A DNA stretch of 64,000 nucleotides from a virus. A program made the translations under genes and the position numbers. Numbering within the stretch: the first letter of the stretch is position 1; every line of letters begins with the position of its first letter. Of this stretch, positions 1 through 64,000 are shown one piece after another. The notes under the pieces were generated by a model. The model did not search any database, was not told the origin of the DNA, and saw nothing but the letters and a program-made list of their open reading frames with translations. The DNA lies in the IMG/VR virus record IMGVR_UViG_3300044470_000123, positions 1-64,000 of that record; one strand, given 5' to 3'.

Positions 1-829
1 CTGCTTGAAACCCAGTTATACCTTGAAGTCCTGTTAATCCTTGAATCCCTTTAAGTCCTGTTATGCCGTTTGAACCTGTAATACCACAAGAACCAGTAAT
101 ACCATTAGCTCCAGTAATCCCTCCAGAACCGGTAATTCCTCCAGATCCTGTAACTCCGTTAAAACCAGTAGTACCTTGAAAACCAGTTAAACCTCTTAAT
201 CCTGTAATACCTTGACTACCAATTAATCCAGTAATACCGTTAGAGCCAGTAATACCTAAACTTCCAGTAATCCCATTAGAACCTGTTACTCCTAAACTAC
301 CTGTAATACCAAGACCTGTGATCCCTTGAAACCCTGTAGAACCTTGAGCCCCAACAGCACCCGTAAGACCCGCAAGACCGGCAGGACCTGTCATACCAAG
401 TAACCCTGTGACTCCTTGGGGTCCTGTATATCCTATTAAACCTGTGACTCCTTGAGATCCTATTGAACCAGTAAAACCTATTAAACCTGTGATTCCTTTA
501 GGTCCTAATAATCCTGTAATACCTAACAACCCTGTTATACCTTGAGGTCCTGTTAAACCTAATAATCCAGTAGGACCTTGAGATCCTTGTAATCCAGTGG
601 GGCCTCTCTGACCTGTAACTCCTGCTTCTTCTATATTAGCAGACTCATGGAACCCTCCTAAATCATCTCTAAATGTCCATCTAAATTTAGGATTTATACC
701 AGTAGTAAGCTGCCCTATAGCCCCTTGCCCAGGTTTAAGTTCTGTAGTCAGAGTGCCACTCATACCTTGGTCTAGTATAGAAGTTAGATTATTTACTTGA
801 ATAATATGCTTGTTTTCTATGGAGGGCAT
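1..829 (-). CDS. Collagen-like virion fibre protein (partial, runs off left edge)
   Basis: The frame is open from an ATG at 829 to the left edge, so only the first 276 or so codons are seen. The first 65 residues or so form a non-repetitive head (starts MPSIENKHIIQV). From about residue 66 the protein is an unbroken Gly-X-Y series dominated by GITG, GLTG, GPTG and GxQG units, the hallmark of collagen-like triple helices. Such proteins usually form trimeric tail or capsid fibres. Thr often follows the X position, as in other bacterial and phage collagens that lack hydroxyproline. It is the most distal gene of the fibre operon seen here, 17 nt after the next collagen-like gene. Fibre is an inference from composition and position; the receptor is unknown. 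Confidence 0.75.
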   Translation of the reverse strand, partial: MPSIENKHIIQVNNLTSILDQGMSGTLTTELKPGQGAIGQLTTGINPKFRWTFRDDLGGFHESANIEEAGVTGQRGPTGLQGSQGPTGLLGLTGPQGITGLLGITGLLGPKGITGLIGFTGSIGSQGVTGLIGYTGPQGVTGLLGMTGPAGLAGLTGAVGAQGSTGFQGITGLGITGSLGVTGSNGITGSLGITGSNGITGLIGSQGITGLRGLTGFQGTTGFNGVTGSGGITGSGGITGANGITGSCGITGSNGITGLKGIQGLTGLQGITGFQA

Positions 830-846
830 TTTAAAAACCTTTAATA

Positions 847-1833
847 TTAAACATTGTTTTGAATAGAATTTTGGATATCAACTATAGTGTTCCAAGTGTC
901 TATACTGTCATCTACGGTATCCTGAATATTAATACCACCACCAGAAATATTTATATATTGATATTTCACTTTTTTTGTCTCGTAATCTACACTGAATAAA
1001 TAAAGCGTAACTGTATATAAACCAGGACCACCATAAGAATAAACAGGATTAAGACTCGTAGAAGTATTACCATCCCCAAAATCCCATAATAGACTAACCC
1101 ATGACCCTGTAGATAAGTTAGTAAACTGTATAGCAGTCGGACCTACTATAGGATCAGGTACCCCAACAAAATCAGCTATAGGATGAATAGGAGAAGGTAT
1201 AGATGAAATTTTAGGTATAAAAACTCCCATTAATCCTTGTACTCCTGTTATCCCTAAACAACCTGTTAAACCTTGAGGTCCTTGTAACCCTGTTAAACCC
1301 TGTACTCCTATAAAACCTGTTATCCCTGGATATCCTAATAACCCTTGTAGTCCTGTATCCCCCTGAGGTCCTGTTTGCCCTTGATCTCCAGATAGTGTAA
1401 AATTACCATAGCCCTTATAAACTTCATAACTATCACTGGTTATAGGTAAATAACTATTTAAATCATTTGTACCATCTTGTACTAATTTTACAAGTATAAG
1501 TGGAAGTTTACCTGATAAAGAACTGAATACCTTTACAGTACTAGTAGTGGTTTGATTGATAGCTATACTTGGTATCACTTCTAATTGATTATTTTCATTT
1601 AATGCTATAATAACATAGAATATTCCATTTATAGCGTTAAATATCCTACGAGAGTTACTAGCAAAAAAAGCGTCTATTAAACTCCCTATATCTATTCTAA
1701 TATCATTAAATTGTTCCCATGTAGATCCTACTACAGTGGATCCAGCTTTAAAAAATACAACACTATTACCCTGTATATTATTGTCCTTAGATACAGCAGA
1801 GAAAGGTTGATTAGTATTAGATTTTAATCCCAT
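847..1833 (-). CDS. Collagen-like fibre protein with C-terminal PKD domain
   Basis: This 328-residue protein has three parts. Residues 1-150 are a beta-rich head that resembles the head of the neighbour at 1843-2490 (both have an LVQDGT or LIQDGT motif). Residues 152-210 are Gly-X-Y collagen repeats ([10 protein letters not shown] style). Residues 215-300 are a PKD-like immunoglobulin fold with the diagnostic WDFGDGNTS and a [10 protein letters not shown] strand. PKD domains bind surface polysaccharide or act as spacers, so an adhesin or tail-fibre role is likely. It sits 9 nt after its upstream neighbour and is probably co-translated within the fibre operon. There is no signal peptide, as expected for a virion part made in the cytoplasm. 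Confidence 0.7.
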
Positions 1834-1842
1834 AAAAACTAT

Positions 1843-2490
1843 TTATACTAAATGATCAAATAAAATTTGTATATCCCAATTGATACCAGTCATACCTTGA
1901 AGACCTTGTAACCCTGTTATCCCATAACCTGTGCGCCCTGTAATACCAAAATATCCTGTAGGACCTTGTAATCCATCTATCCCTATTAAACCAGTCTCCC
2001 CTTGTAACCCTGTAAACCCTTGGATATTACTATCTACTCCTACTATACCTTTTAAATTTTTATCTATGACATTACCTGTACCAGAATAAAATATAACATT
2101 ATTATCTTTTAGAGGTTTTAATCCTCCTATCATATCTGCAGTACCATCTTGTATAAGTATTATCCCTACAAGAGGTATAAAAGTAAATGTAGAGGGTATA
2201 GGTACTGATGCTGCTGTAGTAAAAACTACTTGAGTCCCTTCTTCTACTTCTAACTCACCATTACTATTTAAGCCCACTATGATACATAAAGCATCGCCCC
2301 TACCGTTAAAGAAACCCTTACGATTAGGGCCTATCTTAGAATTTATATAGTCAGTTACATTGAATACTGTACCAGAAAAATCTATCCAATTATTATCGAA
2401 TACATATGACCCAGCACTTATAACAACAGTACTATCTGTTATACTTGGTTGTACTTTTGCTATAACTGTACTAGAACTCTGCTTAAACAT
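1843..2490 (-). CDS. Short collagen-like fibre protein
   Basis: This 215-residue protein has a beta-rich head (residues 1-140) ending in a GIILIQDGTADMIGG segment that parallels the head of the 847-1833 product, then about 55 residues of Gly-X-Y repeats (GFTGLQGETG, GPTGYFGITG) and a short tail ending ILFDHLV. It lacks the PKD domain of its paralogue. The head plus collagen layout suggests a trimeric fibre, with the head as the attachment or trimerisation module. It lies between two other fibre genes with 9-nt gaps. The function is inferred from composition and context only. Confidence 0.65.
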   Translation of the reverse strand: MFKQSSSTVIAKVQPSITDSTVVISAGSYVFDNNWIDFSGTVFNVTDYINSKIGPNRKGFFNGRGDALCIIVGLNSNGELEVEEGTQVVFTTAASVPIPSTFTFIPLVGIILIQDGTADMIGGLKPLKDNNVIFYSGTGNVIDKNLKGIVGVDSNIQGFTGLQGETGLIGIDGLQGPTGYFGITGRTGYGITGLQGLQGMTGINWDIQILFDHLV

Positions 2491-2499
2491 AGTTACCTT

Positions 2500-2979
2500 T
2501 TAACTACAAATTATTGACGGTCCATTATTATGAGTAAATCCTACATTTTGAAAATTTTGACCATAAGTAGGAGTTTTTACTCCTATACCTTTTTTATTAT
2601 GTACAATATCTGCAGATCCAACTAGACCCATTATTCTGTCTGAGTCTGATACATCTAAAGCACTATCTAAAACTGAAAGACCAGTAGTAGCCGTAACTGC
2701 AGTATAACTTGTTAGTGTTTGAGAATATATATTTGTAGCTGTAAGTCCTACTATATAAGAACCTTTTTGAGTAAAAGTTCTGGTAATCTGCTGAGTAGTT
2801 TCTGGTTGTACTACTCCATTTATAGTCCATATCCAAGAAGATACAGTAACATTGGAAGACCCTGCTAAAATTACTGTTAAAGGTATCCTACCAGACTGTG
2901 GACTTGCAGATATATTTACCAAAAATGAATCAGTAACAGTAAAATTAGTTAATAAATCTCTATAGGCTATTGTAGTCAT
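2500..2979 (-). CDS. Small PKD-domain virion protein
   Basis: This 159-residue protein is mostly one PKD-like fold at about residues 20-100: SPQSGRIPLTVILAGSS, then VSSWIWTINGV and KGSYIVGLTATN. These are the usual SG..PLTV start, the W.. strand and the G.Y.V.LTATN end strand, but the central WDFGDG is replaced by WTINGV. The last 60 residues have no recognisable fold. It lies in the fibre/adhesin operon with 8-9 nt gaps, so a decoration or adhesin role is plausible. Confidence 0.6.
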   Translation of the reverse strand: MTTIAYRDLLTNFTVTDSFLVNISASPQSGRIPLTVILAGSSNVTVSSWIWTINGVVQPETTQQITRTFTQKGSYIVGLTATNIYSQTLTSYTAVTATTGLSVLDSALDVSDSDRIMGLVGSADIVHNKKGIGVKTPTYGQNFQNVGFTHNNGPSIICS

Positions 2980-2987
2980 TTTAATTT

Positions 2988-4043
2988 CTAGCTATTTAAA
3001 TAAATTTCATCTACATTTATAAGTTGATTAATCCAATTTTGACCCAGATTAAAATCTTTACCATATCTCCAATTATAAAGCTCTATACTTTGGTTTAATG
3101 CGTATAGATAAGGAGCCCATACAGGACCTCCTCCTAATCTGCTATTAACTGACCTAGCCTTATTATAAGCTATCCCATCAGGACCTTTTCCATCTTCAGC
3201 GGGGACTATTGCATCATCTATGTAAAATAGAATATTACCAGCACTATCACACTCATACCCTAGGCAGTGCCAAGAACCATCATTTAATGCTATTTTTATA
3301 GTCTTACCTATTAGTTTTGATTTAGCTCCAGAATAAAGTAACCTATAGTCATTACCGTCTCTAAATATCTCAAACTTTATAGAAAGACTAGTATTTATAA
3401 CATTGTTATACTGGTCTGCTACAGCTAGAGGTATTAAACTAGTCTGGTCTGCTGTTATAGGATTCCTTATCCACCCTAAACAGGTGAACATATCACTATA
3501 TTTAATAGAAGGTGTAATCGCTGTAATATTAAAACTAGAACTAAATGGGTAACTCTGTACTCCTGAAAATCCTAATCCTGTAAAACCATTTAATAGACTT
3601 CCTGAGTATATGCCTGGATTAATATAGGTATGAACAGGATTTATACCAGTAGAACTATAAGTATCTCCAAAACTCCATGTATAGGATGTTATAGTTACAT
3701 TCCTAGGTAAATCTGAGTATGTATCTAATTCCGTTGTAAAAGGAGCTAATCCTTTAGTATCTGTAGGTATTACCTGTACTTTAAATATCCTTAAAAAGTT
3801 TTGTTTAGATAGTATACTTTGAGAGTTATCCTCAAAAGTTACAGTTAAAGTTGGAGTTATATCCCCACCTATAGTATAAACATGGGTAGGACTTATATAT
3901 GTACTTCTAGTACCGTCACCAAACTCCCAAAGATAAGATATTGGCTTTAAAGTAGTAAGTATAAGTGATTTAAATGTAACAGATAAAGGGCTAGCCCCAT
4001 CTATTACGTTTGTTATAAAATCTATATATCCAGATGGGTTCAT
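2988..4043 (-). CDS. PKD-PKD-LamG-like adhesin
   Basis: This 351-residue protein has two PKD folds (about residues 10-85 with YLWEFGDGTRST, and 90-165 with YTWSFGDTYSST). A concanavalin/LamG-like domain follows at about 175-351, recognisable from SIKFEIFRDGNDYRLLYSG, DGSWHCLGYECDSAGNILFYIDD and a terminal strand. LamG-type domains bind glycans, which with the PKD spacers suggests carbohydrate-directed host adhesion. The peptidase gene lies directly upstream (8 nt). The domain assignments are by motif; the ligand is unknown. Confidence 0.65.
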   Translation of the reverse strand: MNPSGYIDFITNVIDGASPLSVTFKSLILTTLKPISYLWEFGDGTRSTYISPTHVYTIGGDITPTLTVTFEDNSQSILSKQNFLRIFKVQVIPTDTKGLAPFTTELDTYSDLPRNVTITSYTWSFGDTYSSTGINPVHTYINPGIYSGSLLNGFTGLGFSGVQSYPFSSSFNITAITPSIKYSDMFTCLGWIRNPITADQTSLIPLAVADQYNNVINTSLSIKFEIFRDGNDYRLLYSGAKSKLIGKTIKIALNDGSWHCLGYECDSAGNILFYIDDAIVPAEDGKGPDGIAYNKARSVNSRLGGGPVWAPYLYALNQSIELYNWRYGKDFNLGQNWINQLINVDEIYLNS

Positions 4044-4051
4044 AGATATTT

Positions 4052-4954
4052 TTAAAAACCTTTATCTTTTGATATATACCACATATCTGAGCTAAGTGAT
4101 GTGTTTGTCATATAAGAATATGGCAGGAACCCGTATCCAGCATTTCCCCAATTTTTTGACCAACTATTCTTAAAAATAAACCACTGCTTAGAGTCATCAA
4201 ACCCGACAGCTAAAAGTGCATGTCCTCCGAGGGTCCTTTCTTTTTTTGAAGGCATAGGTATAATGCCAGTAGAAGTGGCATTAGCACTTTCAAAGCTTGA
4301 ATAGACAGTAATACCGAAGATAAAAGGGTATCCTAGGGACAAACAAGTTTTCATGTCCGCTAGTGTTTGAACTCTGTAGTAGCTCTGAATAATATAATTT
4401 AATCCACTTGTATAACAAGTTGAGTTAGGTTTAGTTTCTAGTTTAGCTATATTGTATGGCCACATAGACTCAGCACAACATCCATTAGCTGCCAAAGTTT
4501 TTATGCCATCTCTTAAACTAGCACCTGCATCAGATTTCACTGTGTTTTCTAATGCTCTTTCATTATAGTATACAAATAGTTGACTCATAGGTATTAATGA
4601 TTTTTTATCTTTTAACTCAAGAGCCTCTAATCCACCTGTTAGTGCAAAACTCGTGCAAGACCCAGCTTGACCTTGATCAAGTACTGGAGATTGGAAAGGT
4701 CTTAAATCCACAGATGTAGGTAATTTTGTACTGTTAAGTCCTAAAGATGAGAAAGTAAAATCTCTCTGGTCTGGTAAATCAGGTCTAAACCCATTATAAT
4801 TTTTGCCAGTCTGTGCTACAGAACTAACATTAGTATGCTCTACTGGTTCTGATTTATTGGGTATAGGCCCATTACTATTATTGGCTATGGTATGATTATT
4901 GAAAGATCCGCCAGTTTTAAGAATTTCAGCTTCTAACCCGCCTAAATTACTCAT
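4052..4954 (-). CDS. Papain-family (C1) cysteine peptidase in the fibre operon
   Basis: This 300-residue protein has a complete C1 core: the oxyanion Gln94 and nucleophile Cys100 in DQGQAGSC, His245 in GGHALLAVGFDD, and Asn263 in FKNSWSKNWGNAGYGF. The 78 residues before the mature core include PDQRDFTFSS and could be a propeptide or virion-targeting segment; no signal peptide is present. A strong Shine-Dalgarno (AGGAGAT) lies 6 nt before the ATG. The 104-nt upstream gap carries the shared intergenic motif and a dyad, so this gene may begin a transcription unit that continues into the fibre genes. Its job could be digestion of host surface protein, fibre maturation or release; the sequence does not say which. 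Confidence 0.85.
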   Translation of the reverse strand: MSNLGGLEAEILKTGGSFNNHTIANNSNGPIPNKSEPVEHTNVSSVAQTGKNYNGFRPDLPDQRDFTFSSLGLNSTKLPTSVDLRPFQSPVLDQGQAGSCTSFALTGGLEALELKDKKSLIPMSQLFVYYNERALENTVKSDAGASLRDGIKTLAANGCCAESMWPYNIAKLETKPNSTCYTSGLNYIIQSYYRVQTLADMKTCLSLGYPFIFGITVYSSFESANATSTGIIPMPSKKERTLGGHALLAVGFDDSKQWFIFKNSWSKNWGNAGYGFLPYSYMTNTSLSSDMWYISKDKGF

Positions 4955-4986
4955 AAAATATCTCCTTTTGGAATAGTCTTAAAATA

Positions 4987-5007
4987 GTCTTATCCAATAG
5001 ATAAGAC
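4987..5007 (-). promoter_or_regulatory. 8-bp inverted repeat in the leader of the C1 peptidase gene
   Basis: GTCTTATC and GATAAGAC form perfect 8-bp arms around a 5-nt spacer, about 35 nt upstream of the peptidase ATG and downstream of the shared motif at 5031-5045. It may be a leader hairpin or an operator. A short direct repeat, aatagtctt, lies just beside it. Confidence 0.35.
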
Positions 5008-5030
5008 ATACTTACTACGTAATAGGGAAA

Positions 5031-5045
5031 ATATTAAAAGAGTAT
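5031..5045 (-). promoter_or_regulatory. Shared intergenic motif, site 1 (candidate late promoter)
   Basis: Read on the minus strand the site is ATACTCTTTTAATAT. It matches the window-wide consensus WAATAMYCTTYTAAT less well than the other copies. It begins 14 nt after the stop of the upstream gene (5059) and lies 77 nt before the peptidase ATG. Confidence 0.35.
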
Positions 5046-5058
5046 CTAAAACTGAGGC

Positions 5059-5706
5059 TTATTTAAGGTAGTATACAGTGCCTTGTAGGGATCTAAAATA
5101 GGAATCTAGGTTATCATCAGTACTTCTAATTCTAAGCTCATCTATCTTCATATCTGAATTTTCACATACTAGTGTCTGAAAAGATGTATTCATACCGGTT
5201 AAACCTGCTGTAATAAAAGAGCAAGGAACTTGTATCCTACCATTACCTACAGTAGATATATACATCCTATTTGACCCAGGATGGAACTCTATTAATGTCC
5301 ATGTACCTAGATTTATAACAGGATTATTTGAAATCCATATATTTATACCAGAACTAAAAACTAAATGCATATTAGAGTCTATGTAAAACTTCCAATCCCT
5401 GCTACCACTATTTTCAAAAGACTCTATAACTATATTCTGAGAGTCTACATAAGTTTGATTAACTGCTATATAGTTATATTTAGTAGTCATATCTTGTGTA
5501 TAACCGTCTGAAACTGTAAGCACAGGAGAAAATACTCCTGCTGTATTATAGGTATAAGTAGCACTAGACACATTTTCAGCATACCCTCCATCCCCAAATA
5601 TCCATTTATAATAAGTAGGAGTACCTGATCCTGTAAAATTAAATACTACGGATAGAGGATTATACCCTTGTTGTATAGAAACTGAAAAATTTGCTACTAA
5701 TGACAT
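5059..5706 (-). CDS. PKD plus LamG-like adhesin
   Basis: This 215-residue protein starts with a PKD fold (residues 1-85; YNPLSVVFNFTG, YKWIFGDGGYAE, GVFSPVLTVSDG). A beta-sandwich with LamG/pentraxin character follows (DSNMHLVFSSGINIWISNN, GTWTLIEFHPGSNRMYIS). It is a shortened version of the 2988-4043 product, with one PKD domain instead of two. It ends 105 nt before the peptidase gene, the widest gap in this operon. A carbohydrate-binding adhesin role is likely by family; the attachment point in the virion is not visible. Confidence 0.6.
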   Translation of the reverse strand: MSLVANFSVSIQQGYNPLSVVFNFTGSGTPTYYKWIFGDGGYAENVSSATYTYNTAGVFSPVLTVSDGYTQDMTTKYNYIAVNQTYVDSQNIVIESFENSGSRDWKFYIDSNMHLVFSSGINIWISNNPVINLGTWTLIEFHPGSNRMYISTVGNGRIQVPCSFITAGLTGMNTSFQTLVCENSDMKIDELRIRSTDDNLDSYFRSLQGTVYYLK

Positions 5707-5722
5707 TTTGAAATACTCTATT

Positions 5723-6856
5723 TTACAGATTAATGAACTTAGCTACATCTGTATACCCATTTGCATTAAATACCCTTAGCTTTACTAGATATTGACCATG
5801 TAAGGGAAAAGTATATATAATATTCTGTATATTATAAACCTCTCCTCGATCATCTCCATAAGACCCATCATAGTTTACCCACCAAGTCCAAGCTATAGGA
5901 CTGTAAGTAGAAATATCTTTAAAATGTATAGTGAGAGGATTTAATAGATCTACAGTATATGTAAAATCAGCTTTAGGTTTTTGTGTAAATTTTACCCACG
6001 CTGATATAGTTCCTGTATAACCATTCCCAAAATTAAGAAACTCATTCCTTCTATAAGATGATAACCCTCCTCCATATACTACATTATGGCAGTTATCCAC
6101 AGGTCCTGGTTCTACTGTAAAATAAGAAGCAGGACTTCCATCAGGATTCATACCAGAGTAGCTATAGAAACAGTCTCTTTCATACATAGAAAAATCAGTT
6201 TGATATCTAGCATCTGTTTTAAACTTTAAATATAGTAATAGATTACTATCAGGATAAACCCCTGTCTCTCCTTGAGTCCCTGTAATACCTTGGGGACTTA
6301 TACCCGTAATACCCTCCAACCCTTGAGCTCCTTGCACTCCTGTATCCCCTTGTGCTCCTACTAAACCTGTGCATCCGAAGGCTCCTGTGCATCCTAGATC
6401 CCCCTTTAGCCCTGTATCACCTTGAGTAAAAGTGTCAGTTATAGTAAAAGTGGACATCTGTGAGTATTCATTATAACTCACTATTTCAAAACTATTTTGT
6501 ATTTGATGTAATATAAATTGGGCTACTGGCAAGGCATTAGGGATAGCATCTGCAGTATATTTTGTTACATACGTGTCAAGGACTACTACGTTATCAAAAA
6601 CAAATTTCCCGTATTCTACATCATAATAAACATTAACTACTGCATATTTATCTAAATCTTCAGGAAGATTAAAAAAAACTTGTCCTTTAAAGGGAATCTG
6701 CAGTCTATTTAGTGCTAAAAATGAGTTATTATATAGGATAGTACCAAAATCTACAGAATATATTTTTTCTCCTGTAATACCTTGATTTATCCCTGTAACT
6801 CCTACATTAGTATAAGTTACTGATATAGAATTACTTTTAGAAAGGACTTGATCCAT
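5723..6856 (-). CDS. Collagen-like fibre protein with C-terminal PKD domain
   Basis: This 377-residue protein has a beta-rich N-terminal domain (1-135), collagen-like Gly-X-Y repeats (about 140-200: [32 protein letters not shown]), a LamG-like linker ([18 protein letters not shown]) and a C-terminal PKD-like fold ([34 protein letters not shown]). Two Cys residues inside the collagen stretch are unusual and might crosslink strands. Its ATG overlaps the upstream stop by one base (TAATG), a sign of translational coupling to the propeller protein. It is probably a trimeric fibre attached to the baseplate. Confidence 0.7.
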
Positions 6857-9800
6857 TAGATTCTCACAGTAGGATAATTAACCAATCTATAAACTGCTAT
6901 AGCTGTATTGTCCGTTTCAAAATACCCAGGAGTATACTCTGTATCATCGTCTTCAAACATACCTGACATATTCTCAGTACGAGCAGTAAACATCTTTGAG
7001 AAAATAATAAGTACTATCTCTCCTCTTACTACAGGACTGATTAGATCGGATCTTACTCTACCTAATACAGGGAAAAATACTTTTCTAGGCACAGGAGATA
7101 CTAGACGCTCTGTTTGATATTTAAAAGTATCATCACAAGCTGTATAATAAGCTCTTCCTAGCCTGTCTCCTATATTATTGGGGCTAGAAAGTGTTATATC
7201 TTCTCCTAACTTCCTAGATAGATATGCTGGTAGCTTTATTAAACCAGTATCTATACTAAAATTAGGGAACTCTAGATCTACTATATTAGTAAAGATATTA
7301 TCAGTTACAAAGGTAGTGTCATTCACAGGGATATGATCTATAGGATTTTCATATGGATCCTTCTTAATTTTATTGCTCCCACCTGTACCTAAATTAGAGA
7401 CATATAGAAAATCTGAACTTGTTAACACTTCTACAGTTAATTCTGAAGGAAGATTATCTATAGCCTGATAGGGTCTATATTTATAAAAAACATATGCCTC
7501 AGAAGTAGCAGATGCTCCTGAAAACTGGGTCTGCTTAACTAACATCGGTACATATATAGTGCCATCACTTATAGATACTCTATTATCAAAATATATAAAC
7601 ACAGTACTTGTTCCTAGGTTTATAGTATTTTGAACAGGGATAGTATGAAAATATAGATCACTATTGCTCTTATACCACACATATGATTGGTATGTAACTT
7701 CTTTAGTACCATATGAGCTTAATCCTAGTATTATACCGTTAGTTATATCACCGTCATTATTTGGTGTAGGATTAGTTAAGTCTACTTCTATATACTTTGC
7801 CCCAGATAGAATAGGGGTATTATATAAAACAGACTTATATAGACCTATTATACCTTTTGATCCCACATTAAAATCTGTAACATTAGGAGCTCTATAAGCC
7901 TGAATATTGGGTCCTATATTAGCCTGTGTAAAACCTAATATAGTAGCAGTAGTAGATAAAGAAGGAACTACTTCTAGTATAACTTCTATCACAGCATTTT
8001 TTGGTATAGTAAAAGCTTTGTCTATGTTTATAGTTATGCTACTATTATCGTACCCTCCACCGCTTAAAGGAGACTCGCTCCAGACAGTATTATTGTTAAC
8101 ATAGTCTGTAGATATTAAGTACTGAGCTCCTGTCTTAGCATCAGTTATACTTTTAACATTAAATACGGTGTAATTATTAACATTTTTTGGTATTTGTAAT
8201 ACATTTATATAGTCAGTAGCCTGCATAAAATAATGATATTCTATGAGGGAGCCTTTAAATTGCTGTCCTTTGAACTTAATCAAAGATCTAGGATAGTCTA
8301 GTGAACTTTCTACATAATTATTCGTGCTCTGATACAGATAGATATCATCTTGATTAGTACCTATCTCTATAGCAGAATAGAAATCTGTGTAGTCTTTATA
8401 CCCAGGGACTCTTTCTTCTAAATATTCTATAGACAGGTTCTCTGTGTTTTCATTTATACCTCTATAGAAAACACTATTATCCTCTACATCAGGTACATAT
8501 TTTATACCTAAAGGCTCATTGGGGACTCTACTTAAACCATCTTTAGTATAGTCTATCCTATTAGCATGTATAACATAAGTTTCACCTGGATCTGGAGAAT
8601 ATGACCCTATATTAAATATTATAGTGTTAGTCCCTAAACCAGAGAAAGTACCGGGGATAGTTTTAGAGGTCTCTGCTCCGTTTATTTTAGATACCACTTT
8701 ATGATATGAAGGGTCAGTTAAATATATACTATCTAAAGTAGGTCCTAAAGTAAAATCAGATGTAGCTAAAGGTGTAATACCATTAGGGTCAAGCTCTTTA
8801 ATATCCTCTGCTATAACTGCTTCAGAAGTCACTAAACCACTTATAAGATTATTAAGATCGCTGATCCCTATATAAGTATCTGCTAATAGGATAGAAGTAC
8901 CGTATTGAGTACCACTTTCATCTCTTGTGCTTAATTTAGTACCAAGTCTATTTCCTAAAAGCTTATCAAAATTCTTTTCCATTAAAGCCGTATAGGACTG
9001 TATATTTACTTTTTTTCTAAGGTCTATAACTTCTGAAGCATCTATCTCTTCATAGGTAAGCCCGTCAGGTCTTACCGCATTAAGACTATAGATAGTAGAT
9101 CCATTTATATTAGTATTAGGATCGAAAGGAGAAGAGTTCCTACGTGTAACCATAAACATAGGTATAGCCCAGACCCAGCCATCATAAGTATTCCTACAGT
9201 GCGCTTTCCATAGACCGTAGTCACCATTCTCTTGCCCCATATTAGAAAATGTATAAGACCCTGCATCAGTAGTATCATCATTAGGACCTAAACTATAAAC
9301 ATACTCTGCCCCCATGCCTGCTTCAGGATAAGTAAAAGGGTCTATACCTGTAGCTACTCTTACACTGTACTGGATCTGTACCCTGTCAGATGTTTCTACC
9401 CCTACCTGAGGATCTATTATATCATCCTCAAGAAAAGTATCTGCCTGTGATAAAATATTACCCTCAGGATATATCCTACCTTTTGTTTTTAAAGGAAGAT
9501 CTGTATCTTGTACTTCAAAATTTGTAGGTATGTCTAAAGGATCATAAAGTAAAATACTACCATCTGATCCTGATATCCAACCATAGTTATCGCTTGTAAA
9601 ATAGATATCATACAAATCAAATCCTAAAGGATTAGTTATAACTTCCCATTTAGACCCACTATTACTAGTTTTAAGTACTAGTCCATCATTACCTACTATC
9701 CAGGCTTTATCTTCTACAGAAAAACTAATATCTGTAGTACCATTATTGGATATTATACCATTACTGGGTCTAAAATCAGAAGGTTGTAAAGCGCTGGCAT

Positions 9801-11259
9801 AAGAGACTGTCATCTGGAACACTCTAATAGTCTTCCTTTGATTTGGAGGAAGACTAACATCATCTGGAGAATAAGGACTATAAATATTGTTGACAGCGGT
9901 AGCTAAATCTTCGGCAGAAGCATAATCATCTAAATCTAATACATAATTATAATTTACTCCATCTAGTGTACCTCTAAACTGTAATACCAGTGAATTAGGA
10001 TGGTCACTTGGAGAGATACTATAAATTATGCTACTGAAAAATCCACTAGAAGATCCTAGAACTCCTATAGTGAATTTATTTATAAACTCTTCTTTAATAA
10101 AAATCCTATTTAAGTCTATGCTACTAGTAGGATATATTTTATTTAAAGTACTATATACGCTACCATTCCATATCCTATCAGACATATCCACAAAGTGATA
10201 CCCGCCATCAGGAGTTTTTAATATAGTCCCATTTTTACCTATTACAAGACCATCATTCAGATTAAAAAATGATACAGATGTTAAATCGGTCTTAATAATA
10301 TTAGATGATTTTATATCTAATACTACTTGAGATCTCCAAGTCTGCCCACCATCTATAGATATAAGAAGTGTGCCTGTATCTCCTACTATCCAACCCACTC
10401 TATTATCAAAAAAATATATACCATTAAAATTAGTAGTTACCCCTGAAGTACTTTCAATAAGCTCAAAAGTACTACCATCTATAGATTTTAAAACAGTTCC
10501 ATTATCACCTATAACTACTATAGTATTTTGGTCTATTACAGATAAATCATTTAAATTATCGTTTACTGGGGTAGACAGTAGAAACCACGTCTCTCCACCA
10601 TTTATAGTCTTTATTATATACCCACCATCTCCTACAGCATACCCTAAATTTTGGTCATAAAAACTTATTCTATTGAACTGTGTAGATACTGGAGGATTTT
10701 TCGTAACCCATATATCTCCTCCGTTTACTGTTTTAAGGATAGTACCGTTGTCCCCTATAGCCCATCCAAGACTATCATCATACATAAAAATACTGTAAAT
10801 AGAACCTATCTGACTTACATTTTGAGGTTTAGCATAGATATTAGTATCCCCTGGAGTAACTAAAGATCTCCAGACTTCTAAGAATATACCATCTACCCTA
10901 GATCCAGATTTTAATTCAAAATCGGTTAGGTTTATCTTATTTACGTGCTGTATGTCTGTATTAGTGTTGGTTACATATATAGGCCATCCGTTTACTAAAG
11001 CTACCTCAGGTTTAGCACCATCAGGATCTTGAGTATAAAAACTATTGGATAGATCATTAGAAGTATAGATTGGTCTGTAGCTAAGCCAACCAGATGGATA
11101 GGCTGCGGTAGACTTTTGAGTTAATAGCTCCTGATACTCTTGAAGTATATTAAGCTCATTAGCTAGAGGGGGTACTCCAGGATTAAAGGATACCTTATCA
11201 TATCCAAACTGGAAATCCTGAAAAATATTTGACACTGTCTTTGATACATTACTTGTCAT
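6856..11259 (-). CDS. Large baseplate or tail-fibre protein with Ycf48/BNR-like beta-propeller repeats
   Basis: This 1467-residue protein has an N-terminal region of about 150 residues. About five Ycf48/BNR-type blades follow (roughly 155-365), each with a G-W-x-V/I-G-D-x-G-T-I-L-K-T pattern and a GG..W turn: [42 protein letters not shown]. About 150 unrelated residues come next, then two more blades ([27 protein letters not shown] near 515-580). The remaining 880 residues are beta-rich with no recognised domain. Such repeats occur in glycan-binding or sialidase-like proteins, but no sialidase active site is evident. The gene lies between the baseplate wedge and the fibre genes, so a fibre-to-baseplate connector is a reasonable inference. 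Confidence 0.6.
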
Positions 11260-11271
11260 TTTAAAAATCCT

Positions 11272-14200
11272 CTAATTTAAAAACTCTATACCTTTAAAAG
11301 TTATACTATCAGCTGTTAAATACTCAATCTGACTAGTTTTTATATCTTCTACTTCAGTAACTCCAGTGGGATAAGACACGTAATATGCTGCCATATAATG
11401 CTTAGCTTGAGGAGGCATCCCATCTGTAGTACTTACTATTAAACTTCCATCTGCACTGATGTAAGCTTGTCCTGGTGCACTAGACACTAAAGTAGGATCA
11501 GATACTAGTGTAAGCTCTACCGTATCTTCATACACTGCTCTAAAAAGATTATCAGGTCCTCCATTAGTGGTAGTAGGATAGGATAAAACAGTAGTAATAG
11601 TATTATAAGAAGACACTCCTTCTTCTCCTGCTCTCTGATACACTTCAAAAGCTAAGTATCCTAAATCATCTAACGGTATAAAAGACCCTTCTCTTTTCTG
11701 CATTATTAAAAACGGGGTACTTACTGAAGCTACTCCTTGTACATTTAAAATAGTTTTAACTAAATATCCTTGTGTAAGAGTAGCTCCCATCTTTAGTCCA
11801 ACTACGGCATTATATATAGCTGTTTGTATTTTAGACCTTAGTCTCTTTTCATCATCTGTGGTAGACCCATCATTAGATGCAGCAACACTTAAGTCTCTTT
11901 CTATATTAAAACTTAAATCGATACTATTTTCTATAGCTTGTTTAGATATAACATCAGCACAAGCGTGCTTCATGATATCTATCTTATCTTGTACCTGTCC
12001 TATAAGACTATTATAAGTGTAAGTTACATATAAATTAGTACTAGCTGTATAGCTCACACCAATTGTATCACCAGATCTTATCATACCATTAGATATTAAG
12101 TTTATATAAGTATATTCTGTCTGTGTACCAAGAGTTACTGTGTAGTCTACTCCTAGTCTATAAGTTACCGTAGTATCTGCTGAAGTAACTACTACATCTT
12201 CTAAAATAACTCCTTTAAAATTTAACTGTGCTGGAGTGTTCAAACGTATTAAATGTTGTTCATTAGTTATTGTTATAGACTCAGGTATATCATTTACTGA
12301 GTCAAATAGAAACTCTATACCTGCTTTAGCTATAGAAGACATACCTGTTTTTAAAGGATCTTCTATTTGTATAAGTTGATATTTTGTAGGATCTATAACA
12401 TTTCCATCTTTATCTTCTACAGATACTAAACTTAAAACAGGTTGATTCTCTAATATAAGTACATTTGAACTTCTATATCTATAGTCTACTTCTATAACAT
12501 CCAAAGTAGCCATACCTATAGATATATTGGTTTGACTTGAACCATTTAATATGATAGTATCTGATAGTAGACTTATATCTGTCAAATCATAGTAAGCATT
12601 ACGTGTAACATTTCTTATCTTATTTACAAGGACTATAGGGCTATCTGCAGTAACTTTTGAATTAGTAGTCTTAATCCTAAAATCTCTAGCATCTATAACA
12701 TAAAATCTTTCCCCTATCTGATTACCATAAACATCCGAAGGATACTCAAATTTGAATGCTAGTTGATCTACTGTCTGACTTATATTCATACCTCTGATAT
12801 ATAAATCTACATCACCACCTATATGTTGTTTAGTAGTCGGATCCCAGTCGCGGGTCATAAGTGGGTCACCAGCTTCTTGCTCAAGAGCCTCAGCTACTCC
12901 AGGTACTCCATAAACTGTAAATAGATATCCTGGTTTAGTCCCTGAGTCGAAAGAAGATCTAGCTAATTTTATACGTGTACCAAAAGAAGAGTTAGACTCT
13001 TGATCTGTTCCATAATTAGTTGGTACATCGTTTTCTACTTGTACTCTAGGATCCAAATTTGTTACTACTGTTATTACCCCTGCTGGAAGATTACCTGCAG
13101 ATCCTGTAGTAACTGCTACGATATTTGCTTTTATTTCGTATCTTTTTAAAGAAGCATTATAATAGTTATTTATAGTAGAAGCTTCAAAAATATAGGATCC
13201 AACAACATTAAAATTTACAGGACTAGCATTTAGATTAACATTACCTGGATACTGTGCTAGAGTGTTATTTGGCACAAGTACATCTGAAGTAGGAGCGTTA
13301 ATCATAAAAAGTGTAACTGTGCCTGTTGAAGCAGTAGCAGGCATCCTACTCATATTAAAGTTAGCACCAGATTTATCGAATTGTTGATCTATTAAAGACT
13401 GCAATAAAGATGGGTCTGATATATTTAAAGCATCTGCTAGTTTCTGTTTAGGTAAACTTGTTGTAGGATCATCGCTTACGCCGTCACCATTTTGATCATC
13501 AAATAACATTAAACTGTCTATAGACTCACAGGTAAAAATAAAATCTTCTATAGTATAAAATTTTTCAAACATATCTGACACAGGGTCTATTTGGTCTCTA
13601 ACCACCTGTCCCGTAGTTATATTTATTTGATCGTTATTTGCATTCAGTCTCTTTGTCATAGTTAAAAGGATATCAGGTCTTTTTCTAGGTGGTAAACTCA
13701 TAAAATTAGTTTGATATCTTATAAAACTAGCATTAAGTTCTACAGAGTATGGACTTTCTACTACCTGATTAAGAGTATTATCATAAGCTACAGCTGTAGT
13801 TATAAAATAGTATACTATATCATCATTTAAAGTAGAGCCGTCTGATAAAAAAACATTAGGGATAGTACCTGCTATAACCATAGCTTTAAGTACATCTTTA
13901 GTTACAGTAAAAGTATAATAGTCTACTTCTTTTGCTGTAGTAGCTGTTGTAGTTATAGTTATATCCCCAGCAGTATTCACAAAAGAAGAGTCTATCACAT
14001 TTGTAGTCTGAGTCTCAGAAGTATCTGGAGTGCTAACATAAGTATCATTCATGAGCGAGTACCCAGAGGATCCACCACCCACATACAGACTTAGGTAAAA
14101 ATTACATCCTAAAAACTCACTATTAGAGTTTAGTATTATAGCATCTTTAGGTATTAATATCTTTATCTGATCCCTGAATTCTTTTATAGTTACTCCTGTA

Positions 14201-14640
14201 GGTATCGATACTGATGCTGATATAGAGTCTACATTCACTATATTTACTACAAGAGTAATAGGAGAACTTTGGTCTACTTGAGTACCTATAGCCCCTATCT
14301 GATTAGCAAACTGGAGAGCCATAAAATTGATCGTTAATATAGAGCCCTCTTGTAGAGATATATAATTTTCAGTATCTAGAGACCAAGCTACTTCTGGAGC
14401 CGTATTAATAGTAGGTCCTGCTACTACTCCTGCTAAGGTATAGGTTGGAGAATTCGTTATAATGTTGCCATTTTGAACAGAATAGTTATATGCTACCGTA
14501 AGTAACATATTGGAGGGTAGACTTATAGGTACAGGAATAGAACCAGATATCTGTTGTGATACAGAATTAGTGTAATAAGAATAATTTACACCAGAAATGT
14601 AATTCTTTATAGGCGATAAAATATTTGGGTTCGAAAGCAT
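11272..14640 (-). CDS. Baseplate wedge protein, J/gp6-like
   Basis: This 1122-residue protein has the features of a baseplate J-type wedge. A central segment reads SNSSFGTRIKLARSSFDSGT then GYLFTVYGVPGVAEALEQEA, the typical J domain. A later LKMGATLTQGYLVKTILNVQ then GVASV is the conserved C-terminal J motif. It is larger than most J proteins, with an extended N-terminal half (residues 1-500) and an inserted DYTVTLGTQTEYTY beta module of the kind seen elsewhere in this tail. In T4-like tails this protein forms the wedge dimer ring around the hub. It is flanked by the propeller protein and a small wedge-like protein, as expected for a baseplate operon. Confidence 0.75.
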   Translation of the reverse strand: MLSNPNILSPIKNYISGVNYSYYTNSVSQQISGSIPVPISLPSNMLLTVAYNYSVQNGNIITNSPTYTLAGVVAGPTINTAPEVAWSLDTENYISLQEGSILTINFMALQFANQIGAIGTQVDQSSPITLVVNIVNVDSISASVSIPTGVTIKEFRDQIKILIPKDAIILNSNSEFLGCNFYLSLYVGGGSSGYSLMNDTYVSTPDTSETQTTNVIDSSFVNTAGDITITTTATTAKEVDYYTFTVTKDVLKAMVIAGTIPNVFLSDGSTLNDDIVYYFITTAVAYDNTLNQVVESPYSVELNASFIRYQTNFMSLPPRKRPDILLTMTKRLNANNDQINITTGQVVRDQIDPVSDMFEKFYTIEDFIFTCESIDSLMLFDDQNGDGVSDDPTTSLPKQKLADALNISDPSLLQSLIDQQFDKSGANFNMSRMPATASTGTVTLFMINAPTSDVLVPNNTLAQYPGNVNLNASPVNFNVVGSYIFEASTINNYYNASLKRYEIKANIVAVTTGSAGNLPAGVITVVTNLDPRVQVENDVPTNYGTDQESNSSFGTRIKLARSSFDSGTKPGYLFTVYGVPGVAEALEQEAGDPLMTRDWDPTTKQHIGGDVDLYIRGMNISQTVDQLAFKFEYPSDVYGNQIGERFYVIDARDFRIKTTNSKVTADSPIVLVNKIRNVTRNAYYDLTDISLLSDTIILNGSSQTNISIGMATLDVIEVDYRYRSSNVLILENQPVLSLVSVEDKDGNVIDPTKYQLIQIEDPLKTGMSSIAKAGIEFLFDSVNDIPESITITNEQHLIRLNTPAQLNFKGVILEDVVVTSADTTVTYRLGVDYTVTLGTQTEYTYINLISNGMIRSGDTIGVSYTASTNLYVTYTYNSLIGQVQDKIDIMKHACADVISKQAIENSIDLSFNIERDLSVAASNDGSTTDDEKRLRSKIQTAIYNAVVGLKMGATLTQGYLVKTILNVQGVASVSTPFLIMQKREGSFIPLDDLGYLAFEVYQRAGEEGVSSYNTITTVLSYPTTTNGGPDNLFRAVYEDTVELTLVSDPTLVSSAPGQAYISADGSLIVSTTDGMPPQAKHYMAAYYVSYPTGVTEVEDIKTSQIEYLTADSITFKGIEFLN

Positions 14641-14655
14641 CTAATGTATACCTTT

Positions 14656-15405
14656 TTAAGAAGCTAGTTTAAGTTGACTAAGATTCGCTTCAGCAAGCTG
14701 CTCAAACAGTAGAACTCTTCCACTTCTGGCTGAAAATTTTACCATAATATGTACAGTAGACTGATCTGATGGATCAGGAGTAACATCTATAGATATCAAA
14801 TCTCCAAAAAGTTCTCCCTGACTAACTGGTCTTCCTAACGACACATATTGAGCTTGCATCTTTTTAAGATCATCTACAGCTTTTTTTACATCGTTGTATA
14901 TCTTTGTTTTCAAAAAACTTATATCCGTTACCTTTGTGCCTATTAAAGTGTGTAGTGAAGTCCCTAGCCACGTATGATAAGGATTACTATTTATCTGTGT
15001 AACTATAAATTTTTCAAGAGTTTGTATAAGTAATATCTCATCCTGTGCTAATACTACATCTTTATCAGGCCCGTACACTATATCGTCTAAGTAATTGGTT
15101 CCTGAGCACTTAGGACAAAAATTTGATAGAGTTGTGTACTGAGCTTCTATTAAAGGATTATATAATCTTATCGAGTTTTTAAAAGTTATATAAGTCTTTG
15201 AAAATATGCCATTTTGTACATTAGGTTGAGTAGTTACTATATATAAATTTTCATTTAACACTATATTATTTACTCTAATAGACAAAGATGCTGCTGAACC
15301 GAGAGAATAAGATAAATACAGAGTCTTCCTATCAGACTGTATAGTTATAGCCTCCCAGTTTATAATATGGTCACATCTATTTTGTATTTTATAATCTACG
15401 GACAT
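14656..15405 (-). CDS. Putative small baseplate protein
   Basis: The chosen ATG (15405) gives 249 residues and has AGAGGTATC directly before it; the longer frame begins with a TTG at 15423 without a good ribosome site. The protein has an N-terminal beta region (KTLYLSYSLGSAASLSIRVN), a CPKCSGTNYLDD segment with one CxxC, an alpha-helical centre (YNDVKKAVDDLKKMQAQYVS) and a C-terminal VHIMVKFSARSGRVLLFEQL strand. Its position just upstream of the J/gp6-like wedge matches where gp25-like or other wedge proteins usually lie, but no gp25 EPR motif is present. The family is therefore not assigned. Confidence 0.55.
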   Translation of the reverse strand: MSVDYKIQNRCDHIINWEAITIQSDRKTLYLSYSLGSAASLSIRVNNIVLNENLYIVTTQPNVQNGIFSKTYITFKNSIRLYNPLIEAQYTTLSNFCPKCSGTNYLDDIVYGPDKDVVLAQDEILLIQTLEKFIVTQINSNPYHTWLGTSLHTLIGTKVTDISFLKTKIYNDVKKAVDDLKKMQAQYVSLGRPVSQGELFGDLISIDVTPDPSDQSTVHIMVKFSARSGRVLLFEQLAEANLSQLKLAS

Positions 15406-15439
15406 GATACCTCTATTTACCAATTTTATTAATTGAGTA

Positions 15440-16453
15440 TTAAGTTTTGCCTTTAAGCATCTTCAATAGTATCTGTTTTTTAGCTATATTTATAGCTGTT
15501 ACAGAGGCAGCTTCGTTTTTTAATACCCATTTACCATTTACTTGTGTAGGGTACTCGTCACAAAAAGGAAAATTACCAAACTTTTTTCTAGCTTTCTCTC
15601 TCCACATACTTTGTATATCTGCAGTAGCCTGAGTAGTAGGGTCATCAGCTTTCACTATATTTTGACCAGTTAATAGGCTTGAAAATAAAAAATTTACTTT
15701 TTTTTCTAAATCATTTACAGTTTTATTCTGAAAAATATTTTTATTGACCCAGTCGGATACAGATATTGTTGTATTCACTAAAATATTAGCTAAATTTCCT
15801 GGATTAGTCAGGGCATCAGTTATTGGTTTTAAATTTGTCCAGTCCTGAACATATTTTGCTAATTCTGTGGACTCTTGTTGTCTAGTTAACTCTCTAGTTC
15901 TATTGGATATATTAGTAGATGCAGTAGCCGTAGTCATTTGAGTCTTAGATGAGCTATATAAAAATGAGCTATTAGTGTTTAAAGGTTGCTTACTATCAGT
16001 AGTAGTTTGACCTATATCATTGTTAGATAACACTCGTATCTGCTGATTAATAGGTGTTAAAATACCTGTAATTATCGTAGGTCTGACATTCGTAAAATAT
16101 GTTATAAGAGTGCTACTTTGACTCATTATCTTAGTATAAGAATCAACATTCAAAAGAGGTTGCACAGTCTTAGATAGTCCTATTATACTACTCATATCTA
16201 TAGAATAAAGTTTTGCTACATCTGAGTAATTAAATAGTATACTATTATCCTGATTTATTAAGTTTGTATTTATAACATAAAAATTTTTATAGTTATTAGA
16301 TATTTGTAATTTTTGAGTATCCGTCATAATGTCATTTTGATTAGGTATATTCTTTAAAAAAACAATAAATCTATCTATCGTAGATATAAGCACAGTTACA
16401 TCGTTTTTGAAACTTTTAAGATTATTGTATATTACAGTTGTTACTTGATCCAT
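15440..16453 (-). CDS. Uncharacterised tail/baseplate protein
   Basis: This 337-residue protein is not recognised. The first 150 residues are mostly amphipathic helix (NNLKSFKNDVTVLISTIDRF), followed by a Ser/Thr/Gln-rich linker and a helical C-terminus ending in lysines. It lies 5 nt from the coiled-coil gene upstream and 34 nt from the wedge-like gene downstream, so it is probably a baseplate or tail component. Assembly roles such as a wedge tether are possible but unsupported. Confidence 0.5.
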   Translation of the reverse strand: MDQVTTVIYNNLKSFKNDVTVLISTIDRFIVFLKNIPNQNDIMTDTQKLQISNNYKNFYVINTNLINQDNSILFNYSDVAKLYSIDMSSIIGLSKTVQPLLNVDSYTKIMSQSSTLITYFTNVRPTIITGILTPINQQIRVLSNNDIGQTTTDSKQPLNTNSSFLYSSSKTQMTTATASTNISNRTRELTRQQESTELAKYVQDWTNLKPITDALTNPGNLANILVNTTISVSDWVNKNIFQNKTVNDLEKKVNFLFSSLLTGQNIVKADDPTTQATADIQSMWREKARKKFGNFPFCDEYPTQVNGKWVLKNEAASVTAINIAKKQILLKMLKGKT

Positions 16454-16458
16454 TATTC

Positions 16459-16968
16459 TTATTGCTCCGTGGATGCGGACTGTGCTGTAGATTCTAACTT
16501 AGTAAGTTGACTAAGATAGTAAACTATCTTCTGTTCTTGTTGAGCTAGTTTAAGTAATTGATAGTCATAATCTCTAAGTCTTATATCCATTTCTGCTACA
16601 CTTGCTGTAAAATTTGTTCTAGTATAGTTTAAAATAGGATCTGATGGATTCCTTATCATAGTGTTTTTATTTACCTCTATATCAGACCCCAGTGATGGAG
16701 TCCCTGTATCTAAAGTACTATCATATATAACAGGACTTAAATTTAGTGGGTCATCATCTTCCGTAACTACTTCTATTTTCCTAAGATATGATGATTTCTG
16801 AGCTTTTAAATCTTGGATCCTAGTTACTATTAAACTATGTTCTCTTTTTAAATCATTAACTTTTTCAGCCCTATATGATTCTGTTCGTTGTATAGCATCA
16901 TATAGATCATCTATATTTACTGTATTTTCTTTTTCTATAAATTCTGATTTATGCCTTAAAAATCCCAT
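16459..16968 (-). CDS. Coiled-coil tail protein, uncharacterised
   Basis: This 169-residue protein is dominated by two predicted coiled-coil stretches (about residues 15-60, DLYDAIQRTESYRAEKVNDL onward, and 120-165, MDIRLRDYDYQLLKLAQQEQ) joined by a polar linker. It lies 4 nt from its upstream neighbour in the baseplate operon. The size, coiled coils and location suggest an oligomeric connector or assembly factor. No family is recognised. Confidence 0.5.
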   Translation of the reverse strand: MGFLRHKSEFIEKENTVNIDDLYDAIQRTESYRAEKVNDLKREHSLIVTRIQDLKAQKSSYLRKIEVVTEDDDPLNLSPVIYDSTLDTGTPSLGSDIEVNKNTMIRNPSDPILNYTRTNFTASVAEMDIRLRDYDYQLLKLAQQEQKIVYYLSQLTKLESTAQSASTEQ

Positions 16969-16972
16969 AATT

Positions 16973-18730
16973 TTATCCTACTAACAATTTAGTTAAGGTA
17001 CTTATTGCTTTCTGATTAGCATTAAGCTGTGCAACTACAGAGTTGTATTCTGCTTTATAGGGCTGTATGAGCTGATTATAGTTACTTGGGTCAGTTACCC
17101 CGTATACTATCACCCATCCAAAATAGAAACCTTCTATAGTCTCTAAAGCTGCTCCACCGTTATTTTGATTAGGGTACCCAAATGTATTAGAGTCTACACT
17201 AGAACTCATAACAGTATTAGTAAAATATTGTATCCCTCCTGTTTTAGCCGGTACATTTAAAAGTAGAACAGAGCCTCTAAGTCTAAAATTAACTAGGATC
17301 TCCACTATTTGGACTATAGTATTCAATATCGTTATATAACTCTGAATTTTCTTACTAAAAAAACTTAAATAATCATTTACCGCATCACTTGAAGTTGATA
17401 CCATCCCTAATAATTTATCTGCAAAAAGATCTATGTTACCAAAAAGTTCTTTATCAAACGTACTACCTAAGAATTTTCTAATAGTCATAAAGTTCCATTT
17501 ATACTTAAGATTTTTCTCATCTATAAAATCGCCCTCTTTAGACAGTATCCCTTGAGATATTTCAGATATAGATATACAATTTGAGAAAGCTTTTGTTCCT
17601 ACAGCCACAGAAGCTAAGGGACTATCTACCCTAGCGTTGTAAGGATTATCAAAAATAAGAGCTCCTGCTCCTGGTATAGAGAATACTTTATAATAGTAGA
17701 CCTCTCCCTCTACAACATCATAGTCTACAATAGAAAAATTTTGTGATGCTGGAGTAGACAGTACAGTAAGAGGATTACCATTATTAAATTTTTTTCCTCC
17801 TGTAGCATATACTTTATCGTTATCATATACTTTTATTTTTGAATATTTATCTATATCTGCTGCATTACCTGGTCTAAAAAAAGAAGTAAATATTTTTTCA
17901 AGTTCATCGGGTAACAATAAAACCCCATTTTTACTCTGACATCTATAAACTCTATATCCTGTAACAAAGTCAGAGTTAACTTTATTCCAACTTACTTGTA
18001 TACCTATTTTTTTATTGTATATACCAGATACCGCTTTAACTCCTTTAGGAGATCCTGTAACAGAAGCATCAAAATAATCAAATAGTTTACCTAGTAACTG
18101 CATATTGTATATAAAAGAGTCTACAGCTTTAGGATCATTCTTTCCATATATCCCTCCTATAACTACTCCTCCTACTGTTGTGGCTGCATTTAATCTAGCA
18201 GGTGACCCTGGATTCTCTATATCCGTACAAGCTGCTGCTATTTTTCTTTTAAACTCTTCAAAACTACCCCAAGTAGGCACAATAAAAGAGTGGTCCTTTT
18301 CGTGCTTATCTGGGGTTACAAGACACCAGTATAAGCCTGAAGAAGAAAATGAGTCTAAAAACTCCTTTAACAATATTACTATAGTTTTTATAGCAAATTT
18401 AAAAGCTGCGGATACTGATTTAAGATCATTAGTTAGTAATCTTATTATTTTTAAAATATCTGTTAATTTCTGTATTACAGTATTTACATTTTTAAGGAAA
18501 TTATTGATATTTTTTAAATCTGGTTCTGACAGCATATCCCCTATAGATAGATTCAACGCAAATTCCTGCCATACAGTACCACTGTTTTTAGGAGTATTAG
18601 ATTTAGTAGGGTCAGCTGAATATGATAGATTAAAATAGTTAGATACTGCGCTAGATAGACCTATATTAGCTACGTCACCACCTATCTTAGGTTTAACAAA
18701 ATCAAATGTTATTCTAGGTCTAATCGACAT
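16973..18730 (-). CDS. Virion protein with a fibronectin-III-like segment
   Basis: This 585-residue protein starts with a helical region (residues 60-125, LKNINNFLKNVNTVIQKLTD) that could be a coiled coil. A fibronectin-III-like strand pattern follows at about 225-250 (GIQVSWNKVNSDFVTGYRVY), together with an NFSIVDYDVVEGEVYYYKVF strand typical of FN3 C-terminal edges. The rest is unassigned. Its ATG overlaps the end of the small ORF at 18720-18896 by 11 nt, which suggests coupled translation. A baseplate or tail-tube-proximal structural role is inferred from the operon. Confidence 0.5.
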   Translation of the reverse strand: MSIRPRITFDFVKPKIGGDVANIGLSSAVSNYFNLSYSADPTKSNTPKNSGTVWQEFALNLSIGDMLSEPDLKNINNFLKNVNTVIQKLTDILKIIRLLTNDLKSVSAAFKFAIKTIVILLKEFLDSFSSSGLYWCLVTPDKHEKDHSFIVPTWGSFEEFKRKIAAACTDIENPGSPARLNAATTVGGVVIGGIYGKNDPKAVDSFIYNMQLLGKLFDYFDASVTGSPKGVKAVSGIYNKKIGIQVSWNKVNSDFVTGYRVYRCQSKNGVLLLPDELEKIFTSFFRPGNAADIDKYSKIKVYDNDKVYATGGKKFNNGNPLTVLSTPASQNFSIVDYDVVEGEVYYYKVFSIPGAGALIFDNPYNARVDSPLASVAVGTKAFSNCISISEISQGILSKEGDFIDEKNLKYKWNFMTIRKFLGSTFDKELFGNIDLFADKLLGMVSTSSDAVNDYLSFFSKKIQSYITILNTIVQIVEILVNFRLRGSVLLLNVPAKTGGIQYFTNTVMSSSVDSNTFGYPNQNNGGAALETIEGFYFGWVIVYGVTDPSNYNQLIQPYKAEYNSVVAQLNANQKAISTLTKLLVG

Positions 18731-18896
18731 GTTTTTTACCCTTCATAATTTTATCAAGTTTTTTCTTATCTTTAACCATTAAACTTTTAAGTTTGGCTAT
18801 AACATCACCAAAATATTCATTGGTTATTTCTCTTATAGATTCTTCTCTGTCTGGGATGTTCACCCTCTTCCAAACTAGAGGCTTATTTTCTTCCAT
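18720..18896 (-). CDS. Small charged protein (58 aa) between the giant protein and FN3 genes
   Basis: An ATG at 18896 opens a 58-residue frame (MEENKPLVWKRVNIPDRE...) that ends with TAG at 18720. It starts one base upstream of the TAA that ends the FN3-side neighbour's upstream gene, and its 3' end overlaps the next start by 11 nt, filling what would otherwise be a 166-nt gap. The product is lysine-rich, with a helical C-terminus (AKLKSLMVKDKKKLDKIMKG) and no membrane segment. The tight packing is the main evidence that it is real; its function is unknown. Confidence 0.6.
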   Translation of the reverse strand: MEENKPLVWKRVNIPDREESIREITNEYFGDVIAKLKSLMVKDKKKLDKIMKGKKHVD

Positions 18897-21800
18897 TTAG
18901 GATAACTCCAAAGCTTTAGTTTTATCCTGGTTGATCCTGTTTTGTATAGCTATAGATTTTTGGTCACAACCTATCTCTCTGTGGAACTTAAGGAATAGCC
19001 ACATATACTTATTATTATATAAATCTTCAGAATTTAAACTGTTTATAATCTCGCTAAATCTTTGATATTTAAGGTAATATAGAAACTTACCGTTTTCTAC
19101 CAGATTTAAGCTATACTCAAAATTTCCAAAACTATAATCGCTGTTTGGCACATAATAATCTGGTAAAAAATTACCATTATTATCTTTATACCAAGGCATA
19201 CCAAGTCTTCTTCTTATAAGTATATACTGTTTCCATAAACTATAATCTGATATCTGGTAAAATCTTATATCCCCAAGAAAACCAAAATAGACATGGGTAT
19301 TTAAACCAGCTGATTCGGGATCATTAACACCTAAATTTTTAGATACTGCCTGTAATTTACCAAAAGATACACTACCTGCGGATAATAAAGCTATATCCAT
19401 ATTAAGGATTCCGTAGGCATAACTAAAATTAGGATACATAGGAAGCTGCTCTAGATATCCGTCTATATTCATAGCATTCATTCTAAACTTATTTATGTTC
19501 TTATCTACTATATTCTGAGTATATGTATTACCTATAAATAGATCATTTTTATGCTTAGTATTTTTAGTGCAAGAAAATATACCAGACTGATCTATTATAC
19601 AGGTAGATGCCTCTCCTGAAGGATCTATTACACCATTATTTATATTTACTGTGTGACTCATGTTTAGAACATTTAATCCTACTGTGCTCCTAAAATCAAA
19701 TCTTAGTAAAGATGTTCCAGTAAAAGAAATGGGTGAAACCGTAGGGATTAAAAGATTAGCTAATAAACTATTGTAGCCTAAATACTCTGGGGTATCTAAA
19801 CCTATAGCTGAAAATCCAGTCATACTGGTAGTTGAATTAATAGCACTAACTACATCACTAATAAGATACTGATCACTTAAATCATAACTATAAGACCCTA
19901 ACATACGGACAAAAGTCCCACCTATAGAAATATTTATAGTACCATTTATTAATAGTGAGGAGTCATCTGAACCACTTATCCATGTTAAATTAGCATTAAA
20001 TAAAGGTTCCCCTAAAATAGGATCATAGCCATTAATATCTGTAATAACTTCATTTATAGTAGTATTTACAGAAAGATCTACGGTATGTGATACATTACTA
20101 TTTATAGTTTGTATGTATCCTAAACTTAATATATTAGCTGGTTTTGAATATTGAGTACCTGTATAGGAAGAAGAAGCCATAGTAAGTATTATAGCGGCTC
20201 TTATGGTGATTCCATCATTAGCATATATAGTACCAGGTAATGACATATTAATAGATTCTACTAAAGTAGTAGCTGACAATGCTCCATTCATGCCTAAAGC
20301 TAAAGATGCTGAAAAAATTCCACCCCCATTAATAGCGGTTATTAGTGTGTTTATAGTAAAAGTTGTGGTATCATAAGTAGCTGTACCAGAAACAAAAGTT
20401 TGATATAGTGCATTAAGGATCATAGTTTCTAATACAGTATTAACAGTATAGCTTGAAGAAACTATATCATAATCTACCGTATTAGGAACTATCATAAAAG
20501 CTCTTGTATCGGCCTGTATTGTTAATAAACTGCTCTTATATACTACACTAGGATCTAGTATAGGAGGTAATGGATCTGTTGAAGTTACATAGTATGAAGC
20601 ATTATTACCTTCTGATTGGATAGTAAAAACATTATCTACATCTAAATATAAACTATCTAATTGAGCTTTCTCTATAGATACCCACCCATCCCCTCCTACC
20701 CACTGTACTGTATTAGGAAAATAAGTATATTCATAGTCTGAATTATACTCTCTACCAAATCTTAAATTAGCAAAAAACCATTGATTACATAAACCATTAT
20801 TATTAATTAATCTTATCACATCAATAAGTTTATAGGTTTCTTCGGGATGATCTATGGTAATATCCAAATTTTCTGTTTTATATAATGGTATACTTACTGA
20901 TAGATCACCTGTTTCTGGGATCGAAGCACTTTTTAAATAAAGTATATTATCTTGTATTTTATAAGCTGCACTATTATCCCAGCTATATATATCAAAGGCT
21001 AATATATCTTGTTTAATATTTTGTGAAAATAGATTAGCTTCTCTAGAATTTTTAGGATTATTAGGTATAAATCTATAGGTAGTGCCTGGACTGTAGGTTT
21101 TTGGATCTATCCTAAATTTTATTAATCTATCACCTATTATATCTTGACCTTGTAACATCCATCCAACCTGAAAATTATTACCTGTAGTTGAAGATATAGT
21201 CTCTGTTACAGGTATAAACTGCTGGATAGTTACAGGGCTACTTAGTATATCATAGACTCCTTCAGGCTCGTAGTATAAATGTGAGTCTACCTCTATAGTC
21301 TGTTTAACGTACTGAGAAAATAAATCTATAGTTTTCATACTACCTTGAAGAGTCTTAGTAGCCCCTGTAGGATAATTCACTGTAAAATACTGAGCTCCTG
21401 TACTGGATAAAACAGCTGTATTACTATTAACAGGGATAGTATATCTGTTATTCTCTAAAGCATATTTAAGTTCATCTATAGTAGAATACTGCCTTAAAGT
21501 AAAAATAAAAGAAATATCTCTAAAATTACCAATATTAGAAACATCTACTCTTAATCTTATACGAAGATATCTTAAAATTTCAGTAGGTGGTGGAGTAGAT
21601 GAAACACTATTAACTATTTTTAATAGAGCATTGAAATTAGCTTTATTATCTTTATCTGCTGCTTTATCTGAAGTAGAAACATATTGATTAAACTCTGATA
21701 TATCAGGCTCTACCTCTGAAATCATTTTGGTTTGATAACTATAACCTAATGCTTCCAAATCTTCAGGACTGGTTTCATAATTAGGATACATTAAAGTATC

Positions 21801-24800
21801 CTGTACTGATGAGTCTTGACCAGAAGATACCCCTAGGAACTCATAATCTATAACCATATCGTCTGGGGATAAAGGAGTAACTTCTAATACATTTAATTCT
21901 GTGGTATAGTCTACTGTATCCCCGTTTATTGGGTCTATTATGTCTTCAGCCCATTTACCAGTTACTGGTAGAGGCCCCATTTTATTAGGTCCTAATATTT
22001 CTTTTCCTGTACTTTCCGCATAATTAGGAAAAGCTATGTCTACCTCTCCAGATGAAGTAGACACTATAGTATCAGAGGATATACTTTTTCTGCTTAAAAA
22101 TAGTACTCTAGAATCATAATTCCTGTGGTCAGATACATTTGAAACATATAGTCTATCATCTATAGAAGGGTCTTTACTTAAAATAGTCCAACCACCTGTG
22201 CTTATACTGATATCTGGACCATTGCTATCATTGTTATTTAAACTTCTATAGTTCCTAAGAATATATCTTGGAGAATAATCCCTGTACGGAAAATAGTCAA
22301 ACACCGAAGCTGCTAGTATATAATTTACACACTGCGTGTTTATAGCATTAACTAAGTCTTGTAAAGTAGGATATACACTTAAAACAAATGATTTTACTAT
22401 AGGACTAATGCTTCCTGAAATTTGATAAGATATAAGTAGTGTAGCATCGTCATACTCATCACTTTCTGAGTTAGAAGTAGCTAATAAATTGTAGGTGACT
22501 AAATACTTTGCATCTGATACGGTAGTCTGGTCTATTACAGATAACTTTATAGCAGGATAGGTCTCTATACCTACATCAAATGCAGAAGATAAGTCATAAG
22601 CCTGTTTAGCTTGCTTTTGAAATACTGAACCAGCTTCTAAACTTAAAACCCATTTAATAAACTGAGTCTGCCACATACTGTAATAGAAATTATTTAAACT
22701 AGAGTATAGATTACTTTCTCCTTGAAAATTAGTATAGTTTGAGAAAGCTGCAGCAGCCTGAGTATAAGATTTATGTATAGGGTCAGTATCTGTTGTCCCT
22801 CCTATTTCCATCATAGTCCTATAAAGAGGACCAGACGTGTTATATATAAGATATTTATGTGAAGTGTCAGAAGAGTCTAACAAAAATCTTAGATGCTCAG
22901 CATATGAATTTATAGATGTATTTATATTACTTACAGTAGAATCTTCTGAAATCTGCAGTAAATAACTTAAAAATTCTGAAGGACCCGATGTTGTAGCACT
23001 AACGCCACTTAAATTAAAAGCTCTTTTTAGTTTATCACTAGTATCAAATAAATCTTTAACTATATTTAACTCAACAAGCCAATTTTGTTTCTCTATAAGA
23101 AGTTTTAAATATAAATTATTTGGATAATAGAAATTAGTAAATATGCTAGGATCACTAAAGCCGTAGTCTCTTGTTATATTACTAGCATCATCTGCTGTAT
23201 TAAATGTGACCCAACTATTTCTATCTCTAGCTCTAAACACTATACTCTCATAATATCCTAAAGAAGATTCATTGGCTTCATACTTTTTATCAAAACTTAT
23301 ATAAAATAACTTATCAGCCCCAGACTGTGCTTTTTTATCCCTTATATTAGATATTTTTATAATAAATGGAGGAAAAGGGACAGGGAGCGAATATCCATCT
23401 ACCCCATATTTTATAGTTTCTAATATCCTTGTAACACTTCTTTCATCAAAATAGTTAAGAGGGGTAGTGACTATGTTTATGGTATCTCTTGCCTGCCATA
23501 ATCCTGTAAGATCGTTGTATGTCCCTTCATATACTGTAAAAGTTTTATCATCCCCTACATTTATACCAAGAAAATCTGATAGATCAAATGTCTTTACTAT
23601 GGTATCTGACCCTGTTTTTTGATCCATCAACTTAGAACCTATTGCTTTTACTCCGAGATTATACTCATCATCATAGGCTGGAAATGAAATAGGAAAATCA
23701 TTACTGGAAACTCTTTTAACATTTATATTTTGGCCGTCTTTAGGTAGTTCACATTCAAACTCGAATAGTGTTTTAGTATAGGACACTGGAATCCCTATTA
23801 TATTTTTCTTTGTATATTCATATATCCAACCATAGTCTGTTCCAGCTACCTTAGTATCCCCACTTTGGTGCATGGCAAATGTTTGTATATTAGGCTCAGT
23901 AAAATATTCTCCATTCTTTAATATTAGTTTCTCATATGTGGTAATATTTTCAGGAGTATACCCTAGTCCTATAATAGGGTTAGATGCAGCATTAGGCCCT
24001 GATGGATTTATTCCAGTATAGCCTTGATCGGACTGTCTTAAAACAGGTACCCCGCCCAATAGTCCTGCTTTAGCTTCAGCAGATGTGACATAAAATCTCT
24101 TTGTAGGATCTTGCTGTTTATATATACCGTAAACTGGACTATAGTTAGGATCATTAGGATCTGATATATTACCATAGAATAAAGGTTGACCAATAAACGT
24201 ACCTGTAGCTCCTGACCCAAACATTATTTCTTCTACAGGACCTTCACTTGTTATTAAACTAGTAGGATCTACTTGAGTTACAGTATCTATATCATAAAAT
24301 GTTTTAAAACTGTTAAGTTGTACTTGATCCCCTACTGCTATTCTTTCTAAAAACTTAAAATTAGTATCTGTTACTCTAAAATGTTTCTCTTCTTGGTCAT
24401 AAGGTATAGTATATAAAGGATTACCGTTAACATCTTTTATAAAAGATGTATCTTGAGTATAGGGTAACATATCAAAATCTAGACTTGAAAAAGTCGTAGT
24501 AGAGTCCACTATATTCGCCCAATAAGGCTTAATCGAAAGGACTCTTCCTTCATTCCTTATAAACTTTCCAGTAGTGTCTAAATATTGTATATTATAACAA
24601 AAAACTTGATTATATGACTGGTATGTATCTTCAAATCTAGGATAAGGCTGTGGAGCAGGGTCGTTGTATCCTACAGGAAAAAACTTAGAGAATCCATTAT
24701 TTATTTGGGCTATGTCAGATAAAGTAGTCAGAGTATAATTATTATTTTCTACATAGGCATCTTGTAGAGTAAACTGTCCATTAGGTAGTACGCCAACAAA

Positions 24801-27800
24801 GGTACTGTGCCCATATTTTAACCCAAGGATCAGCTGAGCTTCTGCAGCAAAGTTTCTTAAACGCTGTTTATACCATGCAAATAATTTTAGGTATATAGCT
24901 TTTTTAATCAATTCATCCTTAAGTGCATAATATAAATCTGTTAAACCTCCCTGATATACTGCTGGAGGATTATCACTACCGCTATCATTACCTATACCTG
25001 CACTTTCACCAGCTTGCTGTAATAAATCTTTAATCTGAGGTACTGTAACTATCTCTAAAAAGGCTCTTTCAGTAAGCTTCTGTACATAGTACTGATCTAC
25101 ATTTAAATAATCCATGTAGACATTAATCTGATATCCTTTAGGAATACTATTGAAATATCTACAAGAGCATGCTATACTTGACCCTGAGTCTTCAGCTAAA
25201 TCATCTAAACCTAAATAGCTTAACTCATATCTTTCAGAAATACTTATAGGAGTAACTAGCTCTGCATGTGTCCCTTCAATACTATAATCTTTACCCTCTT
25301 TAAGAAGATTCCTATTCAATATTGGTACTTGGTACCAGAATTCAGGATTAACAATAACTTTAATAGAATAAGGAAAACTCTTAGCAATACTATCTGAAGC
25401 TTGTACTATAGTATAATAGACTATAGAGCTACTCCCATAAAAGGTATCATAGTCCTTTTGATCTATACTCCAAGGAGTTTGACCAATTATAATGGAAGAT
25501 AGACTACTTATCTCTGTAGTAATTTGATCTAAAGTTTTTCCTGAAAATATTACAGTATGAGCTACTAAAGTATTAGTTTTATCAGATTTTTTCCACTCAT
25601 TTATAACTAGATAGTCTACTCCAGGAGGTAATAATATCTCAGAAGCAACTGTACTATCTGGAGAAGTATAGTTTATCCTAAAAGCACTGATATCTATTTT
25701 TATGCTAGTAGATAGCGGTACAGGTACTACAGTAGGAGCTAACGCTGCTTTATTACCTAAAGCTAAATACTTATCTTCTTGGTCATCTGTTAAACCTACA
25801 AATATAGAACCCGACACAGTAAGAGATAATCTAGATAAAGCTGAGGCTATCTGAACAAGATTACCATACCTAAACATATCTATCTGTTTTGTTACACTTG
25901 TTGACCCATCTAAAGTCTCAGTAACAGTTATATATCTATCATCTATGTATATGGTAGCTCCCCCAGATCTTCCTGCTGGTAACGTGTAGTCTATATTAAA
26001 ATAATCTTGAGGAGATACCCCGCTAAGGTAAATAGGCATATCTGAAACCAATACTTTTTCTACGCCTCTTATAAGAGTATTTATAGTCTTGTTAACTGTA
26101 ATAGTGACTGAGAAACCACCTACCTCTATATTTTGTATCTGATAAACATATTTACTATCTATTTTTAACAAAGAACCTATACGAAAATATTGGCTATTGA
26201 CACTAAAAGTTATAGTATTATCGCTTACAGAAAAACCTACAGAATCTGTATCTATCCAGTTAACACTATCATACTTATAAATGTAAGGATCTATCATATT
26301 TTCAGTAAAACTGTCAGCAAAATTTATCTGCGTATCTGCTGTTATAAGAGTCACAGACCCTATCTCATAAAAACTTAAAGAACCTGTAGCCTTACTTATA
26401 AAAGATAAAAGCTCTCCTGAAGAAAAATAGCTAGTTACATCCTTTTTCTTTACTAAGAAATTTTGAGCTCCTTGCGTAGTATTTATAAGAATATACTTAT
26501 ACATTTCCTGACTTATAGTAAATAGATAACCTTCATCGGGGATAACTACAGGCACAGACCCTGTAAAAGGTTGTATAATCTCAGTACCCCAAAATCCTGA
26601 ACCGATATAATACTGTTCTGCTCCTTCTTTAGAAAGAAGTGTAAAAGGTCCTATATTATAAATATACTTAGGATCTATAGTAGATTTAGTAGTTACTATG
26701 GCATCAACCATATCTCTTATACTACCATAGTTTTGAAAATAGAAAATATAAGTAGCTGTAACATCGTCTACTACTTCACTTAAAGTTATTTTTTCAGCAT
26801 CTATAAAAATAGTAGCTGTACCGTATATAGCATTAGTAGGAGCTACATACCTTAAAGAAAAAGCTGGATGAGGAGGATCTATTATAACAGGATACTCTGA
26901 TATAAGACTAGTATCACCTACTTGGTATATAGAATCAGTGATTTTAATATCACTATACTGCCCTTCTAATAGATTAGGGAATATACCTATCTGGATAGTA
27001 TCATTTACTACAGCCTTAGAAATAGCCCTGTATATATTTAAATTATCTAACTGGATCAATGAATTATTTTTAATAAGTTGAGATATTTGTAGTAAGTTAC
27101 CAGTAAGTGATAGTGTATTGGACCCAACGCTTACATTACTATCCACTTTTGTACCTGTTGGAAAACTGTGCCACTGTACTATATCATCAAAAAGATAAAA
27201 AGATGGTTTGCGTATATCTTCAGGGAAGGAACCTGTAAGATAAACAGTAGTATTATAACCATCATATATTACATTGGCTACCTTAAAGTAATATGAGTCT
27301 TCAGGATCAAAATTATCTATCCTAAATATCATACCAGGGACTATAATATCTGTCTTATCGTATCCTTCTATAATGAAACTACTTTCATCCTGATTAAATA
27401 TAGGAAAAATAGTTTGTATAGGAGCATAGGGTAGAACATCTGATACAAAACTATATGTGGCTAAAATAAGGTCATTTAAATCTGGTCTAGGGATGTTAAT
27501 ATTATACTTATTATCTAAAGCAAGTATCTTAGTATCATCTTTATATGTATAATTAGTAGTATTGTAATCTAAACTCTTTCCAGGAGTTAGCCCTAACTCT
27601 ATAATACCTGTAATCCCTATAGCATAAAAAGCATCCACAGTTAAACCTAGTTTAGTATCCAAACCTAAACTCTCTAAACCAGTCATACCTAAATCTATCA
27701 TCTGATTTACAGTAAGATTATTTAAACCATAACCGGGCTCTCCAAAACCTTTTACAGATAAAAGACTATTAGGTAGTATAGACCCAGAATAAGTAGTTGG

Positions 27801-29669
27801 ATTCTCTCCAAAAGGATCCTTCACAGGTACTGATACTACTTCGTTCTGTATACTAAATCTAAGATTAAAAGGATCCACCGTACTAAGTATATCATCTATA
27901 ATAGTCATCGTATAACTTTTTGGATCCTTAATCACAGGCTGTAGTATACAATTTATCTGTGCAAAAGGAGTATATGATACCTTAAGAGACTGTAAATTCT
28001 CTGTAACTGATTGATTTAAAAGGGTAACTTTACCTGTCAAATAAGATAAAGTGAAATCTACACCCTCTACTAATATCTTTATTCCAGATCCTGTGCTAGC
28101 TCCTGCTGTGGTCATATAACTCTTAGTTATAGTTACAGAAGACTCTATGACAGGATACTCAGAAGTACGTAGAGTACTTAAATTAAGCTTCTCATCTACT
28201 ACATCTTCCCCTTCAACGAAATAAGATACTAACACACACTCGCTTGGCTTAAGAGGCTTAGCAAGTTTGATAGCCCCACTAGTATACTCGATAGTATAAT
28301 CTGTGCCGTTTATTAGATCGTTTTGGTCTATATCCTCAAAGAAAATAGGACTATTTATACCTGTTAGCCCTGCTATCCCATAAGGTAGAACTAAGTTACT
28401 TTTATCTGAAGACTGTATCCCTGTCGTACCTTTAACTACACTTATCCCATCCCACAGTAGATTTTTACTATAAATTATGTTTTGGACTACAGTCTCTAGA
28501 TTTTGATGTTTTATAAAATTTACTATACCATTATCATACTCTACATTATAGTCAAAAAATCTATTTTTTATCTCTTCACCTACTTTAACTTCTAATCCTT
28601 TATACTCTGTATTACCATCATATAGTATAGCATTAGGGTATATGTTTGTTACAGCCTTGCCTATTGCTGTAGGAGTAATAGGAGTTTCGTGTATATTAAA
28701 AAGTCCTTGAAAATTTTGATCTATACTATTTATCTGTGTAACATTATCTAGCTCACTAAGGAATTTTAAATAGGCTACTGTCCTATCTTTATAAGGAGGC
28801 TTAGCACTAGTATAATCTGGATCCATTTGGTAGTTTACAGTGTAGTCTATATCCTTAGTTTTCTTGGCTAGGTTATTAGGTGGACCGTAGAAAACTTGAA
28901 AATTCTGATCATCATCAGGATACGGTATAGGTATAAGAGCTAACTCTTCTGTATCTACTACTAATTTAGAAGATAAAATCTTTTGACCGTAAGACTCTTT
29001 AGGATCGATAGCTGTTGTATCTACAGATGTTATATCTGGAGCTGTTTTAGTAGTAGACTTTAAAAAAGTAAACTCTAGCGGATCACCTAAAATATACTGC
29101 TTTTTTACAGGGGTAGCTACTAGAGGACCACTTGGCTGGATCCCTGTATATCTCCAGTCATTATTATTTTTATCATAATAGAACTTATTAGCTCCTGAAG
29201 GACTAGATATGTACTCAAAATAAGTGCTATTTAACTTGATTTTTCTAGCCTGGAATGTGCAAGTACCTGTCTCACTGGTATTCGGATCTTGAAGATATAT
29301 AGTAGATAGGTCTTTAGACATACCTGTTACATTATAAAATACTTCTGAGCCGTCTGCCCTTATGATATCTCCAAATATTAGGGAGTCAGCTGGCTGTAAT
29401 CCATTTAGCCCTGTTACATTGGTTATTTTTCTATCGTTTATAGTATAAGTTCCTGATCCCTCAATAATGCTACCTCGCACAGCTCCTTGTATAAGATAAT
29501 CAGTATTTACATCTCTTTCCCCAGTATAGATGTAACCGTCAGATCCTATCCCTGTGCAACCTATATCTATAGTTCTAGATGTAGGTCTATTCTTAGTGCC
29601 AACTCTTGGGTTTCGGACTACCGTATTCTCTAAATCGATAGATGTGTAATTAAAGAAGTCTAGATTCAT
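18897..29669 (-). CDS. Giant virion structural protein (3590 aa)
   Basis: One frame of 3590 residues, the largest gene here, lies between the triple-repeat protein and the FN3 protein. The N-terminal third contains several copies of a short beta module of the form DYTxxYxxGxIxLxxxL...VxVxY (for example TDYTIEYTSGAIKLAKPL and VDFTLSYLTGKVTLL). The middle has repeated strand patterns in which TLSEVVDDVTATYIF recalls TVTETLDGSTSVTKQ, suggesting internal duplication. The C-terminal 250 residues include a LamG-like stretch (THVYFGFLGDIRFYQ) and a helical end. It is probably a large baseplate-periphery or tail-surface protein. No enzyme motif was seen. Confidence 0.6.
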   Translation of the reverse strand: MNLDFFNYTSIDLENTVVRNPRVGTKNRPTSRTIDIGCTGIGSDGYIYTGERDVNTDYLIQGAVRGSIIEGSGTYTINDRKITNVTGLNGLQPADSLIFGDIIRADGSEVFYNVTGMSKDLSTIYLQDPNTSETGTCTFQARKIKLNSTYFEYISSPSGANKFYYDKNNNDWRYTGIQPSGPLVATPVKKQYILGDPLEFTFLKSTTKTAPDITSVDTTAIDPKESYGQKILSSKLVVDTEELALIPIPYPDDDQNFQVFYGPPNNLAKKTKDIDYTVNYQMDPDYTSAKPPYKDRTVAYLKFLSELDNVTQINSIDQNFQGLFNIHETPITPTAIGKAVTNIYPNAILYDGNTEYKGLEVKVGEEIKNRFFDYNVEYDNGIVNFIKHQNLETVVQNIIYSKNLLWDGISVVKGTTGIQSSDKSNLVLPYGIAGLTGINSPIFFEDIDQNDLINGTDYTIEYTSGAIKLAKPLKPSECVLVSYFVEGEDVVDEKLNLSTLRTSEYPVIESSVTITKSYMTTAGASTGSGIKILVEGVDFTLSYLTGKVTLLNQSVTENLQSLKVSYTPFAQINCILQPVIKDPKSYTMTIIDDILSTVDPFNLRFSIQNEVVSVPVKDPFGENPTTYSGSILPNSLLSVKGFGEPGYGLNNLTVNQMIDLGMTGLESLGLDTKLGLTVDAFYAIGITGIIELGLTPGKSLDYNTTNYTYKDDTKILALDNKYNINIPRPDLNDLILATYSFVSDVLPYAPIQTIFPIFNQDESSFIIEGYDKTDIIVPGMIFRIDNFDPEDSYYFKVANVIYDGYNTTVYLTGSFPEDIRKPSFYLFDDIVQWHSFPTGTKVDSNVSVGSNTLSLTGNLLQISQLIKNNSLIQLDNLNIYRAISKAVVNDTIQIGIFPNLLEGQYSDIKITDSIYQVGDTSLISEYPVIIDPPHPAFSLRYVAPTNAIYGTATIFIDAEKITLSEVVDDVTATYIFYFQNYGSIRDMVDAIVTTKSTIDPKYIYNIGPFTLLSKEGAEQYYIGSGFWGTEIIQPFTGSVPVVIPDEGYLFTISQEMYKYILINTTQGAQNFLVKKKDVTSYFSSGELLSFISKATGSLSFYEIGSVTLITADTQINFADSFTENMIDPYIYKYDSVNWIDTDSVGFSVSDNTITFSVNSQYFRIGSLLKIDSKYVYQIQNIEVGGFSVTITVNKTINTLIRGVEKVLVSDMPIYLSGVSPQDYFNIDYTLPAGRSGGATIYIDDRYITVTETLDGSTSVTKQIDMFRYGNLVQIASALSRLSLTVSGSIFVGLTDDQEDKYLALGNKAALAPTVVPVPLSTSIKIDISAFRINYTSPDSTVASEILLPPGVDYLVINEWKKSDKTNTLVAHTVIFSGKTLDQITTEISSLSSIIIGQTPWSIDQKDYDTFYGSSSIVYYTIVQASDSIAKSFPYSIKVIVNPEFWYQVPILNRNLLKEGKDYSIEGTHAELVTPISISERYELSYLGLDDLAEDSGSSIACSCRYFNSIPKGYQINVYMDYLNVDQYYVQKLTERAFLEIVTVPQIKDLLQQAGESAGIGNDSGSDNPPAVYQGGLTDLYYALKDELIKKAIYLKLFAWYKQRLRNFAAEAQLILGLKYGHSTFVGVLPNGQFTLQDAYVENNNYTLTTLSDIAQINNGFSKFFPVGYNDPAPQPYPRFEDTYQSYNQVFCYNIQYLDTTGKFIRNEGRVLSIKPYWANIVDSTTTFSSLDFDMLPYTQDTSFIKDVNGNPLYTIPYDQEEKHFRVTDTNFKFLERIAVGDQVQLNSFKTFYDIDTVTQVDPTSLITSEGPVEEIMFGSGATGTFIGQPLFYGNISDPNDPNYSPVYGIYKQQDPTKRFYVTSAEAKAGLLGGVPVLRQSDQGYTGINPSGPNAASNPIIGLGYTPENITTYEKLILKNGEYFTEPNIQTFAMHQSGDTKVAGTDYGWIYEYTKKNIIGIPVSYTKTLFEFECELPKDGQNINVKRVSSNDFPISFPAYDDEYNLGVKAIGSKLMDQKTGSDTIVKTFDLSDFLGINVGDDKTFTVYEGTYNDLTGLWQARDTINIVTTPLNYFDERSVTRILETIKYGVDGYSLPVPFPPFIIKISNIRDKKAQSGADKLFYISFDKKYEANESSLGYYESIVFRARDRNSWVTFNTADDASNITRDYGFSDPSIFTNFYYPNNLYLKLLIEKQNWLVELNIVKDLFDTSDKLKRAFNLSGVSATTSGPSEFLSYLLQISEDSTVSNINTSINSYAEHLRFLLDSSDTSHKYLIYNTSGPLYRTMMEIGGTTDTDPIHKSYTQAAAAFSNYTNFQGESNLYSSLNNFYYSMWQTQFIKWVLSLEAGSVFQKQAKQAYDLSSAFDVGIETYPAIKLSVIDQTTVSDAKYLVTYNLLATSNSESDEYDDATLLISYQISGSISPIVKSFVLSVYPTLQDLVNAINTQCVNYILAASVFDYFPYRDYSPRYILRNYRSLNNNDSNGPDISISTGGWTILSKDPSIDDRLYVSNVSDHRNYDSRVLFLSRKSISSDTIVSTSSGEVDIAFPNYAESTGKEILGPNKMGPLPVTGKWAEDIIDPINGDTVDYTTELNVLEVTPLSPDDMVIDYEFLGVSSGQDSSVQDTLMYPNYETSPEDLEALGYSYQTKMISEVEPDISEFNQYVSTSDKAADKDNKANFNALLKIVNSVSSTPPPTEILRYLRIRLRVDVSNIGNFRDISFIFTLRQYSTIDELKYALENNRYTIPVNSNTAVLSSTGAQYFTVNYPTGATKTLQGSMKTIDLFSQYVKQTIEVDSHLYYEPEGVYDILSSPVTIQQFIPVTETISSTTGNNFQVGWMLQGQDIIGDRLIKFRIDPKTYSPGTTYRFIPNNPKNSREANLFSQNIKQDILAFDIYSWDNSAAYKIQDNILYLKSASIPETGDLSVSIPLYKTENLDITIDHPEETYKLIDVIRLINNNGLCNQWFFANLRFGREYNSDYEYTYFPNTVQWVGGDGWVSIEKAQLDSLYLDVDNVFTIQSEGNNASYYVTSTDPLPPILDPSVVYKSSLLTIQADTRAFMIVPNTVDYDIVSSSYTVNTVLETMILNALYQTFVSGTATYDTTTFTINTLITAINGGGIFSASLALGMNGALSATTLVESINMSLPGTIYANDGITIRAAIILTMASSSYTGTQYSKPANILSLGYIQTINSNVSHTVDLSVNTTINEVITDINGYDPILGEPLFNANLTWISGSDDSSLLINGTINISIGGTFVRMLGSYSYDLSDQYLISDVVSAINSTTSMTGFSAIGLDTPEYLGYNSLLANLLIPTVSPISFTGTSLLRFDFRSTVGLNVLNMSHTVNINNGVIDPSGEASTCIIDQSGIFSCTKNTKHKNDLFIGNTYTQNIVDKNINKFRMNAMNIDGYLEQLPMYPNFSYAYGILNMDIALLSAGSVSFGKLQAVSKNLGVNDPESAGLNTHVYFGFLGDIRFYQISDYSLWKQYILIRRRLGMPWYKDNNGNFLPDYYVPNSDYSFGNFEYSLNLVENGKFLYYLKYQRFSEIINSLNSEDLYNNKYMWLFLKFHREIGCDQKSIAIQNRINQDKTKALELS

Positions 29670-29687
29670 TTTATATTTTATCCTTTA

Positions 29688-30305
29688 TTAGCTTATCTTT
29701 GAAAATACAGTTGGTATAGAAGTAGCTACTAACGGTCCAGTAGGAGGCACAGGGGCTACTGCTCCTACTGCTGTAACAGCAAAAGTAGCTGAAGTTTGTA
29801 GATGTTGCACTATACCTGCTGATACCATATCCGCTAATTTTGACATATCTCTCCCGGTATATCCTACTGAGGCTAGAGATGCTTTTAAAATCGATCCTAG
29901 CGCATTCTGGTTAATACCAGTCAATGTGGCTGTCCCACCCCCTACGGCTAGACCTACTGTAGTCCCGCTTAAAACCATAGTCAATAACTGCGTAGAAACG
30001 CCGTTAGAGATAGCTTGAGCTAGTTTAGTCATATCACGCCCTGTAAAACCGCTAGAAGCACCCTGAGCAACCATCAAACCCTGCATAACGTTGGGGACTA
30101 TCCCTAAAACAGATAAATTAGTAACAGACCCTACAGGTCCTACTGTACCAGTTAAAGTCGCTGTAGCCATATTAGGCACCGACAGGTGCATAAATACGGC
30201 TCTTCCAACAGCATCAGCTAATTTTCCCATATCCCTGCCAGTGAATCCCACTAAAGCCATAAACCCTTTAATAGAAGATGCTATGGATACTGCTGTTATA
30301 GGCAT
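29688..30305 (-). CDS. Triple-repeat protein (GFTGRDMxKLA repeats), baseplate-associated
   Basis: The preferred start is the ATG at 30305 (205 residues; ATAAGGT lies before it), because the longer frame from 30395 would overlap the spike gene by 77 nt. Three copies of a unit carry the signature G(F/Y)TGRDMxKLAxxV at about residues 20, 86 and 148. Each is followed by a hydrophobic helix and, for the first two, an ATLTG strand; the units are roughly 60-65 residues apart. The protein is Ala/Gly/Val-rich and short of charge. It lies immediately after the spike gene, where tip or spike-associated proteins often occur. The family is not recognised. Confidence 0.6.
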   Translation of the reverse strand: MPITAVSIASSIKGFMALVGFTGRDMGKLADAVGRAVFMHLSVPNMATATLTGTVGPVGSVTNLSVLGIVPNVMQGLMVAQGASSGFTGRDMTKLAQAISNGVSTQLLTMVLSGTTVGLAVGGGTATLTGINQNALGSILKASLASVGYTGRDMSKLADMVSAGIVQHLQTSATFAVTAVGAVAPVPPTGPLVATSIPTVFSKIS

Positions 30306-30318
30306 AAAAAATAATACC

Positions 30319-32337
30319 TTATGCTGAAACCGTTGGCTGACCAATATGATTAACACCAGTAATATAACAACTTGATGTATTCTTAGTAATAACACTACTA
30401 GTAGGTAATGTAGTTTTTAAATCTATCTTAAGTCCCTCTAAACTTGCTGCAGCATTAGTTTTAATCTGTACTCCTAAACTAGAGTCAGATGTCATTTTAC
30501 CTGCTGAAGTCTTCATAGTTATACTGCCTAAATTAGTCTTATGAGATATATTACCTTGAGTCAAAACATTAACTGTAAAATCTCCTTGAGATGTTTGAAA
30601 AGATCTTTTACCCGTAGTAGATATGTTTTCTGTTATATCTCCTAAAGTAATATTAGTAGTTCGGTTACCTTGAACTTGTATGGTCTCTTTTATATTACCT
30701 GTAGTACTTATAAGTATCTCATGTGACCCTTTAATACAAGATATTTTTTTAGAGCCTAAGTTCTCCTGAGCCTCATTAGATACAGCTAAAGTATAGGTGT
30801 CCCCCACATTCACATTCCTATTAGTGCCTACGAAAGTACTAAAGAAACCTTCTATCTTCTCTTTCTTCATACCCTTTATATCGAAAGTATCTCCACCTGA
30901 TATTATAGTCTCTCTGGAACCTAGAACTTCTTTTCTTTCATAACCACCTACTTTTTCTATTTTTTTATACTTAGATATATCATCCAATACTTTATCTGGC
31001 TGTTCAAAGTCATAGATAGTACTTTCAGGAGAAGATCCGTATTGGAAATAGGCTCTATCATTAGTCTCTATGTGTATACTTGTAGAGTTTAAAGATCTAT
31101 TATTGATATCAGAATCATTATGATTACCTGATATAACCCACTTTAGACCACCTTTAAGTGTTAGATCCCACGCATTACCTAAAGTATCATCTGCTCCCCA
31201 TATCTCTTTTTTATTACCTTCTGCTAAGATAGACATAGATCTACCTTTACCTAAACCTCCACCAGAAGCTCCAGGTATAAACTGGTAGAAATGCCCTTCT
31301 TTGTCGATACCAAAAAATGCTCCTTTACCTTCGTAGTTTTCACGAGTAGGAGCATACATCATTAAAGCCATACCATATTTTTCAGGCTGATCTTTTATAA
31401 GTGGTACGAAGGAAAAAGACCCATCTGTAGAATCATGTGATCCAAATAGATTTACTCCTAATAGCTTTCCATATGTGTTAGGTTTAGTAGAGTTGTTACC
31501 TGCAAAATTACCCATACAAAATATTGCTACAGGTCTACGCATTTCTGGATTAAAATCATAGTTCATGTCATTTATAGGAAGTTTAGAAGATCCTTGGTCT
31601 TCTACTTCTATAAGATACTCTGAATAGTACTTGCTAAATTCGCTAGAGTCTTCTGGCTTTAGCTGATAAGCTATCCTACCGTCTCTTAGCGTGTGTTTAA
31701 AAGCGAAGTGATCATCATCTGCATTAGGTTTACCTAAAGAATTCCTTTGGATTATACCAGCATTTAACCATACTCCACTAGAAAATAAAGAGTTGGTTAA
31801 AGATGTAGATATTATAGAGTGATCTGAACTTCTAAGTATTAAAGAGTCTCCGTAGGCGTCTTCTAAAGATGTATCATAACTTAATAGTATCTCAGATCCT
31901 TCTCCTGATCCTAAATTTATTTCCCCTGGGCGTAGTAGTCTATGCCTATAAAAAAGGTCATTATCTACAGATTGTACAGTATCAGGCCATTTTTTAACAT
32001 GTTGTTGATCTATAGCATATAGGTGCATTGGTATATATGCTATTGGATATACTGTCTCAAATTCATTGTTTACACCTAATACCACTAAAGACCCTTTTTC
32101 TGGCATACCTGATATAAAAGATGAAGTACCTGCAAAAGGTTGTGTTATGGGTATATTAAGGATAGTAGTATCTTTAAATCTGGTTTGAACAGACATGGTC
32201 TGTCGTTCTATATCTACATCTACTACTTCAGCTACCCAAATATTGATATCAAGTTTCTGCATAGATGCAGGGGGACGAGCACCTTCAGGTAACTTAAAAC
32301 CCCTATGCTGAAATGCTTGTATTAGTTTTTCGTTCAT
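30319..32337 (-). CDS. Central baseplate spike (gp5/VgrG-like, OB fold plus beta-helix)
   Basis: This 672-residue protein starts with an OB-fold region (residues 30-105: NIWVAEVVDVDIERQTMSVQ, GSLVVLGVNNEFETVYPIAY) as in gp5/VgrG-type spikes. A beta-rich middle follows. The C-terminus (about 490-650) has a repetitive triple-stranded beta-helix pattern (NRTTNITLGDITENISTTG, TQGNISHKTNLGSITMKTS), which forms the membrane-piercing needle in this family. No lysozyme domain is embedded, unlike T4 gp5; a lytic domain is instead on the hub-side protein at 34660-35985. Its ATG overlaps the hub gene stop (ATGA). Confidence 0.75.
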   Translation of the reverse strand: MNEKLIQAFQHRGFKLPEGARPPASMQKLDINIWVAEVVDVDIERQTMSVQTRFKDTTILNIPITQPFAGTSSFISGMPEKGSLVVLGVNNEFETVYPIAYIPMHLYAIDQQHVKKWPDTVQSVDNDLFYRHRLLRPGEINLGSGEGSEILLSYDTSLEDAYGDSLILRSSDHSIISTSLTNSLFSSGVWLNAGIIQRNSLGKPNADDDHFAFKHTLRDGRIAYQLKPEDSSEFSKYYSEYLIEVEDQGSSKLPINDMNYDFNPEMRRPVAIFCMGNFAGNNSTKPNTYGKLLGVNLFGSHDSTDGSFSFVPLIKDQPEKYGMALMMYAPTRENYEGKGAFFGIDKEGHFYQFIPGASGGGLGKGRSMSILAEGNKKEIWGADDTLGNAWDLTLKGGLKWVISGNHNDSDINNRSLNSTSIHIETNDRAYFQYGSSPESTIYDFEQPDKVLDDISKYKKIEKVGGYERKEVLGSRETIISGGDTFDIKGMKKEKIEGFFSTFVGTNRNVNVGDTYTLAVSNEAQENLGSKKISCIKGSHEILISTTGNIKETIQVQGNRTTNITLGDITENISTTGKRSFQTSQGDFTVNVLTQGNISHKTNLGSITMKTSAGKMTSDSSLGVQIKTNAAASLEGLKIDLKTTLPTSSVITKNTSSCYITGVNHIGQPTVSA

Positions 32338-34658
32338 GGTTTAGCCTCTAAACTAAAAGAACCCATAGGTATTGATAAATTAATATTTCCAGTACCTGTG
32401 CCAGCAGTAATAGGGTCTGTAAGAAAATTTTTAAGTTTATCATCTGTGATAGTAGCAGTGTTTGTGTTATTAGCCGTACTATCAAATACTGGAGTATCTA
32501 TATAATCTGGTGAAGTATCATCTAATATTACATTACCATCAGAGACAGGGTCCTGTAATACTTTTCTAGCTATACTATCTGCCTGACCTGCTATATCTGA
32601 GTCATCTTTTAAATCTATTCCATTATTTAATTTTAAATTAGCTCCATAAGGAAAAGCGCCTATGTGTCTATAACCGTTTATATCTGTGTAAGGTATAGTA
32701 TTATCTGTTATCATGAGTAACTCATTTGACATTACTGATGCTTTAGAACCTGAAGCATTTGGCATAACATCAGAACTTTGTGTTATATTATTAAAAGTAT
32801 TTTTTGATACTTGAGCAGGAGATATTTCATAAAGACCATTAAATTTAGGTCCTGATGTAGCCTGCGTAACTCTTTTATATGCTTCTTTAGCGTTTTGGAT
32901 ATCAACATATCCTTGATTATTAAAATCTACAGAATTTGCTGCTAATTTAGTAGTTTGGTTATCTGTAGTATTATTATCACTAAAAATAGTAGCAGTAGTA
33001 ACAGGGCCTTCTCTAAATCGATATACAAATCCTCTTAAAACTCTCCCTATGTTAGAATCATTAGAAGTACTTGATCCAACACTATTACCAATAGTTACTG
33101 GTATACTACTTGTTATTTCACCAGTAGCGTCATATATACGATCTCGTCTCATTTCTAAAGATAAAGTAGTATTAGAAGATGCCCCATAAGAAAAAGTATG
33201 AGATATCCCACTAACATAGTAATAAGCATCTATATGACTTAAGTATACTGGATACCCCAATCGTAACTCCGGTCTTAAAGGGATCGATACACTACCTGAA
33301 GTAGCTCTACCGTTTATTCTAGCCATCTCTGCTGCAGCTATAAGTCTTAAAGAATTTGCGTCATTACCATAATTTATATGTGCTTGCTGATAGCGCATAC
33401 CATATCTTACCATTAGATCAAAATCTATATGAAAACCTATCATATTTATAGATGTGCCTAGCCTTTGTAAGTTAGGAGCTGTAACCTCTAAATATGTACA
33501 GATACTATCCGAGTTTGTAGAGGCATTAAAATTTAATACATCTGATGATTCTACAACATAATAAGGTATATCAGCCTTAGTAACATCCATATTATAAAAA
33601 GGTGGTTTAAAAACTACAGTACCATTTAAATCTAAATAAAATTCCATAGAGGTCATTTCACAAACTCTATTAGCTATATCTAATTTTGTTGCTTCTGTAG
33701 CTTGTGCTCCTGCCCCAAAAAGATTGATATCTCCGTAAGGTAGAACTCTGGCTAATAGATTATAATCTAAAGCTATATCTGCTGATACTTTTTCAGCATA
33801 TTTTTTACTTATGGCATCTATACCCAAAACCTGTAACTGATCTAAAACATTCATATCATTATCAGTAATAGGCTTAGTAAGACCAAACATTTCTATAGGA
33901 ACATTTTCTCCAGTAAAACTGAATCTACCTGCCCAATACTTATTTACTTCTATTGCTAAAGCTCCTATCAGTGATAGGTCCTTATTACCAAGATTAGGTT
34001 GTGTATAAATATTAGAAAAGTTTACATTACCAAAACTATATGTAGACTTGCCATCAGCAGATTTCCACTGAGTATCTTTTAAAAGTTGATTTATAATCTG
34101 CCATGGATTTTTGTTTTCAAATATAGTAGGAAAATGTTCTATATTAGGGAATCCAGCAAGACTAGAAAATACACTAGGGTTCAAAATAAGTTTTTGATAC
34201 TTCCACCAGGATAGCATATCAGCACACTGAAGAGTAAAAGTAAAAACTCCATCATTATAATCTTCAGTTACATTAGTTATGAATCCCCAGAATGCAGGAT
34301 AATATACAGGATTATTACGTAGTAAAAAACGACCTTTCATGTATATTTTTACTTCCATCATAGGAAGAAAATAAGATACTCTTACACCACTAGGTACTGT
34401 AACATAATAATCTTGATGAAGACCTTTATACTTAGGTGCTACTATACTTATAGAAGCTCTTCCTGATCCTGGAGGAGACACAGCCCCATTAACAGATATA
34501 GATGTTATCCCTCCCATAGGATCTAGATTCTGCTGAGAATCTGGCTTAAGAGGTGATACTATTTTAGCGCCTACAGCTCCATTAAACAACACAAAAGCAT
34601 CTGGTGCAAGTTTTATAACTTTCCTGTACTCAAAATTATTTAAATCAAAAATAGGCAT
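32334..34658 (-). CDS. Baseplate hub protein (gp27/gpD-like)
   Basis: The ATG at 34658 (MPIFDLNN..., 774 residues) lies one base past the upstream stop and is preferred over the upstream 34790 start, whose extra 44 residues overlap the neighbouring gene and look like out-of-frame hydrophobic translation. The N-terminal 150 residues carry hub-like motifs (GGITSISVNGAVSPPGSGRA, FWGFITNVTEDYNDGVFTFT, LQCADMLSWWKYQKL) resembling the tube-like domains of gp27/gpD hubs. The C-terminal 300 residues are Ser/Thr/Asn-rich linker. It lies directly upstream of the spike gene, the canonical hub-spike order. Confidence 0.65.
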   Translation of the reverse strand: MPIFDLNNFEYRKVIKLAPDAFVLFNGAVGAKIVSPLKPDSQQNLDPMGGITSISVNGAVSPPGSGRASISIVAPKYKGLHQDYYVTVPSGVRVSYFLPMMEVKIYMKGRFLLRNNPVYYPAFWGFITNVTEDYNDGVFTFTLQCADMLSWWKYQKLILNPSVFSSLAGFPNIEHFPTIFENKNPWQIINQLLKDTQWKSADGKSTYSFGNVNFSNIYTQPNLGNKDLSLIGALAIEVNKYWAGRFSFTGENVPIEMFGLTKPITDNDMNVLDQLQVLGIDAISKKYAEKVSADIALDYNLLARVLPYGDINLFGAGAQATEATKLDIANRVCEMTSMEFYLDLNGTVVFKPPFYNMDVTKADIPYYVVESSDVLNFNASTNSDSICTYLEVTAPNLQRLGTSINMIGFHIDFDLMVRYGMRYQQAHINYGNDANSLRLIAAAEMARINGRATSGSVSIPLRPELRLGYPVYLSHIDAYYYVSGISHTFSYGASSNTTLSLEMRRDRIYDATGEITSSIPVTIGNSVGSSTSNDSNIGRVLRGFVYRFREGPVTTATIFSDNNTTDNQTTKLAANSVDFNNQGYVDIQNAKEAYKRVTQATSGPKFNGLYEISPAQVSKNTFNNITQSSDVMPNASGSKASVMSNELLMITDNTIPYTDINGYRHIGAFPYGANLKLNNGIDLKDDSDIAGQADSIARKVLQDPVSDGNVILDDTSPDYIDTPVFDSTANNTNTATITDDKLKNFLTDPITAGTGTGNINLSIPMGSFSLEAKP

Positions 34659-34659
34659 T

Positions 34660-35985
34660 TTATTTTCCTTCAACATGATTAATATAGTCTTGCACAGTAT
34701 TAATGCCTGGATTCTGTTTAGCAAATGTAGGATAATTAAGAGCAGGTACAATACTGCTAAATGAAGTATCAGGCGGTACATAACGAGCACTAGGGTAGAA
34801 TACTGCCATATAAACAGATTGGTTTGTCGTATATTTCCACTGTGAAAGATATTTTAGCACAGGACCTCGTAACTGACTTTCAGCGTCTGGATATTGTGCA
34901 ATCAAAGCATTAGAGTCACTAAATCCTAGTTTCATAGCTGTTGCTTGTGTAAATTGAATCAGACCTCGGGCACTAGATCCTTCTTTATTCTCTGCTTGTG
35001 CATCCCACCCACTTTCAAAATGAATAAGATTTATAAGAGTTTGTTGATTGATGCCTAAAGAAGAAGCAACATCCGTAATCGCCTGTTTAACTTTTTCATC
35101 AGCAAGAACTTTTTTTTCATCGCTTGTGTAATTAGCAACACTGGCAGGAGTAGATGTGGTTTCAGAATTAATGTTAGAGGCCCCATCTGTCTCATTAGTA
35201 TTTGTACTGAATATTTTTTTCAATCCTACCGTATCTAACTGAGCTATCTCATCAAAATTATATTTACCTTGTGTATGTATTGTAATATCTGTAGTATTAT
35301 TATCTCCTATTCTTAAATGACCATCTACTGGCTCTCCTCTTAACCCAGATATTATAAATTCAAAATTAAAAGAAAATCTAAAAGGCATCTCTGTAGTTTC
35401 ATCAACAGTAAGATTACTAAATGAACCTAAATAATCAGTATTATCATAACTTATTTTAATTTGATCTAAAACATTAATAACTCTACCGGGGTCACTGTTA
35501 AAAATATCAGTATTATCTATACCGTTTTGATGACCGCTAAAAAAATAATAGCCATTGTTTTTAAAAAGACCTATAAAAGATATAAAATTTTTAAAAGATA
35601 ATGAACTTTTTCTATAATATGAGGATAGTCCTATACCATAAACATAAAAAGCTGCTGTAGATAAATTAGTTGTAAAAGTTTGTTGACTTCTTCCCCACAA
35701 AGTAGAAACCCAGCCGCTTCTTGTAAGTGCGTCTGAAGATATAAAAGTTTGACCTATAGTTAAATCAGATGGATTTATTAATAGTGTCATTGAAACACTA
35801 TCTGTATCAGAAGCCTGATTATAGATAGAAACTGTAAAAAGCTTAAAATCTACAGCTCTGGTTACTGCTGTTATATAAGGTAAATCTATAGAAGCTCCAG
35901 TAGGTTGAACAAAAAAACCTCCTCCAGAATGATTTGTTACTAAATCATTAAAAGCTTTTATAGTATTCTGAGTATCTGTAACCAT
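34660..35985 (-). CDS. Tail-tube-end/hub protein with C-terminal lysozyme-like (SLT) domain
   Basis: This 441-residue protein joins two parts. Residues 1-230 form a tail-tube/hub fold shared with the 36000-37022 product: both have ALTRSGWVSTLWG- or TTMTGWVEEHWG-type motifs and a FxxYGIG segment. Residues 290-441 form a soluble-lytic-transglycosylase/goose-lysozyme-like domain with catalytic Glu in LINLIHFESGWDAQAEN, followed by ARGLIQFTQATAMKLGF. This domain cuts peptidoglycan during DNA entry. A polar linker (SETTSTPASV) separates the halves. The fold assignment of the N-terminal half is by resemblance only. Confidence 0.75.
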   Translation of the reverse strand: MVTDTQNTIKAFNDLVTNHSGGGFFVQPTGASIDLPYITAVTRAVDFKLFTVSIYNQASDTDSVSMTLLINPSDLTIGQTFISSDALTRSGWVSTLWGRSQQTFTTNLSTAAFYVYGIGLSSYYRKSSLSFKNFISFIGLFKNNGYYFFSGHQNGIDNTDIFNSDPGRVINVLDQIKISYDNTDYLGSFSNLTVDETTEMPFRFSFNFEFIISGLRGEPVDGHLRIGDNNTTDITIHTQGKYNFDEIAQLDTVGLKKIFSTNTNETDGASNINSETTSTPASVANYTSDEKKVLADEKVKQAITDVASSLGINQQTLINLIHFESGWDAQAENKEGSSARGLIQFTQATAMKLGFSDSNALIAQYPDAESQLRGPVLKYLSQWKYTTNQSVYMAVFYPSARYVPPDTSFSSIVPALNYPTFAKQNPGINTVQDYINHVEGK

Positions 35986-35999
35986 TAATAATATCCTAA

Positions 36000-37022
36000 T
36001 TAATCCAATATTGTATCTGGTATTATAATGCTTTGATTAGTATTTCCTGGAGAATTTGTATTTGTACTAGGTGCTTTATCTAGTAAATAAATAGTTTTTT
36101 CAGCTTTAAATATAATATTATATGTTAGTCTATAAGGAGATTTAGAGTCTTCTATTATATCAAAAGAATCAAATCGTCCTATAAGTACTATATAATCATA
36201 AAATAATTTTAAATATAGTCTTTCTTTTATCATGCCTTTATATGGATGATTATTTACAAAGTCTGGGTTATTGTTTAAAAAATCATTAACTGATAAATAA
36301 TCTGCAGAATCATAATCAGAACCATTGTGATATAAACATCCATTAAGCTGAAAAAATTTAACTAACTGTTTTAAATATGCGTAAGCTGCTGTATACTCTC
36401 TCCAAGAATATGTTAATCCTACAAGTGGAATATCTGGCCCTATTCCAAAAAATGAAAAAGTAGTACCAGATAAAGATGCTGTATCTATCTCATCCCCCCA
36501 GTGTTCCTCTACCCACCCAGTCATTGTAGTAGCTCTAGATACCTTTTTTGCTGAGTTTATTGTAAAAGTTTCTGGATTAGGGTTTAATTTTAAAGTGGTT
36601 ACTATATAGTTTTCATTAAGAACTATACCTTTTCTGTTTTGATCACTATCCATCATTTCTAAATACATCGATATCCCTTGTAGTTTTTTCAAAGGAGGTC
36701 TAATCTCTAAACCATCTATAGGATCTGTTACATTTATTTTTTGCATGTAATATGTATTTAAACTAGCGTCTACAGCCCCTCTTATCGATGGTATATTTTG
36801 TGGAATATTGGCTACTAGAATAGGTTGTGCTGCAGCATATTGTTCAGAAGTTATATTTAAAGATGAACCAACCGATTTAATAGCAGTAGGATAAAAATCT
36901 GTATTAGCCTCCATAGATATAGCATTATAGTTATCTTCTATTTGACTATTTATTGTAGAATTAGAAGATAAAGACAGCCCGGAAAAAGGAGCATTTTGTA
37001 TAGTTAAATCTGTATCAGCCAT
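36000..37022 (-). CDS. Tail-tube-end/hub-like structural protein, paralogue of the 34660 gene N-terminus
   Basis: This 340-residue protein resembles the N-terminal half of the lysozyme-bearing neighbour: NPNPETFTINSAKKVSRATT aligns with LLINPSDLTIGQTFISSDAL, and FGIGPDIPLVGLTYSWREYT with the neighbour's FYVYGIGLSSYYRKSSL. It ends without a lytic domain. The two probably arose by duplication and may occupy successive rings at the distal tube. It starts 5 nt after the tape-measure gene ends, the usual site for distal-tail genes. Exact role not established. Confidence 0.6.
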   Translation of the reverse strand: MADTDLTIQNAPFSGLSLSSNSTINSQIEDNYNAISMEANTDFYPTAIKSVGSSLNITSEQYAAAQPILVANIPQNIPSIRGAVDASLNTYYMQKINVTDPIDGLEIRPPLKKLQGISMYLEMMDSDQNRKGIVLNENYIVTTLKLNPNPETFTINSAKKVSRATTMTGWVEEHWGDEIDTASLSGTTFSFFGIGPDIPLVGLTYSWREYTAAYAYLKQLVKFFQLNGCLYHNGSDYDSADYLSVNDFLNNNPDFVNNHPYKGMIKERLYLKLFYDYIVLIGRFDSFDIIEDSKSPYRLTYNIIFKAEKTIYLLDKAPSTNTNSPGNTNQSIIIPDTILD

Positions 37023-37027
37023 AGTTT

Positions 37028-40000
37028 TTATTTAACTGTATTTTCTTTAAAGTTTTTTTGGGAATATGCCTGTTGAAGACTTTCTAAAAATACATCCCTA
37101 AGCATATTTACAGTTTTTTGGTCTACTGTAGAGTTTCCATTTATTGTTATACCACCTATATTTACAACGGGAGTAGTAGAAGCTCCTCCTGTACCTTTCA
37201 ATAAACTTGGTGGTAAAGGAGTTATACCACTAAATCTTGAATCTATTAAAGATTGAGATTGATCTGTATTATTAGATCTAGATTGAGCAACAGCATCAGA
37301 AAATGCAGTCATACCTTTAGTACCCATATATTCTTGAGAAGATTTATATTTACCTCCTGTTGCTAGTTTTTCAGCTGAACTAAATACGGCATCAGTAAAA
37401 CCACTATAAACTTTTTTCTTATCCTCTATAGGTTGATTTTCTTCTCCAACCTTATCCTCTTCCCCAGGAATCATGTAACCTAAACCATGCATACTATAGG
37501 CTGATTTTAAATCTGCTAATTCTTGAGTATTACCGTCTAAAGATTTTTTTATAATAGAATATTGTTTTACATCTCCAGCAAAAAGTCCAGATACTTTAGC
37601 CCCTTTGGAAGAAGCTTCCACTAAGGTATTTAAATCTTTAATACCTTGAGATGTTGTATAAGATGCATCTGTAGCTTGTCTTTTTTTAGTAAAGTCATCT
37701 ACAACTATATCCATAGCATCTTGATTATTTTTAATAGCTTTAATAAATTCTGGAATATCTTCTTTATTATATGGCGCTTTTGTGTTTTTTAAGTAATTAT
37801 CTAGATCTTTAAGAGCATCTTTTTCCTTATCCCTAGACATTATGCCTAGATATCCTAACATCCCTACAGCATGTAAATTTAACTCCTTTAAAAATCCATT
37901 AGTAGCGTCTGCTCCTACATATTTAAGAGCTTCCTTACTTATCTCAAAATAATCTTTACTAGATGTAGTTTTATTTATAAGTTTATCTATAACAGTCTGC
38001 TCTGTTTTCATGCTTTTATCACTTAGCTTATTACCTTGTTCAAGAACTTTATAGGTATCTTCATCAGATATACCTTCACCCCCTGTAGCAGTACCTGCTA
38101 AAATTTTGTCTACATAAGATTCAAAAGGTCCTAAAAGTCCTTGATCTATTCCTTTATTAAGAGTGGATACTAAAACACTAGCTCTTTTTCTAGCTTCATC
38201 TTCACCATACTGTTTTTTAAACATTTCAACCAATTTATCTTGAAACTCATTCCTAAATTCAGCCCCGCTACCACCTTTAGCTCTAGCCTCTAATAAAGCT
38301 TTAAAATTATCTGCTAAATCTTTATTACCTTTAATCATACCATCTAAAACTTCTTTATTGGAACCAGAAGTTAACTCTTTAAATGTTTTTTGTGTTTCTC
38401 TTATACTTTCTTTAGTGTGTAATAAAGTCTCTTGAGATACACCTAAAATATTAGATAAAAGTTCTACCTGTGCTGGAGTATAATCCCCGGCTATTTTAAG
38501 TATCTTCATCATGACTTCTACAGGCTTATCCGCTAATCTCCCTAACTGCATACCTAAATCAGAAAAATCCCCTTTATTGGCTTTCATCATAGCCGTATCT
38601 AAAGTAGCTTGTCGAGCTTCTTCTTTTCTTAAATCTTCATTCAATTTTTCTATATTATCAGATATTTTATCTCTAGCATCTCCTTCAGGGGCTTTATATC
38701 GTTGTATATTAGCGGTATCTATCTGTGTTTTAATGTCTTTTATTCTATCATTAGCTTCTAAAGATACCTGATTAAATAACTCTTTAGTGGTCTTCTCCCC
38801 CATAACAAGAAAAGCTTTCATACCTTTTTTATAATCTACCCCTGAAAAAGCTTGTACCATATTATTAGCAGCTTTAGCAGCATCATCAAAACCAAGCTCT
38901 GCAGACTGAGTAAAACTACTTAATAGTGTCCCGGTACTCTTTACATAATTACCAAAATAAGACAAAGACATTACAGAGCTTTCTATAGACCCATAAAATT
39001 TATCAAGAGTAACCCCTGCCTTAGATGCATCATAAGCTATAGATCTAAGCGAAGACTTTGTAACATCAAAACTTGACTTCATGTTTAACATCTGTTTAAC
39101 TATCATATCACCTGTCTTAGTCATAGACTCCCCAAGCTCTAAACTAAGATAACGAACATCTTTTATAGCATCTCCATAAGACCCCATTTTCTGTTTAGCA
39201 CTAGTTAAAGACATACCTGCACCTGCTATAGCTGAAAACATATCTTGTATATCTTTAGATTTTATACCTAGTTTAAGATTCCTCTGTAAATCAAATATAG
39301 CATCATTAAAGTTTTTCATTTCTTTAGGTATGTTACCTATCCCTACTGTAGGACCTGCCATTTTTAAAAAAGACTTATTAAGTTCTGTCATAAAAGATTC
39401 TAAATCTACCATCCCTTTAATAAGAGATGTCACAGCTGCTGCAACCGCTAAAAAAGGGCCAGCTTTTGATAGTCCACCCAATACTTTTTCTAATCCTTTT
39501 GCTTCTCCTGGTGCCTTACCTAAAATTCCAGCTTTAGCTATCCTTTTCTTTTCTAGCTCTTTAGCTATATCCCCAAACTTACCACCAGCAGACTCTCCTC
39601 TAGAAGCCCAGTCTAACGGATTTATACCTCTTGCCCCAAAAAGATCACCTAAAGCTCCTACAGTTTTTCTAGCTTTATGAGGTCTTTCTTTTTGATCCCA
39701 TCTACTACTTTTTGCCTGTTCTTGATATTTTAGTAATTTTTCTTTTTTCTTGTTAGCTTTAGCTAGTAAACCCATTTCTTTAGTTATAGCTTCTTCTGCT
39801 AGTTTTATTTTTTCTTCCGTAAAAGTTTTTTCTGCTTCAAGCTTAACCTTATCCATTCGTAAATATTGTTTTAATAAATGTTTAATATTATCTTTTTCAA
39901 GATTACTCATTTTTTTAAGGTCAGCTTTACCTTTTTTACTTCTATAAAATTCCGCTTTCTTTATTTTTTCTAAAAGTTTTTCATCCTTCTCTCTATTTTC

Positions 40001-40165
40001 TACACTATTTTTAAGAGAAGCATTAACCTTCTCTATAGCTTTAGCCTGCTTATTTAAAACTATTTCATAACCTATACCAGCAGCATTAAGCTGTGTTTGA
40101 TATTGATTAGCTTTTTGAAGCTCTTTCGCTAATTCTTTTGCTATATTTGCTGCATTATCAGCCAT
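37028..40165 (-). CDS. Tape measure protein
   Basis: This 1045-residue protein is strongly alpha-helical. The first 160 residues are Lys/Glu-rich coiled coil (AKAIEKVNASLKNSVENREK). A hydrophobic segment follows (AGPFLAVAAAVTSLIKGMVD, about 235-255). The middle resembles other tape measures in repeated helical blocks with GLGxxxxx-like turns (AFSGVDYKKGMKAFLVMGEK, EVMMKILKIAGDYTPAQVEL). A PPSLLKGTGGAST linker precedes the helical end. It lies between the chaperone-like genes and the tail-end/hub genes, the classic location. It sets tail length and is ejected at infection. It is short for a large phage, so the tail may be modest in length. Confidence 0.85.
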   Translation of the reverse strand: MADNAANIAKELAKELQKANQYQTQLNAAGIGYEIVLNKQAKAIEKVNASLKNSVENREKDEKLLEKIKKAEFYRSKKGKADLKKMSNLEKDNIKHLLKQYLRMDKVKLEAEKTFTEEKIKLAEEAITKEMGLLAKANKKKEKLLKYQEQAKSSRWDQKERPHKARKTVGALGDLFGARGINPLDWASRGESAGGKFGDIAKELEKKRIAKAGILGKAPGEAKGLEKVLGGLSKAGPFLAVAAAVTSLIKGMVDLESFMTELNKSFLKMAGPTVGIGNIPKEMKNFNDAIFDLQRNLKLGIKSKDIQDMFSAIAGAGMSLTSAKQKMGSYGDAIKDVRYLSLELGESMTKTGDMIVKQMLNMKSSFDVTKSSLRSIAYDASKAGVTLDKFYGSIESSVMSLSYFGNYVKSTGTLLSSFTQSAELGFDDAAKAANNMVQAFSGVDYKKGMKAFLVMGEKTTKELFNQVSLEANDRIKDIKTQIDTANIQRYKAPEGDARDKISDNIEKLNEDLRKEEARQATLDTAMMKANKGDFSDLGMQLGRLADKPVEVMMKILKIAGDYTPAQVELLSNILGVSQETLLHTKESIRETQKTFKELTSGSNKEVLDGMIKGNKDLADNFKALLEARAKGGSGAEFRNEFQDKLVEMFKKQYGEDEARKRASVLVSTLNKGIDQGLLGPFESYVDKILAGTATGGEGISDEDTYKVLEQGNKLSDKSMKTEQTVIDKLINKTTSSKDYFEISKEALKYVGADATNGFLKELNLHAVGMLGYLGIMSRDKEKDALKDLDNYLKNTKAPYNKEDIPEFIKAIKNNQDAMDIVVDDFTKKRQATDASYTTSQGIKDLNTLVEASSKGAKVSGLFAGDVKQYSIIKKSLDGNTQELADLKSAYSMHGLGYMIPGEEDKVGEENQPIEDKKKVYSGFTDAVFSSAEKLATGGKYKSSQEYMGTKGMTAFSDAVAQSRSNNTDQSQSLIDSRFSGITPLPPSLLKGTGGASTTPVVNIGGITINGNSTVDQKTVNMLRDVFLESLQQAYSQKNFKENTVK

Positions 40166-40170
40166 TTTAA

Positions 40171-41229
40171 CTAACTCGCCTTCTTAATTTTAGTCTTACC
40201 AACTTTTTTAAGTATACGCTCTTTAGAATTCATACCCTCAAAAGCACTAGAAGCCATAGACCCAGGAAGCTCTTTTTTCTTATCCTTATTAAATAACTCT
40301 TTAATCTCTTCCGCTGTAGCTATCCTAGACCCCTCCATCTTAGTCAAATCAACATCGTTTTTAAGATTATCTCTAAACTGCTTCTGCTTCTCCGCTGCTG
40401 CTGTCTTAGCATCCTCCGCTCTTCTTCTTTCCCCCTCTATACATTTATCCAAGAACTGATCGTGCTTATCTTTATCACCTGACATCTGCCTATTTAACTC
40501 TTTAACTAACTCTTCTCTAGTCCTAAGTGGCTGAGCCCATCCATCCTCTTCCTTCTTCTTCTCTATCCTGCGCTTATCATATCCATACTTAGCTATCTCT
40601 TCCCTAAGATCATCTAACTCTTTTTTATGAAAATCAAATCTACTACCTATTTGCTGAGCACCCTTACCATTAAAAGAAGAAGCTACCATCAATGATAGCC
40701 TAAACTGAGTATTATAGTCTTCTTCCTCGTCTAACTGTTTATTTATTACTATCCAATTCTCTTGAGCATTATTAAGACCTACATTTTTTATACCAGGGAT
40801 CCCGTAATAGTAACTAGTATCCGCTACACTAGTATCAAATACTCTCCAAAGTACCCTTGAACTACCTGTATAACAAAATCCTTCTAAAAACTTAAGAGAG
40901 TCTAAATAGATATTATGTAACTCATCTACGTCCTGTAAAAACTTCAAATAACCTGTTATAGGTATCTTACTGTAAAACTCTAAAAGCTTATTAATAGCCT
41001 CTTCCCTGTTATTTAAACAATTTGATCCGTTTATCATAAACGTTGAAAAAGCTAAACGATATAAAGACCAGTTGTAATCTCCTCCGCTATTATAAAAAGA
41101 TATCTGCTTATACTCTTTATCCGATATAGTCTTGAATACAATAACATTATCCTTATAACGCACAGTTGAAGGAAGAAAGCCGTATGTTATAATTTTTTCT
41201 AAATAGTCATATCCTTCTAATACATCCAT
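40171..41229 (-). CDS. Tail-assembly protein upstream of the tape measure, uncharacterised
   Basis: This 352-residue protein is not recognised. Residues 1-180 are globular with aromatic patches (SFYNSGGDYNWSLYRLAFST). Residues 185-352 are extremely charged helix (DLREEIAKYGYDKRRIEKK, KCIEGERRRAEDAKTAAAEK), typical of chaperone or coiled-coil partners. It directly precedes the tape measure (5 nt), as the second member of the tail-assembly-chaperone pair usually does. Its frame matches that of the gene before it, with only TAA CTT AAC between them. A T4 gp26/gp51-like or gpG-T-like role is inference. Confidence 0.5.
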   Translation of the reverse strand: MDVLEGYDYLEKIITYGFLPSTVRYKDNVIVFKTISDKEYKQISFYNSGGDYNWSLYRLAFSTFMINGSNCLNNREEAINKLLEFYSKIPITGYLKFLQDVDELHNIYLDSLKFLEGFCYTGSSRVLWRVFDTSVADTSYYYGIPGIKNVGLNNAQENWIVINKQLDEEEDYNTQFRLSLMVASSFNGKGAQQIGSRFDFHKKELDDLREEIAKYGYDKRRIEKKKEEDGWAQPLRTREELVKELNRQMSGDKDKHDQFLDKCIEGERRRAEDAKTAAAEKQKQFRDNLKNDVDLTKMEGSRIATAEEIKELFNKDKKKELPGSMASSAFEGMNSKERILKKVGKTKIKKAS

Positions 41230-41235
41230 GTTAAG

Positions 41236-41808
41236 TTATGCCGGTACTACAGGTTCTTTAGGCTCTTCAATCTTTTTAAAAGTTACATCTTTTTCCTCAG
41301 ACTTAGGCTGTTCTTCTTTAGCCTTAGCTGCCTTCTCCTTTTCATCCTCTAATCTCTGACGCTCATCAGCTTCTTTCTGCCTTTGCTCAGGAGATTTAAA
41401 CCAATCATACTTCATACCTTTTTTAAGCTCTTCCTCAGCCTGCTCTTTAATATCAACATAGGCATCAAATAACTTATCTATAATAGCTGTAGGGTAATCA
41501 TTAAATATCCCTCTAAGAAATATAGCCTTATCCTTATCTACTTCTCTACCTTCTGCATTAGTATCTTTTACAACTTTACCTATAGTTTCTCCGTTTATAG
41601 ATACTACAGCTTCACATAATAGTTCTTTTTTAGTCATCTTATAATAGTCTAATCCTTCTAGGTTATCATCAGAAGATATTAAACTATTAACTTTCTTTTC
41701 CTGCTCAACAGAAAGAACGGACAAACCGTAGGTTATACCGTTAACTGTAACAAGCTTACTGAATTGTAGAGACTTTTGAACCGCTACTAAAACATCTTTA
41801 AGAGACAT
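41236..41808 (-). CDS. Tail-assembly chaperone-like protein
   Basis: This 190-residue protein has a compact N-terminal region (KLVTVNGITYGLSVLSVEQE, EAVVSINGETIGKV) and a highly charged C-terminus (EKEKAAKAKEEQPKSEEKD). The layout and position between tail tube and tape measure match gpG- or gp13-type tail-assembly chaperones. The Shine-Dalgarno AAAAAGGAG is 9 nt before the ATG. IscB is inserted between this gene and the tail tube, so this operon step is split by 1.4 kb. No slippery sequence for a programmed frameshift was seen at its 3' end. Confidence 0.5.
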   Translation of the reverse strand: MSLKDVLVAVQKSLQFSKLVTVNGITYGLSVLSVEQEKKVNSLISSDDNLEGLDYYKMTKKELLCEAVVSINGETIGKVVKDTNAEGREVDKDKAIFLRGIFNDYPTAIIDKLFDAYVDIKEQAEEELKKGMKYDWFKSPEQRQKEADERQRLEDEKEKAAKAKEEQPKSEEKDVTFKKIEEPKEPVVPA

Positions 41809-41823
41809 ACTAAAAACTCCTTT

Positions 41824-43224
41824 TTATATGATATATTGTATAGATAATTTAAATATTGATTTTGTATGAAATACTTTTTTTACTGATTTTTTAATATTAA
41901 AATCAATTTTATTTATCCCGTTAAAACAACGAACAGATCTTCCACAATGATGACTACCATTAACCACATATTTTTTACTGTTAATTGTAACTGTATCGTA
42001 AGGCTGTATAGAATATCTATGCCTTCTAATAGATGGTTTAAAACCTTTCCTATTTAACTGTATTATTCTATTATTTTTATGTTTTTGCTTAAAATATGTA
42101 GGATTAATTCTAATCTGATTAGTACCTCCTGCTATAACAAATGCATCATTATAATGGGTCTTTTCTAATCCTAACTCATTCCTATTAACAAAAGTCTCAT
42201 ATCCGTAAACTATCTTACAGTTTGGTAATATTTTTTTATATATGTGTTGAACTATTGTCATAAACGCAGCGTCTTTATATTGTTTATTCCTCTTAAGAGT
42301 GTCAAATAATTTATTTTTATGAAGTTTATCATGACATTTTTCATGCAATAAAGCTAAATTATCTTGCTTATTAGGGCCACCTTTAGATCTAGGTATAATG
42401 TGATGTATATGAGAGGAATTACCTTTACTAAACTCTTTATTACATAGCTGGCACTTTCCTTTTTCTCTGGCCATCAAATAAATTCTCATGTTTTGATACT
42501 CATACATGGGTCCTTGTTGGTACTCTAATTTAGTTATTTTTTGATTTTCTATTTTCTGGATATCAAAATTTCCTACCTCTATAGTTATATCTTCCTCATT
42601 TATAGGAAATCTTAATCTCAGTTTATTGATAAAATTTATATGAGTGTTAAACTTCCTTTTAATTGATGGGGCTAACCAACCTTTTGTTCTGGCGTTAGAT
42701 CTATTGTTGTGTCTAGCCTCTCTATACCACATCTTATCTCTACGTCCACCTCGATACATACTTTTACTTATTAATCTTTCAGGAGTTTTCTGATCCAAAT
42801 AAACTTCTCCTGTAATTATCTCTTCATCTTTAGTTATAACAGAAAATCCTATCTTCTTAGAGCCTGAGTCTATTCCAAAAGAATACTTCTTAACAGTTTC
42901 TCCTGTAGCCTTATTAAGTTGAATAGTAAAGAATAACCCGTTTTCTACGACATGTGCCTCTCCTTTTTTAAGTAGCTTTCTAGCCTTGCAGGGACTGCAA
43001 GGCTCAAGAGGTTTACCCCTCTTATTGAGTACACAAACTTTGGCAAATACCCTCAGGTCTTGCCCCTCTTTGTGTTGAGGTGGATCCACTTCGAGATTGT
43101 TTAAAGTCAGTACTTTGCTCGCCACACTGAGACTTTCGTCTCTGTTTAATGGCATGCTTGTAGAGCTACAGACTTGTGGAGCATCCGTAGGTACGTACTT
43201 TAACTTTCCTTTAAACTGCTGCAT
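41824..43224 (-). CDS. iscB: RNA-guided nuclease IscB (RuvC-HNH, Cas9 ancestor family)
   Basis: This 466-residue protein shows every IscB landmark in order: PLMP-type motif (VLNKRGKPLEPCSPCKARKL, 65-84), RuvC-I GIDSGSK (Asp119), Arg-rich bridge helix (157-180, MYRGGRRDKMWYREARHNNR), RuvC-II ITIEVGNFD (Glu216), HNH zinc motif (C258xxC261, H274-H275, C297) and RuvC-III THYNDAFVIAGG (His357, Asp360). All catalytic residues are present, so it is probably active. Family members cut DNA under guidance from an omega RNA encoded just upstream. The start is uncertain: the first 55 or so residues are unlike other IscBs and overlap likely RNA structure. M24, V34 (GTG) and V46 (GTG) are alternatives, but only the first ATG has AAAAGG before it. 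No TnpA gene lies nearby, so it is probably a stand-alone homing element. Confidence 0.9.
   Translation of the reverse strand: MQQFKGKLKYVPTDAPQVCSSTSMPLNRDESLSVASKVLTLNNLEVDPPQHKEGQDLRVFAKVCVLNKRGKPLEPCSPCKARKLLKKGEAHVVENGLFFTIQLNKATGETVKKYSFGIDSGSKKIGFSVITKDEEIITGEVYLDQKTPERLISKSMYRGGRRDKMWYREARHNNRSNARTKGWLAPSIKRKFNTHINFINKLRLRFPINEEDITIEVGNFDIQKIENQKITKLEYQQGPMYEYQNMRIYLMAREKGKCQLCNKEFSKGNSSHIHHIIPRSKGGPNKQDNLALLHEKCHDKLHKNKLFDTLKRNKQYKDAAFMTIVQHIYKKILPNCKIVYGYETFVNRNELGLEKTHYNDAFVIAGGTNQIRINPTYFKQKHKNNRIIQLNRKGFKPSIRRHRYSIQPYDTVTINSKKYVVNGSHHCGRSVRCFNGINKIDFNIKKSVKKVFHTKSIFKLSIQYII
42982..43004 (-). repeat. 10-bp perfect hairpin inside the iscB PLMP coding region
   Basis: AGCCTTGCAG and CTGCAAGGCT form a 10-bp perfect inverted repeat with a 3-nt loop inside codons for the PLEPCSPCKA motif. 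Such a strong stem in coding sequence may extend the omega RNA into the frame, lower translation, or just reflect the two Cys codons. The last is possible because both arms encode Pro/Cys and Cys/Lys. Confidence 0.5.
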
Positions 43225-43331
43225 AAAAGTTTACCTTTTAAGCCCTCTAATCAACTCTTACCCAGAACCTCACGGTTCTAACCATTTTAGATACTTTTAA
43301 AGTGGCAATTGACATGGGAGGTGTTGACATT
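43129..43331 (-). ncRNA. Candidate IscB omega RNA (HEARO-type) upstream of and overlapping iscB
   Basis: The minus strand from about 43331 starts ATGTCAACACC and contains short stems: ACTTT/AAAGT, then AGAACC-GTGA-GGTTCT with a GNRA tetraloop at 43264-43279, and GAGAC-GAAA-GTCTC with a second GNRA loop at 43129-43142, which lies within the first 32 codons of the long iscB frame. Family knowledge: IscB nucleases use an RNA encoded directly 5' of the gene, with its guide at the 5' end. The guide would then be the bases just 5' of the scaffold, within about 43332-43350 (AT-rich). The exact ends are not determined. Confidence 0.55.
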
Positions 43332-43499
43332 ATAAAAAAACTAATAATAAACTAAGAAAGAATAGTTTCCAGAAGAAAATAGAAGATTAAAATTTTATAT
43401 TTTATTATATAAAAAATATAAGATATGATATTTTATATGAATTTTACTGGAAAACTTTTCATTTCACAATACCTAAATTTTCACATTAACTATTAAAAC

Positions 43500-44219
43500 T
43501 TAACCTTGTGAACTTTGTGTTAAATACTTTGAAACAGCAACTGGATTAAATAAATCTGTTCCGTTTATAAGAGGCACAGTTTCGTCATAAACTAATAGCT
43601 GCTCAGCTACTATGTCTGTGACATTTACTGTTACGTCTTCTTGTACAAGAGCAGTATCAGAAGCAAATGAAACGCTCCAGTCTGACATCCAACAAGCTTC
43701 ATACCAAGTTACTACAGCCCTAAGATCCATAGGATTCCCTGTTAAATCAATAGAACTGCTGCCGCCTGTAGGAGTACTTACACCACCATCCTGATTGAAA
43801 GTAGATCCACCACTAGTAAAATCCATAGCTAAAGCACCTACAATAAGTTCTTGTCTAAGATCAAAAGGGTACTTATGATGTCGAAGGGATCTTACTAGCC
43901 CATCTACCCCTCCACGATAACCAAATACCTGCATAATCATAGACAAGTACTGGGCTGTACGAGTGATAGTAATACTCATAGGATCTGTCATACCAGGAAC
44001 GAGCTCCATAACCTTATCGCCATAACCTATCCCTCTAACAGGCTCTATAGTGCGGCCTTCTGAAGGATTAAAGTTAGCAACTACGCCTATCTGCGTACCA
44101 CCATCAGAATCATCTCCTGATGTTATAGCATATAATCTATTTCTGGCGCTTACTACTGAAAAAGTTTCAGGAGTCACACCTCTCTGGTTTTCAACATATG
44201 TTTGACCTACATTAGACAT
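43500..44219 (-). CDS. Tail tube protein
   Basis: This 239-residue protein has motifs of myoviral tube proteins: GIGYGDKVMELVPGMTDPMS then ITITRTAQYLSMIMQVF, a YPFDLRQEL turn and a WYEACWMSDWSVSFASDTAL strand before VQEDVTVNVT. The tube fold is a beta sandwich that stacks as hexamers inside the sheath. The size is in the usual range. It lies downstream of the sheath gene and upstream of the chaperone genes, the canonical tube position apart from the iscB insertion 275 nt beyond. A strong Shine-Dalgarno (AAGGAGACACT) precedes the ATG. Confidence 0.8.
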   Translation of the reverse strand: MSNVGQTYVENQRGVTPETFSVVSARNRLYAITSGDDSDGGTQIGVVANFNPSEGRTIEPVRGIGYGDKVMELVPGMTDPMSITITRTAQYLSMIMQVFGYRGGVDGLVRSLRHHKYPFDLRQELIVGALAMDFTSGGSTFNQDGGVSTPTGGSSSIDLTGNPMDLRAVVTWYEACWMSDWSVSFASDTALVQEDVTVNVTDIVAEQLLVYDETVPLINGTDLFNPVAVSKYLTQSSQG

Positions 44220-44238
44220 TTTAGTGTCTCCTTAATAA

Positions 44239-45297
44239 TTATCTAGTTGTATCGAAAAGTGAACTTAACTTCATAATTTCAGGATCATTCATATCGGCTT
44301 TAAAATCAGGAAGAACATCGGGACCAACTTCAAAAGAAATCCCCTCAATACTTGCTTCTACTGACTCACTAGCCTCTGCTTCTTCTTTCTTACCACGAGA
44401 CTTCTCTTTAAGCTCTTCCATCTTCTTTGCTTTATCTGCTTTCTCACTCTTTTTCTTAAGATCTGCTACTTCTTTTTCTGTATCAACCTTAGCAGCATCC
44501 TTCTCTTCACCTTGACCAATATCTTTTTCCTTCTCTTCCTTCTCTTTATCTCCACCAACTTCTTTAGCTTTCTCTGCAGTTTCTTCATCTGCATCTTCAG
44601 CAGCTTCTTTTCTAACTGGGCCTTTAGACTTCTTATACATATCTGACTCAAGATTCTTACTCTCATCAGGAACCTGCTCAGGAGTCAAAGCTCTTCCAGT
44701 ATCCTGCTCAGTAGGTCTTACACCTTTAAGCTCAGGAGCTTTCTTAGCATCAGGCATCTGTACTTTAGTCTGATGACGACCAGTATCTTCATTAACTGTC
44801 TTAGTCATACCAAGAACATCTCTAACTAGATTCTGTGCAACAGCATCAAACGCTTCCTTAGTCCAAGAATCTTCAGTAGATGCACTCTTTGCAACAGTCT
44901 CACTAGCAGCAACTTCAGCCGCACCAGCAAGATCTGGATAAGCACTAATCATCTTATCCTCAGGGATCCCATGTTTACGAGCAACAGCCTTAAGCTGGTC
45001 TGGGGAAAGTTTACCCTTCATCCCGCCAGCTCCCTGATATCGATCTGTGAGAGGTACTCTATTCTGAAAAGCACCACCAGGCTGACCGTATGGCTGAACA
45101 CCTAACATAGCATCTTTCTCAGCCTTGTCCTCATCCTTCTCTTCTTTATACTCAGCAGAAACCATACTGGCAAACTTCTCCTGAGTCATACCCTTAAGAG
45201 CCGTAGCCATAGCTTTAAGATCTACACTCATGGGATTACTATCTGCAAATATCTCTGAATAACCTTCGAATCTCTTCGCTAATACTAACTTATCCAT
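44239..45297 (-). CDS. Highly charged virion or scaffold-like protein, uncharacterised
   Basis: This 352-residue protein has an N-terminal helical part (1-60), a Gly/Pro/Gln region (65-100), a helix-turn AVARKHGIPEDKMISAYPDL and a C-terminal half that is extremely Lys/Glu-rich (EKEKDIGQGEEKDAAKVDTE). It lies between sheath and tube genes. The composition suggests an assembly factor, tail chaperone or flexible linker rather than an enzyme. No family is recognised. Confidence 0.5.
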   Translation of the reverse strand: MDKLVLAKRFEGYSEIFADSNPMSVDLKAMATALKGMTQEKFASMVSAEYKEEKDEDKAEKDAMLGVQPYGQPGGAFQNRVPLTDRYQGAGGMKGKLSPDQLKAVARKHGIPEDKMISAYPDLAGAAEVAASETVAKSASTEDSWTKEAFDAVAQNLVRDVLGMTKTVNEDTGRHQTKVQMPDAKKAPELKGVRPTEQDTGRALTPEQVPDESKNLESDMYKKSKGPVRKEAAEDADEETAEKAKEVGGDKEKEEKEKDIGQGEEKDAAKVDTEKEVADLKKKSEKADKAKKMEELKEKSRGKKEEAEASESVEASIEGISFEVGPDVLPDFKADMNDPEIMKLSSLFDTTR

Positions 45298-45397
45298 TTG
45301 AAACTACCTTTCTTTGTAATCTTCTATAAAATGAAGATCGTATGTTGAGTGAATATATTTTCCTATTTATAAAACTACTTACTTCCTGTGTTAAAAA

Positions 45398-48343
45398 TTA
45401 AAGACTCTGACTAAGATTCAAGGTCACGATGATCCAGTTCAACGGATATACGGGACTATAGAAAACTTCTACATCAAGCGTCGAAGGATCAGCCTGGTCT
45501 ACCACTACCCTGATCCCCTTAAAGTCCACTATAATCTTATTGTTCTTAAGAGACTGAAAATAAGACTTCAAAGTATTAGTAACCTGTGGTATAATACTAG
45601 GCAAATTCTTCTGACCTATATACTGATCAAGAGCCTGCCTAACACCCTGCTGAACGAAATGCTTAACCTCAACTATACGAGGATCTCTTGTAAGGATATT
45701 ACTCAAATCAGAAGTTAGATACATCCTAATCTTAATCGATGTGGCTAAATCCTGAAGAACAGTACATCCTGAGTTCGCTACAAGCGCAGCAGTAACATCA
45801 TCCAACCTACGATATAACCTGTCAAAGCCTACTACGTTTTTATTAGTAAGAGGTGTAGCTATATCATAAACAGGATCACAGTCTAACCCTGCTACAGCCG
45901 CCGCTATAAATGACCCATCAACAAGATACTGAACATCATTACCAAAAGCATCAGGTATAGTCAATAAAGCAGCCTCAGGATAGATAGGGGTAATCTTCTC
46001 TGATCCTATAGCCTTACACTGCTGGATCGCTGCCTCTGGAGAAGTACCAAAAGCAAATCCTATTACACTTGTACGCTCATTACGATATTTGATGCTACTC
46101 TGTATCGCATTAGAAGTAGATAGATAACCCTGCACCGCAGGACTTGTAGTCATAGGCTGCATAAGCGAAGGCCTTGTCCCATCAGAAAGAGGCTCATTAA
46201 AAGTATCTATAGCATCAAAATAACTCTGATCTGGAGCGTCTGTACCACCAGAAGCTCTCTTTACCTGTAGAAGAGCTACTGACCTTGCACCATTAAGGAA
46301 AGCTAGGTTAGCCCCTAGTACTATCTTATTAGTAATATCTAAAGGACCAAAATCTGTAAAAATATCTCTCATGTTATTGTAAGACTTTACTGTGTAGTCT
46401 GTCTTAGTCTTATCAAAAGTTACATAGTAAGTGTCCCCAACATTAGGCTCATTACCTGACTTATTAAAAGTCTGAAGGATAACTGTGTCACCTGTATTAT
46501 CCTGTGCACCACCAGCAGTACTATCTATAGTAAGATTGATACCAGGTATCGCTTTTACTACAAAAGAAGTAGCAAACTCCCATGTCTGTGAGATCATAGG
46601 ATCAAGAGGAATACCTACAATATAAACTACCTTCTGACCTGTAGTAGGATTATAACCATCTATAGCAGCTTTAAAAGACACTCTGAAACTTGTTACAGAG
46701 TCTATATAAGTCTGACCCTGAAAACCAAGATTAGTAGCACCGGTACCCGTCTTACCTGTACCTGTAACAGCAAAACCACCCACACCATCAAAAGTCACTG
46801 TTACAGTCTCAACAGATGCTGTCAAAGGATCTATCTGTACATTCACAGCTCCAGACCCTGCATAAACAGGAGCTACCGTACTACCTGTACCAAGAGTAAC
46901 ATCTAACGCTGTCCCACTAAACTTAGAAGTAAGTAAATAACGACCTACCCCAGCAGCACCAGGAAGCTCATTAGTAATAGTCCATGTATCGTCTATGATC
47001 AAATTTTCATAGTAAGTCACATAAACACTATCATGCGAAGCAGTGGTCCCTTGTGCAGGAGCTAATTCTAAAGTTATATTGTTACCGTTTATCTGTGTAA
47101 CTAGCACTGGACCCGCAGAGTAAGCTGCATCCCATGAAGTACCTACATAAGCTACTATATTAGCAGGATCCTCTGTAGGAGTACCTGTACCTACACCATC
47201 CACAGGTGTGGAAGGTAGAGTAAATACTGTGTTACCTGAAGCATTAAGAGGAAAACCATCTGTACCTATAATATTTACATTGCCACTCTGTGCTATAGAA
47301 TAAGGAGTAGATATCCTACCATATACCTTAGTATCTGTAAGAGAAGCTATTACATTATTTATAAGAGGCGTAGAACCAGCAGTATAGATACCCGTAGAAG
47401 TCTCATAAGATGTACCCCAGTGTAACTCATTAGAACCCGCAAGAACTACATCCTGACCTATAGAGTAATCTGAAGTATCTGCACTTAGTCCAACTTTAAC
47501 TATGTCATTAACTTCTGCAGCAGGAAGAATATCAAAAGTGTCCTGCCAAGTATTTGTGAAATATGTAACTGTTACCGTGGCTCCATTAACAGGAGGAGTA
47601 GCAAACGTGAAAATACCGTGTGCTCCATCCAAAGCTATAATGGGAGTAATAACATTGTTAACTTTTACTTGAATAACTGGAACAGTTTTTGTATACTCAT
47701 TACCTGGAGTTAGAGGAGTAGGATTATAAAGGATACTTACTGTATTATTTATGTCTGCATCTGTAGCTGACTGACCACCATTATTACCCTTAACTATCCT
47801 TAAACTTCTAACTTTAAAATTTACTGCATTACCATCAGCCTGAAAAGAAAGATCTTCATTCTCTATGTAAGTATCCATCCTCTTAAAATAATAATTGACT
47901 TCAACATCATCTGTTGCAAGAGGGATGTCTACAAGAGTGACCGTACCAAGTAAACCGTTTATAGCGTTCACCGCTACTTGACTACCGTTTACTAAAACTA
48001 TAACCTGACTTGGTAGCGTCGCTACTTTGCCTGTGCCTGATCCCGTTACTAGAGGGAAGTTGGCTACTCTAAACTGATTAGAGATACCCTGTAATCCACC
48101 GATCCAACCTGGAGTAGTACTAGTTAAAGACTCTCCTACTACTTCTTCACCAAGAATAATATTGTCAGATATAGCGGAAGATCCACGGATCATACCAAAA
48201 TTGGATATACGGATCTGCTCAAAACCTACTCCAATTATAGCTGGAAAACGAACATTACCTGCAGCTGATGCTCCAGATGTCTGAGAGATGGTCTGTGTAA
48301 AAACCCCAGGGAATACGAAGGATTCTAAAGGTCCTATTGGCAT
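45398..48343 (-). CDS. Contractile tail sheath protein
   Basis: This 981-residue protein ends with a clear sheath domain: RTSVIGFAFGTSPEAAIQQ then AIGSEKITPIYPEAALLTIP, a GFDRLYRRLDDVTAALVANS segment, KIRMYLTSDLSNILTRDPRI and a final SPVYPLNWIIVTLNLSQSL, the C-terminal strand that links neighbouring subunits. The N-terminal half is enlarged with repeated beta modules (VNGSQVAVNAINGLLGTVTL, VTPIIALDGAHGIFTFATPP) not found in small sheaths. An AAAGGAGATTTAAA site precedes the ATG, and the 167-nt gap upstream holds the shared intergenic motif and a dyad. Confidence 0.85.
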   Translation of the reverse strand: MPIGPLESFVFPGVFTQTISQTSGASAAGNVRFPAIIGVGFEQIRISNFGMIRGSSAISDNIILGEEVVGESLTSTTPGWIGGLQGISNQFRVANFPLVTGSGTGKVATLPSQVIVLVNGSQVAVNAINGLLGTVTLVDIPLATDDVEVNYYFKRMDTYIENEDLSFQADGNAVNFKVRSLRIVKGNNGGQSATDADINNTVSILYNPTPLTPGNEYTKTVPVIQVKVNNVITPIIALDGAHGIFTFATPPVNGATVTVTYFTNTWQDTFDILPAAEVNDIVKVGLSADTSDYSIGQDVVLAGSNELHWGTSYETSTGIYTAGSTPLINNVIASLTDTKVYGRISTPYSIAQSGNVNIIGTDGFPLNASGNTVFTLPSTPVDGVGTGTPTEDPANIVAYVGTSWDAAYSAGPVLVTQINGNNITLELAPAQGTTASHDSVYVTYYENLIIDDTWTITNELPGAAGVGRYLLTSKFSGTALDVTLGTGSTVAPVYAGSGAVNVQIDPLTASVETVTVTFDGVGGFAVTGTGKTGTGATNLGFQGQTYIDSVTSFRVSFKAAIDGYNPTTGQKVVYIVGIPLDPMISQTWEFATSFVVKAIPGINLTIDSTAGGAQDNTGDTVILQTFNKSGNEPNVGDTYYVTFDKTKTDYTVKSYNNMRDIFTDFGPLDITNKIVLGANLAFLNGARSVALLQVKRASGGTDAPDQSYFDAIDTFNEPLSDGTRPSLMQPMTTSPAVQGYLSTSNAIQSSIKYRNERTSVIGFAFGTSPEAAIQQCKAIGSEKITPIYPEAALLTIPDAFGNDVQYLVDGSFIAAAVAGLDCDPVYDIATPLTNKNVVGFDRLYRRLDDVTAALVANSGCTVLQDLATSIKIRMYLTSDLSNILTRDPRIVEVKHFVQQGVRQALDQYIGQKNLPSIIPQVTNTLKSYFQSLKNNKIIVDFKGIRVVVDQADPSTLDVEVFYSPVYPLNWIIVTLNLSQSL

Positions 48344-48452
48344 TTTAAATCTCCTTTATAAGCAATCTTTTTAAAATCTTAAGTTATTTATTTCTTATCT
48401 GTATCTTATATAAGGCCGATTTAACTTACACTTAATGGCCAATGGATTTTAT

Positions 48453-48466
48453 ATGATATCTATCAT
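48453..48466 (-). promoter_or_regulatory. Dyad in the leader of the tail sheath gene
   Basis: ATGATA and TATCAT flank a 2-nt centre, 14 nt past the shared motif at 48481-48495 on the minus strand. Outer bases TTATA and TATAA extend it with a small bulge. Position and spacing recall the other motif-associated dyads. Confidence 0.3.
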
Positions 48467-48480
48467 GTTATAAAGATATT

Positions 48481-48495
48481 ATTAAAAGGTTATTA
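48481..48495 (-). promoter_or_regulatory. Shared intergenic motif, site 2 (candidate late promoter of the sheath gene)
   Basis: Minus strand TAATAACCTTTTAAT, an exact consensus copy, begins 16 nt after the upstream stop and lies 138 nt before the sheath ATG. Confidence 0.45.
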
Positions 48496-48510
48496 GATCT
48501 TCCTTTTATT

Positions 48511-48978
48511 TTATAGATTGACCTTCATCTTTACTTGGGTCTTGTCCCCATCTTTACCAGACTTAGTAACTTGACTGTGATACTCATTACCGTACCCTTG
48601 TCTAAATGTCTGCTCTTTCTTATCACCCAAGTGCTGAAAAGGCCTTACCGTACCATCAGGACCCTTATTTATAACTATCTCTTTTACCCCATCCAACTCT
48701 TTAGTTACCTTGTCACGGCGCTTACTAAACCTGTTGTTATGCCTCTCCCATCCTTTATCCGACGCTGCTCCTACTGCTCGGTCTATCTCCTTAGGAGAAA
48801 CAAGCGTATCCTTTCCTATAGTCTGAGGACTGTTTATACCAAATGCTGACATCTTTCTGGTCACTTTATTACTGTCACAAGAAGGACACTGCCTGTCACT
48901 ATCTGTCTCTTCTGATTTACTTAATAGATCTTCAAACTCTCTTCCACAGTCATTACAAAAAAATTCAAATAATGGCAT
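48511..48978 (-). CDS. FmdB-type zinc-ribbon protein
   Basis: This 155-residue protein begins MPLFEFFCNDCGREFEDLL and continues to QCPSCDSNKVTRKMSAFG: two CxxC knuckles (Cys8/11 and Cys31/34) as in the FmdB/CxxC-CxxC-SSSS putative regulatory family. The rest is charged and Lys/Gly-rich. FmdB-like domains bind zinc and are often regulatory or nucleic-acid binding. Here it sits in the tail operon between a completion-like gene and the sheath. An AAAGGAGATATATTT ribosome site precedes the ATG and the shared motif lies 62-76 nt upstream of it. The phage role is unknown. Confidence 0.65.
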   Translation of the reverse strand: MPLFEFFCNDCGREFEDLLSKSEETDSDRQCPSCDSNKVTRKMSAFGINSPQTIGKDTLVSPKEIDRAVGAASDKGWERHNNRFSKRRDKVTKELDGVKEIVINKGPDGTVRPFQHLGDKKEQTFRQGYGNEYHSQVTKSGKDGDKTQVKMKVNL

Positions 48979-49023
48979 AAATATATCTCCTTTGAAATTT
49001 TATATAGGATATGTTGTTCGTGT

Positions 49024-49033
49024 TCTTATAAGA
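49024..49033 (-). promoter_or_regulatory. Perfect 10-bp palindrome TCTTATAAGA after motif site 3
   Basis: A perfect 10-base palindrome starts 6 nt past the shared motif at 49040-49054 and lies 46 nt before the FmdB-like ATG. It could be an operator or the start of a 5' hairpin. Confidence 0.3.
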
Positions 49034-49039
49034 CTTTTT

Positions 49040-49054
49040 ATTAAAAGGTTATTT
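49040..49054 (-). promoter_or_regulatory. Shared intergenic motif, site 3
   Basis: Minus strand AAATAACCTTTTAAT, one base off the best copy, lies 40 nt after the upstream gene stop and 62 nt before the FmdB-like ATG. Confidence 0.45.
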
Positions 49055-49093
49055 GTTTTAGATGTCCGGTTAGGTGCACCTAGTGATAATCTT

Positions 49094-50524
49094 TTAAACA
49101 TACGGGACATAACCAGGCTCAGGATATGTTACTTCAAAACTATTGTTCAATGGAGTCAACTGCTGCTCTAATATCCTTCCGTCATTAGTAACTAAATAAT
49201 TACTCTGCTTAGGATAAAAATTTATATCCATGTTGTAGTCCATTATCTCTGTAAGATAAGGCTCAAAACGCTTCCATTCCGAGATTAGGGTTATTGGGAC
49301 TGAGCAATGATAGTATAAATCACCTGTTTGATCATATTCTTCTTCAAATTCTGAAGAGGGCTCTACAGACTCCAAAGTAATACCCTCGTCTATAAGTTTT
49401 AATCTTTTTCTACTCCATAAATCATTTACTACATGATCTACTAATTCTGGAAGTTGTAAAGTATCTCTACAAAAAACATCAACATCTAGTGTCATATTCC
49501 AGTGGCCGCTATAAACTTTAGCCGATACTTCTCTAGTTGGGTATACTATCACTACATTTTTATCCCCAACTACACGCTCGCTACTAAAAGCTAAAACTAT
49601 TCCACTTATAGCATCATTTCGATACTGAAAATCGTCCTTTGGGAGGTCTAATGGCCCTACTTCTTGTCCAATCCAGCGATAGTTAGCATAGAGAGTGGTT
49701 CCAGTAGGCAGATGATTTAAAAAAGTTATAACTCCTGACGGAAGATATATAGAGTAATCTATACCTCTGACTAAATAGTTTGGAGTAGACTTAGCGTATT
49801 TTTTAGTATATAGAACATCAAAATTAGGTAATAGATTATTATACTCTAGCTGAGCATAAGTTTCTACTCCTGATGTTTTTGTTATGACTTCTTCATTTTT
49901 TACTATTAAAAGAGGATTAATTACATACTGTGTTGGATTTATTATTTCTAAATAATATCTACCAGGTAAAGCGAGATTACAGGCATAGTAGCTTATCGAT
50001 ATTTTAGACCCTAAAGAAACTGCTTGGGGTAATATTATAATACCTTTTTTGCCATCTATAAATTCTGCAAATACTCTTGTACCATCTACAGTTATATCTA
50101 CTTGAGCAAAATTATCTGCTATTTTAGTATTAAAGGGTCCTGATACTATTGGTTTTTTATCTACTTTAAATACTCGATTTGATCCAGTTACTTGTAAAGA
50201 TAGATCTACGTTTTTTAGATATTTTGTTAAATTTACCTCATCCTCCCACACCCAGCACAAAACTCGTCCATTATTTTTACTGTTCTTTACTGTGGTAAGT
50301 GCTGTATGACTTTTCAAAACACAGGAAAAATCGTCGCTACTCAATTTTTGCCTTACCGCAGTAGCACCTTTTATCACAATTCCCATCATTGGCTGCTCTG
50401 TGTAAGGAAACTTGTGGTAACATTCAACTTTACGAAAATTAGAGTGTTGTTGCAGAGAATCTGTTATTTCTGCAAAAAATCTTCTTTTAATTACCCGGAG
50501 AAGTCTACTGTCCATGTAATCCAT
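49094..50524 (-). CDS. Putative tail-completion or terminator-like structural protein
   Basis: This 476-residue protein starts with basic helices (MDYMDSRLLRVIKRRFFAEI). Residues 90-300 are beta-rich and include GIDYSIYLPSGVITFLNHL, the shared DYxxxxxxGxIxF module. The C-terminal 140 residues (HWNMTLDVDVFCRDTLQLPE, YYHCSVPITLISEWKRFEPY) have the helix-strand pattern seen in tail-terminator or head-tail connection proteins. Its place upstream of sheath and tube fits a terminator or completion role. This is inference; no family was identified with confidence. Confidence 0.5.
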   Translation of the reverse strand: MDYMDSRLLRVIKRRFFAEITDSLQQHSNFRKVECYHKFPYTEQPMMGIVIKGATAVRQKLSSDDFSCVLKSHTALTTVKNSKNNGRVLCWVWEDEVNLTKYLKNVDLSLQVTGSNRVFKVDKKPIVSGPFNTKIADNFAQVDITVDGTRVFAEFIDGKKGIIILPQAVSLGSKISISYYACNLALPGRYYLEIINPTQYVINPLLIVKNEEVITKTSGVETYAQLEYNNLLPNFDVLYTKKYAKSTPNYLVRGIDYSIYLPSGVITFLNHLPTGTTLYANYRWIGQEVGPLDLPKDDFQYRNDAISGIVLAFSSERVVGDKNVVIVYPTREVSAKVYSGHWNMTLDVDVFCRDTLQLPELVDHVVNDLWSRKRLKLIDEGITLESVEPSSEFEEEYDQTGDLYYHCSVPITLISEWKRFEPYLTEIMDYNMDINFYPKQSNYLVTNDGRILEQQLTPLNNSFEVTYPEPGYVPYV

Positions 50525-50536
50525 GGATTAATTTCC

Positions 50537-50562
50537 TTTTATAGTGTGTCTATCCTATAAAA
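50537..50562 (-). promoter_or_regulatory. Inverted repeat in the leader of the completion-like gene
   Basis: TTTTATAG and CTATAAAA arms (8 bp) flank a 10-nt spacer about 7 nt past motif site 4. The AAAGGAAAT ribosome site lies at the gene-proximal edge, so the stem could partly shield it. Confidence 0.3.
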
Positions 50563-50569
50563 AGAAACT

Positions 50570-50584
50570 ATTAGAAGAGTATTA
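50570..50584 (-). promoter_or_regulatory. Shared intergenic motif, site 4
   Basis: Minus strand TAATACTCTTCTAAT begins 8 nt after the stop of the broken nuclease gene and lies 46 nt before the next ATG. Confidence 0.4.
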
Positions 50585-50591
50585 AAATAAA

Positions 50592-51404
50592 TTACCGTTT
50601 TAGTATGTTAGCAGTTAAAATTTCTGTAATATTTTTAATTTCTTTATATGAAATTCTTAATAAAGGTATATTATTCTTTAAACAATATTCGTTTTTTAAA
50701 GAATCGTTATATTTTTGAATTTCAAATGCTTCTACAATTTCTTCTTCAGATAAATCTCTATTAAATCTAGTTGGCTTATAATGTATAATTCCGTCATATT
50801 CACAAAGTAGATTTATACTAGGTATATAAAAATCAAATCTTAAAGGAATCTTTTTTCTAAAACCTTTTAAATCGTGAAATGAATATTGCGGTTTAAATTC
50901 AACATTATTAAATATTAACCAATCTATTATGGTTATTTCTCCTAAAGAAGAACTGCACATATTACAACCGTACCCTAATAAGTGATATTGCGGGGCTTGC
51001 CAAAATTCCCCATGCTTTTTACATATTATGCAAATTTTTAATTTACTGCTAACATATTTTACTTTCGTATACTCATATCTGTCTCCATGAGTATCTTTAG
51101 ATTTTAAAATAAACTCTTCTGTAGTTGTAGTTCTTTTTTCAAGAGAACTTAGTTTACCACAAACAGGACAACCTGTACCGCGTGTGTGGGTACGGGGTAT
51201 CTGCCAAAACTCTCCGTGTATTCTACATATGATACATACTTTTATTTTAGTTTTAATATATTCTACTTTTGAGTAATCGTATCTATCTCCATGAATTACT
51301 TTAGCTTTTATAATAAATTCTTCTTTTATACTAACTCTTTTTTTAGCTGCTTTTAAATGTCCGCAAATAATACATCCATAACCTTGTAAATGTCCTAGTG
51401 GTAC
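50592..51404 (-). pseudogene. C-terminal part of the zinc-ribbon repeat nuclease (after an in-frame stop): repeats 7-9 plus Vsr-like nuclease domain
   Basis: Translation continues in the same frame straight after the TAA at 51405-51407, giving 270 residues without another stop. It completes repeat 7 (VPLGHLQGYGCIICG), adds two full zinc-ribbon repeats, and ends in a nuclease domain at the last 120 residues. The nuclease shows an early Glu (GEITIIDW), RFDFYIP, LCEYDGIIHY and PLLRISYKEI, the E/D..D..ExDG.xH layout of Vsr/DUF559-like PD-(D/E)xK nucleases. An internal ATG at 50960 would make a 122-residue nuclease-only protein. Without readthrough or that start, the cutting domain is not made. 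Confidence 0.7.
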
Positions 51405-52742
51405 TTAGTAAAACTCACCATGCTTTCTACAGATAATACAAACAGGAGTGTGCATATCAATATATTCTACTTTTGAGTAATCATATTCTCCTTTAAAATG
51501 TACTTTTTCAGCTCTGGTAATAAACTCTGAACTAGTAAGACTGTTATTTTCATAAGCACAAGCGTTGCATCCATATTTTTGCAAATGAAGTGTTGGTGTT
51601 TGAAAAAAATCTCCATGTTTTTTACATGTTATACAAACTTTTTTATTTGTTTTAATGTAATCTACTTTTGAATAAATATAGGTATCTTTACCGTGTATAA
51701 TTTTTGATTTTTTTATAAACTCCTCTGTATTTGAAGAATTTACAGAAGAAATTATCTCTAAAGCACATTTTTGGCAACCTCTTCCGTTTAGGTGTGAATC
51801 TGCTTTCTGCCAAAATTCACCGTGTTTTTCACATAATATACAAATTTTTGACTTACTGCCAGTATAGTTTGTTTTTAAATAAGTATACCTATTTTTATGT
51901 ACTTTTTTTGCTTTTTCTATATACTCTTCTGTAGTTACTGTACTATCTACCCTAACACATACGGGACAATCTTGACCGGACAAATGATTACCAGGAGTTT
52001 GCAAAAACTCTCCGTGAATAAGACATCTTATACAGACTTTCTTATCAGATCCTATATAATTTACTTTACTATATTCATATCTATTACCGTGAACTATTGT
52101 AGCTTTTTTTATAAATTTTTCTTTAGCATCTAAAATCCTTCTATTACTGTATTCCTCTGTAGCACACCTAAAGCATCCATTTTTATTTAAATGACTACTA
52201 GGGCACTGCATAAATTCTCCATGTACCTTACATATAATACAAACTTTATCTACAGTATTAATATAAACTACTTTATCATAGATATATCTATCTCCGTGCA
52301 CACTTATTGCTTTACTTATAAATTCTCCTGTTGTCATTGTTCTAGTTTTACTACCATCTATAGGACATCCGCTACCATTCAAATGATTTGAAGGAATCTG
52401 CATAAATTCACCGTGCTTTTTACATACTATACAAACCGGTACAAAACTACCATAATATTTAACTTTTGAATAATCGTACTTATTTCCATGAATAGAAATA
52501 GCTTCCTTTATAAAATCATTTTTTGTCTTCATTTTTTTAATACTTCTATTATTTATATCACATTTTTTACATTTAGAACCTACTAAATGACTGTACGGGG
52601 CTTGTAAAAAATCTCCGTGTATTCTACATGTAATTATTATTTTTATACAGGCTCCTAAATATTCTACTTTATCATAAATATACCTATCCCCGTGTTTAGC
52701 TCTTGCTCTTTCTATAAATTTTTCAGTCGTAAATTTTTGCAT
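51405..52742 (-). CDS. Zinc-ribbon repeat homing-endonuclease-like protein, N-terminal part (ends at an in-frame stop)
   Basis: This 445-residue frame holds six full copies and the start of a seventh of a repeat of about 65 residues: (E)FIxKAxxVHGxRYxYxKVxY, then KVCIxCxxHGEFxQ-P..HL.G.GCxxC. Each has two CxxC-type zinc knuckles. Such arrays occur in phage and giant-virus DNA-binding nucleases and probably set DNA contact. It stops inside HGEFY with TAA, where other copies have Trp/Phe-Gln; CAA to TAA is a single change. AGGAGAAGAAGGT precedes the ATG, downstream of a structured leader. Probably a free-standing homing endonuclease between virion genes; the intact gene would give about 716 residues. 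Confidence 0.75.
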   Translation of the reverse strand: MQKFTTEKFIERARAKHGDRYIYDKVEYLGACIKIIITCRIHGDFLQAPYSHLVGSKCKKCDINNRSIKKMKTKNDFIKEAISIHGNKYDYSKVKYYGSFVPVCIVCKKHGEFMQIPSNHLNGSGCPIDGSKTRTMTTGEFISKAISVHGDRYIYDKVVYINTVDKVCIICKVHGEFMQCPSSHLNKNGCFRCATEEYSNRRILDAKEKFIKKATIVHGNRYEYSKVNYIGSDKKVCIRCLIHGEFLQTPGNHLSGQDCPVCVRVDSTVTTEEYIEKAKKVHKNRYTYLKTNYTGSKSKICILCEKHGEFWQKADSHLNGRGCQKCALEIISSVNSSNTEEFIKKSKIIHGKDTYIYSKVDYIKTNKKVCITCKKHGDFFQTPTLHLQKYGCNACAYENNSLTSSEFITRAEKVHFKGEYDYSKVEYIDMHTPVCIICRKHGEFY

Positions 52743-52770
52743 ACCTTCTTCTCCTACAAAAATAAAAACA

Positions 52771-52913
52771 AGCCAAGTCGATGAGGGAAATCACCTACAA
52801 AAACAACAGCCTTACGGGTACTGTTACTTTTGACTCTTGGCTCTATTATTCATATTCTTTTTGATCCGTAAGTTAAAAGATAGTACACGAGGTTTCCCTG
52901 CCCCGTATACTAT
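52771..52913 (-). ncRNA. Structured leader RNA with two apparent long-range loop contacts
   Basis: Four stems can be drawn: 52880-52889 with 52904-52913 (10 bp, one G-U), 52856-52861 with 52875-52880 (6 bp), 52805-52809 with 52821-52825 (5 bp), and 52771-52777 with 52836-52842 (AGCCAAG/CTTGGCT, 7 bp). Loop bases CTTACGG (52811-52817) and CCGTAAG (52866-52872) are perfectly complementary, as are AGGGAAA (52784-52790) and TTTCCCT (52893-52899), giving pseudoknots. It ends 28 nt before the nuclease ATG. No group I intron core was recognised. The strand is inferred from the genes. Confidence 0.45.
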
Positions 52914-52923
52914 AGGAAATAAT

Positions 52924-52938
52924 ATTAGAAGGTTATTA
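52924..52938 (-). promoter_or_regulatory. Shared intergenic motif, site 5 (before the structured leader)
   Basis: Minus strand TAATAACCTTCTAAT lies just past a terminator hairpin and 10 nt before the first stem of the leader RNA. The order terminator, motif, leader, gene is what a promoter would show. Confidence 0.45.
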
Positions 52939-52955
52939 CAGCTGATAGGAATAAC

Positions 52956-52985
52956 AAAAGAACTTTCATTGCTGAAAGTTCTTTT
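52956..52985 (-). terminator. Factor-independent terminator hairpin, 13-bp perfect stem
   Basis: AAAAGAACTTTCA and TGAAAGTTCTTTT form 13 perfect pairs around a 4-nt loop, 92 nt past the stop of the 53078 gene. On the minus strand the stem ends in CTTTTGTTATT, a short T-rich run. The structure could also work for the opposite strand. Confidence 0.65.
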
Positions 52986-53077
52986 AAAATATTATATAAC
53001 TACTATATAAATCAATAACTTAATTAAAATATATAATTTTTATCCTTTAAAGACTTAATCTTTTTACTAAATCTCAT

Positions 53078-53830
53078 TTATTCACCCTTTGTTACTTTAT
53101 ACTTGCAAGTACCGTCGCCCCATATCCCGGTAGCTCCGCATATGGTATTACTACAAGGTACATAGAATTTATAGGTCCAAGGACTTTTGGTAGCCTGCCC
53201 TCTATAGTTACATATTACTGTACTATCATTATTAGCCCTTTTGGGACAATAAGATATATCTAAACTTGCGGGTAGCTCTGTAGTTCCTGCACAGCACACA
53301 GGTCCTATTGTGCCTCCTATACTAGGAGTAGCTGCACATCCTGTGATCTCTGTTAACTCTTTTTTATCTTCCTTAGCTTTTTTTAATATAGCACAGTCTC
53401 TATCGAACTCTCCGCTTTCTATATATTTATTGTGTTCTGCTATACTGTGTTTTTCTATAGCCTTTTCTAGCTTAACTTGATCTAAATTTAAATTCTTATC
53501 TTTACCTTTAAACCACATTTTAGTAACTAAAAAATATATTATTTCATTTAGTTTATCCTTATCTAATTCTAATAGAGGATTTAAAAATTCAGGTATATTT
53601 CCTTCTTTTATTTCTAAAGAGGTTTTTTGTAGTATGTACTCTACGATAAATATCATTTCTTTTGGAAAATAGAGTGGTATAGTGTTGCCAGGACACCAGT
53701 CTGGTGCAGAATTTTTTTCTGGATCAACACATCCATCAAAAGAAGCATATTTACATTCTGACCAACGTATACCGCAGGCCCCTGTTTCCATAGGACCATT
53801 ACATTCATTACATTTAAAAAGTCCTGACAT
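53078..53830 (-). CDS. Cysteine-rich protein, uncharacterised
   Basis: This 250-residue protein has two Cys-rich ends around a helical centre. The N-terminal 50 residues hold several Cys (FKCNECNGPMETGACGI, WSECKYASFDGC, WCPGN) that could bind zinc. The C-terminal 70 residues hold further Cys (GPVCCAGTT, YCPKR, VICNYRG, PCSNTICG). The centre carries HNKYIESGEFDRDCAILKKA, which is very close to MSDYVNSGELNRDCDILDKA in the product at 54907-56016, so the two proteins share a module. It lies just after the actin-like gene. No enzyme signature seen. Confidence 0.5.
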   Translation of the reverse strand: MSGLFKCNECNGPMETGACGIRWSECKYASFDGCVDPEKNSAPDWCPGNTIPLYFPKEMIFIVEYILQKTSLEIKEGNIPEFLNPLLELDKDKLNEIIYFLVTKMWFKGKDKNLNLDQVKLEKAIEKHSIAEHNKYIESGEFDRDCAILKKAKEDKKELTEITGCAATPSIGGTIGPVCCAGTTELPASLDISYCPKRANNDSTVICNYRGQATKSPWTYKFYVPCSNTICGATGIWGDGTCKYKVTKGE

Positions 53831-53881
53831 GTTTTATCTCTATCTATTTAAATAACTATAACCACCATAAAAATAAATAAC

Positions 53882-54889
53882 TTAATCGTTCATTGCAGCA
53901 ACAAGCAATCCTTTAGCTACATCGTTTAAAAGATCCTTTGAAAGCTTAATTTCCGATATCCCTAGGGGAAACGTGTCTTTTACCTTGTCAAATTCCTGCT
54001 TAAATAATTCAAGGAAATTTCCAGCTTTTGCAGTACCACCAGACAATACCCAGACTACATCTTCAGGAAGTTCAATCTTACTATTATTCTTCTTGAGCTC
54101 TTTCTTAATCTCATTAATAGTATTCCTAATAAGATTTTTATAATAAACTATGATAGCTTCTCTCTCTCTAATATTTTTAGGATCACCAGTAGAAGGGTCA
54201 AGCAAATCTACCCCTTTCTCTTTAATTGACATAATCTTAGTTGAGGTAGTTCCCGTAGCTTTGGCTGCGCTAGAATCTATCCAGTCGCCACTGTTATTTA
54301 CTGAGAAAGCTAAACCGACTACCGTTTTAAATAATAAAGCTGTATTTACTAAGCCTGCTCCAAACGATGTGCTCAAGGCTGTAAAACCCTGCTCCTGACA
54401 ATTGGAATATACAATTGCGGATGCTTCGTTCATAGGGACAGCACGAAATTTCATATTCTCGATTATCTTCTTAAAAATCTGTTCATGATATACTACATCA
54501 GAGGTATCATTTATAGGGGCAGCAGGTACTGAGTAGTATACAACTTCATTCTCTACTCTAGGCTCCTTAAGGACACTCTTAACAAGTATAGATAATATCT
54601 TTTCAGCTTCTAGCTCTCCTGCAGAGATAAGACCCTTACTAAGAGGTCTCCTTACATCTTTCTTAAACATATTAGCAAAATTTAGTGCAGCTTCGCCTAT
54701 AATGTAGATGTACTCTTTATCTTGTAGGTATGAAACATTTCCCATCTTAAGCATATTTAATACTGTAGGATCAGATTCAATATCTAAGAAGATATCCCGA
54801 ACAGAATTAATCTGAACCTCAGATTGAGGATTACCTGGGTCTTTTGAAGCACAAACAATGTTGCTTGTGCCGATGTCAAGTCCGATCAT
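53882..54889 (-). CDS. Actin-like ATPase (ParM/FtsA/MreB superfamily)
   Basis: This 335-residue protein carries the actin-fold nucleotide motifs: phosphate-1 MIGLDIGTSNIVCA at the very N-terminus, phosphate-2-like TALSTSFGAGLVNTALLFK (about 170-188) and adenosine motif VVWVLSGGTAKAGNF (about 285-300). Phosphate-2 is relaxed (SFGAGL rather than DxGGGT). Phage actin-like proteins usually segregate or position DNA, or help build virion structures. Its location among virion genes, between two proteins that share the SGExxRDC module, suggests partners. An AAAGGAGATTTAAAA ribosome site precedes the ATG. Confidence 0.7.
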   Translation of the reverse strand: MIGLDIGTSNIVCASKDPGNPQSEVQINSVRDIFLDIESDPTVLNMLKMGNVSYLQDKEYIYIIGEAALNFANMFKKDVRRPLSKGLISAGELEAEKILSILVKSVLKEPRVENEVVYYSVPAAPINDTSDVVYHEQIFKKIIENMKFRAVPMNEASAIVYSNCQEQGFTALSTSFGAGLVNTALLFKTVVGLAFSVNNSGDWIDSSAAKATGTTSTKIMSIKEKGVDLLDPSTGDPKNIREREAIIVYYKNLIRNTINEIKKELKKNNSKIELPEDVVWVLSGGTAKAGNFLELFKQEFDKVKDTFPLGISEIKLSKDLLNDVAKGLLVAAMND

Positions 54890-54906
54890 TTTTAAATCTC
54901 CTTTAT

Positions 54907-56016
54907 TTAAATTTTATATGACTCTTTGTAACTCTTTACCTTTTCAATTTTCTCATCTAGTTTTTCTTGTACCTCTTTATATATTATCTTAGGTCTGTCT
55001 TTCTCCCTCACCACTATCTCTTCCTTCCAAGCAGCCTCAGGGTTCTTATTGACTATCTCTCTATACTCCGCAGACTTGACTTCTATTTTACCCGTGTGTT
55101 TGCACTTAAAACATTTAATCTTAAAAAACCCTAGTTTGATATTCTTCATCCCATCACATAGAGGACATACTATAGGGAAGAGTTCTTTGGAGATGTGTTT
55201 ATATTGTCCAATAATATATGGCTTATTTTTATTCTCATCAGCCTTCCGATAATTGGTAATTTCTTCTTCTTCTTTTATAGCTTTTTTAAAAGCTTCTTCC
55301 TCTGTTATTCCTGCTTCAGGATCTATATCAAACTTTTCATTAATAGCCCATAGCTTAGACAAGCCCTCTTGATTAGCTAATTGCTTGTTTATATCTTTTA
55401 TCTTTTCAGCATTTTTTAATCTCATGTCATCAGAACGAGTATCTTTTTCTGCTCTAGCCAACATTACTTCATTTAACTCTTTATAATTTTCTTCTGTGAT
55501 ACTACTTAAACCATATTTATCTAAATTTTCATCTATACCCTCACAGCTTGGTATATTAGTGTATGGGTTATTATTACTTGTATTAAGATCCTTCTCTATA
55601 GCCTTAACTTCCTCTTCACTAAACAAGTACTTTGATTTTTCTCGGTCTATTTTTATTTTTTCTTTAGGAGGTTCTACTATAACAGGTTCATCTACTTTAT
55701 TATCTAACTCTTTAATCATATTTTCTATGATAGATAAATACTGTGATTTATCTTTTCCTTTTAGATGAAATATATGTTCAAAAGTTTCATTATAAGACCC
55801 GTTATAATTTGGCTCACTTATGTATCTATCTAGTTCTAGAGGATCATAACATAAATCATATTCAGCTTTCTTTATAAATTCTTTAGCTTTATCTAGTATA
55901 TCACAATCTCTATTTAATTCACCACTGTTTACATAATCTGACATATTTTTCATCTGCTCTTCAGTTTTTCCTGTAGTATATACAGGCTGGACTTCTTCTT
56001 GCTTTTTCTCTTCCAT
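54907..56016 (-). CDS. Coiled-coil protein with zinc-finger, partner-like to the actin-like gene
   Basis: This 369-residue protein has the MSDYVNSGELNRDCDILDKA motif near residue 25 (shared with the 53078-53830 product), long acidic helices in the middle, and a DnaJ-type four-Cys zinc knuckle near the C-terminus (CPLCDG then KCFKCKHTGK). The end is Lys/Glu-rich helix. It lies 17 nt upstream of the actin-like gene in the same operon. No enzymatic motif is visible. A scaffold or adaptor role is possible but unproven. Confidence 0.5.
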   Translation of the reverse strand: MEEKKQEEVQPVYTTGKTEEQMKNMSDYVNSGELNRDCDILDKAKEFIKKAEYDLCYDPLELDRYISEPNYNGSYNETFEHIFHLKGKDKSQYLSIIENMIKELDNKVDEPVIVEPPKEKIKIDREKSKYLFSEEEVKAIEKDLNTSNNNPYTNIPSCEGIDENLDKYGLSSITEENYKELNEVMLARAEKDTRSDDMRLKNAEKIKDINKQLANQEGLSKLWAINEKFDIDPEAGITEEEAFKKAIKEEEEITNYRKADENKNKPYIIGQYKHISKELFPIVCPLCDGMKNIKLGFFKIKCFKCKHTGKIEVKSAEYREIVNKNPEAAWKEEIVVREKDRPKIIYKEVQEKLDEKIEKVKSYKESYKI

Positions 56017-56039
56017 AAAACACCTCCAAATTTTATATG

Positions 56040-56189
56040 TTATTTAGTCTTCAAAAAATTCTCTATGTTACTCGCCCATAAATATAGTAGTATAGCCACA
56101 GGTAACTTCCAACCACCTACTTGATACAGTAAAATGCCTCCAGTTATATACAATCCTAGTGTGAATAACATAGCTATAATCTTAGACAT
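56040..56189 (-). CDS. Small membrane protein (49 aa)
   Basis: An ATG at 56189 opens a 49-residue frame that fits exactly between the neighbours (1 nt after one stop, 23 nt before the next start). It encodes MSKIIAMLFTLGLYITGGIL... followed by a polar turn (YQVGGWK) and a second hydrophobic stretch (LPVAILLYLWAS), probably one or two transmembrane helices. It could be a small lysis-related or membrane-anchoring protein; no holin family is recognised. Confidence 0.6.
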   Translation of the reverse strand: MSKIIAMLFTLGLYITGGILLYQVGGWKLPVAILLYLWASNIENFLKTK

Positions 56190-56190
56190 T

Positions 56191-56841
56191 TTACTTACCT
56201 TCTTTAAGTTTTCTTAGTGCTTCACTGGCTGAATCCACGCTTGAAGATTTTTCTATAGTCCTAATCTTCAAATTTATATGTGAGTTCCCATCCTCTACTC
56301 TAACATTAGGTACATATATCTCCTGCGGAACTATTTCCTCTAACTCTTCTTTAACTTTTTCAGCTGCAGCCCCTGTAGGTATACCATTAGAAAATTTAGC
56401 TGATATCTCTTCTAATTTTTTAAAAATATTTTCTGTGCTTGCAGGAGTACTGTTTATCTGTATTTTCTTTTCTAAAGCCTCTATTTTTTGTGTAAGTAAC
56501 TCTACTAATCCAGAAGAGGCACTACTATCACTAGGAGCCTTAATCTGGTCTATTTTATCTTCTAAACTTTTTAAATAGTCAAACAAAGATGTGTTATCAG
56601 AAGTAATTATAGGACTTATAGCAGGACCAGACTGTACACTTACCACAGGTATAACATACCCTGCATCTTTCTCGGGTTTCCTATCAAGGATAAGTACCTG
56701 CCCCTTAACTATAGCACGCTGCAAACTGATACACTTATCATATTCTGCATCAGAGAAGACTTTTTCTTGTCTATAGTAGATAGAGTCTTGGAGTTCAATA
56801 AGGAGGATACGGTCGGGTGACTCACTTCTTACTCGGTACAT
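56191..56841 (-). CDS. Coiled-coil protein, uncharacterised
   Basis: This 216-residue protein has a compact N-terminal part (MYRVRSESPDRILLIELQDS) and a central coiled coil (SLFDYLKSLEDKIDQIKAPS, LVELLTQKIEALEKKIQINS). The C-terminal strand NVRVEDGNSHINLKIRT precedes a basic end. It lies in a series of uncharacterised genes downstream of the neck-type gene. The function is unknown. Confidence 0.45.
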   Translation of the reverse strand: MYRVRSESPDRILLIELQDSIYYRQEKVFSDAEYDKCISLQRAIVKGQVLILDRKPEKDAGYVIPVVSVQSGPAISPIITSDNTSLFDYLKSLEDKIDQIKAPSDSSASSGLVELLTQKIEALEKKIQINSTPASTENIFKKLEEISAKFSNGIPTGAAAEKVKEELEEIVPQEIYVPNVRVEDGNSHINLKIRTIEKSSSVDSASEALRKLKEGK

Positions 56842-56876
56842 ACTATATACTCTTATTTAAATTTTATATGTATTTT

Positions 56877-56901
56877 GGAGGATATTTTAACAATATCCTC
56901 C
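56877..56901 (-). terminator. 10-bp perfect hairpin after the zinc-ribbon acidic gene
   Basis: GGAGGATATT and AATATCCTCC pair perfectly around a 5-nt loop, beginning 14 nt past the stop at 56915. On the minus strand it is followed by AAAATAC rather than a T run, so it may be an RNA-processing or stability hairpin instead of a terminator. The plus-strand side is followed by TTGTATTTT. Confidence 0.4.
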
Positions 56902-56914
56902 TTGTATTTTATTA

Positions 56915-57982
56915 CTACTTATTGTATCTATCTAATGCCTTAACAAATCTTTCAGAAGCCTCTTTGCTCTTAAACTTAGGTACATTTTTCTTCTCTAGAA
57001 GCTCTTCTTCTTTTGTTTTAGGAGTCTTCTTAGGTTTCTCTACTTCTTCACCCTCTGGGTCAAGTACAGACTCAGGCTGGTCTTTTAAAGCTGCAGGATC
57101 AGGCTCAGTCTTCTCTGCAGGATTTATCATGGGGTCCTTGTCAGCAGGAGGGAAAGTATCACCTTCACCGTCCCCTTCCTGACCGTCCTCTCTCAGCTCA
57201 GCCAAGTCTTTCTTTGCTTTGTTCTCTAAACGAGCCTCTTCCATATTTTGAACAGTATTCTTTTTCTCTGCCTTCTGCTTTTGATTCTGAGTATCTACAT
57301 CTTCAAATAAATTATCGATATCTAACTCGTCCTGATCCTTATTACCATCTTCTGGCTTGATATCACCTTCAGGCTGCTCTGGTTCTGCTGAGATGTCCTC
57401 TGGAGGGGTTTCAGGAGCTACAGGAGGCTTCTCTTGGTTAATACTAGTATCTTGTACCACGCCTTCTTGGGGTGTCTCTACGGGCTCTGCAGGAGCCTTA
57501 GGAGGGACAGGATTCTCAATAGGATTCGCAGGAGGCTCTTGAGCAGGAGCTTCTATAGGAGCACCTTCACCACTATCACCAACATCAGGATTATCTTCAA
57601 AAGGAAGAGTTTTCTTAGCTTTAGGCTTCTCTTCCTTCTTCTCATCAGGATCACTTAAAGTCTCATCGATGTCTAGTATCCCAGGAGTCTCTTCTGCTAC
57701 TTTATCATCTACATAGTACTTCTCAGACTCATCAGATGCTACATAAGCCATCTTACCGTCGCATCCCGGCACGCCGCAAGCGATAGTATCATTCACTGTA
57801 ACTTTGTTATTAAGGACTACAGTAGTATCTTGAGCAGCATACTTAGCTCGTCTATCATTGATCTGAGTAAGAGTAGCTGTATGATTACATGAGGAGCAGA
57901 TAAAATATGAGTTATCTGATGCTTCTTTTTCAAGTTTCTCAGCTAACTTTATTAAGTCTTGAGCAGTCTTCTTAAAATCCAT
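56915..57982 (-). CDS. Zinc-ribbon protein with long acidic/proline-rich tail
   Basis: This 355-residue protein begins with a short helix, then a zinc ribbon (about residues 28-75: FICSSCNH and ACGVPGCDGK, two CxxC-type pairs). The remainder is low-complexity acidic, Pro- and Glu-rich sequence (AQEPPANPIENPVPPKAPAE), ending in a lysine-rich helix. Such tails act as flexible spacers. TTTAGGAGTATTTACC precedes the ATG, and a motif plus a perfect dyad lies in the 95-nt gap upstream. No function assigned. Confidence 0.5.
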   Translation of the reverse strand: MDFKKTAQDLIKLAEKLEKEASDNSYFICSSCNHTATLTQINDRRAKYAAQDTTVVLNNKVTVNDTIACGVPGCDGKMAYVASDESEKYYVDDKVAEETPGILDIDETLSDPDEKKEEKPKAKKTLPFEDNPDVGDSGEGAPIEAPAQEPPANPIENPVPPKAPAEPVETPQEGVVQDTSINQEKPPVAPETPPEDISAEPEQPEGDIKPEDGNKDQDELDIDNLFEDVDTQNQKQKAEKKNTVQNMEEARLENKAKKDLAELREDGQEGDGEGDTFPPADKDPMINPAEKTEPDPAALKDQPESVLDPEGEEVEKPKKTPKTKEEELLEKKNVPKFKSKEASERFVKALDRYNK

Positions 57983-58014
57983 GGTAAATACTCCTAAAGA
58001 GTTTAAATACTAAA

Positions 58015-58033
58015 TATAATAGTCCCTATTATA
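58015..58033 (-). promoter_or_regulatory. 8-bp perfect dyad in the leader of the zinc-ribbon acidic gene
   Basis: TATAATAG and CTATTATA are perfect 8-bp arms with a 3-nt centre, starting 8 nt past shared motif site 6 on the minus strand. It is either the 5' hairpin of a transcript or an operator. Confidence 0.4.
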
Positions 58034-58041
58034 GAATAAAA

Positions 58042-58056
58042 ATTAAAAGGTTATTA
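58042..58056 (-). promoter_or_regulatory. Shared intergenic motif, site 6
   Basis: Minus strand TAATAACCTTTTAAT, an exact consensus copy, starts 22 nt after the stop of the neck-type gene and lies 60 nt before the next ATG. Confidence 0.45.
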
Positions 58057-58077
58057 CGAATCTACTTTTATTATATA

Positions 58078-59439
58078 TTACATTACAATATTTTCAAACG
58101 TAGGGGTCCTGCCTTTAACCTGGTACTGTTCAGGGATCCCAGGCTTATCATTAATAACAGGACTAGCATCCGTAGGTCTTGGCCCCCTATATGCATTCCA
58201 TGAGGGAGGTACCGAAGTCTCTCCACCAGTTATAGGTACAGTATATCTAACATCGTGCTGAGGCAACTGAGCTAGCTCAAAATGCTGCTGATATATAGCC
58301 CCTCTAGACCCTTGTGCATTTATATGATCCACAGAAAATCTATCATTATTTTGACGTACTATAAAATCACGAGATGTGAGAAGAGGGTAAGGTCCAGTCC
58401 ACGTACTCCAATTATAATTTACTCTAAGTCCTACATCTCCAAGATTTACTATCTTGTCTGTTTCAGGAGGTGCTACTATTATATCTATAGGACCTTCATA
58501 CCCCCCTACATAGAAAGTTCCTTTACAAACCGTATCATCCTCTTTCCCCTGCCTATACTGCTCATCCCAACAAGTACACCTGATCCCACTCCACTTCCTA
58601 ACGAATAACTTTACCCTTTCTCCACCCTCCTCAAGGATCCACCTATTCCTACGGATAGCCTCAGCCCATATCCAGTCTATCTTCTCTATATCATACGGAC
58701 TAAACGCTTCTACCTGCTCCAAAGGAGTCTCCATAGTAACATCAGTACACCCTGTCTTATAAGCTACCGTAGAAACTTTATAGTATATCTTCCTAAATAT
58801 GTCAGTCTGTATCAAATTATTCACATAAGTATAACTTATCCTTATCTCTCCACCTTTAGACAAATCTGGTAGGATAGGATCATCTAACCTATTAGTCTTG
58901 TTGTTGTATATCTTAGAACTTATTAAAAATATCTCTCCATCCTCACCCACCACTCTAAAAGCTGGTACAGTAATAAACTGATCAGCTGCCGTCTTCTTGA
59001 TGTCTACTCTAACATAAGTTGGATTGTTGGCTATAGTCCCATTAGACCCAGGTATAACTATAGGAGTATTATAAGTCTTTGCTACCCATAGTCCATTCGC
59101 TGTAGTACCTGGGATAAGCCTTCCACCCTGCACAGGATCCTCTGTAACATACTGTTCAGTAGTCTGGTCCCTGTAGTATGGGATACCTATAGGGATCGTG
59201 TTTAACTTGGTGTAAGGACCTTCAGGAGAGTCATAGGACTTATATACATTCACTCCAAGGACATATAGACTGTTATTTTCAGCATACGTAGCAGGATTAT
59301 CCCATCGGACATCGATGATACCTATAAGATAAGGACTTGTCACATTCACATTACGAGGAGCTAATGGTAGCGATGGAGGCGTGTCATCCCCAGACCTGTA
59401 AGGTAAAGGGAAGTCGGGACGATTGTAGTTGTAGATCAT
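58078..59439 (-). CDS. Neck or head-tail connector-type virion protein
   Basis: This 453-residue protein has a fibronectin-like N-terminal region (LPLAPRNVNVTSPYLIGIID, VRWDNPATYAENNSLYVLGV). A second part reads DWIWAEAIRRNRWILEEGGE then VKLFVRKWSGIRCTCWD...CKGTFYVGGYEGPIDIIV. This IRRNRWILE...R.WG.xC..W....C.GT.FVGGY pattern is known to me from neck/structural proteins of several large myoviruses, with the Cys residues likely binding zinc. It lies on the capsid-proximal side of the tail genes, which fits a neck role. A 15-bp inverted repeat surrounds its ribosome site region. Confidence 0.6.
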   Translation of the reverse strand: MIYNYNRPDFPLPYRSGDDTPPSLPLAPRNVNVTSPYLIGIIDVRWDNPATYAENNSLYVLGVNVYKSYDSPEGPYTKLNTIPIGIPYYRDQTTEQYVTEDPVQGGRLIPGTTANGLWVAKTYNTPIVIPGSNGTIANNPTYVRVDIKKTAADQFITVPAFRVVGEDGEIFLISSKIYNNKTNRLDDPILPDLSKGGEIRISYTYVNNLIQTDIFRKIYYKVSTVAYKTGCTDVTMETPLEQVEAFSPYDIEKIDWIWAEAIRRNRWILEEGGERVKLFVRKWSGIRCTCWDEQYRQGKEDDTVCKGTFYVGGYEGPIDIIVAPPETDKIVNLGDVGLRVNYNWSTWTGPYPLLTSRDFIVRQNNDRFSVDHINAQGSRGAIYQQHFELAQLPQHDVRYTVPITGGETSVPPSWNAYRGPRPTDASPVINDKPGIPEQYQVKGRTPTFENIVM

Positions 59440-59442
59440 CTA

Positions 59443-59488
59443 AAAACTATCCTAGTAAGATTAGATGTTATCCTACTAGGATAGTTTT
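59443..59488 (-). promoter_or_regulatory. 15-bp perfect inverted repeat before the neck-type gene
   Basis: AAAACTATCCTAGTA and TACTAGGATAGTTTT are perfect 15-bp arms with a 16-nt spacer, ending 3 bases before the ATG at 59439. The gene-proximal arm includes the AGGA that would serve as ribosome site. A smaller dyad TATCCTA-C-TAGGATA (59469-59483) is nested inside. It could be an operator or a translation-blocking leader hairpin. Confidence 0.5.
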
Positions 59489-59503
59489 ATTAGAAGATTA
59501 TTT
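59489..59503 (-). promoter_or_regulatory. Shared intergenic motif, site 7
   Basis: Minus strand AAATAATCTTCTAAT lies 12 nt after the stop of the Myb-like gene and directly abuts the 15-bp inverted repeat. Confidence 0.4.
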
Positions 59504-59514
59504 TGGAGAAGGCT

Positions 59515-60225
59515 TTAAACAGCTCCAGGAGAGTTGTCATCTGGGTCGAGTTTTATGTGCTTGGGATATGGAAGTTTATCAAATATATCTTCTTTTACTG
59601 TGCTAGACTCTTGTGCTTTATCTTTATTTTTATATCTTTGTTCTTTAGTTACTAACAATAGTGGATTTTCTACACCATAACGAGCCATATTTGTGTCTTT
59701 AGCCTTTTGAAAAACATCAGGATTTTGCATTGGACTTTTATACCCAAATTTTTCTATGTTCGTCTTTATAATTTTATCTTGTATCTCTTTTGACTTAAAA
59801 ACATTATCTACTCCGTATTTTTCACGTACTGTTTCAGTTACCCTAGCTCTAACAGAAGCGGACTGAGTTGGGTAATCTGTACCTCTATTAGCTCTATTAG
59901 TTTTTTTAGTTTCTTCTTGAACAGCGTCTTCATCCCTAACAAGTCTGAGTACCATATTGGCATGCCACCTAATAGCTTTCCAAGTTTTACCTAGAAATTT
60001 AGACATGATAAATTCATGGGTATTAGAAGCATATATCTCTTCAAGAAGATTATCTTCTGCTTCAGTCCACCCTCCTTCCCTATCTCTTGATAGCCCTAAT
60101 AATATAGATCGTCTATAAATAGATTTCCATTCTCTATTAGGGAGTTTTGATAGGATAACTTCCTTAATAGAATTTTCATAGACTTCTTTAAGTATTTTGT
60201 CTTCTTCTAGAGTCCAGTGGATCAT
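59515..60225 (-). CDS. DNA-binding protein: Myb/SANT-like modules plus KYGVDN-type repeats
   Basis: This 236-residue protein has two tandem Myb/SANT-like helical units at the N-terminus (HWTLEEDKILKEVYENSIKE and GGWTEAEDNLLEEIYASNTH, each followed by a WKxIxR-like helix). The C-terminal half carries three copies of a repeat built on (K/R)(Y/F)G(V/Y)(D/E)N with an intervening helix (EKYGVDNVFKSKEIQDKIIK, EKFGYKSPMQNPDVFQKAKD, ARYGVENPLLL). Both modules occur in phage homing-endonuclease-like proteins as DNA-binding units. No nuclease motif is seen. It lies downstream of the LAGLIDADG-methyltransferase gene and may be its partner or an eroded mobile gene. Confidence 0.6.
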   Translation of the reverse strand: MIHWTLEEDKILKEVYENSIKEVILSKLPNREWKSIYRRSILLGLSRDREGGWTEAEDNLLEEIYASNTHEFIMSKFLGKTWKAIRWHANMVLRLVRDEDAVQEETKKTNRANRGTDYPTQSASVRARVTETVREKYGVDNVFKSKEIQDKIIKTNIEKFGYKSPMQNPDVFQKAKDTNMARYGVENPLLLVTKEQRYKNKDKAQESSTVKEDIFDKLPYPKHIKLDPDDNSPGAV

Positions 60226-60285
60226 ACGATAGCCTCCTTAATGTTATATAATATACTATTTATCTTGTTTAAAATCAAATATTTA

Positions 60286-62574
60286 TTAAATTTTCTGCCA
60301 GACTAATAAAACTTCAGCAGCTGTAATATCTTTTCTTCTTGTTGAAGTGAACCAATACATAGTATCTTTTTCTAATAAAGTAGTCTTAGGAAGATACTCT
60401 TTAAGATATCTTGGAATATTTAATACAAAATATCCTTTTGATTTTAGTGCCTTTTCAGCATATATAAATATATTTTTTATAAGTGTTTCCCATTGATTTT
60501 TATCCATTGGCTTTCCATATACTTCTAAATCTATGTATGGCGGTGAAGTCATAATAAGATCACAAGCTACCGGTGCGGTATTTAAATAAAAATCAGAATT
60601 TATTATATGTGCTTTATCTTTTAAACCATAGTAGTCTATAATACTATTTAATCCTTTAGCAGTTTTATCCCAAGGTTCAAATCCACAATAGTTTCTATTA
60701 GCAGATACAGTACCTAATAATCTGCCTCCCCAACCTGCACAGGGGTCTACTACAGTATCTCCAACTTTAGAGTATCTTTCTACAATAGCTTTTGCTACAC
60801 TACACGGGAATCCAGTTACTCCCCCATTAAAGTATACCAAACTTTTATATAAAAAATCCGGCAAAATAGTTTTATTAGCTTTATAAGTGTATATTAAAGC
60901 TGATCTTAGTGCTGTAAAATTATTGAATGTGCTAAAAGGTGATACACCTTTATATTTAGATTCTACCATATGAGGCATAAAATTTTTGAATATTTTATTA
61001 CCTGCGCTTAGATACCTTATAACATTATTATTTTTCCAGATATAACTAGTATTTAGTTCACACATACTCTCATATTCTTTATTAAGATAATCTTCATTTA
61101 TATTAAAATAAGGAAATCCTCTTTTTTGATAATATTCCGTAACTCTATTCCATATATACTCATATTTTTCTGCTATGTAACTATTAATTAAACAAAGATC
61201 AAAATCATTTTCTACTTTAACATCAAATAACTCTGGTAAATGTTGTTTCCAAAAAGACCCTACTTCAGAAGCATCTGGTACTTTATCAGCCATGCACGGT
61301 ATAAGATACTTTGGATTTATCCCTTCCACTCTTACTGTTGATTCATTTTCTAATTTTAGTTTTTCTCGAAATATGTATCTATTCTCAAATTTAGAGATAT
61401 ATTCCTTTTTCATACTCATATCAGTACTACTGCCAAAATAGAAACCGTCATCCATATAATAGCAAGCCCATCCTAGTTCAGTTAGTTCTGAAAATATCTT
61501 TTCTAAATTTTTTGTCCCGTTCTCGTTTATGTATTTGTTATAATCTCCTATATTTGGGCAAGATATACCTAGTTGTTCTATACCTCCAAAAATCATGAGT
61601 TTTTCAGTTGATGAAAAATGTGAGGCAGGTACCGTTACAATATTTGAAACACTGTTATATAAAACCTGTCTTTTTAGATATAAATATGATAATTGTTTTA
61701 AACTGTGATTGGTTACAAAACGCCCATATTCATCTAGATGCCCGTCTCCTGCTAGCCAACCAAGAATACATTGATGCCTTTCTTCTTGAGATAATTCAAA
61801 ACTTGGTTTAGGTAAATTTAGTAAATAGTCTCTTAAATATTCTAAATTTTTAGACCATAGCCTTCTATCATCTAAAATTTCAAGATTATTTTCTTTAAAT
61901 TTTCTTTTAACAACAGTACTAGATATACCTATTTCTTCACACAGTCCTTTCATACTAATTTTTGATTTAATTTTATCATCTAACCAATCTTTATCTATAG
62001 TATCAAATTTATTACTAACCTCATTAACTAGATATTTTCTTAAACTAACAAGACCTATTTTCTTAATATAGGTTAAAATAATATCATCAGATATATAAAC
62101 TCCTAATTCCTTATTTAATATATTACTTATGTCTGATATTCTGTTTCCATCTTCTATCAATTTTTTAGCGTAGTCGTAGGATAGATGACTATAAAGCCAC
62201 TCTTCTTTAGAAGGAAACTTACAATCTACTTTATTTATTAGATGATATTCTATGGTATGTGGAAGGGCATCAAAATTATGCTGTTCTTTAAGTACCTTAC
62301 TAATTTCTTCAGAATACATTAATTTATTAATTCTTAGATCTACTGCTATTTTAGTCATTTCCTCTGACCAAATTGTCTCTTCTTTGATTTCTCTTTTGTT
62401 CTCTAAAAAACCTTTTTTCTTTAATATACTAATCTGTCTTTTTATCCAACGAGGGGATTCATTTAATTTTGCGGCTAGCTCTGGGCGAGTGAGTGTAGAG
62501 AAGTTGTCTATTATGAATGATAACTTCTCTACAGATTTTCTATCGGCAGTAATTCCTTTTGTGGGACCTGACAT
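60286..62574 (-). CDS. LAGLIDADG homing endonuclease fused to a DNA methyltransferase
   Basis: This 762-residue protein has three parts. Residues 1-250 hold helix-turn-helix segments (LTRPELAAKLNESPRWIKRQ; ISMKGLCEEIGISSTVVKRK). Residues 265-480 are a LAGLIDADG endonuclease with motif 1 CILGWLAGDGHL (269-280) and motif 2 LGWACYYMDDGFYFG (about 367-381). Residues 560-762 are an amino-methyltransferase with motif I VVDPCAGWGGRLLG (608-621) and motif IV TSPPY (676-680), an N4-cytosine/N6-adenine type. No intein ends (Cys/Ser start, His-Asn end) are seen, so this is a fusion rather than an intein. A host-type promoter lies upstream, unlike its neighbours. Confidence 0.8.
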   Translation of the reverse strand: MSGPTKGITADRKSVEKLSFIIDNFSTLTRPELAAKLNESPRWIKRQISILKKKGFLENKREIKEETIWSEEMTKIAVDLRINKLMYSEEISKVLKEQHNFDALPHTIEYHLINKVDCKFPSKEEWLYSHLSYDYAKKLIEDGNRISDISNILNKELGVYISDDIILTYIKKIGLVSLRKYLVNEVSNKFDTIDKDWLDDKIKSKISMKGLCEEIGISSTVVKRKFKENNLEILDDRRLWSKNLEYLRDYLLNLPKPSFELSQEERHQCILGWLAGDGHLDEYGRFVTNHSLKQLSYLYLKRQVLYNSVSNIVTVPASHFSSTEKLMIFGGIEQLGISCPNIGDYNKYINENGTKNLEKIFSELTELGWACYYMDDGFYFGSSTDMSMKKEYISKFENRYIFREKLKLENESTVRVEGINPKYLIPCMADKVPDASEVGSFWKQHLPELFDVKVENDFDLCLINSYIAEKYEYIWNRVTEYYQKRGFPYFNINEDYLNKEYESMCELNTSYIWKNNNVIRYLSAGNKIFKNFMPHMVESKYKGVSPFSTFNNFTALRSALIYTYKANKTILPDFLYKSLVYFNGGVTGFPCSVAKAIVERYSKVGDTVVDPCAGWGGRLLGTVSANRNYCGFEPWDKTAKGLNSIIDYYGLKDKAHIINSDFYLNTAPVACDLIMTSPPYIDLEVYGKPMDKNQWETLIKNIFIYAEKALKSKGYFVLNIPRYLKEYLPKTTLLEKDTMYWFTSTRRKDITAAEVLLVWQKI

Positions 62575-62603
62575 AGTATCCTCCTTTAAATTGTATACTT
62601 ATA

Positions 62604-62632
62604 AATATACCATGTTTAAAAGGAGATGTCAA
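62604..62632 (-). promoter_or_regulatory. Host-type sigma-70 promoter of the methyltransferase fusion
   Basis: Minus strand TTGACA (62632-62627) and TATATT (62609-62604) are separated by exactly 17 nt, upstream of the AAAGGAGGAT ribosome site and ATG at 62574. It contrasts with the shared late motif and suggests early or independent expression. Confidence 0.6.
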
Positions 62633-62654
62633 GTACTTTATGAAAATATTTTTA

Positions 62655-64000
62655 TTAAGACCATCCTCCTCTACTTCCGCTTGCGAAATTACGCCTTGAC
62701 TGAGTACCTGGACGTGAAAAAGGGCCAAGTGATGAACTTATGCCTATCCCATAACGTGGCTGATTTAATCCTTTTATTATCTTTATCGAACGTTTAATTA
62801 ACTCTCTAGATTTTTCCCATTCCGCTAGAAAATTATCTTTCATTGCTTCATACTTTGAAGATTTCTCTATGTCAAGGGATACTCCAGAAATTGAATAACT
62901 ATTGTGGGCTAAAATTCCAGAGTCAAGTACAAAATTTTCTGCAGCAGGTACTGAAAAATCATAGGTTTTATTTTGGGGTTCTATTTCTTCTTTTTGGACT
63001 ATTTCTATAGGTTCAAATTTGTCTGAAAATTCTAAACCTACTATTTTATCTCCTACTTTTAAATCTTTAGTCTTAATAGGTTCTTTTGTGTCCCATAAAA
63101 ATAAACTATGATCTTCTGTAACTTCAATTGAGTTAATTTCTGTACTTATTCTAAACATTTTCTTTTGAGAGGTATTATGCTGCATAAAATTAGAAACAGG
63201 GACCCACTCTAGTTTTTCCGACTTATTAACCATGGCTTGAACTTCAAGTGTTCCGTTAAAAAAAGATTTTTTTATCTTTTCCTTATTAATTTCTCTTATT
63301 CTTTCTTGTAAACTTTTTATAGCTTCTATACCTACATAAGGATCTTTTTTTATGTCATGTTCCTTAATCCTTATAATAGTCCAACCTCTGTTCTTAAGAA
63401 AAGTTTCTTTTCTTTTATCTATCTCTATTATCCTTTTATTTCCTTCAAAACCACAAGATTTACATCCGTGCCAATAACAGCCATCTACCTCTACTGCTAT
63501 TTTTGCTAAAGGATCCGCTTCATCTATAGAATAAAATCTATATGTATACTCTGTAACAAAACCAGTCAATCCTCTTTCTTGCATTTTTTCTTTATAGGTT
63601 AAATGTACTGAGCTTGTTTTTTGCATCATTTTTCTTGCCCTTGCTGCTGATTTATCAAGAGCCTCTTTATTATCTTTAACGTATTGTTTGTTTTTTTCTC
63701 TAAACTCCGGGTCTGACCACATTTTTTTAGATTGTTTCCTATGAAGCTCTATAATTTCAGGTCTGTTTTGATACTCTATAGCCCACTCACTTCTTTTTTT
63801 TAAAAATTCTGGATCAGAGTTAAGTTTTATACTAGCAATTTTTATTTGTTCTCTAGTTATTTCTCCTTCAGAAGTTTGAAATCTTTTTTTAAGGGTCTCT
63901 GATTGTTTCTGTTTTCTTTTTTCAGAGTGCTTTATTTGTTCATTATATACTCTAGAACAAATTCTTATCCTATCATTATTCTCTAATTTATCACAATAAT
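62655..64000 (-). CDS. Intein-containing virion protein, C-terminal part (partial at right edge)
   Basis: The frame is open to the right edge and ends at 62655; at least 448 residues are visible. The first 85 or so are basic helices with NUMOD-like repeats (NSDPEFLKKRSEW, WSDPEFREKNKQY). A Vsr-like nuclease follows (KIAVEVDGCYWHGC, then FLKNRGWTIIRIKEHDI). Next is an intein splicing part: NGTLEVQAMV, TEDHSLF (block B) and AAENFVLDSGILAHN|S (block G, with Ser as +1). The C-extein is 84 residues (SYSISGVSLDIEKSSKYEAM to the end SGSRGGWS) and is not identified, though it is likely a capsid- or neck-side virion protein. Intein block A lies beyond the edge. Confidence 0.75.
   Translation of the reverse strand, partial: YCDKLENNDRIRICSRVYNEQIKHSEKRKQKQSETLKKRFQTSEGEITREQIKIASIKLNSDPEFLKKRSEWAIEYQNRPEIIELHRKQSKKMWSDPEFREKNKQYVKDNKEALDKSAARARKMMQKTSSVHLTYKEKMQERGLTGFVTEYTYRFYSIDEADPLAKIAVEVDGCYWHGCKSCGFEGNKRIIEIDKRKETFLKNRGWTIIRIKEHDIKKDPYVGIEAIKSLQERIREINKEKIKKSFFNGTLEVQAMVNKSEKLEWVPVSNFMQHNTSQKKMFRISTEINSIEVTEDHSLFLWDTKEPIKTKDLKVGDKIVGLEFSDKFEPIEIVQKEEIEPQNKTYDFSVPAAENFVLDSGILAHNSYSISGVSLDIEKSSKYEAMKDNFLAEWEKSRELIKRSIKIIKGLNQPRYGIGISSSLGPFSRPGTQSRRNFASGSRGGWS

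What the first reader, a model, noticed from the sequence alone, without database searches (positions are those of the whole stretch)
41824..43331. RNA-guided IscB nuclease inserted in the tail operon of a large phage
A full IscB with all RuvC and HNH catalytic residues (D119, E216, H274/H275, H357, D360) lies between the tail-tube and tail-chaperone genes, without a TnpA partner. IscB, the presumed ancestor of Cas9, is mainly known from IS200/605-like elements. Here it looks like a stand-alone homing element in a virion cassette, where cutting uninserted relatives would spread it. Alternatively it could be used against competing phages.
Basis: partly seen in the sequence, partly recalled or inferred. 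Interest (0 to 1): 0.85.

Follow-up and report, generated by a model that had tools for sequence, protein, structure and literature searches.

The report
RNA-guided homing nuclease in phage tail operon
A large phage carries a complete Cas9-ancestor nuclease (IscB) with its own guide RNA, slotted between two tail genes where most related phages have nothing, so it looks like a selfish cutter that spreads between phages; its guide RNA also overlaps the start of its own gene.

Summary
Window 41824-43224(-) is a complete IscB (NF040563 E=6e-80; all catalytic residues kept). It is preceded and overlapped by its guide RNA, HEARO/omegaRNA RF02033, at 43328-43080(-), 91 bits. No Y1 transposase (TnpA) lies in the 68-kb record. 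A second IscB, a GIY-YIG-like gene and a TnpB-omegaRNA-like remnant occupy the same gap in other relatives. IscB/IsrB genes also sit in the neighbouring tail junctions. L023 versus L022 gives a clean occupied/empty pair (94% identical right flank). Best reading: a stand-alone, RNA-guided homing element. Target cutting by this copy is not shown, and its exact guide is ambiguous.

New point: this IscB belongs to a group whose start codon lies inside the omegaRNA. The reading frame is open through it in all 13 members checked, but closed in ordinary HEARO. The leader shows RNA-type, not protein-type, constraint, so mRNA and guide RNA compete and self-regulation is likely. IscB in phages is known; this is a new variant of a known kind.

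The parts
43500..44219 (-). tail-tube-like gene, upstream neighbour (name from synteny)
   Evidence: 65% relative L018 next to the same sheath and chaperone-like genes; AF2 model uninformative
43329..43499 (-). AT-rich intergenic left flank of the element; collinear with the intergenic gap of empty relatives
43314..43329 (-). candidate guide (TGTCAACACCTCCCAT) if the scaffold begins at the second GTCAA copy; if Rfam's start at 43328 is right, the guide is instead 43329-43344 (TTAGTTTTTTTATAAT)
   Evidence: MFE fold and homologue spacing favour the second copy; no second match in the window, only 5 scattered matches in IMG/VR
43080..43328 (-). omegaRNA (HEARO, RF02033); scaffold start either 43328 (Rfam) or 43313 (fold)
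   Evidence: 91.2 bits, gathering score 83; fold z-score -2.15
43225..43249 (-). Shine-Dalgarno-like AAAGG in a hairpin of the omegaRNA whose 3' side leads into the start codon
   Evidence: same hairpin/start layout predicted in 12 of 12 subfamily members folded
41824..43224 (-). IscB, 466 aa; RuvC D119 (42868-42870), E216 (42577-42579), HNH H275 (42400-42402), RuvC H357 and D360 (42154-42156, 42145-42147)
43042..43224 (-). translated leader (residues 1-61) that overlaps the omegaRNA over 43080-43224; RNA-constrained and predicted unfolded
41824..41860 (-). approximate right end of the element; the IscB stop codon lies in flank-like sequence (ATATCATATAA) shared with the empty relative L018
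41236..41808 (-). 190-aa chaperone-like gene, downstream neighbour (name from synteny)
   Evidence: 46% homologue in L018 directly after the empty gap

Best explanation
A stand-alone OMEGA/IscB element (omegaRNA plus iscB, no transposase in the record) has inserted into the gap between the tail-tube-like and chaperone-like genes of a large phage and persists by RNA-guided homing. Proposed cycle: (1) SHOWN: omegaRNA and an intact-looking IscB are encoded together, and the site is empty in most relatives. (2) INFERRED from the known IscB mechanism: the 13-16 nt directly 5' of the omegaRNA scaffold, copied from the left flank, guide IscB to the uninterrupted site of a co-infecting relative, next to a motif in the right flank. 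In the occupied copy the element separates guide match and motif, so it is immune. (3) INFERRED: the cut is repaired from the occupied genome, which copies the element. (4) INFERRED: because the start codon and ribosome site lie in the omegaRNA, each transcript serves either as mRNA or as guide, and IscB binding to its own omegaRNA would shut off further translation. Entry into new sites needs another step (ectopic repair, or TnpA in trans).
For: IscB and omegaRNA. Empty sites: L018 at 65% tube identity and 66 of 72 loci with a gap of 253 bp or less. Convergent occupants of the same gap: second IscB plus an endonuclease-like ORF with zinc-finger motifs (L051), GIY-YIG-like ORF (L006), TnpB-omegaRNA-like 322-bp gap (L048). 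Neighbouring junctions: IscB after the chaperone in L023 with empty twin L022 (77/99 left, 94/100 right flank identity; right flank ATGGAA fits the IscB motif NWRGNA of PMC13180657) and an IsrB-like gene before the tube in G023/L155. Same subfamily at portal and other sites in other phages (L098, L100, L152, L153). The phage copies group together (100/100 for four, 95/89 for six). No Y1_Tnp in the record.
Against: No empty allele close enough to the window exists in the collections, so neither the guide nor the boundaries can be fixed to the base, and guide = left flank is not directly verified for this copy. The candidate guide is GC-richer than the empty gap of L018. Elements sit at many sites with different flanks, which homing alone does not explain. 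No expression, cleavage or transfer data.
Confidence: 0.7

Rival explanations
1. A transposon relic or non-autonomous IS200/605-type (ISC) element: moved by a TnpA elsewhere in the phage or host, with IscB only keeping it in place after excision.
For: Many unrelated insertion sites within one phage lineage; a Nodularia phage IscB sits beside an annotated IS607-family transposase; the record is a 68-kb fragment, so a TnpA could lie elsewhere.
Against: No Y1_Tnp in the record; HEARO/IscB are rarely beside TnpA (PMC9755519); GIY-YIG-like genes occupy the same gap.
Confidence: 0.25
2. A competition weapon: the phage keeps IscB to cut competing phages at a conserved tail region (as shown for an intron endonuclease of phage PhiPA3, PMC11620839).
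For: Placed in a conserved structural operon; a homing nuclease that cuts rivals gives this effect as a by-product.
Against: Patchy presence; the candidate guide matches nothing else in the window and only 5 scattered viral contigs, and the intergenic gap is poorly conserved, so few rivals could be targeted.
Confidence: 0.15
3. An exapted RNA-guided regulator of the tail operon rather than a cutter.
For: Lies inside the operon; the omegaRNA and start codon overlap suggests regulation.
Against: All RuvC and HNH catalytic residues are kept; relatives do without it.
Confidence: 0.05

Closest known systems
IscB / HEARO OMEGA nucleases (OgeuIscB, NCBIfam NF040563, RF02033)
   Same: Domain order PLMP-RuvC-bridge-HNH-RuvC-C-terminal, catalytic residues, HEARO RNA at the 5' side, fold
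   Different: The start codon lies inside the omegaRNA and the leader is translated through it; in ordinary HEARO that frame has 3-8 stops. Only about 21% sequence identity to OgeuIscB in the fold alignment
Stand-alone HEARO/IscB of Staphylococcus Silviavirus and other phages
   Same: TnpA-free HNH endonuclease gene with HEARO in a lytic phage
   Different: Different IscB clade, in the replication region near a RusA resolvase rather than the tail; no empty-site survey found in the literature searched
Free-standing phage homing endonucleases (GIY-YIG, HNH; T4 seg/mob type, from own knowledge)
   Same: Single genes inserted between conserved structural genes, absent from most relatives
   Different: Target choice by an RNA guide rather than by the protein
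TnpB as a gene drive of IS200/605 (PMC11870625)
   Same: RNA guide records the insertion site and cuts uninserted copies
   Different: IscB (Cas9-type), guide at the 5' end, in a virus, no TnpA found

Membership tests
IscB (OMEGA) | Split RuvC with inserted HNH and RRXRR bridge | tested here: met
   PF14239 E=3e-47, PF01844 E=2e-13, NF040563 over cut-off; Foldseek top hits IscB
IscB (OMEGA) | Catalytic residues of RuvC and HNH intact | tested here: met
   D119, E216, H274/H275, H357, D360 invariant in A5
IscB (OMEGA) | omegaRNA (HEARO) at the 5' side with a guide | tested here: met
   RF02033 91.2 bits; the guide itself is inferred
IscB (OMEGA) | RNA-guided DNA cleavage | not testable with these tools
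   needs biochemistry
IS200/605 (ISC) transposon | Y1 transposase TnpA in the element | tested here: not met
   no PF01797 match in the 68-kb record; the rest of the phage is unknown
Homing element | Empty sites in relatives | tested here: met
   66 of 72 loci; L018 empty
Homing element | Nuclease targets the uninserted site | tested here: inconclusive
   For L023 the 16 nt left of the element match the empty L022 at 14 of 16 and abut ATGGAA/ATGAAA; not decidable for the window copy
Homing element | Super-Mendelian inheritance in co-infection | not testable with these tools
   needs an experiment
Cas9 | Cas9-level score against a curated Cas9 model | tested here: not met
   NF049971 28.6 bits against cut-off 375

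The most novel reading that the evidence does not exclude
A clade of IscB (window, at least five further phage copies, and Desulfamplus, Paludibacter, Anoxychlamydiales and other relatives) has fused guide RNA and gene: the start codon and ribosome site lie in a hairpin of the omegaRNA, and the frame is kept open through it while the RNA, not the leader protein, is conserved. IscB would bind its own omegaRNA and switch off its own translation, a built-in dose control for an RNA-guided homing nuclease that repeatedly invades the tail operon of a huge-phage lineage.
Probability: 0.4. Interest if true: 0.8.

Novelty: new variant of a known kind. Interest (0 to 1): 0.62.

Why it matters
It gives natural occupied/empty pairs (L023/L022; window against L018) and repeated invasion of one virion operon by IscB, IsrB-like, GIY-YIG-like and TnpB-RNA-like elements. 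That makes it possible to test whether the ancestors of Cas9 act as RNA-guided homing endonucleases in viruses. The overlap of guide RNA and coding start suggests a simple way for a guide-RNA nuclease to control its own dose.

Tried and rejected
Tube structure by AF2: failed (pLDDT 41), so gene names rest on synteny. Scans with the IscB or the 190-aa protein alone found no viral relatives. A mixed IscB alignment was too divergent to scan. Search for other targets of the candidate guide: only 5 scattered IMG/VR matches and no second match in the window, so no specific rival target is claimed. The idea that residues 1-60 are a selected protein domain is rejected: no third-codon-position excess (62/86/67 differences against 652/497/1207 in the core) and pLDDT about 28. 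A later GTG start (V46, 43089) was considered: not conserved in L109, and it does not explain the open frame. The L048 remnant had no blastn match in phages. Relatives could not be drawn for a virus record; L007 (Tunturi_5) has a different gene after the tube and was not counted. Weinberg 2009 and Kapitonov 2016 are not held, so whether the overlap has been described before could not be fully checked; one search found nothing.

Full report
OBSERVATION. The window is part of a 68,105-bp IMG/VR virus record with no Y1 transposase.

EMPTY SITES. Tail-tube relatives were collected and the gap to the chaperone-like gene measured in 84 loci. Both genes were found in 72; in 66 the gap is 253 bp or less, including three contigs of the nearest relative (65% tube identity). 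These loci are not all independent (some are contigs of the same phage). Occupied or odd gaps: the window (1691 bp, IscB); L051 (2714 bp; IscB of the same subfamily with its own HEARO, plus an endonuclease-like ORF with zinc-finger motifs; L050 is another contig of that phage); L006 = LR745208 (1330 bp; GIY-YIG-like ORF, weak Pfam match E=0.009); L048 (322 bp with a sequence that looks by eye like a TnpB omegaRNA end); L071 (an intein-bearing gene); L084 (a second tube-like gene).

NEIGHBOURING JUNCTIONS. A search of whole records found IscB or HEARO in 6 of 32 near records. In L023 (record G006) a different-clade IscB lies directly after the chaperone-like gene; close relative L022 is empty there. 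The flanks match at 77/99 (left) and 94/100 (right), and the element lies between ...AGATTAAT and ATGGAAGTTAAAG, where L022 reads ...AGATTGAC-ATGAAAGTTAAAG. ATGGAA fits the motif NWRGNA reported as optimal for OgeuIscB variants (PMC13180657). In G023 an RRXRR protein without HNH (IsrB-like) lies just before the tube gene. So three successive junctions of this tail operon have been hit by IscB-family genes in related phages, by at least two IscB clades. Other copies of the window's subfamily lie after the portal-like gene (L098), in another structural cluster (L100, in the record whose tail gap is empty as L019), after a fibre-like gene (L152) and after a recombination-like gene (L153); one HEARO in that last record has no full IscB (L154).

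GUIDE. The 5' boundary is ambiguous because GTCAA occurs twice (43328 and 43313). Spacing to the next hairpin in homologues and the predicted fold favour 43313, giving guide TGTCAACACCTCCCAT; Rfam's start gives TTAGTTTTTTTATAAT. Neither finds another convincing target. No relative is close enough to check that the guide equals the pre-insertion flank. The right flank is recognisable: the stop codon of IscB lies in ATATCATATAA, shared with the empty relative.

OVERLAP OF GENE AND GUIDE RNA. The IscB core starts at residue 62-63, yet the frame runs open from an ATGCAG inside the omegaRNA. In all 13 subfamily members checked (phage, Desulfamplus, Paludibacter, Anoxychlamydiales, Thermoplasmata and others) this frame has no stop, while in those read in three frames the two others have several; in ordinary HEARO the same frame has 3-8 stops. 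The leader shows no third-position excess, unlike the core, and is predicted unfolded: the RNA is conserved, not the peptide. In 12 of 12 sequences folded, the start codon lies at the 3' foot of a hairpin whose stem sequence differs between members. The members form one group in the tree, but weakly (69/77). INFERENCE: translation and guide function compete, and IscB bound to the omegaRNA would block its own start.

MECHANISM AND RIVALS. Homing is the best reading (0.7): shown are the intact nuclease gene, the omegaRNA, the empty sites and repeated convergent occupation; inferred are cleavage and copying. It does not explain entry into new sites; TnpA in trans or ectopic repair is needed for that. 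A competition role is possible as a by-product (compare PMC11620839, seen) but has no specific support here.

NOVELTY. HEARO/IscB without TnpA is usual (PMC9755519), HEARO has been listed in Silviavirus genomes (PMC13346280), and several phage records encode stand-alone IscB. New here, as far as the searched library shows: the survey of empty and occupied sites, the clustering in one tail operon, and the omegaRNA-coding overlap. The founding papers were not readable, so the overlap may have been noted before.

Noticed in passing
L057 and L059, gap between tube-like and chaperone-like genes (L057 1482-1718; L059 7736-7988): Each gap holds a single CRISPR-repeat-like sequence (GTCGCTCCCCGGGAGCGTGGATTGAAA; GTCGCGTCCCATATGGGCGCGTGGATTGAAAC), reminiscent of solitary repeat units / RNA anti-CRISPRs.
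   Followed up: no
L048 6520-6841: 322-bp gap with a sequence that looks like the end of an IS200/605 TnpB omegaRNA; TnpB genes occur in 6 of 31 related records searched.
   Followed up: partly
L154 (G003 135500-141095), about 1955-2140: A complete-looking HEARO with only a truncated iscB start, in a record with two full IscB genes: possible lone omegaRNA acting in trans.
   Followed up: partly
window 51405-52742(-): Second mobile-type endonuclease (phrog_681, E=5e-89) in the structural region.
   Followed up: no
window 60286-62574(-) and 62655-63722(-): DNA methylase with a LAGLIDADG domain, and a DUF559-type endonuclease joined to a partial intein splicing domain.
   Followed up: no
tube-chaperone gaps of most relatives: Recurrent motif of the type ATAAGATTTAAATAACAAATAAGAT plus a GC-rich hairpin after the tube gene, seen even in distant, GC-rich members as (A)GATGTAGAT; function unknown.
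   Followed up: no
LR745208.1 279785-280237 (L011), L143, L155: RRXRR proteins without HNH (IsrB-like) in huge-phage relatives.
   Followed up: partly

What the first reader, a model, noticed from the sequence alone, without database searches (positions are those of the whole stretch)
43129..43350. Candidate omega RNA with guide, overlapping the 5' end of the iscB frame
The region upstream of iscB contains short stems with GNRA loops (AGAACC-GTGA-GGTTCT; GAGAC-GAAA-GTCTC), the second within codons 28-32 of the long frame. The first 55 residues of that frame look unlike IscB, so the RNA may overlap it and the true protein start may be downstream. The likely guide is the AT-rich stretch at about 43332-43350, which should match an empty insertion site.
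Basis: partly seen in the sequence, partly recalled or inferred. Interest (0 to 1): 0.75.

Follow-up and report, generated by a model that had tools for sequence, protein, structure and literature searches.

The report
Phage IscB with start-codon-bearing guide RNA
A phage carries an RNA-guided DNA-cutting gene (IscB) squeezed between two virion genes, and its guide RNA seems to double as the front end of the enzyme's own coding sequence, in a subfamily shared by phages, bacteria and archaea.

Summary
Rfam HEARO (omega RNA, RF02033) matches window 43080-43328, minus strand, full length, 91.2 bits; both stems are real; the guide is the AT-rich stretch just 5' (about 43344-43329). The RNA covers the first 48 codons of the 466-aa iscB frame. 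The element is a ~1.5 kb insertion between two virion genes that lie 40-322 bp apart in 66 of 73 loci where both were found. It belongs to an IscB subfamily (phages, bacterial and archaeal MAGs) in which a start codon lies inside the omega RNA, in frame with IscB: over 24 members no stop in that frame, 99 and 76 in the other two. In most members the Shine-Dalgarno is the 5' strand of a covarying pseudoknot. In Silviavirus phages a 16-nt IscB guide matches the empty site 16/16 and the filled allele has a synonymously recoded copy: homing-like. For the window's own guide no empty site could be shown.

The parts
43329..43344 (-). Predicted guide (16 nt 5' of the omega RNA scaffold)
   Evidence: position 5' of the HEARO model start at 43328; guide length of about 16 nt is recalled for IscB; no target shown for this guide
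43080..43328 (-). omega RNA (HEARO, RF02033)
   Evidence: 91.2 bits, model 1-211 of 211; fold energy z -2.07 for guide plus RNA
43264..43279 (-).
   Evidence: sequence, alignment
43243..43247 (-). 5' strand of the pseudoknot (GAGGG), purine-rich; Shine-Dalgarno position in other members
43234..43239 (-). Possible Shine-Dalgarno AAAAGG, 9 nt before ATG, in a small hairpin
   Evidence: sequence; -3.9 kcal/mol with anti-SD, weak
41824..43224 (-). iscB frame, 466 aa from ATG inside the omega RNA
43166..43190 (-). Stem CTACGGAT/GTCTGTAG of the omega RNA inside the reading frame
   Evidence: 97.4% of cells paired, 6 of 8 pairs with both-side change across 24 members
43129..43142 (-).
43093..43097 (-). 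3' strand of the pseudoknot (AUCUC)
43054..43056 (-). Alternative start CTG (codon 57; TTG/GTG in many relatives) after GAGGGG (43068-43063)
   Evidence: third-position bias begins just after it
43500..44219 (-). Left-flank virion gene (tube-like by position; name is inference)
   Evidence: orthologues in 85 loci incl. Tunturi_5 'virion structural protein'
41236..41808 (-). Right-flank gene (chaperone-like by position; name is inference)
   Evidence: orthologues in 73 loci
41843..41850 (-). Approximate right end of the insertion; the last iscB codons seem to come from the phage spacer
   Evidence: best joint alignment with the empty L001 spacer at 41843; neighbours score nearly as well

Best explanation
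The region is the guide-plus-scaffold RNA of a phage-borne IscB element that behaves like a free-standing homing endonuclease. The transcript begins with a guide copied from the left flank, folds into the HEARO scaffold and is bound by IscB, which would cut an empty allele next to a TAM so that repair copies the element in. In this IscB subfamily the same RNA also carries a start codon, and the frame runs on without a stop into IscB. In most members the ribosome-binding site is the 5' strand of the RNA's pseudoknot, so folding into a guide and being translated should exclude each other; this would limit IscB once the RNA is bound. Shown: the RNA, the protein family, the insertion, the open frame, the covariation. 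Inferred: cutting, homing, use of the upstream start, the switch.
For: RNA. Protein; putative catalytic residues D119, E216, H274, H275, H298, H357, D360 invariant in 9 of 9 aligned members (their role is recalled). Insertion: spacer 1691 bp in the window; 40-322 bp in 66 of the 73 loci (window and its own copy L005 included) with both genes. Related IscB at another point of the same spacer in L048/L049, a different IscB one gene further in L021, a homing endonuclease (phrog_314) in the same spacer of LR745208. HEARO 5' end equals the insertion boundary within 1 nt in L010, L021 and L101. Guide against empty site: 16/16 VL10, 15/16 CIFT28, 16/16 Golestan101-M, 14/16 L021, 14/16 L101. VL10's right flank keeps TNSKKKG but is recoded to 12/16 and gives the next gene a new ATG. 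Overlap: 0, 99 and 76 stops in frames 0, +1, +2 of 24 members; column resampling expects 0.67 stops per sequence; start relocated in frame in archaeal members; pseudoknot pairs 1-4 standard in 24 of 24, with both-side changes in 5, 6 and 1 sequences at pairs 2-4.
Against: Window guide not matched to any empty site. Extension codon positions vary equally (0.357/0.342/0.341) against 0.386/0.295/0.64 in the core. pLDDT 26-36 for residues 1-60 (shallow alignment, whole model only 58.8). Internal TTG/GTG starts with strong SD in several members (L101 -12.0, L196 -10.5, L111 -10.2). The window's own upstream SD is weak (-3.9) and is not the pseudoknot strand; L111 has none. L151 carries the subfamily RNA with a broken frame; L208 and L215 do not run cleanly into IscB. 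In L016 the HEARO model start is 38 nt off the insertion boundary, and the downstream gene is also swapped. No RNA-seq, no nuclease assay.
Confidence: 0.6

Rival explanations
1. The omega RNA ends where the protein begins: IscB starts at the internal CTG/TTG/GTG (43056 in the window), and the upstream frame is open only because the conserved RNA lacks stops in that frame.
For: No codon-position signature upstream, sharp onset after codon 57; disorder prediction; strong SD before the internal start in several members. In non-members a frame anchored on the UUAAA motif is open to the HEARO 3' end in 22 of 42, so openness of the 3' half is not rare in itself.
Against: 0 of 24 kept members have a stop although column resampling gives one or more in 51%; with members clustered at 80% identity (11 clusters) the chance is about 4e-4, at 70% (4 clusters) only 0.06. 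ATG relocated in frame in archaeal members; in L107, L108, L206 and L212 the UUAAAC motif is shifted by one base yet the frame is restored. CTG is a poor start in the window.
Confidence: 0.35
2. A decaying or immobile IscB insertion in the phage, no longer homing.
For: No empty-site match shown for the window's guide; L048/L049 and the window sit at different points of the spacer, so this lineage does not only home to one site.
Against: Intact frame, HEARO above the curated cut-off, conserved putative catalytic residues.
Confidence: 0.15
3. The RNP is used by the phage against co-infecting phages or to regulate phage genes rather than for its own spread.
For: Phage-borne, guide to phage-like late-gene DNA; IsrB-like proteins without HNH also occur in this gene block (L051, L054).
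Against: Exact insertion at the guide flank, recoded target in Silviavirus and other homing enzymes in the same block point to homing; the two are not exclusive.
Confidence: 0.2

Closest known systems
IscB / HEARO (OMEGA) systems, Rfam RF02033, OgeuIscB
   Same: Scaffold RNA, PLMP-RuvC-HNH protein, guide at the RNA's 5' end, no tnpA needed
   Different: Start codon and Shine-Dalgarno lie inside the scaffold about 145 nt before its 3' end; pseudoknot strand is GGAGG/GGGGG/GAGGG instead of the Rfam consensus Gccaa; placed between phage virion genes
IsrB omega RNA (DtIsrB, PMC9581776, passages read)
   Same: Authors note the Shine-Dalgarno lies inside the omega RNA (terminal hairpin SL7) and suggest regulation of expression
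   Different: There the coding region begins after the RNA; here some 48 codons lie inside it, and the SD is (in most members) the pseudoknot strand
TnpB and its omega RNA (PMC10278001, start of abstract in search listings only)
   Same: Guide RNA made from the mRNA of the nuclease
   Different: TnpB's RNA overlaps the 3' end of the gene (recalled); here the overlap is at the 5' end
Free-standing phage homing endonucleases (GIY-YIG, HNH of T4-like phages; recalled)
   Same: Intergenic insertion in late genes, empty alleles in relatives, recoded flank
   Different: Target set by a guide RNA, not by the protein

Membership tests
HEARO / IscB omega RNA (RF02033) | Covariance-model score above the curated gathering score | tested here: met
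   91.2 against 83 bits, full length
HEARO / IscB omega RNA (RF02033) | iscB downstream on the same strand | tested here: met
IscB | N-terminal PLMP/RRXRR, split RuvC and HNH | tested here: met
   Pfam RRXRR 63-238 and HNH 258-303; PDB IscB hits
IscB | RuvC and HNH catalytic residues present | tested here: met
   D119, E216, H274/275, H298, H357, D360 invariant in 9 of 9; the role of these positions is recalled
IscB | Guide matches DNA next to a TAM; RNP cuts DNA | not testable with these tools
   no assay; window guide unmatched
IS200/IS605 transposon | tnpA nearby | tested here: not met
   six frames of 40171-48343 were scanned against Pfam and none is a transposase; PMC9755519 section 9 says only few HEARO nucleases have TnpA
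Homing endonuclease gene (free-standing) | Occupied and empty alleles at one site in relatives | tested here: met
   spacer 40-322 bp in 66 of 73 loci
Homing endonuclease gene (free-standing) | Enzyme cuts the empty allele | tested here: inconclusive
   guide/empty-site match in 4 other phage lineages, not for the window; no cutting assay

The most novel reading that the evidence does not exclude
A bifunctional guide RNA: in this IscB subfamily the omega RNA is at once the guide scaffold and the first 50-60 codons of the nuclease mRNA. Its pseudoknot strand is (in most members) the Shine-Dalgarno sequence, so each transcript is either translated or becomes a guide; IscB binding its RNA would shut off its own synthesis. 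Used by phages as an RNA-guided homing endonuclease that recodes the copied flank to protect itself.
Probability: 0.4. Interest if true: 0.78.

Novelty: new variant of a known kind. Interest (0 to 1): 0.62.

Why it matters
How OMEGA systems balance making the nuclease against making its guide is open. A subfamily whose ribosome-binding site is a strand of the guide scaffold makes that directly testable by mutating a few bases. The phage cases with exact empty sites and a synonymously recoded flank also offer a clean natural system for RNA-guided homing between phages.

Tried and rejected
Close relatives of the window DNA in phage records: none. A viral scan with the window's IscB alone found none; the two-member alignment found L101 and L103 besides the contigs of L048/L049. 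Matching the window's guide to the empty spacer of L001: not significant. Extension against the PDB: only one chance hit, E 6.7. Extended N-terminus in annotated plasmid IscBs: 1 of 32 records covers 80% of a 120-residue query; the annotated CDS there (L223) starts at 1309, after the match start at 1201, and I did not analyse its RNA. A consensus fold for the spacer element in AT-rich relatives: none predicted. Literature: full-text searches showed no paper in their listings that announces an IscB start inside the omega RNA; the library lacks most subscription papers, and the original HEARO and OMEGA papers were not read here.

Rows dropped before counts: from the 24-member set L151 (start out of frame), L208 and L215 (no clean run into an IscB core), L106 (5' part missing), and duplicate or near-identical loci L105, L135, L140, L145, L148, L150. 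L203 and L204 were kept although their IscB looks cut or altered soon after the N-terminus. HEARO hits reported without a stored locus, and several weak ones, were not analysed. Of PMC9755519 I read sections 9 and 10 and passages; of PMC9581776 and PMC13346280 passages only; the rest search listings.

Full report
What is there. The window is 64,000 bases of a 68,105-base virus record. Rfam RF02033 (HEARO) is found once, at 43080-43328 minus, full length, 91.2 bits, over the gathering score of 83. The overlapping frame 43224-41824 is an IscB; its similarity to OgeuIscB starts at residue 61, so the first 55-60 residues are indeed unlike that IscB.

Where it sits. The element lies between a virion gene (43500-44219) and the next late gene (41236-41808). 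Using the first gene, 80 loci were fetched from IMG/VR (439 stretches encode a relative, the best 80 kept). Among 85 loci with the first gene (the window, its own copy L005 and two annotated phages included) both genes were found in 73: 66 have a spacer of 40-322 bp; the exceptions are the window (1691), its copy L005 (other strand, not measured), L007 (1330), L049 (2714), L068 (3406), L081 (998) and L076 (called starts overlap). What fills the gaps: HEARO-IscB plus a second ORF in L049; a homing endonuclease (phrog_314) in L007; an intein-bearing gene and another gene in L068; a second copy of the virion gene in L081 (by eye). L048 carries the same IscB insertion but its contig ends before the right-hand gene. 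L021 has another HEARO-IscB one junction further on, L051 and L054 an IsrB-like protein (RRXRR without HNH; L051 was scanned), L086 and L087 HNH proteins just before the virion gene. This gene block is a hot spot for homing-type genes.

Does phage IscB home? For the window the test fails for lack of a close relative: joining the flanks and aligning to the empty spacer of L001 (67% protein identity in the flanking gene) puts the right end near 41843, but 594 of 1000 shuffled guides do as well. Elsewhere it works. In Staphylococcus Silviavirus VL10 (L010) homology to the empty Romulus locus (L095) stops at base 2717 and the HEARO model starts at 2718 (the model score there is only 32.5 bits). 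The 16 bases before it match the empty site 16 of 16, followed there by AGGTGATG. The right flank of the filled allele repeats the same stretch with AGT to TCG and AAA to AAG, keeping TNSKKKG but leaving only 12 of 16 matches, and the end of iscB supplies a new ATG for that gene. CIFT_MFB_MRSA28 (L098) has the same site, 15 of 16. In Baoshanvirus Golestan101-M (L016) the boundary with PSU4 (L094) gives 16 of 16, though the model start is 38 nt away and the downstream gene is exchanged as well. In L021 against L020 (about 85% identical flank) the guide is 14 of 16 and the element sits between a stop codon and the next ATG; in L101 against L222 (74%) homology ends at the model start and the guide is 14 of 16. 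Matches of 14 of 16 are about what the flank identity alone would give; the weight lies on the coincidence of RNA 5' end and insertion boundary and on the recoded flank. TAMs were not determined; IsrB TAMs given in PMC9581776 are TTGA and ATGG (passages), and L021's right flank begins ATGG, L020's ATGA.

The overlap. IscB relatives of the window were sought with an alignment of the window and L049 (293 of 453 residues identical): L101 and L103 in phages (L103 lies on the same 173 kb contig as L017, whose own spacer is empty) and 28 loci in genomes. Of 12 loci examined, 10 have ATGCAG inside the RNA, in frame with IscB; L109 lacks it and L106's RNA is cut. HEARO searches in 395, 232, 395, 9 and 292 genomes of five phyla added more. 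Of 66 HEARO loci with an iscB frame, 23 (six of them duplicates or near-duplicates) have ATGCAG in frame, and 9 of the other 43 overlap by 100 nt or more; 8 of these are archaeal relatives in which the start has moved 12 or 21 nt upstream in frame (L215 among them was dropped later), one (L158) is unrelated. In the 24 members kept, frame 0 has no stop in 1206 codons, frames +1 and +2 have 99 and 76, in every member. The distance from the RNA's 5' end to the start takes every value modulo 3, the distance from start to IscB does not.

How strong is this? Sampling each alignment column at random gives 0.67 stops per sequence and at least one in 51%. With members clustered at 80% identity (11 clusters) no stop at all has probability about 4e-4; at 70% (4 clusters) 0.06. 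In L107, L108, L206 and L212 the conserved UUAAAC is one base out of phase and the frame is restored before IscB. Shine-Dalgarno energy at the upstream start is -3.9 or better in 23 of 24 and at or below -8.4 in 17 of 24 (background 5th percentile -8.3); the window has -3.9 and L111 +1.8.

Against translation of the extension: the three codon positions vary equally in it (0.357, 0.342, 0.341) while the core shows 0.386, 0.295, 0.64, and the change comes right after an internal TTG/GTG (CTG 43056 in the window), which in L101, L110, L111 and L196 has a Shine-Dalgarno of -8.9 to -12.0. AlphaFold leaves residues 1-60 unordered in a model that is poor overall (58.8). In 22 of 42 non-members a frame anchored on UUAAA is also open to the end of the RNA. 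The likeliest reading is that the frame is kept open because ribosomes enter upstream, at least part of the time, while the peptide itself is free to follow the RNA; two starts may be in use. This is inference.

The RNA is under selection in the same stretch: the stem at 43190-43166, inside the frame, is paired in 97.4% of cells with both-side changes in 6 of 8 pairs; the pseudoknot's pairs 1-4 are standard in 24 of 24, with both-side changes in 5, 6 and 1 sequences at pairs 2-4, while its fifth pair fails in 22. Both helices together: 41 both-side cells against 10.8 in shuffles. The 5' strand is GGAGG, GGGGG, GAGGG or GGGAG, so in most members it is the Shine-Dalgarno of the upstream start. 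In the window it ends 18 nt before the ATG, too far, and the nearer AAAAGG sits in a small hairpin.

Prior art. PMC9755519 (sections 9 and 10) gives RF02033 hits in 65% of 5' UTRs and over 16% of fragments viral or prophage. PMC9581776 (passages) has the Shine-Dalgarno in IsrB's terminal hairpin and suggests regulation of expression. PMC13346280 (passages) lists HEARO in Silviavirus phages. None of the passages read describes a start inside the scaffold or the recoded flank; the library is incomplete. So: a confirmed, ordinary omega RNA in family terms, a new variant in its overlap with the coding sequence, with a plausible but unproved switch.

Noticed in passing
window 43330-43500 and the same spacer in L001, L017-L093: The spacer after the virion gene holds a noncoding element with an outer inverted repeat (window GTTTTCCAG...CTGGAAAC) around repeated CAGATAA / AGATGTGAAT-like motifs. 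In 9 GC-rich relatives an 11-bp outer stem is predicted, 3 of its pairs with both-side changes; in 10 AT-rich ones no consensus fold.
   Followed up: partly
window 60286-62574 and 62655-63722: A DNA methylase-like protein with a LAGLIDADG_2 match and a protein with intein-splicing and DUF559 matches: further homing elements in the same phage.
   Followed up: no
L051 5010-5939 and L054 4233-5162: IsrB-like proteins (RRXRR, no HNH in L051) directly upstream of the virion gene; no HEARO found in L051.
   Followed up: no
L010 4235 and L098: Filled Silviavirus alleles give the downstream resolvase-like gene a new ATG and a synonymously recoded start.
   Followed up: yes
L049 2392-3330: Second inserted ORF with zinc-finger-like matches between iscB and the next gene, endonuclease-like by eye only.
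   Followed up: no
G004 and G1170 loci: Single genomes with 7 HEARO copies each, several (in G004) without iscB found downstream within the stretch held: possible stand-alone guides.
   Followed up: no

Follow-up and report, generated by a model that had tools for sequence, protein, structure and literature searches.

The window, by which we mean the whole 64,000-nucleotide stretch analysed, comprises 64,000 of the 68,105 bases of its virus record and carries genes of a contractile-tail phage, e.g. a tail sheath gene at 45398-48343 (phrog_2839, 1.2e-25). On its minus strand an open reading frame encodes a 762-residue protein (P0001), in which a helix-turn-helix (HTH) region, a LAGLIDADG nuclease domain and a DNA methyltransferase (MTase) domain follow each other. 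The gene and the features in and around it are the following:

60286-62574, minus strand: gene of P0001, HTH + LAGLIDADG + MTase, 762 aa; open, with an ATG start; full-length homologues in L003, L005, L014 and L018, a partial one in L004
61858-62574, minus strand: N-terminal helical/HTH region, residues 1-239; Pfam HTH_11 and HTH_24 below cut-off, helices in AlphaFold2 (AF2) model 1
62392-62556, minus strand: HTH of residues 7-61, common to the C-terminal HTH of nuclease-Mom proteins encoded in the same slot (tblastn 45-60% identity, alignment, collection scan)
61366-61773, minus strand: LAGLIDADG_2 domain of the I-SceI family, residues 268-403 (Pfam; profile of 22 proteins against I-SceI)
61741-61764, minus strand: LAGLIDADG motif 1, LGWLAGDG, residues 271-278; G276 and D277 invariant in 22/22, D277 opposite I-SceI D44
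61444-61467, minus strand: LAGLIDADG motif 2, ACYYMDDG, residues 370-377; D375, D376 and G377 invariant in 22/22, D376 opposite I-SceI D145
60289-61164, minus strand: C-terminal amino-methyltransferase domain, phrog_12517-like, residues 471-762 (Pfam, PHROG, VIA Z 18.2, profile matches to N4-cytosine MTases)
60721-60747, minus strand: MTase motif I, DPCAGWGGR, residues 610-618; D610, P611, C612 and the glycines invariant in 22/22
60535-60549, minus strand: MTase motif IV, TSPPY, residues 676-680; invariant in 22/22
62604-62632, minus strand: promoter-like TTGACA-N17-TATATT with TG before the second hexamer, 11/12, ending 30 bp upstream of the start codon
62655-63998, minus strand: upstream gene, consisting of the C-terminal part of a neck-like structural gene, a split-intein C-half and a Vsr-like endonuclease (NCBIfam intein N- and C-terminal regions, vsr)
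59515-60225, minus strand: Myb + DUF7487 ORF, 236 aa, akin to the N-terminal part of the relatives' nuclease-Mom proteins (Pfam DUF7487 8.9e-14; tblastn to L013 40%, E 1.7e-44)

The initial annotation, made from the letters of the window, had placed both LAGLIDADG motifs and both key MTase motifs in this one protein. This was borne out by Pfam, where both domains score above the cut-off: LAGLIDADG_2 in residues 268-403 with E 6.8e-8 and 33.1 bits (cut-off 25), and N6_N4_Mtase with E 5e-8 and 33.6 bits (cut-off 26.7). The N-terminal HTH units claimed by the same annotation are present as an HTH region, but their Pfam matches (residues 20-56 to HTH_11, and residues 204-226) are sub-threshold. 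The claim of an own promoter fared similarly: TTGAC(A/T)-N17-TATATT or TATAAT is kept at the equivalent position in three of the four other upstream regions (L005, L014 and L018), but L003 lacks it and promoter-like sites were not in excess in the region as a whole (14 found vs 14.8 expected). These four relatives, but not the window, carry a GGNCC box (GGNCCNAG) just upstream of the -35 hexamer, overlapping the promoter region; it is possible that this box is an operator or the remnant of a site. The nuclease of P0001 is of the LAGLIDADG type, and no PD-(D/E)XK family was matched by P0001 in Pfam. LAGLIDADG_3 (PF14528) had no match within the protein's own record. The idea of an intein-borne LAGLIDADG was rejected: P0001 matches no intein model in Pfam or NCBIfam, whereas the neighbouring ORF matches both intein models of NCBIfam.

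The domain order of P0001 recurs in five proteins of the window lineage encoded on other contigs, which are 64% (L003), 65% (L004, a partial homologue cut by the contig edge), 43% (L005), 48% (L014) and 40% (L018) identical to it. Because homologues of the same architecture occur on other contigs, at identities of 40-65%, an assembly chimera, which had been named as the possible undoing of the fusion, is excluded. L005 is contig WJJK01000382.1, binned with an archaeal MAG yet bearing phage structural genes. Scanning with two narrow alignments (A1 and A5) brought no further contigs, and a search for plasmid relatives of P0001 found none. The MTase domain used as query returned at least 333 relatives, of which 80 were kept, and among the matches listed at least 18 further long MTase proteins contain LAGLIDADG_2 above the cut-off, as judged from ORF sizes and Pfam. 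The six proteins of the window lineage were aligned with 16 of these 18 (L093 and the truncated L149 were left out), giving a set of 22 fused proteins which are 20-65% identical to P0001. The columns that are invariant across all 22 include, for LAGLIDADG, G276, D277, D375, D376, G377 and K431 and, for the MTase, D610-P-C...G.GGR and TSPPY. The dN/dS ratio was 0.11-0.22 wherever it could be computed, with dS near saturation; in two of the seven comparisons dS was saturated, and therefore no ratio was obtained. Together with the invariant columns, these values indicate that both halves of P0001 are maintained and under purifying selection.

A profile built from the 22 fused proteins matched I-SceI with an E-value of 1.3e-24 over I-SceI residues 25-227, thereby confirming the LAGLIDADG family. 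In this alignment D277, D376 and K431 stand opposite D44, D145 and K223 of I-SceI, of which D44 and D145 are the catalytic acids. The MTase part of the profile matched the putative modification methylase 2zie in the PDB and, among the N4-cytosine MTases, 8s9m with 2.2e-6 and 1boo with only 0.04. The best named PDB sequence matches are N4-cytosine MTases, which suggests what base may be methylated by P0001. An AF2 model of the whole protein, made with six sequences, was poor (pLDDT 64.1), so the prediction was run a second time for residues 236-762 with 22 sequences (pLDDT 90.5, pTM 0.86). The MTase fold is clear in this model (VIA Z 18.2, rmsd 2.4, 171 aligned, class I MTases). When it was compared with PDB structures, the MTase domain took up the listed matches, hence there was no LAGLIDADG enzyme among them. 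The weak first model matched I-Tsp061I in the PDB at E 0.016. In BFVD, a library of viral structures, phage LAGLIDADG models were matched at E 2.6e-6 to 5.4e-9. A refutation by a missing LAGLIDADG fold, which the initial annotation had also envisaged, did not come about.

Some LAGLIDADG proteins have lost cleavage, and P0001 could be imagined as a targeted methyltransferase whose LAGLIDADG part serves as a DNA-binding module only. The comparison of the window with L003, in which the MTase domain is the more conserved one (68% identity vs 59% for LAGLIDADG), speaks for such a function. The invariance of the LAGLIDADG acids in all 22 proteins argues for retained cleavage, as do the joining of the same MTase to other types of nuclease and the position in a slot adjoining a virion gene, which is typical of homing enzymes. 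We consider a loss of cleavage very unlikely.

The P0001 gene is free-standing and lies directly 3' of the neck-like virion gene, on the same strand. In the window and in L005 (L005:3127-4957) a split intein breaks up the neck-like gene and brings along a Vsr-like endonuclease, a layout known as the 'fractured gene' arrangement; in L003 (L003:5034-5930) the neck-like gene is uninterrupted. The neck-like gene of the window continues at contig positions 64213-65037 (L002:9214-10038). The best 80 of 99 contigs with this gene were retrieved, and the slot was classed in the 12 closest loci. Three have a P0001-type gene (L009, which is the contig of L003, L014 and L018), five have on the opposite strand a gene for a nuclease joined to a Mom-type domain (L010-L013 and L017), and in four the slot is empty (L015, L016, L019 and L049, of which L015 and L049 are near-identical). 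The empty alleles which the initial annotation had proposed to look for do exist. The five nuclease-Mom genes are:

L010:7892-9970, minus strand: Myb/DUF7487 nuclease + Mom-type domain (Mom PF25680 above the Pfam cut-off, as in the four below)
L011:7950-10085, minus strand: the same
L012:7899-10268, minus strand: the same
L013:7893-10376, minus strand: the same
L017:8000-10507, minus strand: the same

The flanks align across the slot between L010 and L019 and between L014 and L019, although the latter pair are phages only about 67% identical in DNA. Both flanks of L010 and L011 are 95-97% identical and half of the nuclease-Mom gene between them only about 65%, which looks like a sign of local replacement. 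It must be noted that every carrier in the window lineage keeps the P0001-type gene at one place, and this weakens the case for recent mobility of this particular gene. In the window the 236-aa Myb + DUF7487 ORF is likely to be a remnant of a nuclease-Mom gene.

Other possible traces of mobile genes were seen in the window and in the relatives. At 41824-43224 and 43080-43328, both on the minus strand, the window has an IscB-like protein (RRXRR 2.9e-47, HNH) together with a HEARO RNA (RF02033, 91.2 bits) that overlaps it. A small nuclease-like ORF at 50592-50960 (weak DUF2726) and a repeat-rich ORF at 51405-52742 on the minus strand (weak DUF4379) are possibly further mobile-gene parts. The homologue of the 453-aa protein of the window (58078-59439) in L004:4358-7075 contains, by eye, an apparent intein with LAGLIDADG-like motifs, and directly behind the P0001 homologue of L005 there are serine-recombinase-like and TnpB-like ORFs (L005:7443-9468), IS607-like by eye.

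The two kinds of slot occupant have a DNA-binding module in common. In L011, L012, L013 and L017 the nuclease-Mom protein, encoded on the opposite strand, ends in a stretch that matches residues 7-61 of P0001 with 45-60% identity (tblastn); the nuclease-Mom protein of L010 is without this C-terminal HTH end. A scan of the viral_contigs collection with an alignment of the HTH returned eight loci, seven of which are the neck slot (three P0001-type, four nuclease-Mom), the eighth (L183) being a chance match of 23 residues inside an antisense ORF. It follows from the alignment and the scan that two nuclease-modification fusions which are unrelated to each other have the same HTH and occupy the same slot.

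The MTase family of P0001 is joined to several other nucleases. The partner is HNH in L115, where the match is strong (phrog_374, 4.5e-105), and Vsr in L094 (Pfam). A PD-(D/E)XK-like nuclease was assigned in L098, L100, L106, L116 and L139 from weak PHROG matches, and in L122 and its near-copy L137 from a motif read by eye; the GIY-YIG-like label of L103 likewise comes from a weak PHROG match or a motif seen by eye. Next to the Vsr-MTase fusion of L094 lies a gene (L094:972-2684, LR756508.1) for a 570-aa phrog_3339 'homing endonuclease', whose C-terminal part looks GNAT/Mom-like. In a tree of 86 MTases, from which L145 and L171 (motif I pattern unmatched) and L152 (motif IV missing) had been left out beforehand, the nuclease labels are scattered among one another within a single clade of fused proteins (SH-aLRT 91), and seven label changes are needed. 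Stand-alone MTases occupy 51 of the 86 rows; these relatives are about 330 aa long, the phrog_12517 family model, whose function is unknown in PHROGs, being 316 aa.

Among the MTase relatives listed, 27 of 30 fused ORFs have their start no more than 220 bp beyond the 3' end of a virion gene. For the 18 LAGLIDADG fusions that do not belong to the window lineage this is always one major head gene (phrog_2522, 8e-51), at a distance of 5-220 bp; for the seven PD-(D/E)XK-like fusions, two of which are near-identical, it is in each case a sheath gene, 40-110 bp away. The fusion of L103 follows a gp23-like head gene at 170 bp, and that of L096 (the same as L003) follows the neck gene at 74 bp. Three fusions fall outside the pattern: L094 (2,019 bp), L115 (none) and L097 (at a contig edge). 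Of the listed MTases that stand alone or are unclassed, 55 in number, a single one is found within 300 bp of a queried virion gene, a figure which has to be read with the origin of the queries in mind: they were drawn in part from fused loci (major head L093 and L146, sheath L106, gp23-like L103, neck L003), only the sheath of the window was independent of MTase fusions, and stand-alone MTases beside other structural genes would therefore be missed.

LAGLIDADG genes readily invade other genes, thus it could be thought that a domestic phage MTase by chance gained an in-frame N-terminal nuclease with which it has no joint function. The recurrence of the fusions with different nucleases and beside different virion genes is hard to reconcile with such an accident, and so is the purifying selection on both parts, and we give this explanation hardly any credence.

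At the major-head site LAGLIDADG genes occur both with and without the MTase. The 80 loci comprised ten with LAGLIDADG-MTase, 17 with LAGLIDADG but no MTase (three of these, L204, L207 and L241, cut by contig ends), three with the MTase behind another N terminus, 42 with neither and eight that were too short; L201 and L202 were first scored as empty, their LAGLIDADG ORF beginning upstream of the cut-off, so that two of the 42 become LAGLIDADG-only. Sixteen LAGLIDADG-only genes form one clade, which also holds one fused member, L119. L189:5992-8280 and L208:6047-8635 encode at this site MTases that belong to the same family and have zinc ribbons at the N terminus, and in which PD-(D/E)XK-like segments were noticed by eye (phrog_13389 in L208). 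L234 and L232 have flanks that are 99.4-100% identical. In L234:6017-7645 the HTH and LAGLIDADG parts are kept with intact motifs and the MTase core is deleted; in L232:6037-6294 a further 1,351 bp are missing and an 85-aa stub is left. The pair shows stepwise decay of a LAGLIDADG-MTase gene, in which the MTase core was lost first and LAGLIDADG afterwards. With its MTase core deleted and its LAGLIDADG part intact, L234 shows that the site tolerates a nuclease that has lost the MTase, at least for some time, and the existence of MTase-less LAGLIDADG relatives at a comparable site means that marking is not obligatory.

Such survival of MTase-less LAGLIDADG genes is one of the observations that favour the main rival of our preferred interpretation, namely that the MTase is cargo. 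The nuclease would then be a real homing nuclease, and the MTase would methylate short, frequent sites against host restriction and not the homing site; the fusion would make a selfish gene useful to its own phage. Mom is an anti-restriction modification, and the rival occupant of the neck slot bears a Mom domain. Phages frequently carry members of the MTase family as stand-alone proteins, which is compatible with a general modification role and speaks against self-marking. However, the MTase is fused to, and not merely a neighbour of, several nuclease types, and HTHs are common to unrelated fusions; both suggest coupled targeting. We regard the cargo explanation as rather unlikely, albeit worth serious attention.

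Behind the major head gene, plain LAGLIDADG and LAGLIDADG-MTase genes also occur in tandem (L259:5953-9328 and L248). This is what would be expected if the modification marked the slot so that a competing homing endonuclease, be it nuclease-Mom or plain LAGLIDADG, could not displace the resident. The sharing of one slot and one HTH by unrelated nuclease-modification fusions, and the remnant of the other type beside the intact P0001 gene in the window, fit the same idea. Tandem genes and remnants can, however, also arise by chance succession, and exclusion of rivals seems to us improbable as the function of the modification.

The reading of P0001 as a homing endonuclease and an MTase in one polypeptide, put forward in the initial annotation, is upheld by domain searches, by the conservation of catalytic residues, by structure prediction and by the polymorphic location of the free-standing gene; its domain make-up, the invariant catalytic residues, the predicted fold of the MTase, the recurrence of the fusion and the polymorphism of the slot are established. 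That P0001 also marks its own site is plausible, and we would give an even chance to its being a homing endonuclease with built-in DNA marking, by which its target is protected from itself. In the usual view, homing endonucleases escape self-cleavage in one of two ways: their target is disrupted by the insertion, or it has changed in sequence. For P0001 we envisage that the HTH region, and probably LAGLIDADG too, has its recognition site in or close to the 3' end of the neck-like gene next to it, and that the I-SceI-type LAGLIDADG domain would cut this site in co-infecting phages without the P0001 gene, repair after cleavage copying the gene into the slot. The fused MTase, of N4-cytosine/N6-adenine type and steered by the same DNA-binding domains, would methylate the target or nearby DNA, and methylation would spare the carrier, perhaps also a freshly converted recipient, from being cut. 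The carrier would still hold the target because the P0001 gene sits beside the presumed target and leaves it intact. According to PMC2988022, the cleavage sites of free-standing endonucleases lie hundreds to thousands of bp away from the genes that encode them, so a target can survive in the carrier.

We tentatively extend this proposal, with somewhat more doubt than belief, to a general class of self-marking homing elements hosted by phages, in which LAGLIDADG, HNH, PD-(D/E)XK-like and GIY-YIG-like nucleases are combined with a phrog_12517-type MTase or a Mom-type domain and are directed to the 3' ends of virion genes by exchangeable HTH or zinc modules. Each would amount to a one-gene restriction-modification system that propagates by homing and uses modification to defend its slot or make it immune. 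If true, the joining of a nuclease with a DNA-modifying domain would offer a third escape from self-cleavage and would connect homing endonucleases with restriction-modification systems, with which they may share a history. That such fusions recur with different nucleases and with two kinds of modification chemistry opens the self-marking idea to direct tests. Genome engineers may also take an interest in an I-SceI relative that carries its own methylase, and a context is now available for the phrog_12517 family.

The initial annotation regarded such an arrangement as apparently not well described, and in agreement with this no description of a LAGLIDADG-MTase or a homing-endonuclease-Mom fusion came up in full-text searches of the open-access literature, a body of text that mostly leaves subscription journals uncovered. 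Each half of P0001 belongs to a known family, and their combination is new as far as found. P0001 resembles I-SceI and the LAGLIDADG_2 family (PF03161) in being a single-chain, two-motif LAGLIDADG protein with aligned catalytic acids; I-SceI, however, is intron-encoded and has no MTase, whereas P0001 is the product of a free-standing gene and has an HTH region and an MTase. The best PHROG match of the MTase domain is phrog_12517, whose relatives also stand alone. With Type IIG restriction-modification enzymes P0001 shares the union of a nuclease and an amino-MTase in one chain. Type IIG enzymes have a PD-(D/E)XK nuclease and a short recognition site; P0001 differs from them in its LAGLIDADG nuclease and its homing-type location. 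The T4-type Seg and Mob enzymes, as presented in PMC2988022, are like P0001 encoded by free-standing genes in intergenic slots between genes conserved in related phages, but they are GIY-YIG or HNH and not LAGLIDADG nucleases, and the terms 'methyl' and 'modification' are absent from that text. The Slx1-type GIY-YIG nuclease-MTase fusions of Lactobacillales, according to PMC1564403, likewise consist of a nuclease and a Rossmann MTase, theirs with an NPPY motif, and a restriction-modification-like role was suggested for them by the authors; unlike P0001, they are bacterial genes, with the Slx1-type GIY-YIG nuclease and a COG4123-type MTase at the N terminus.
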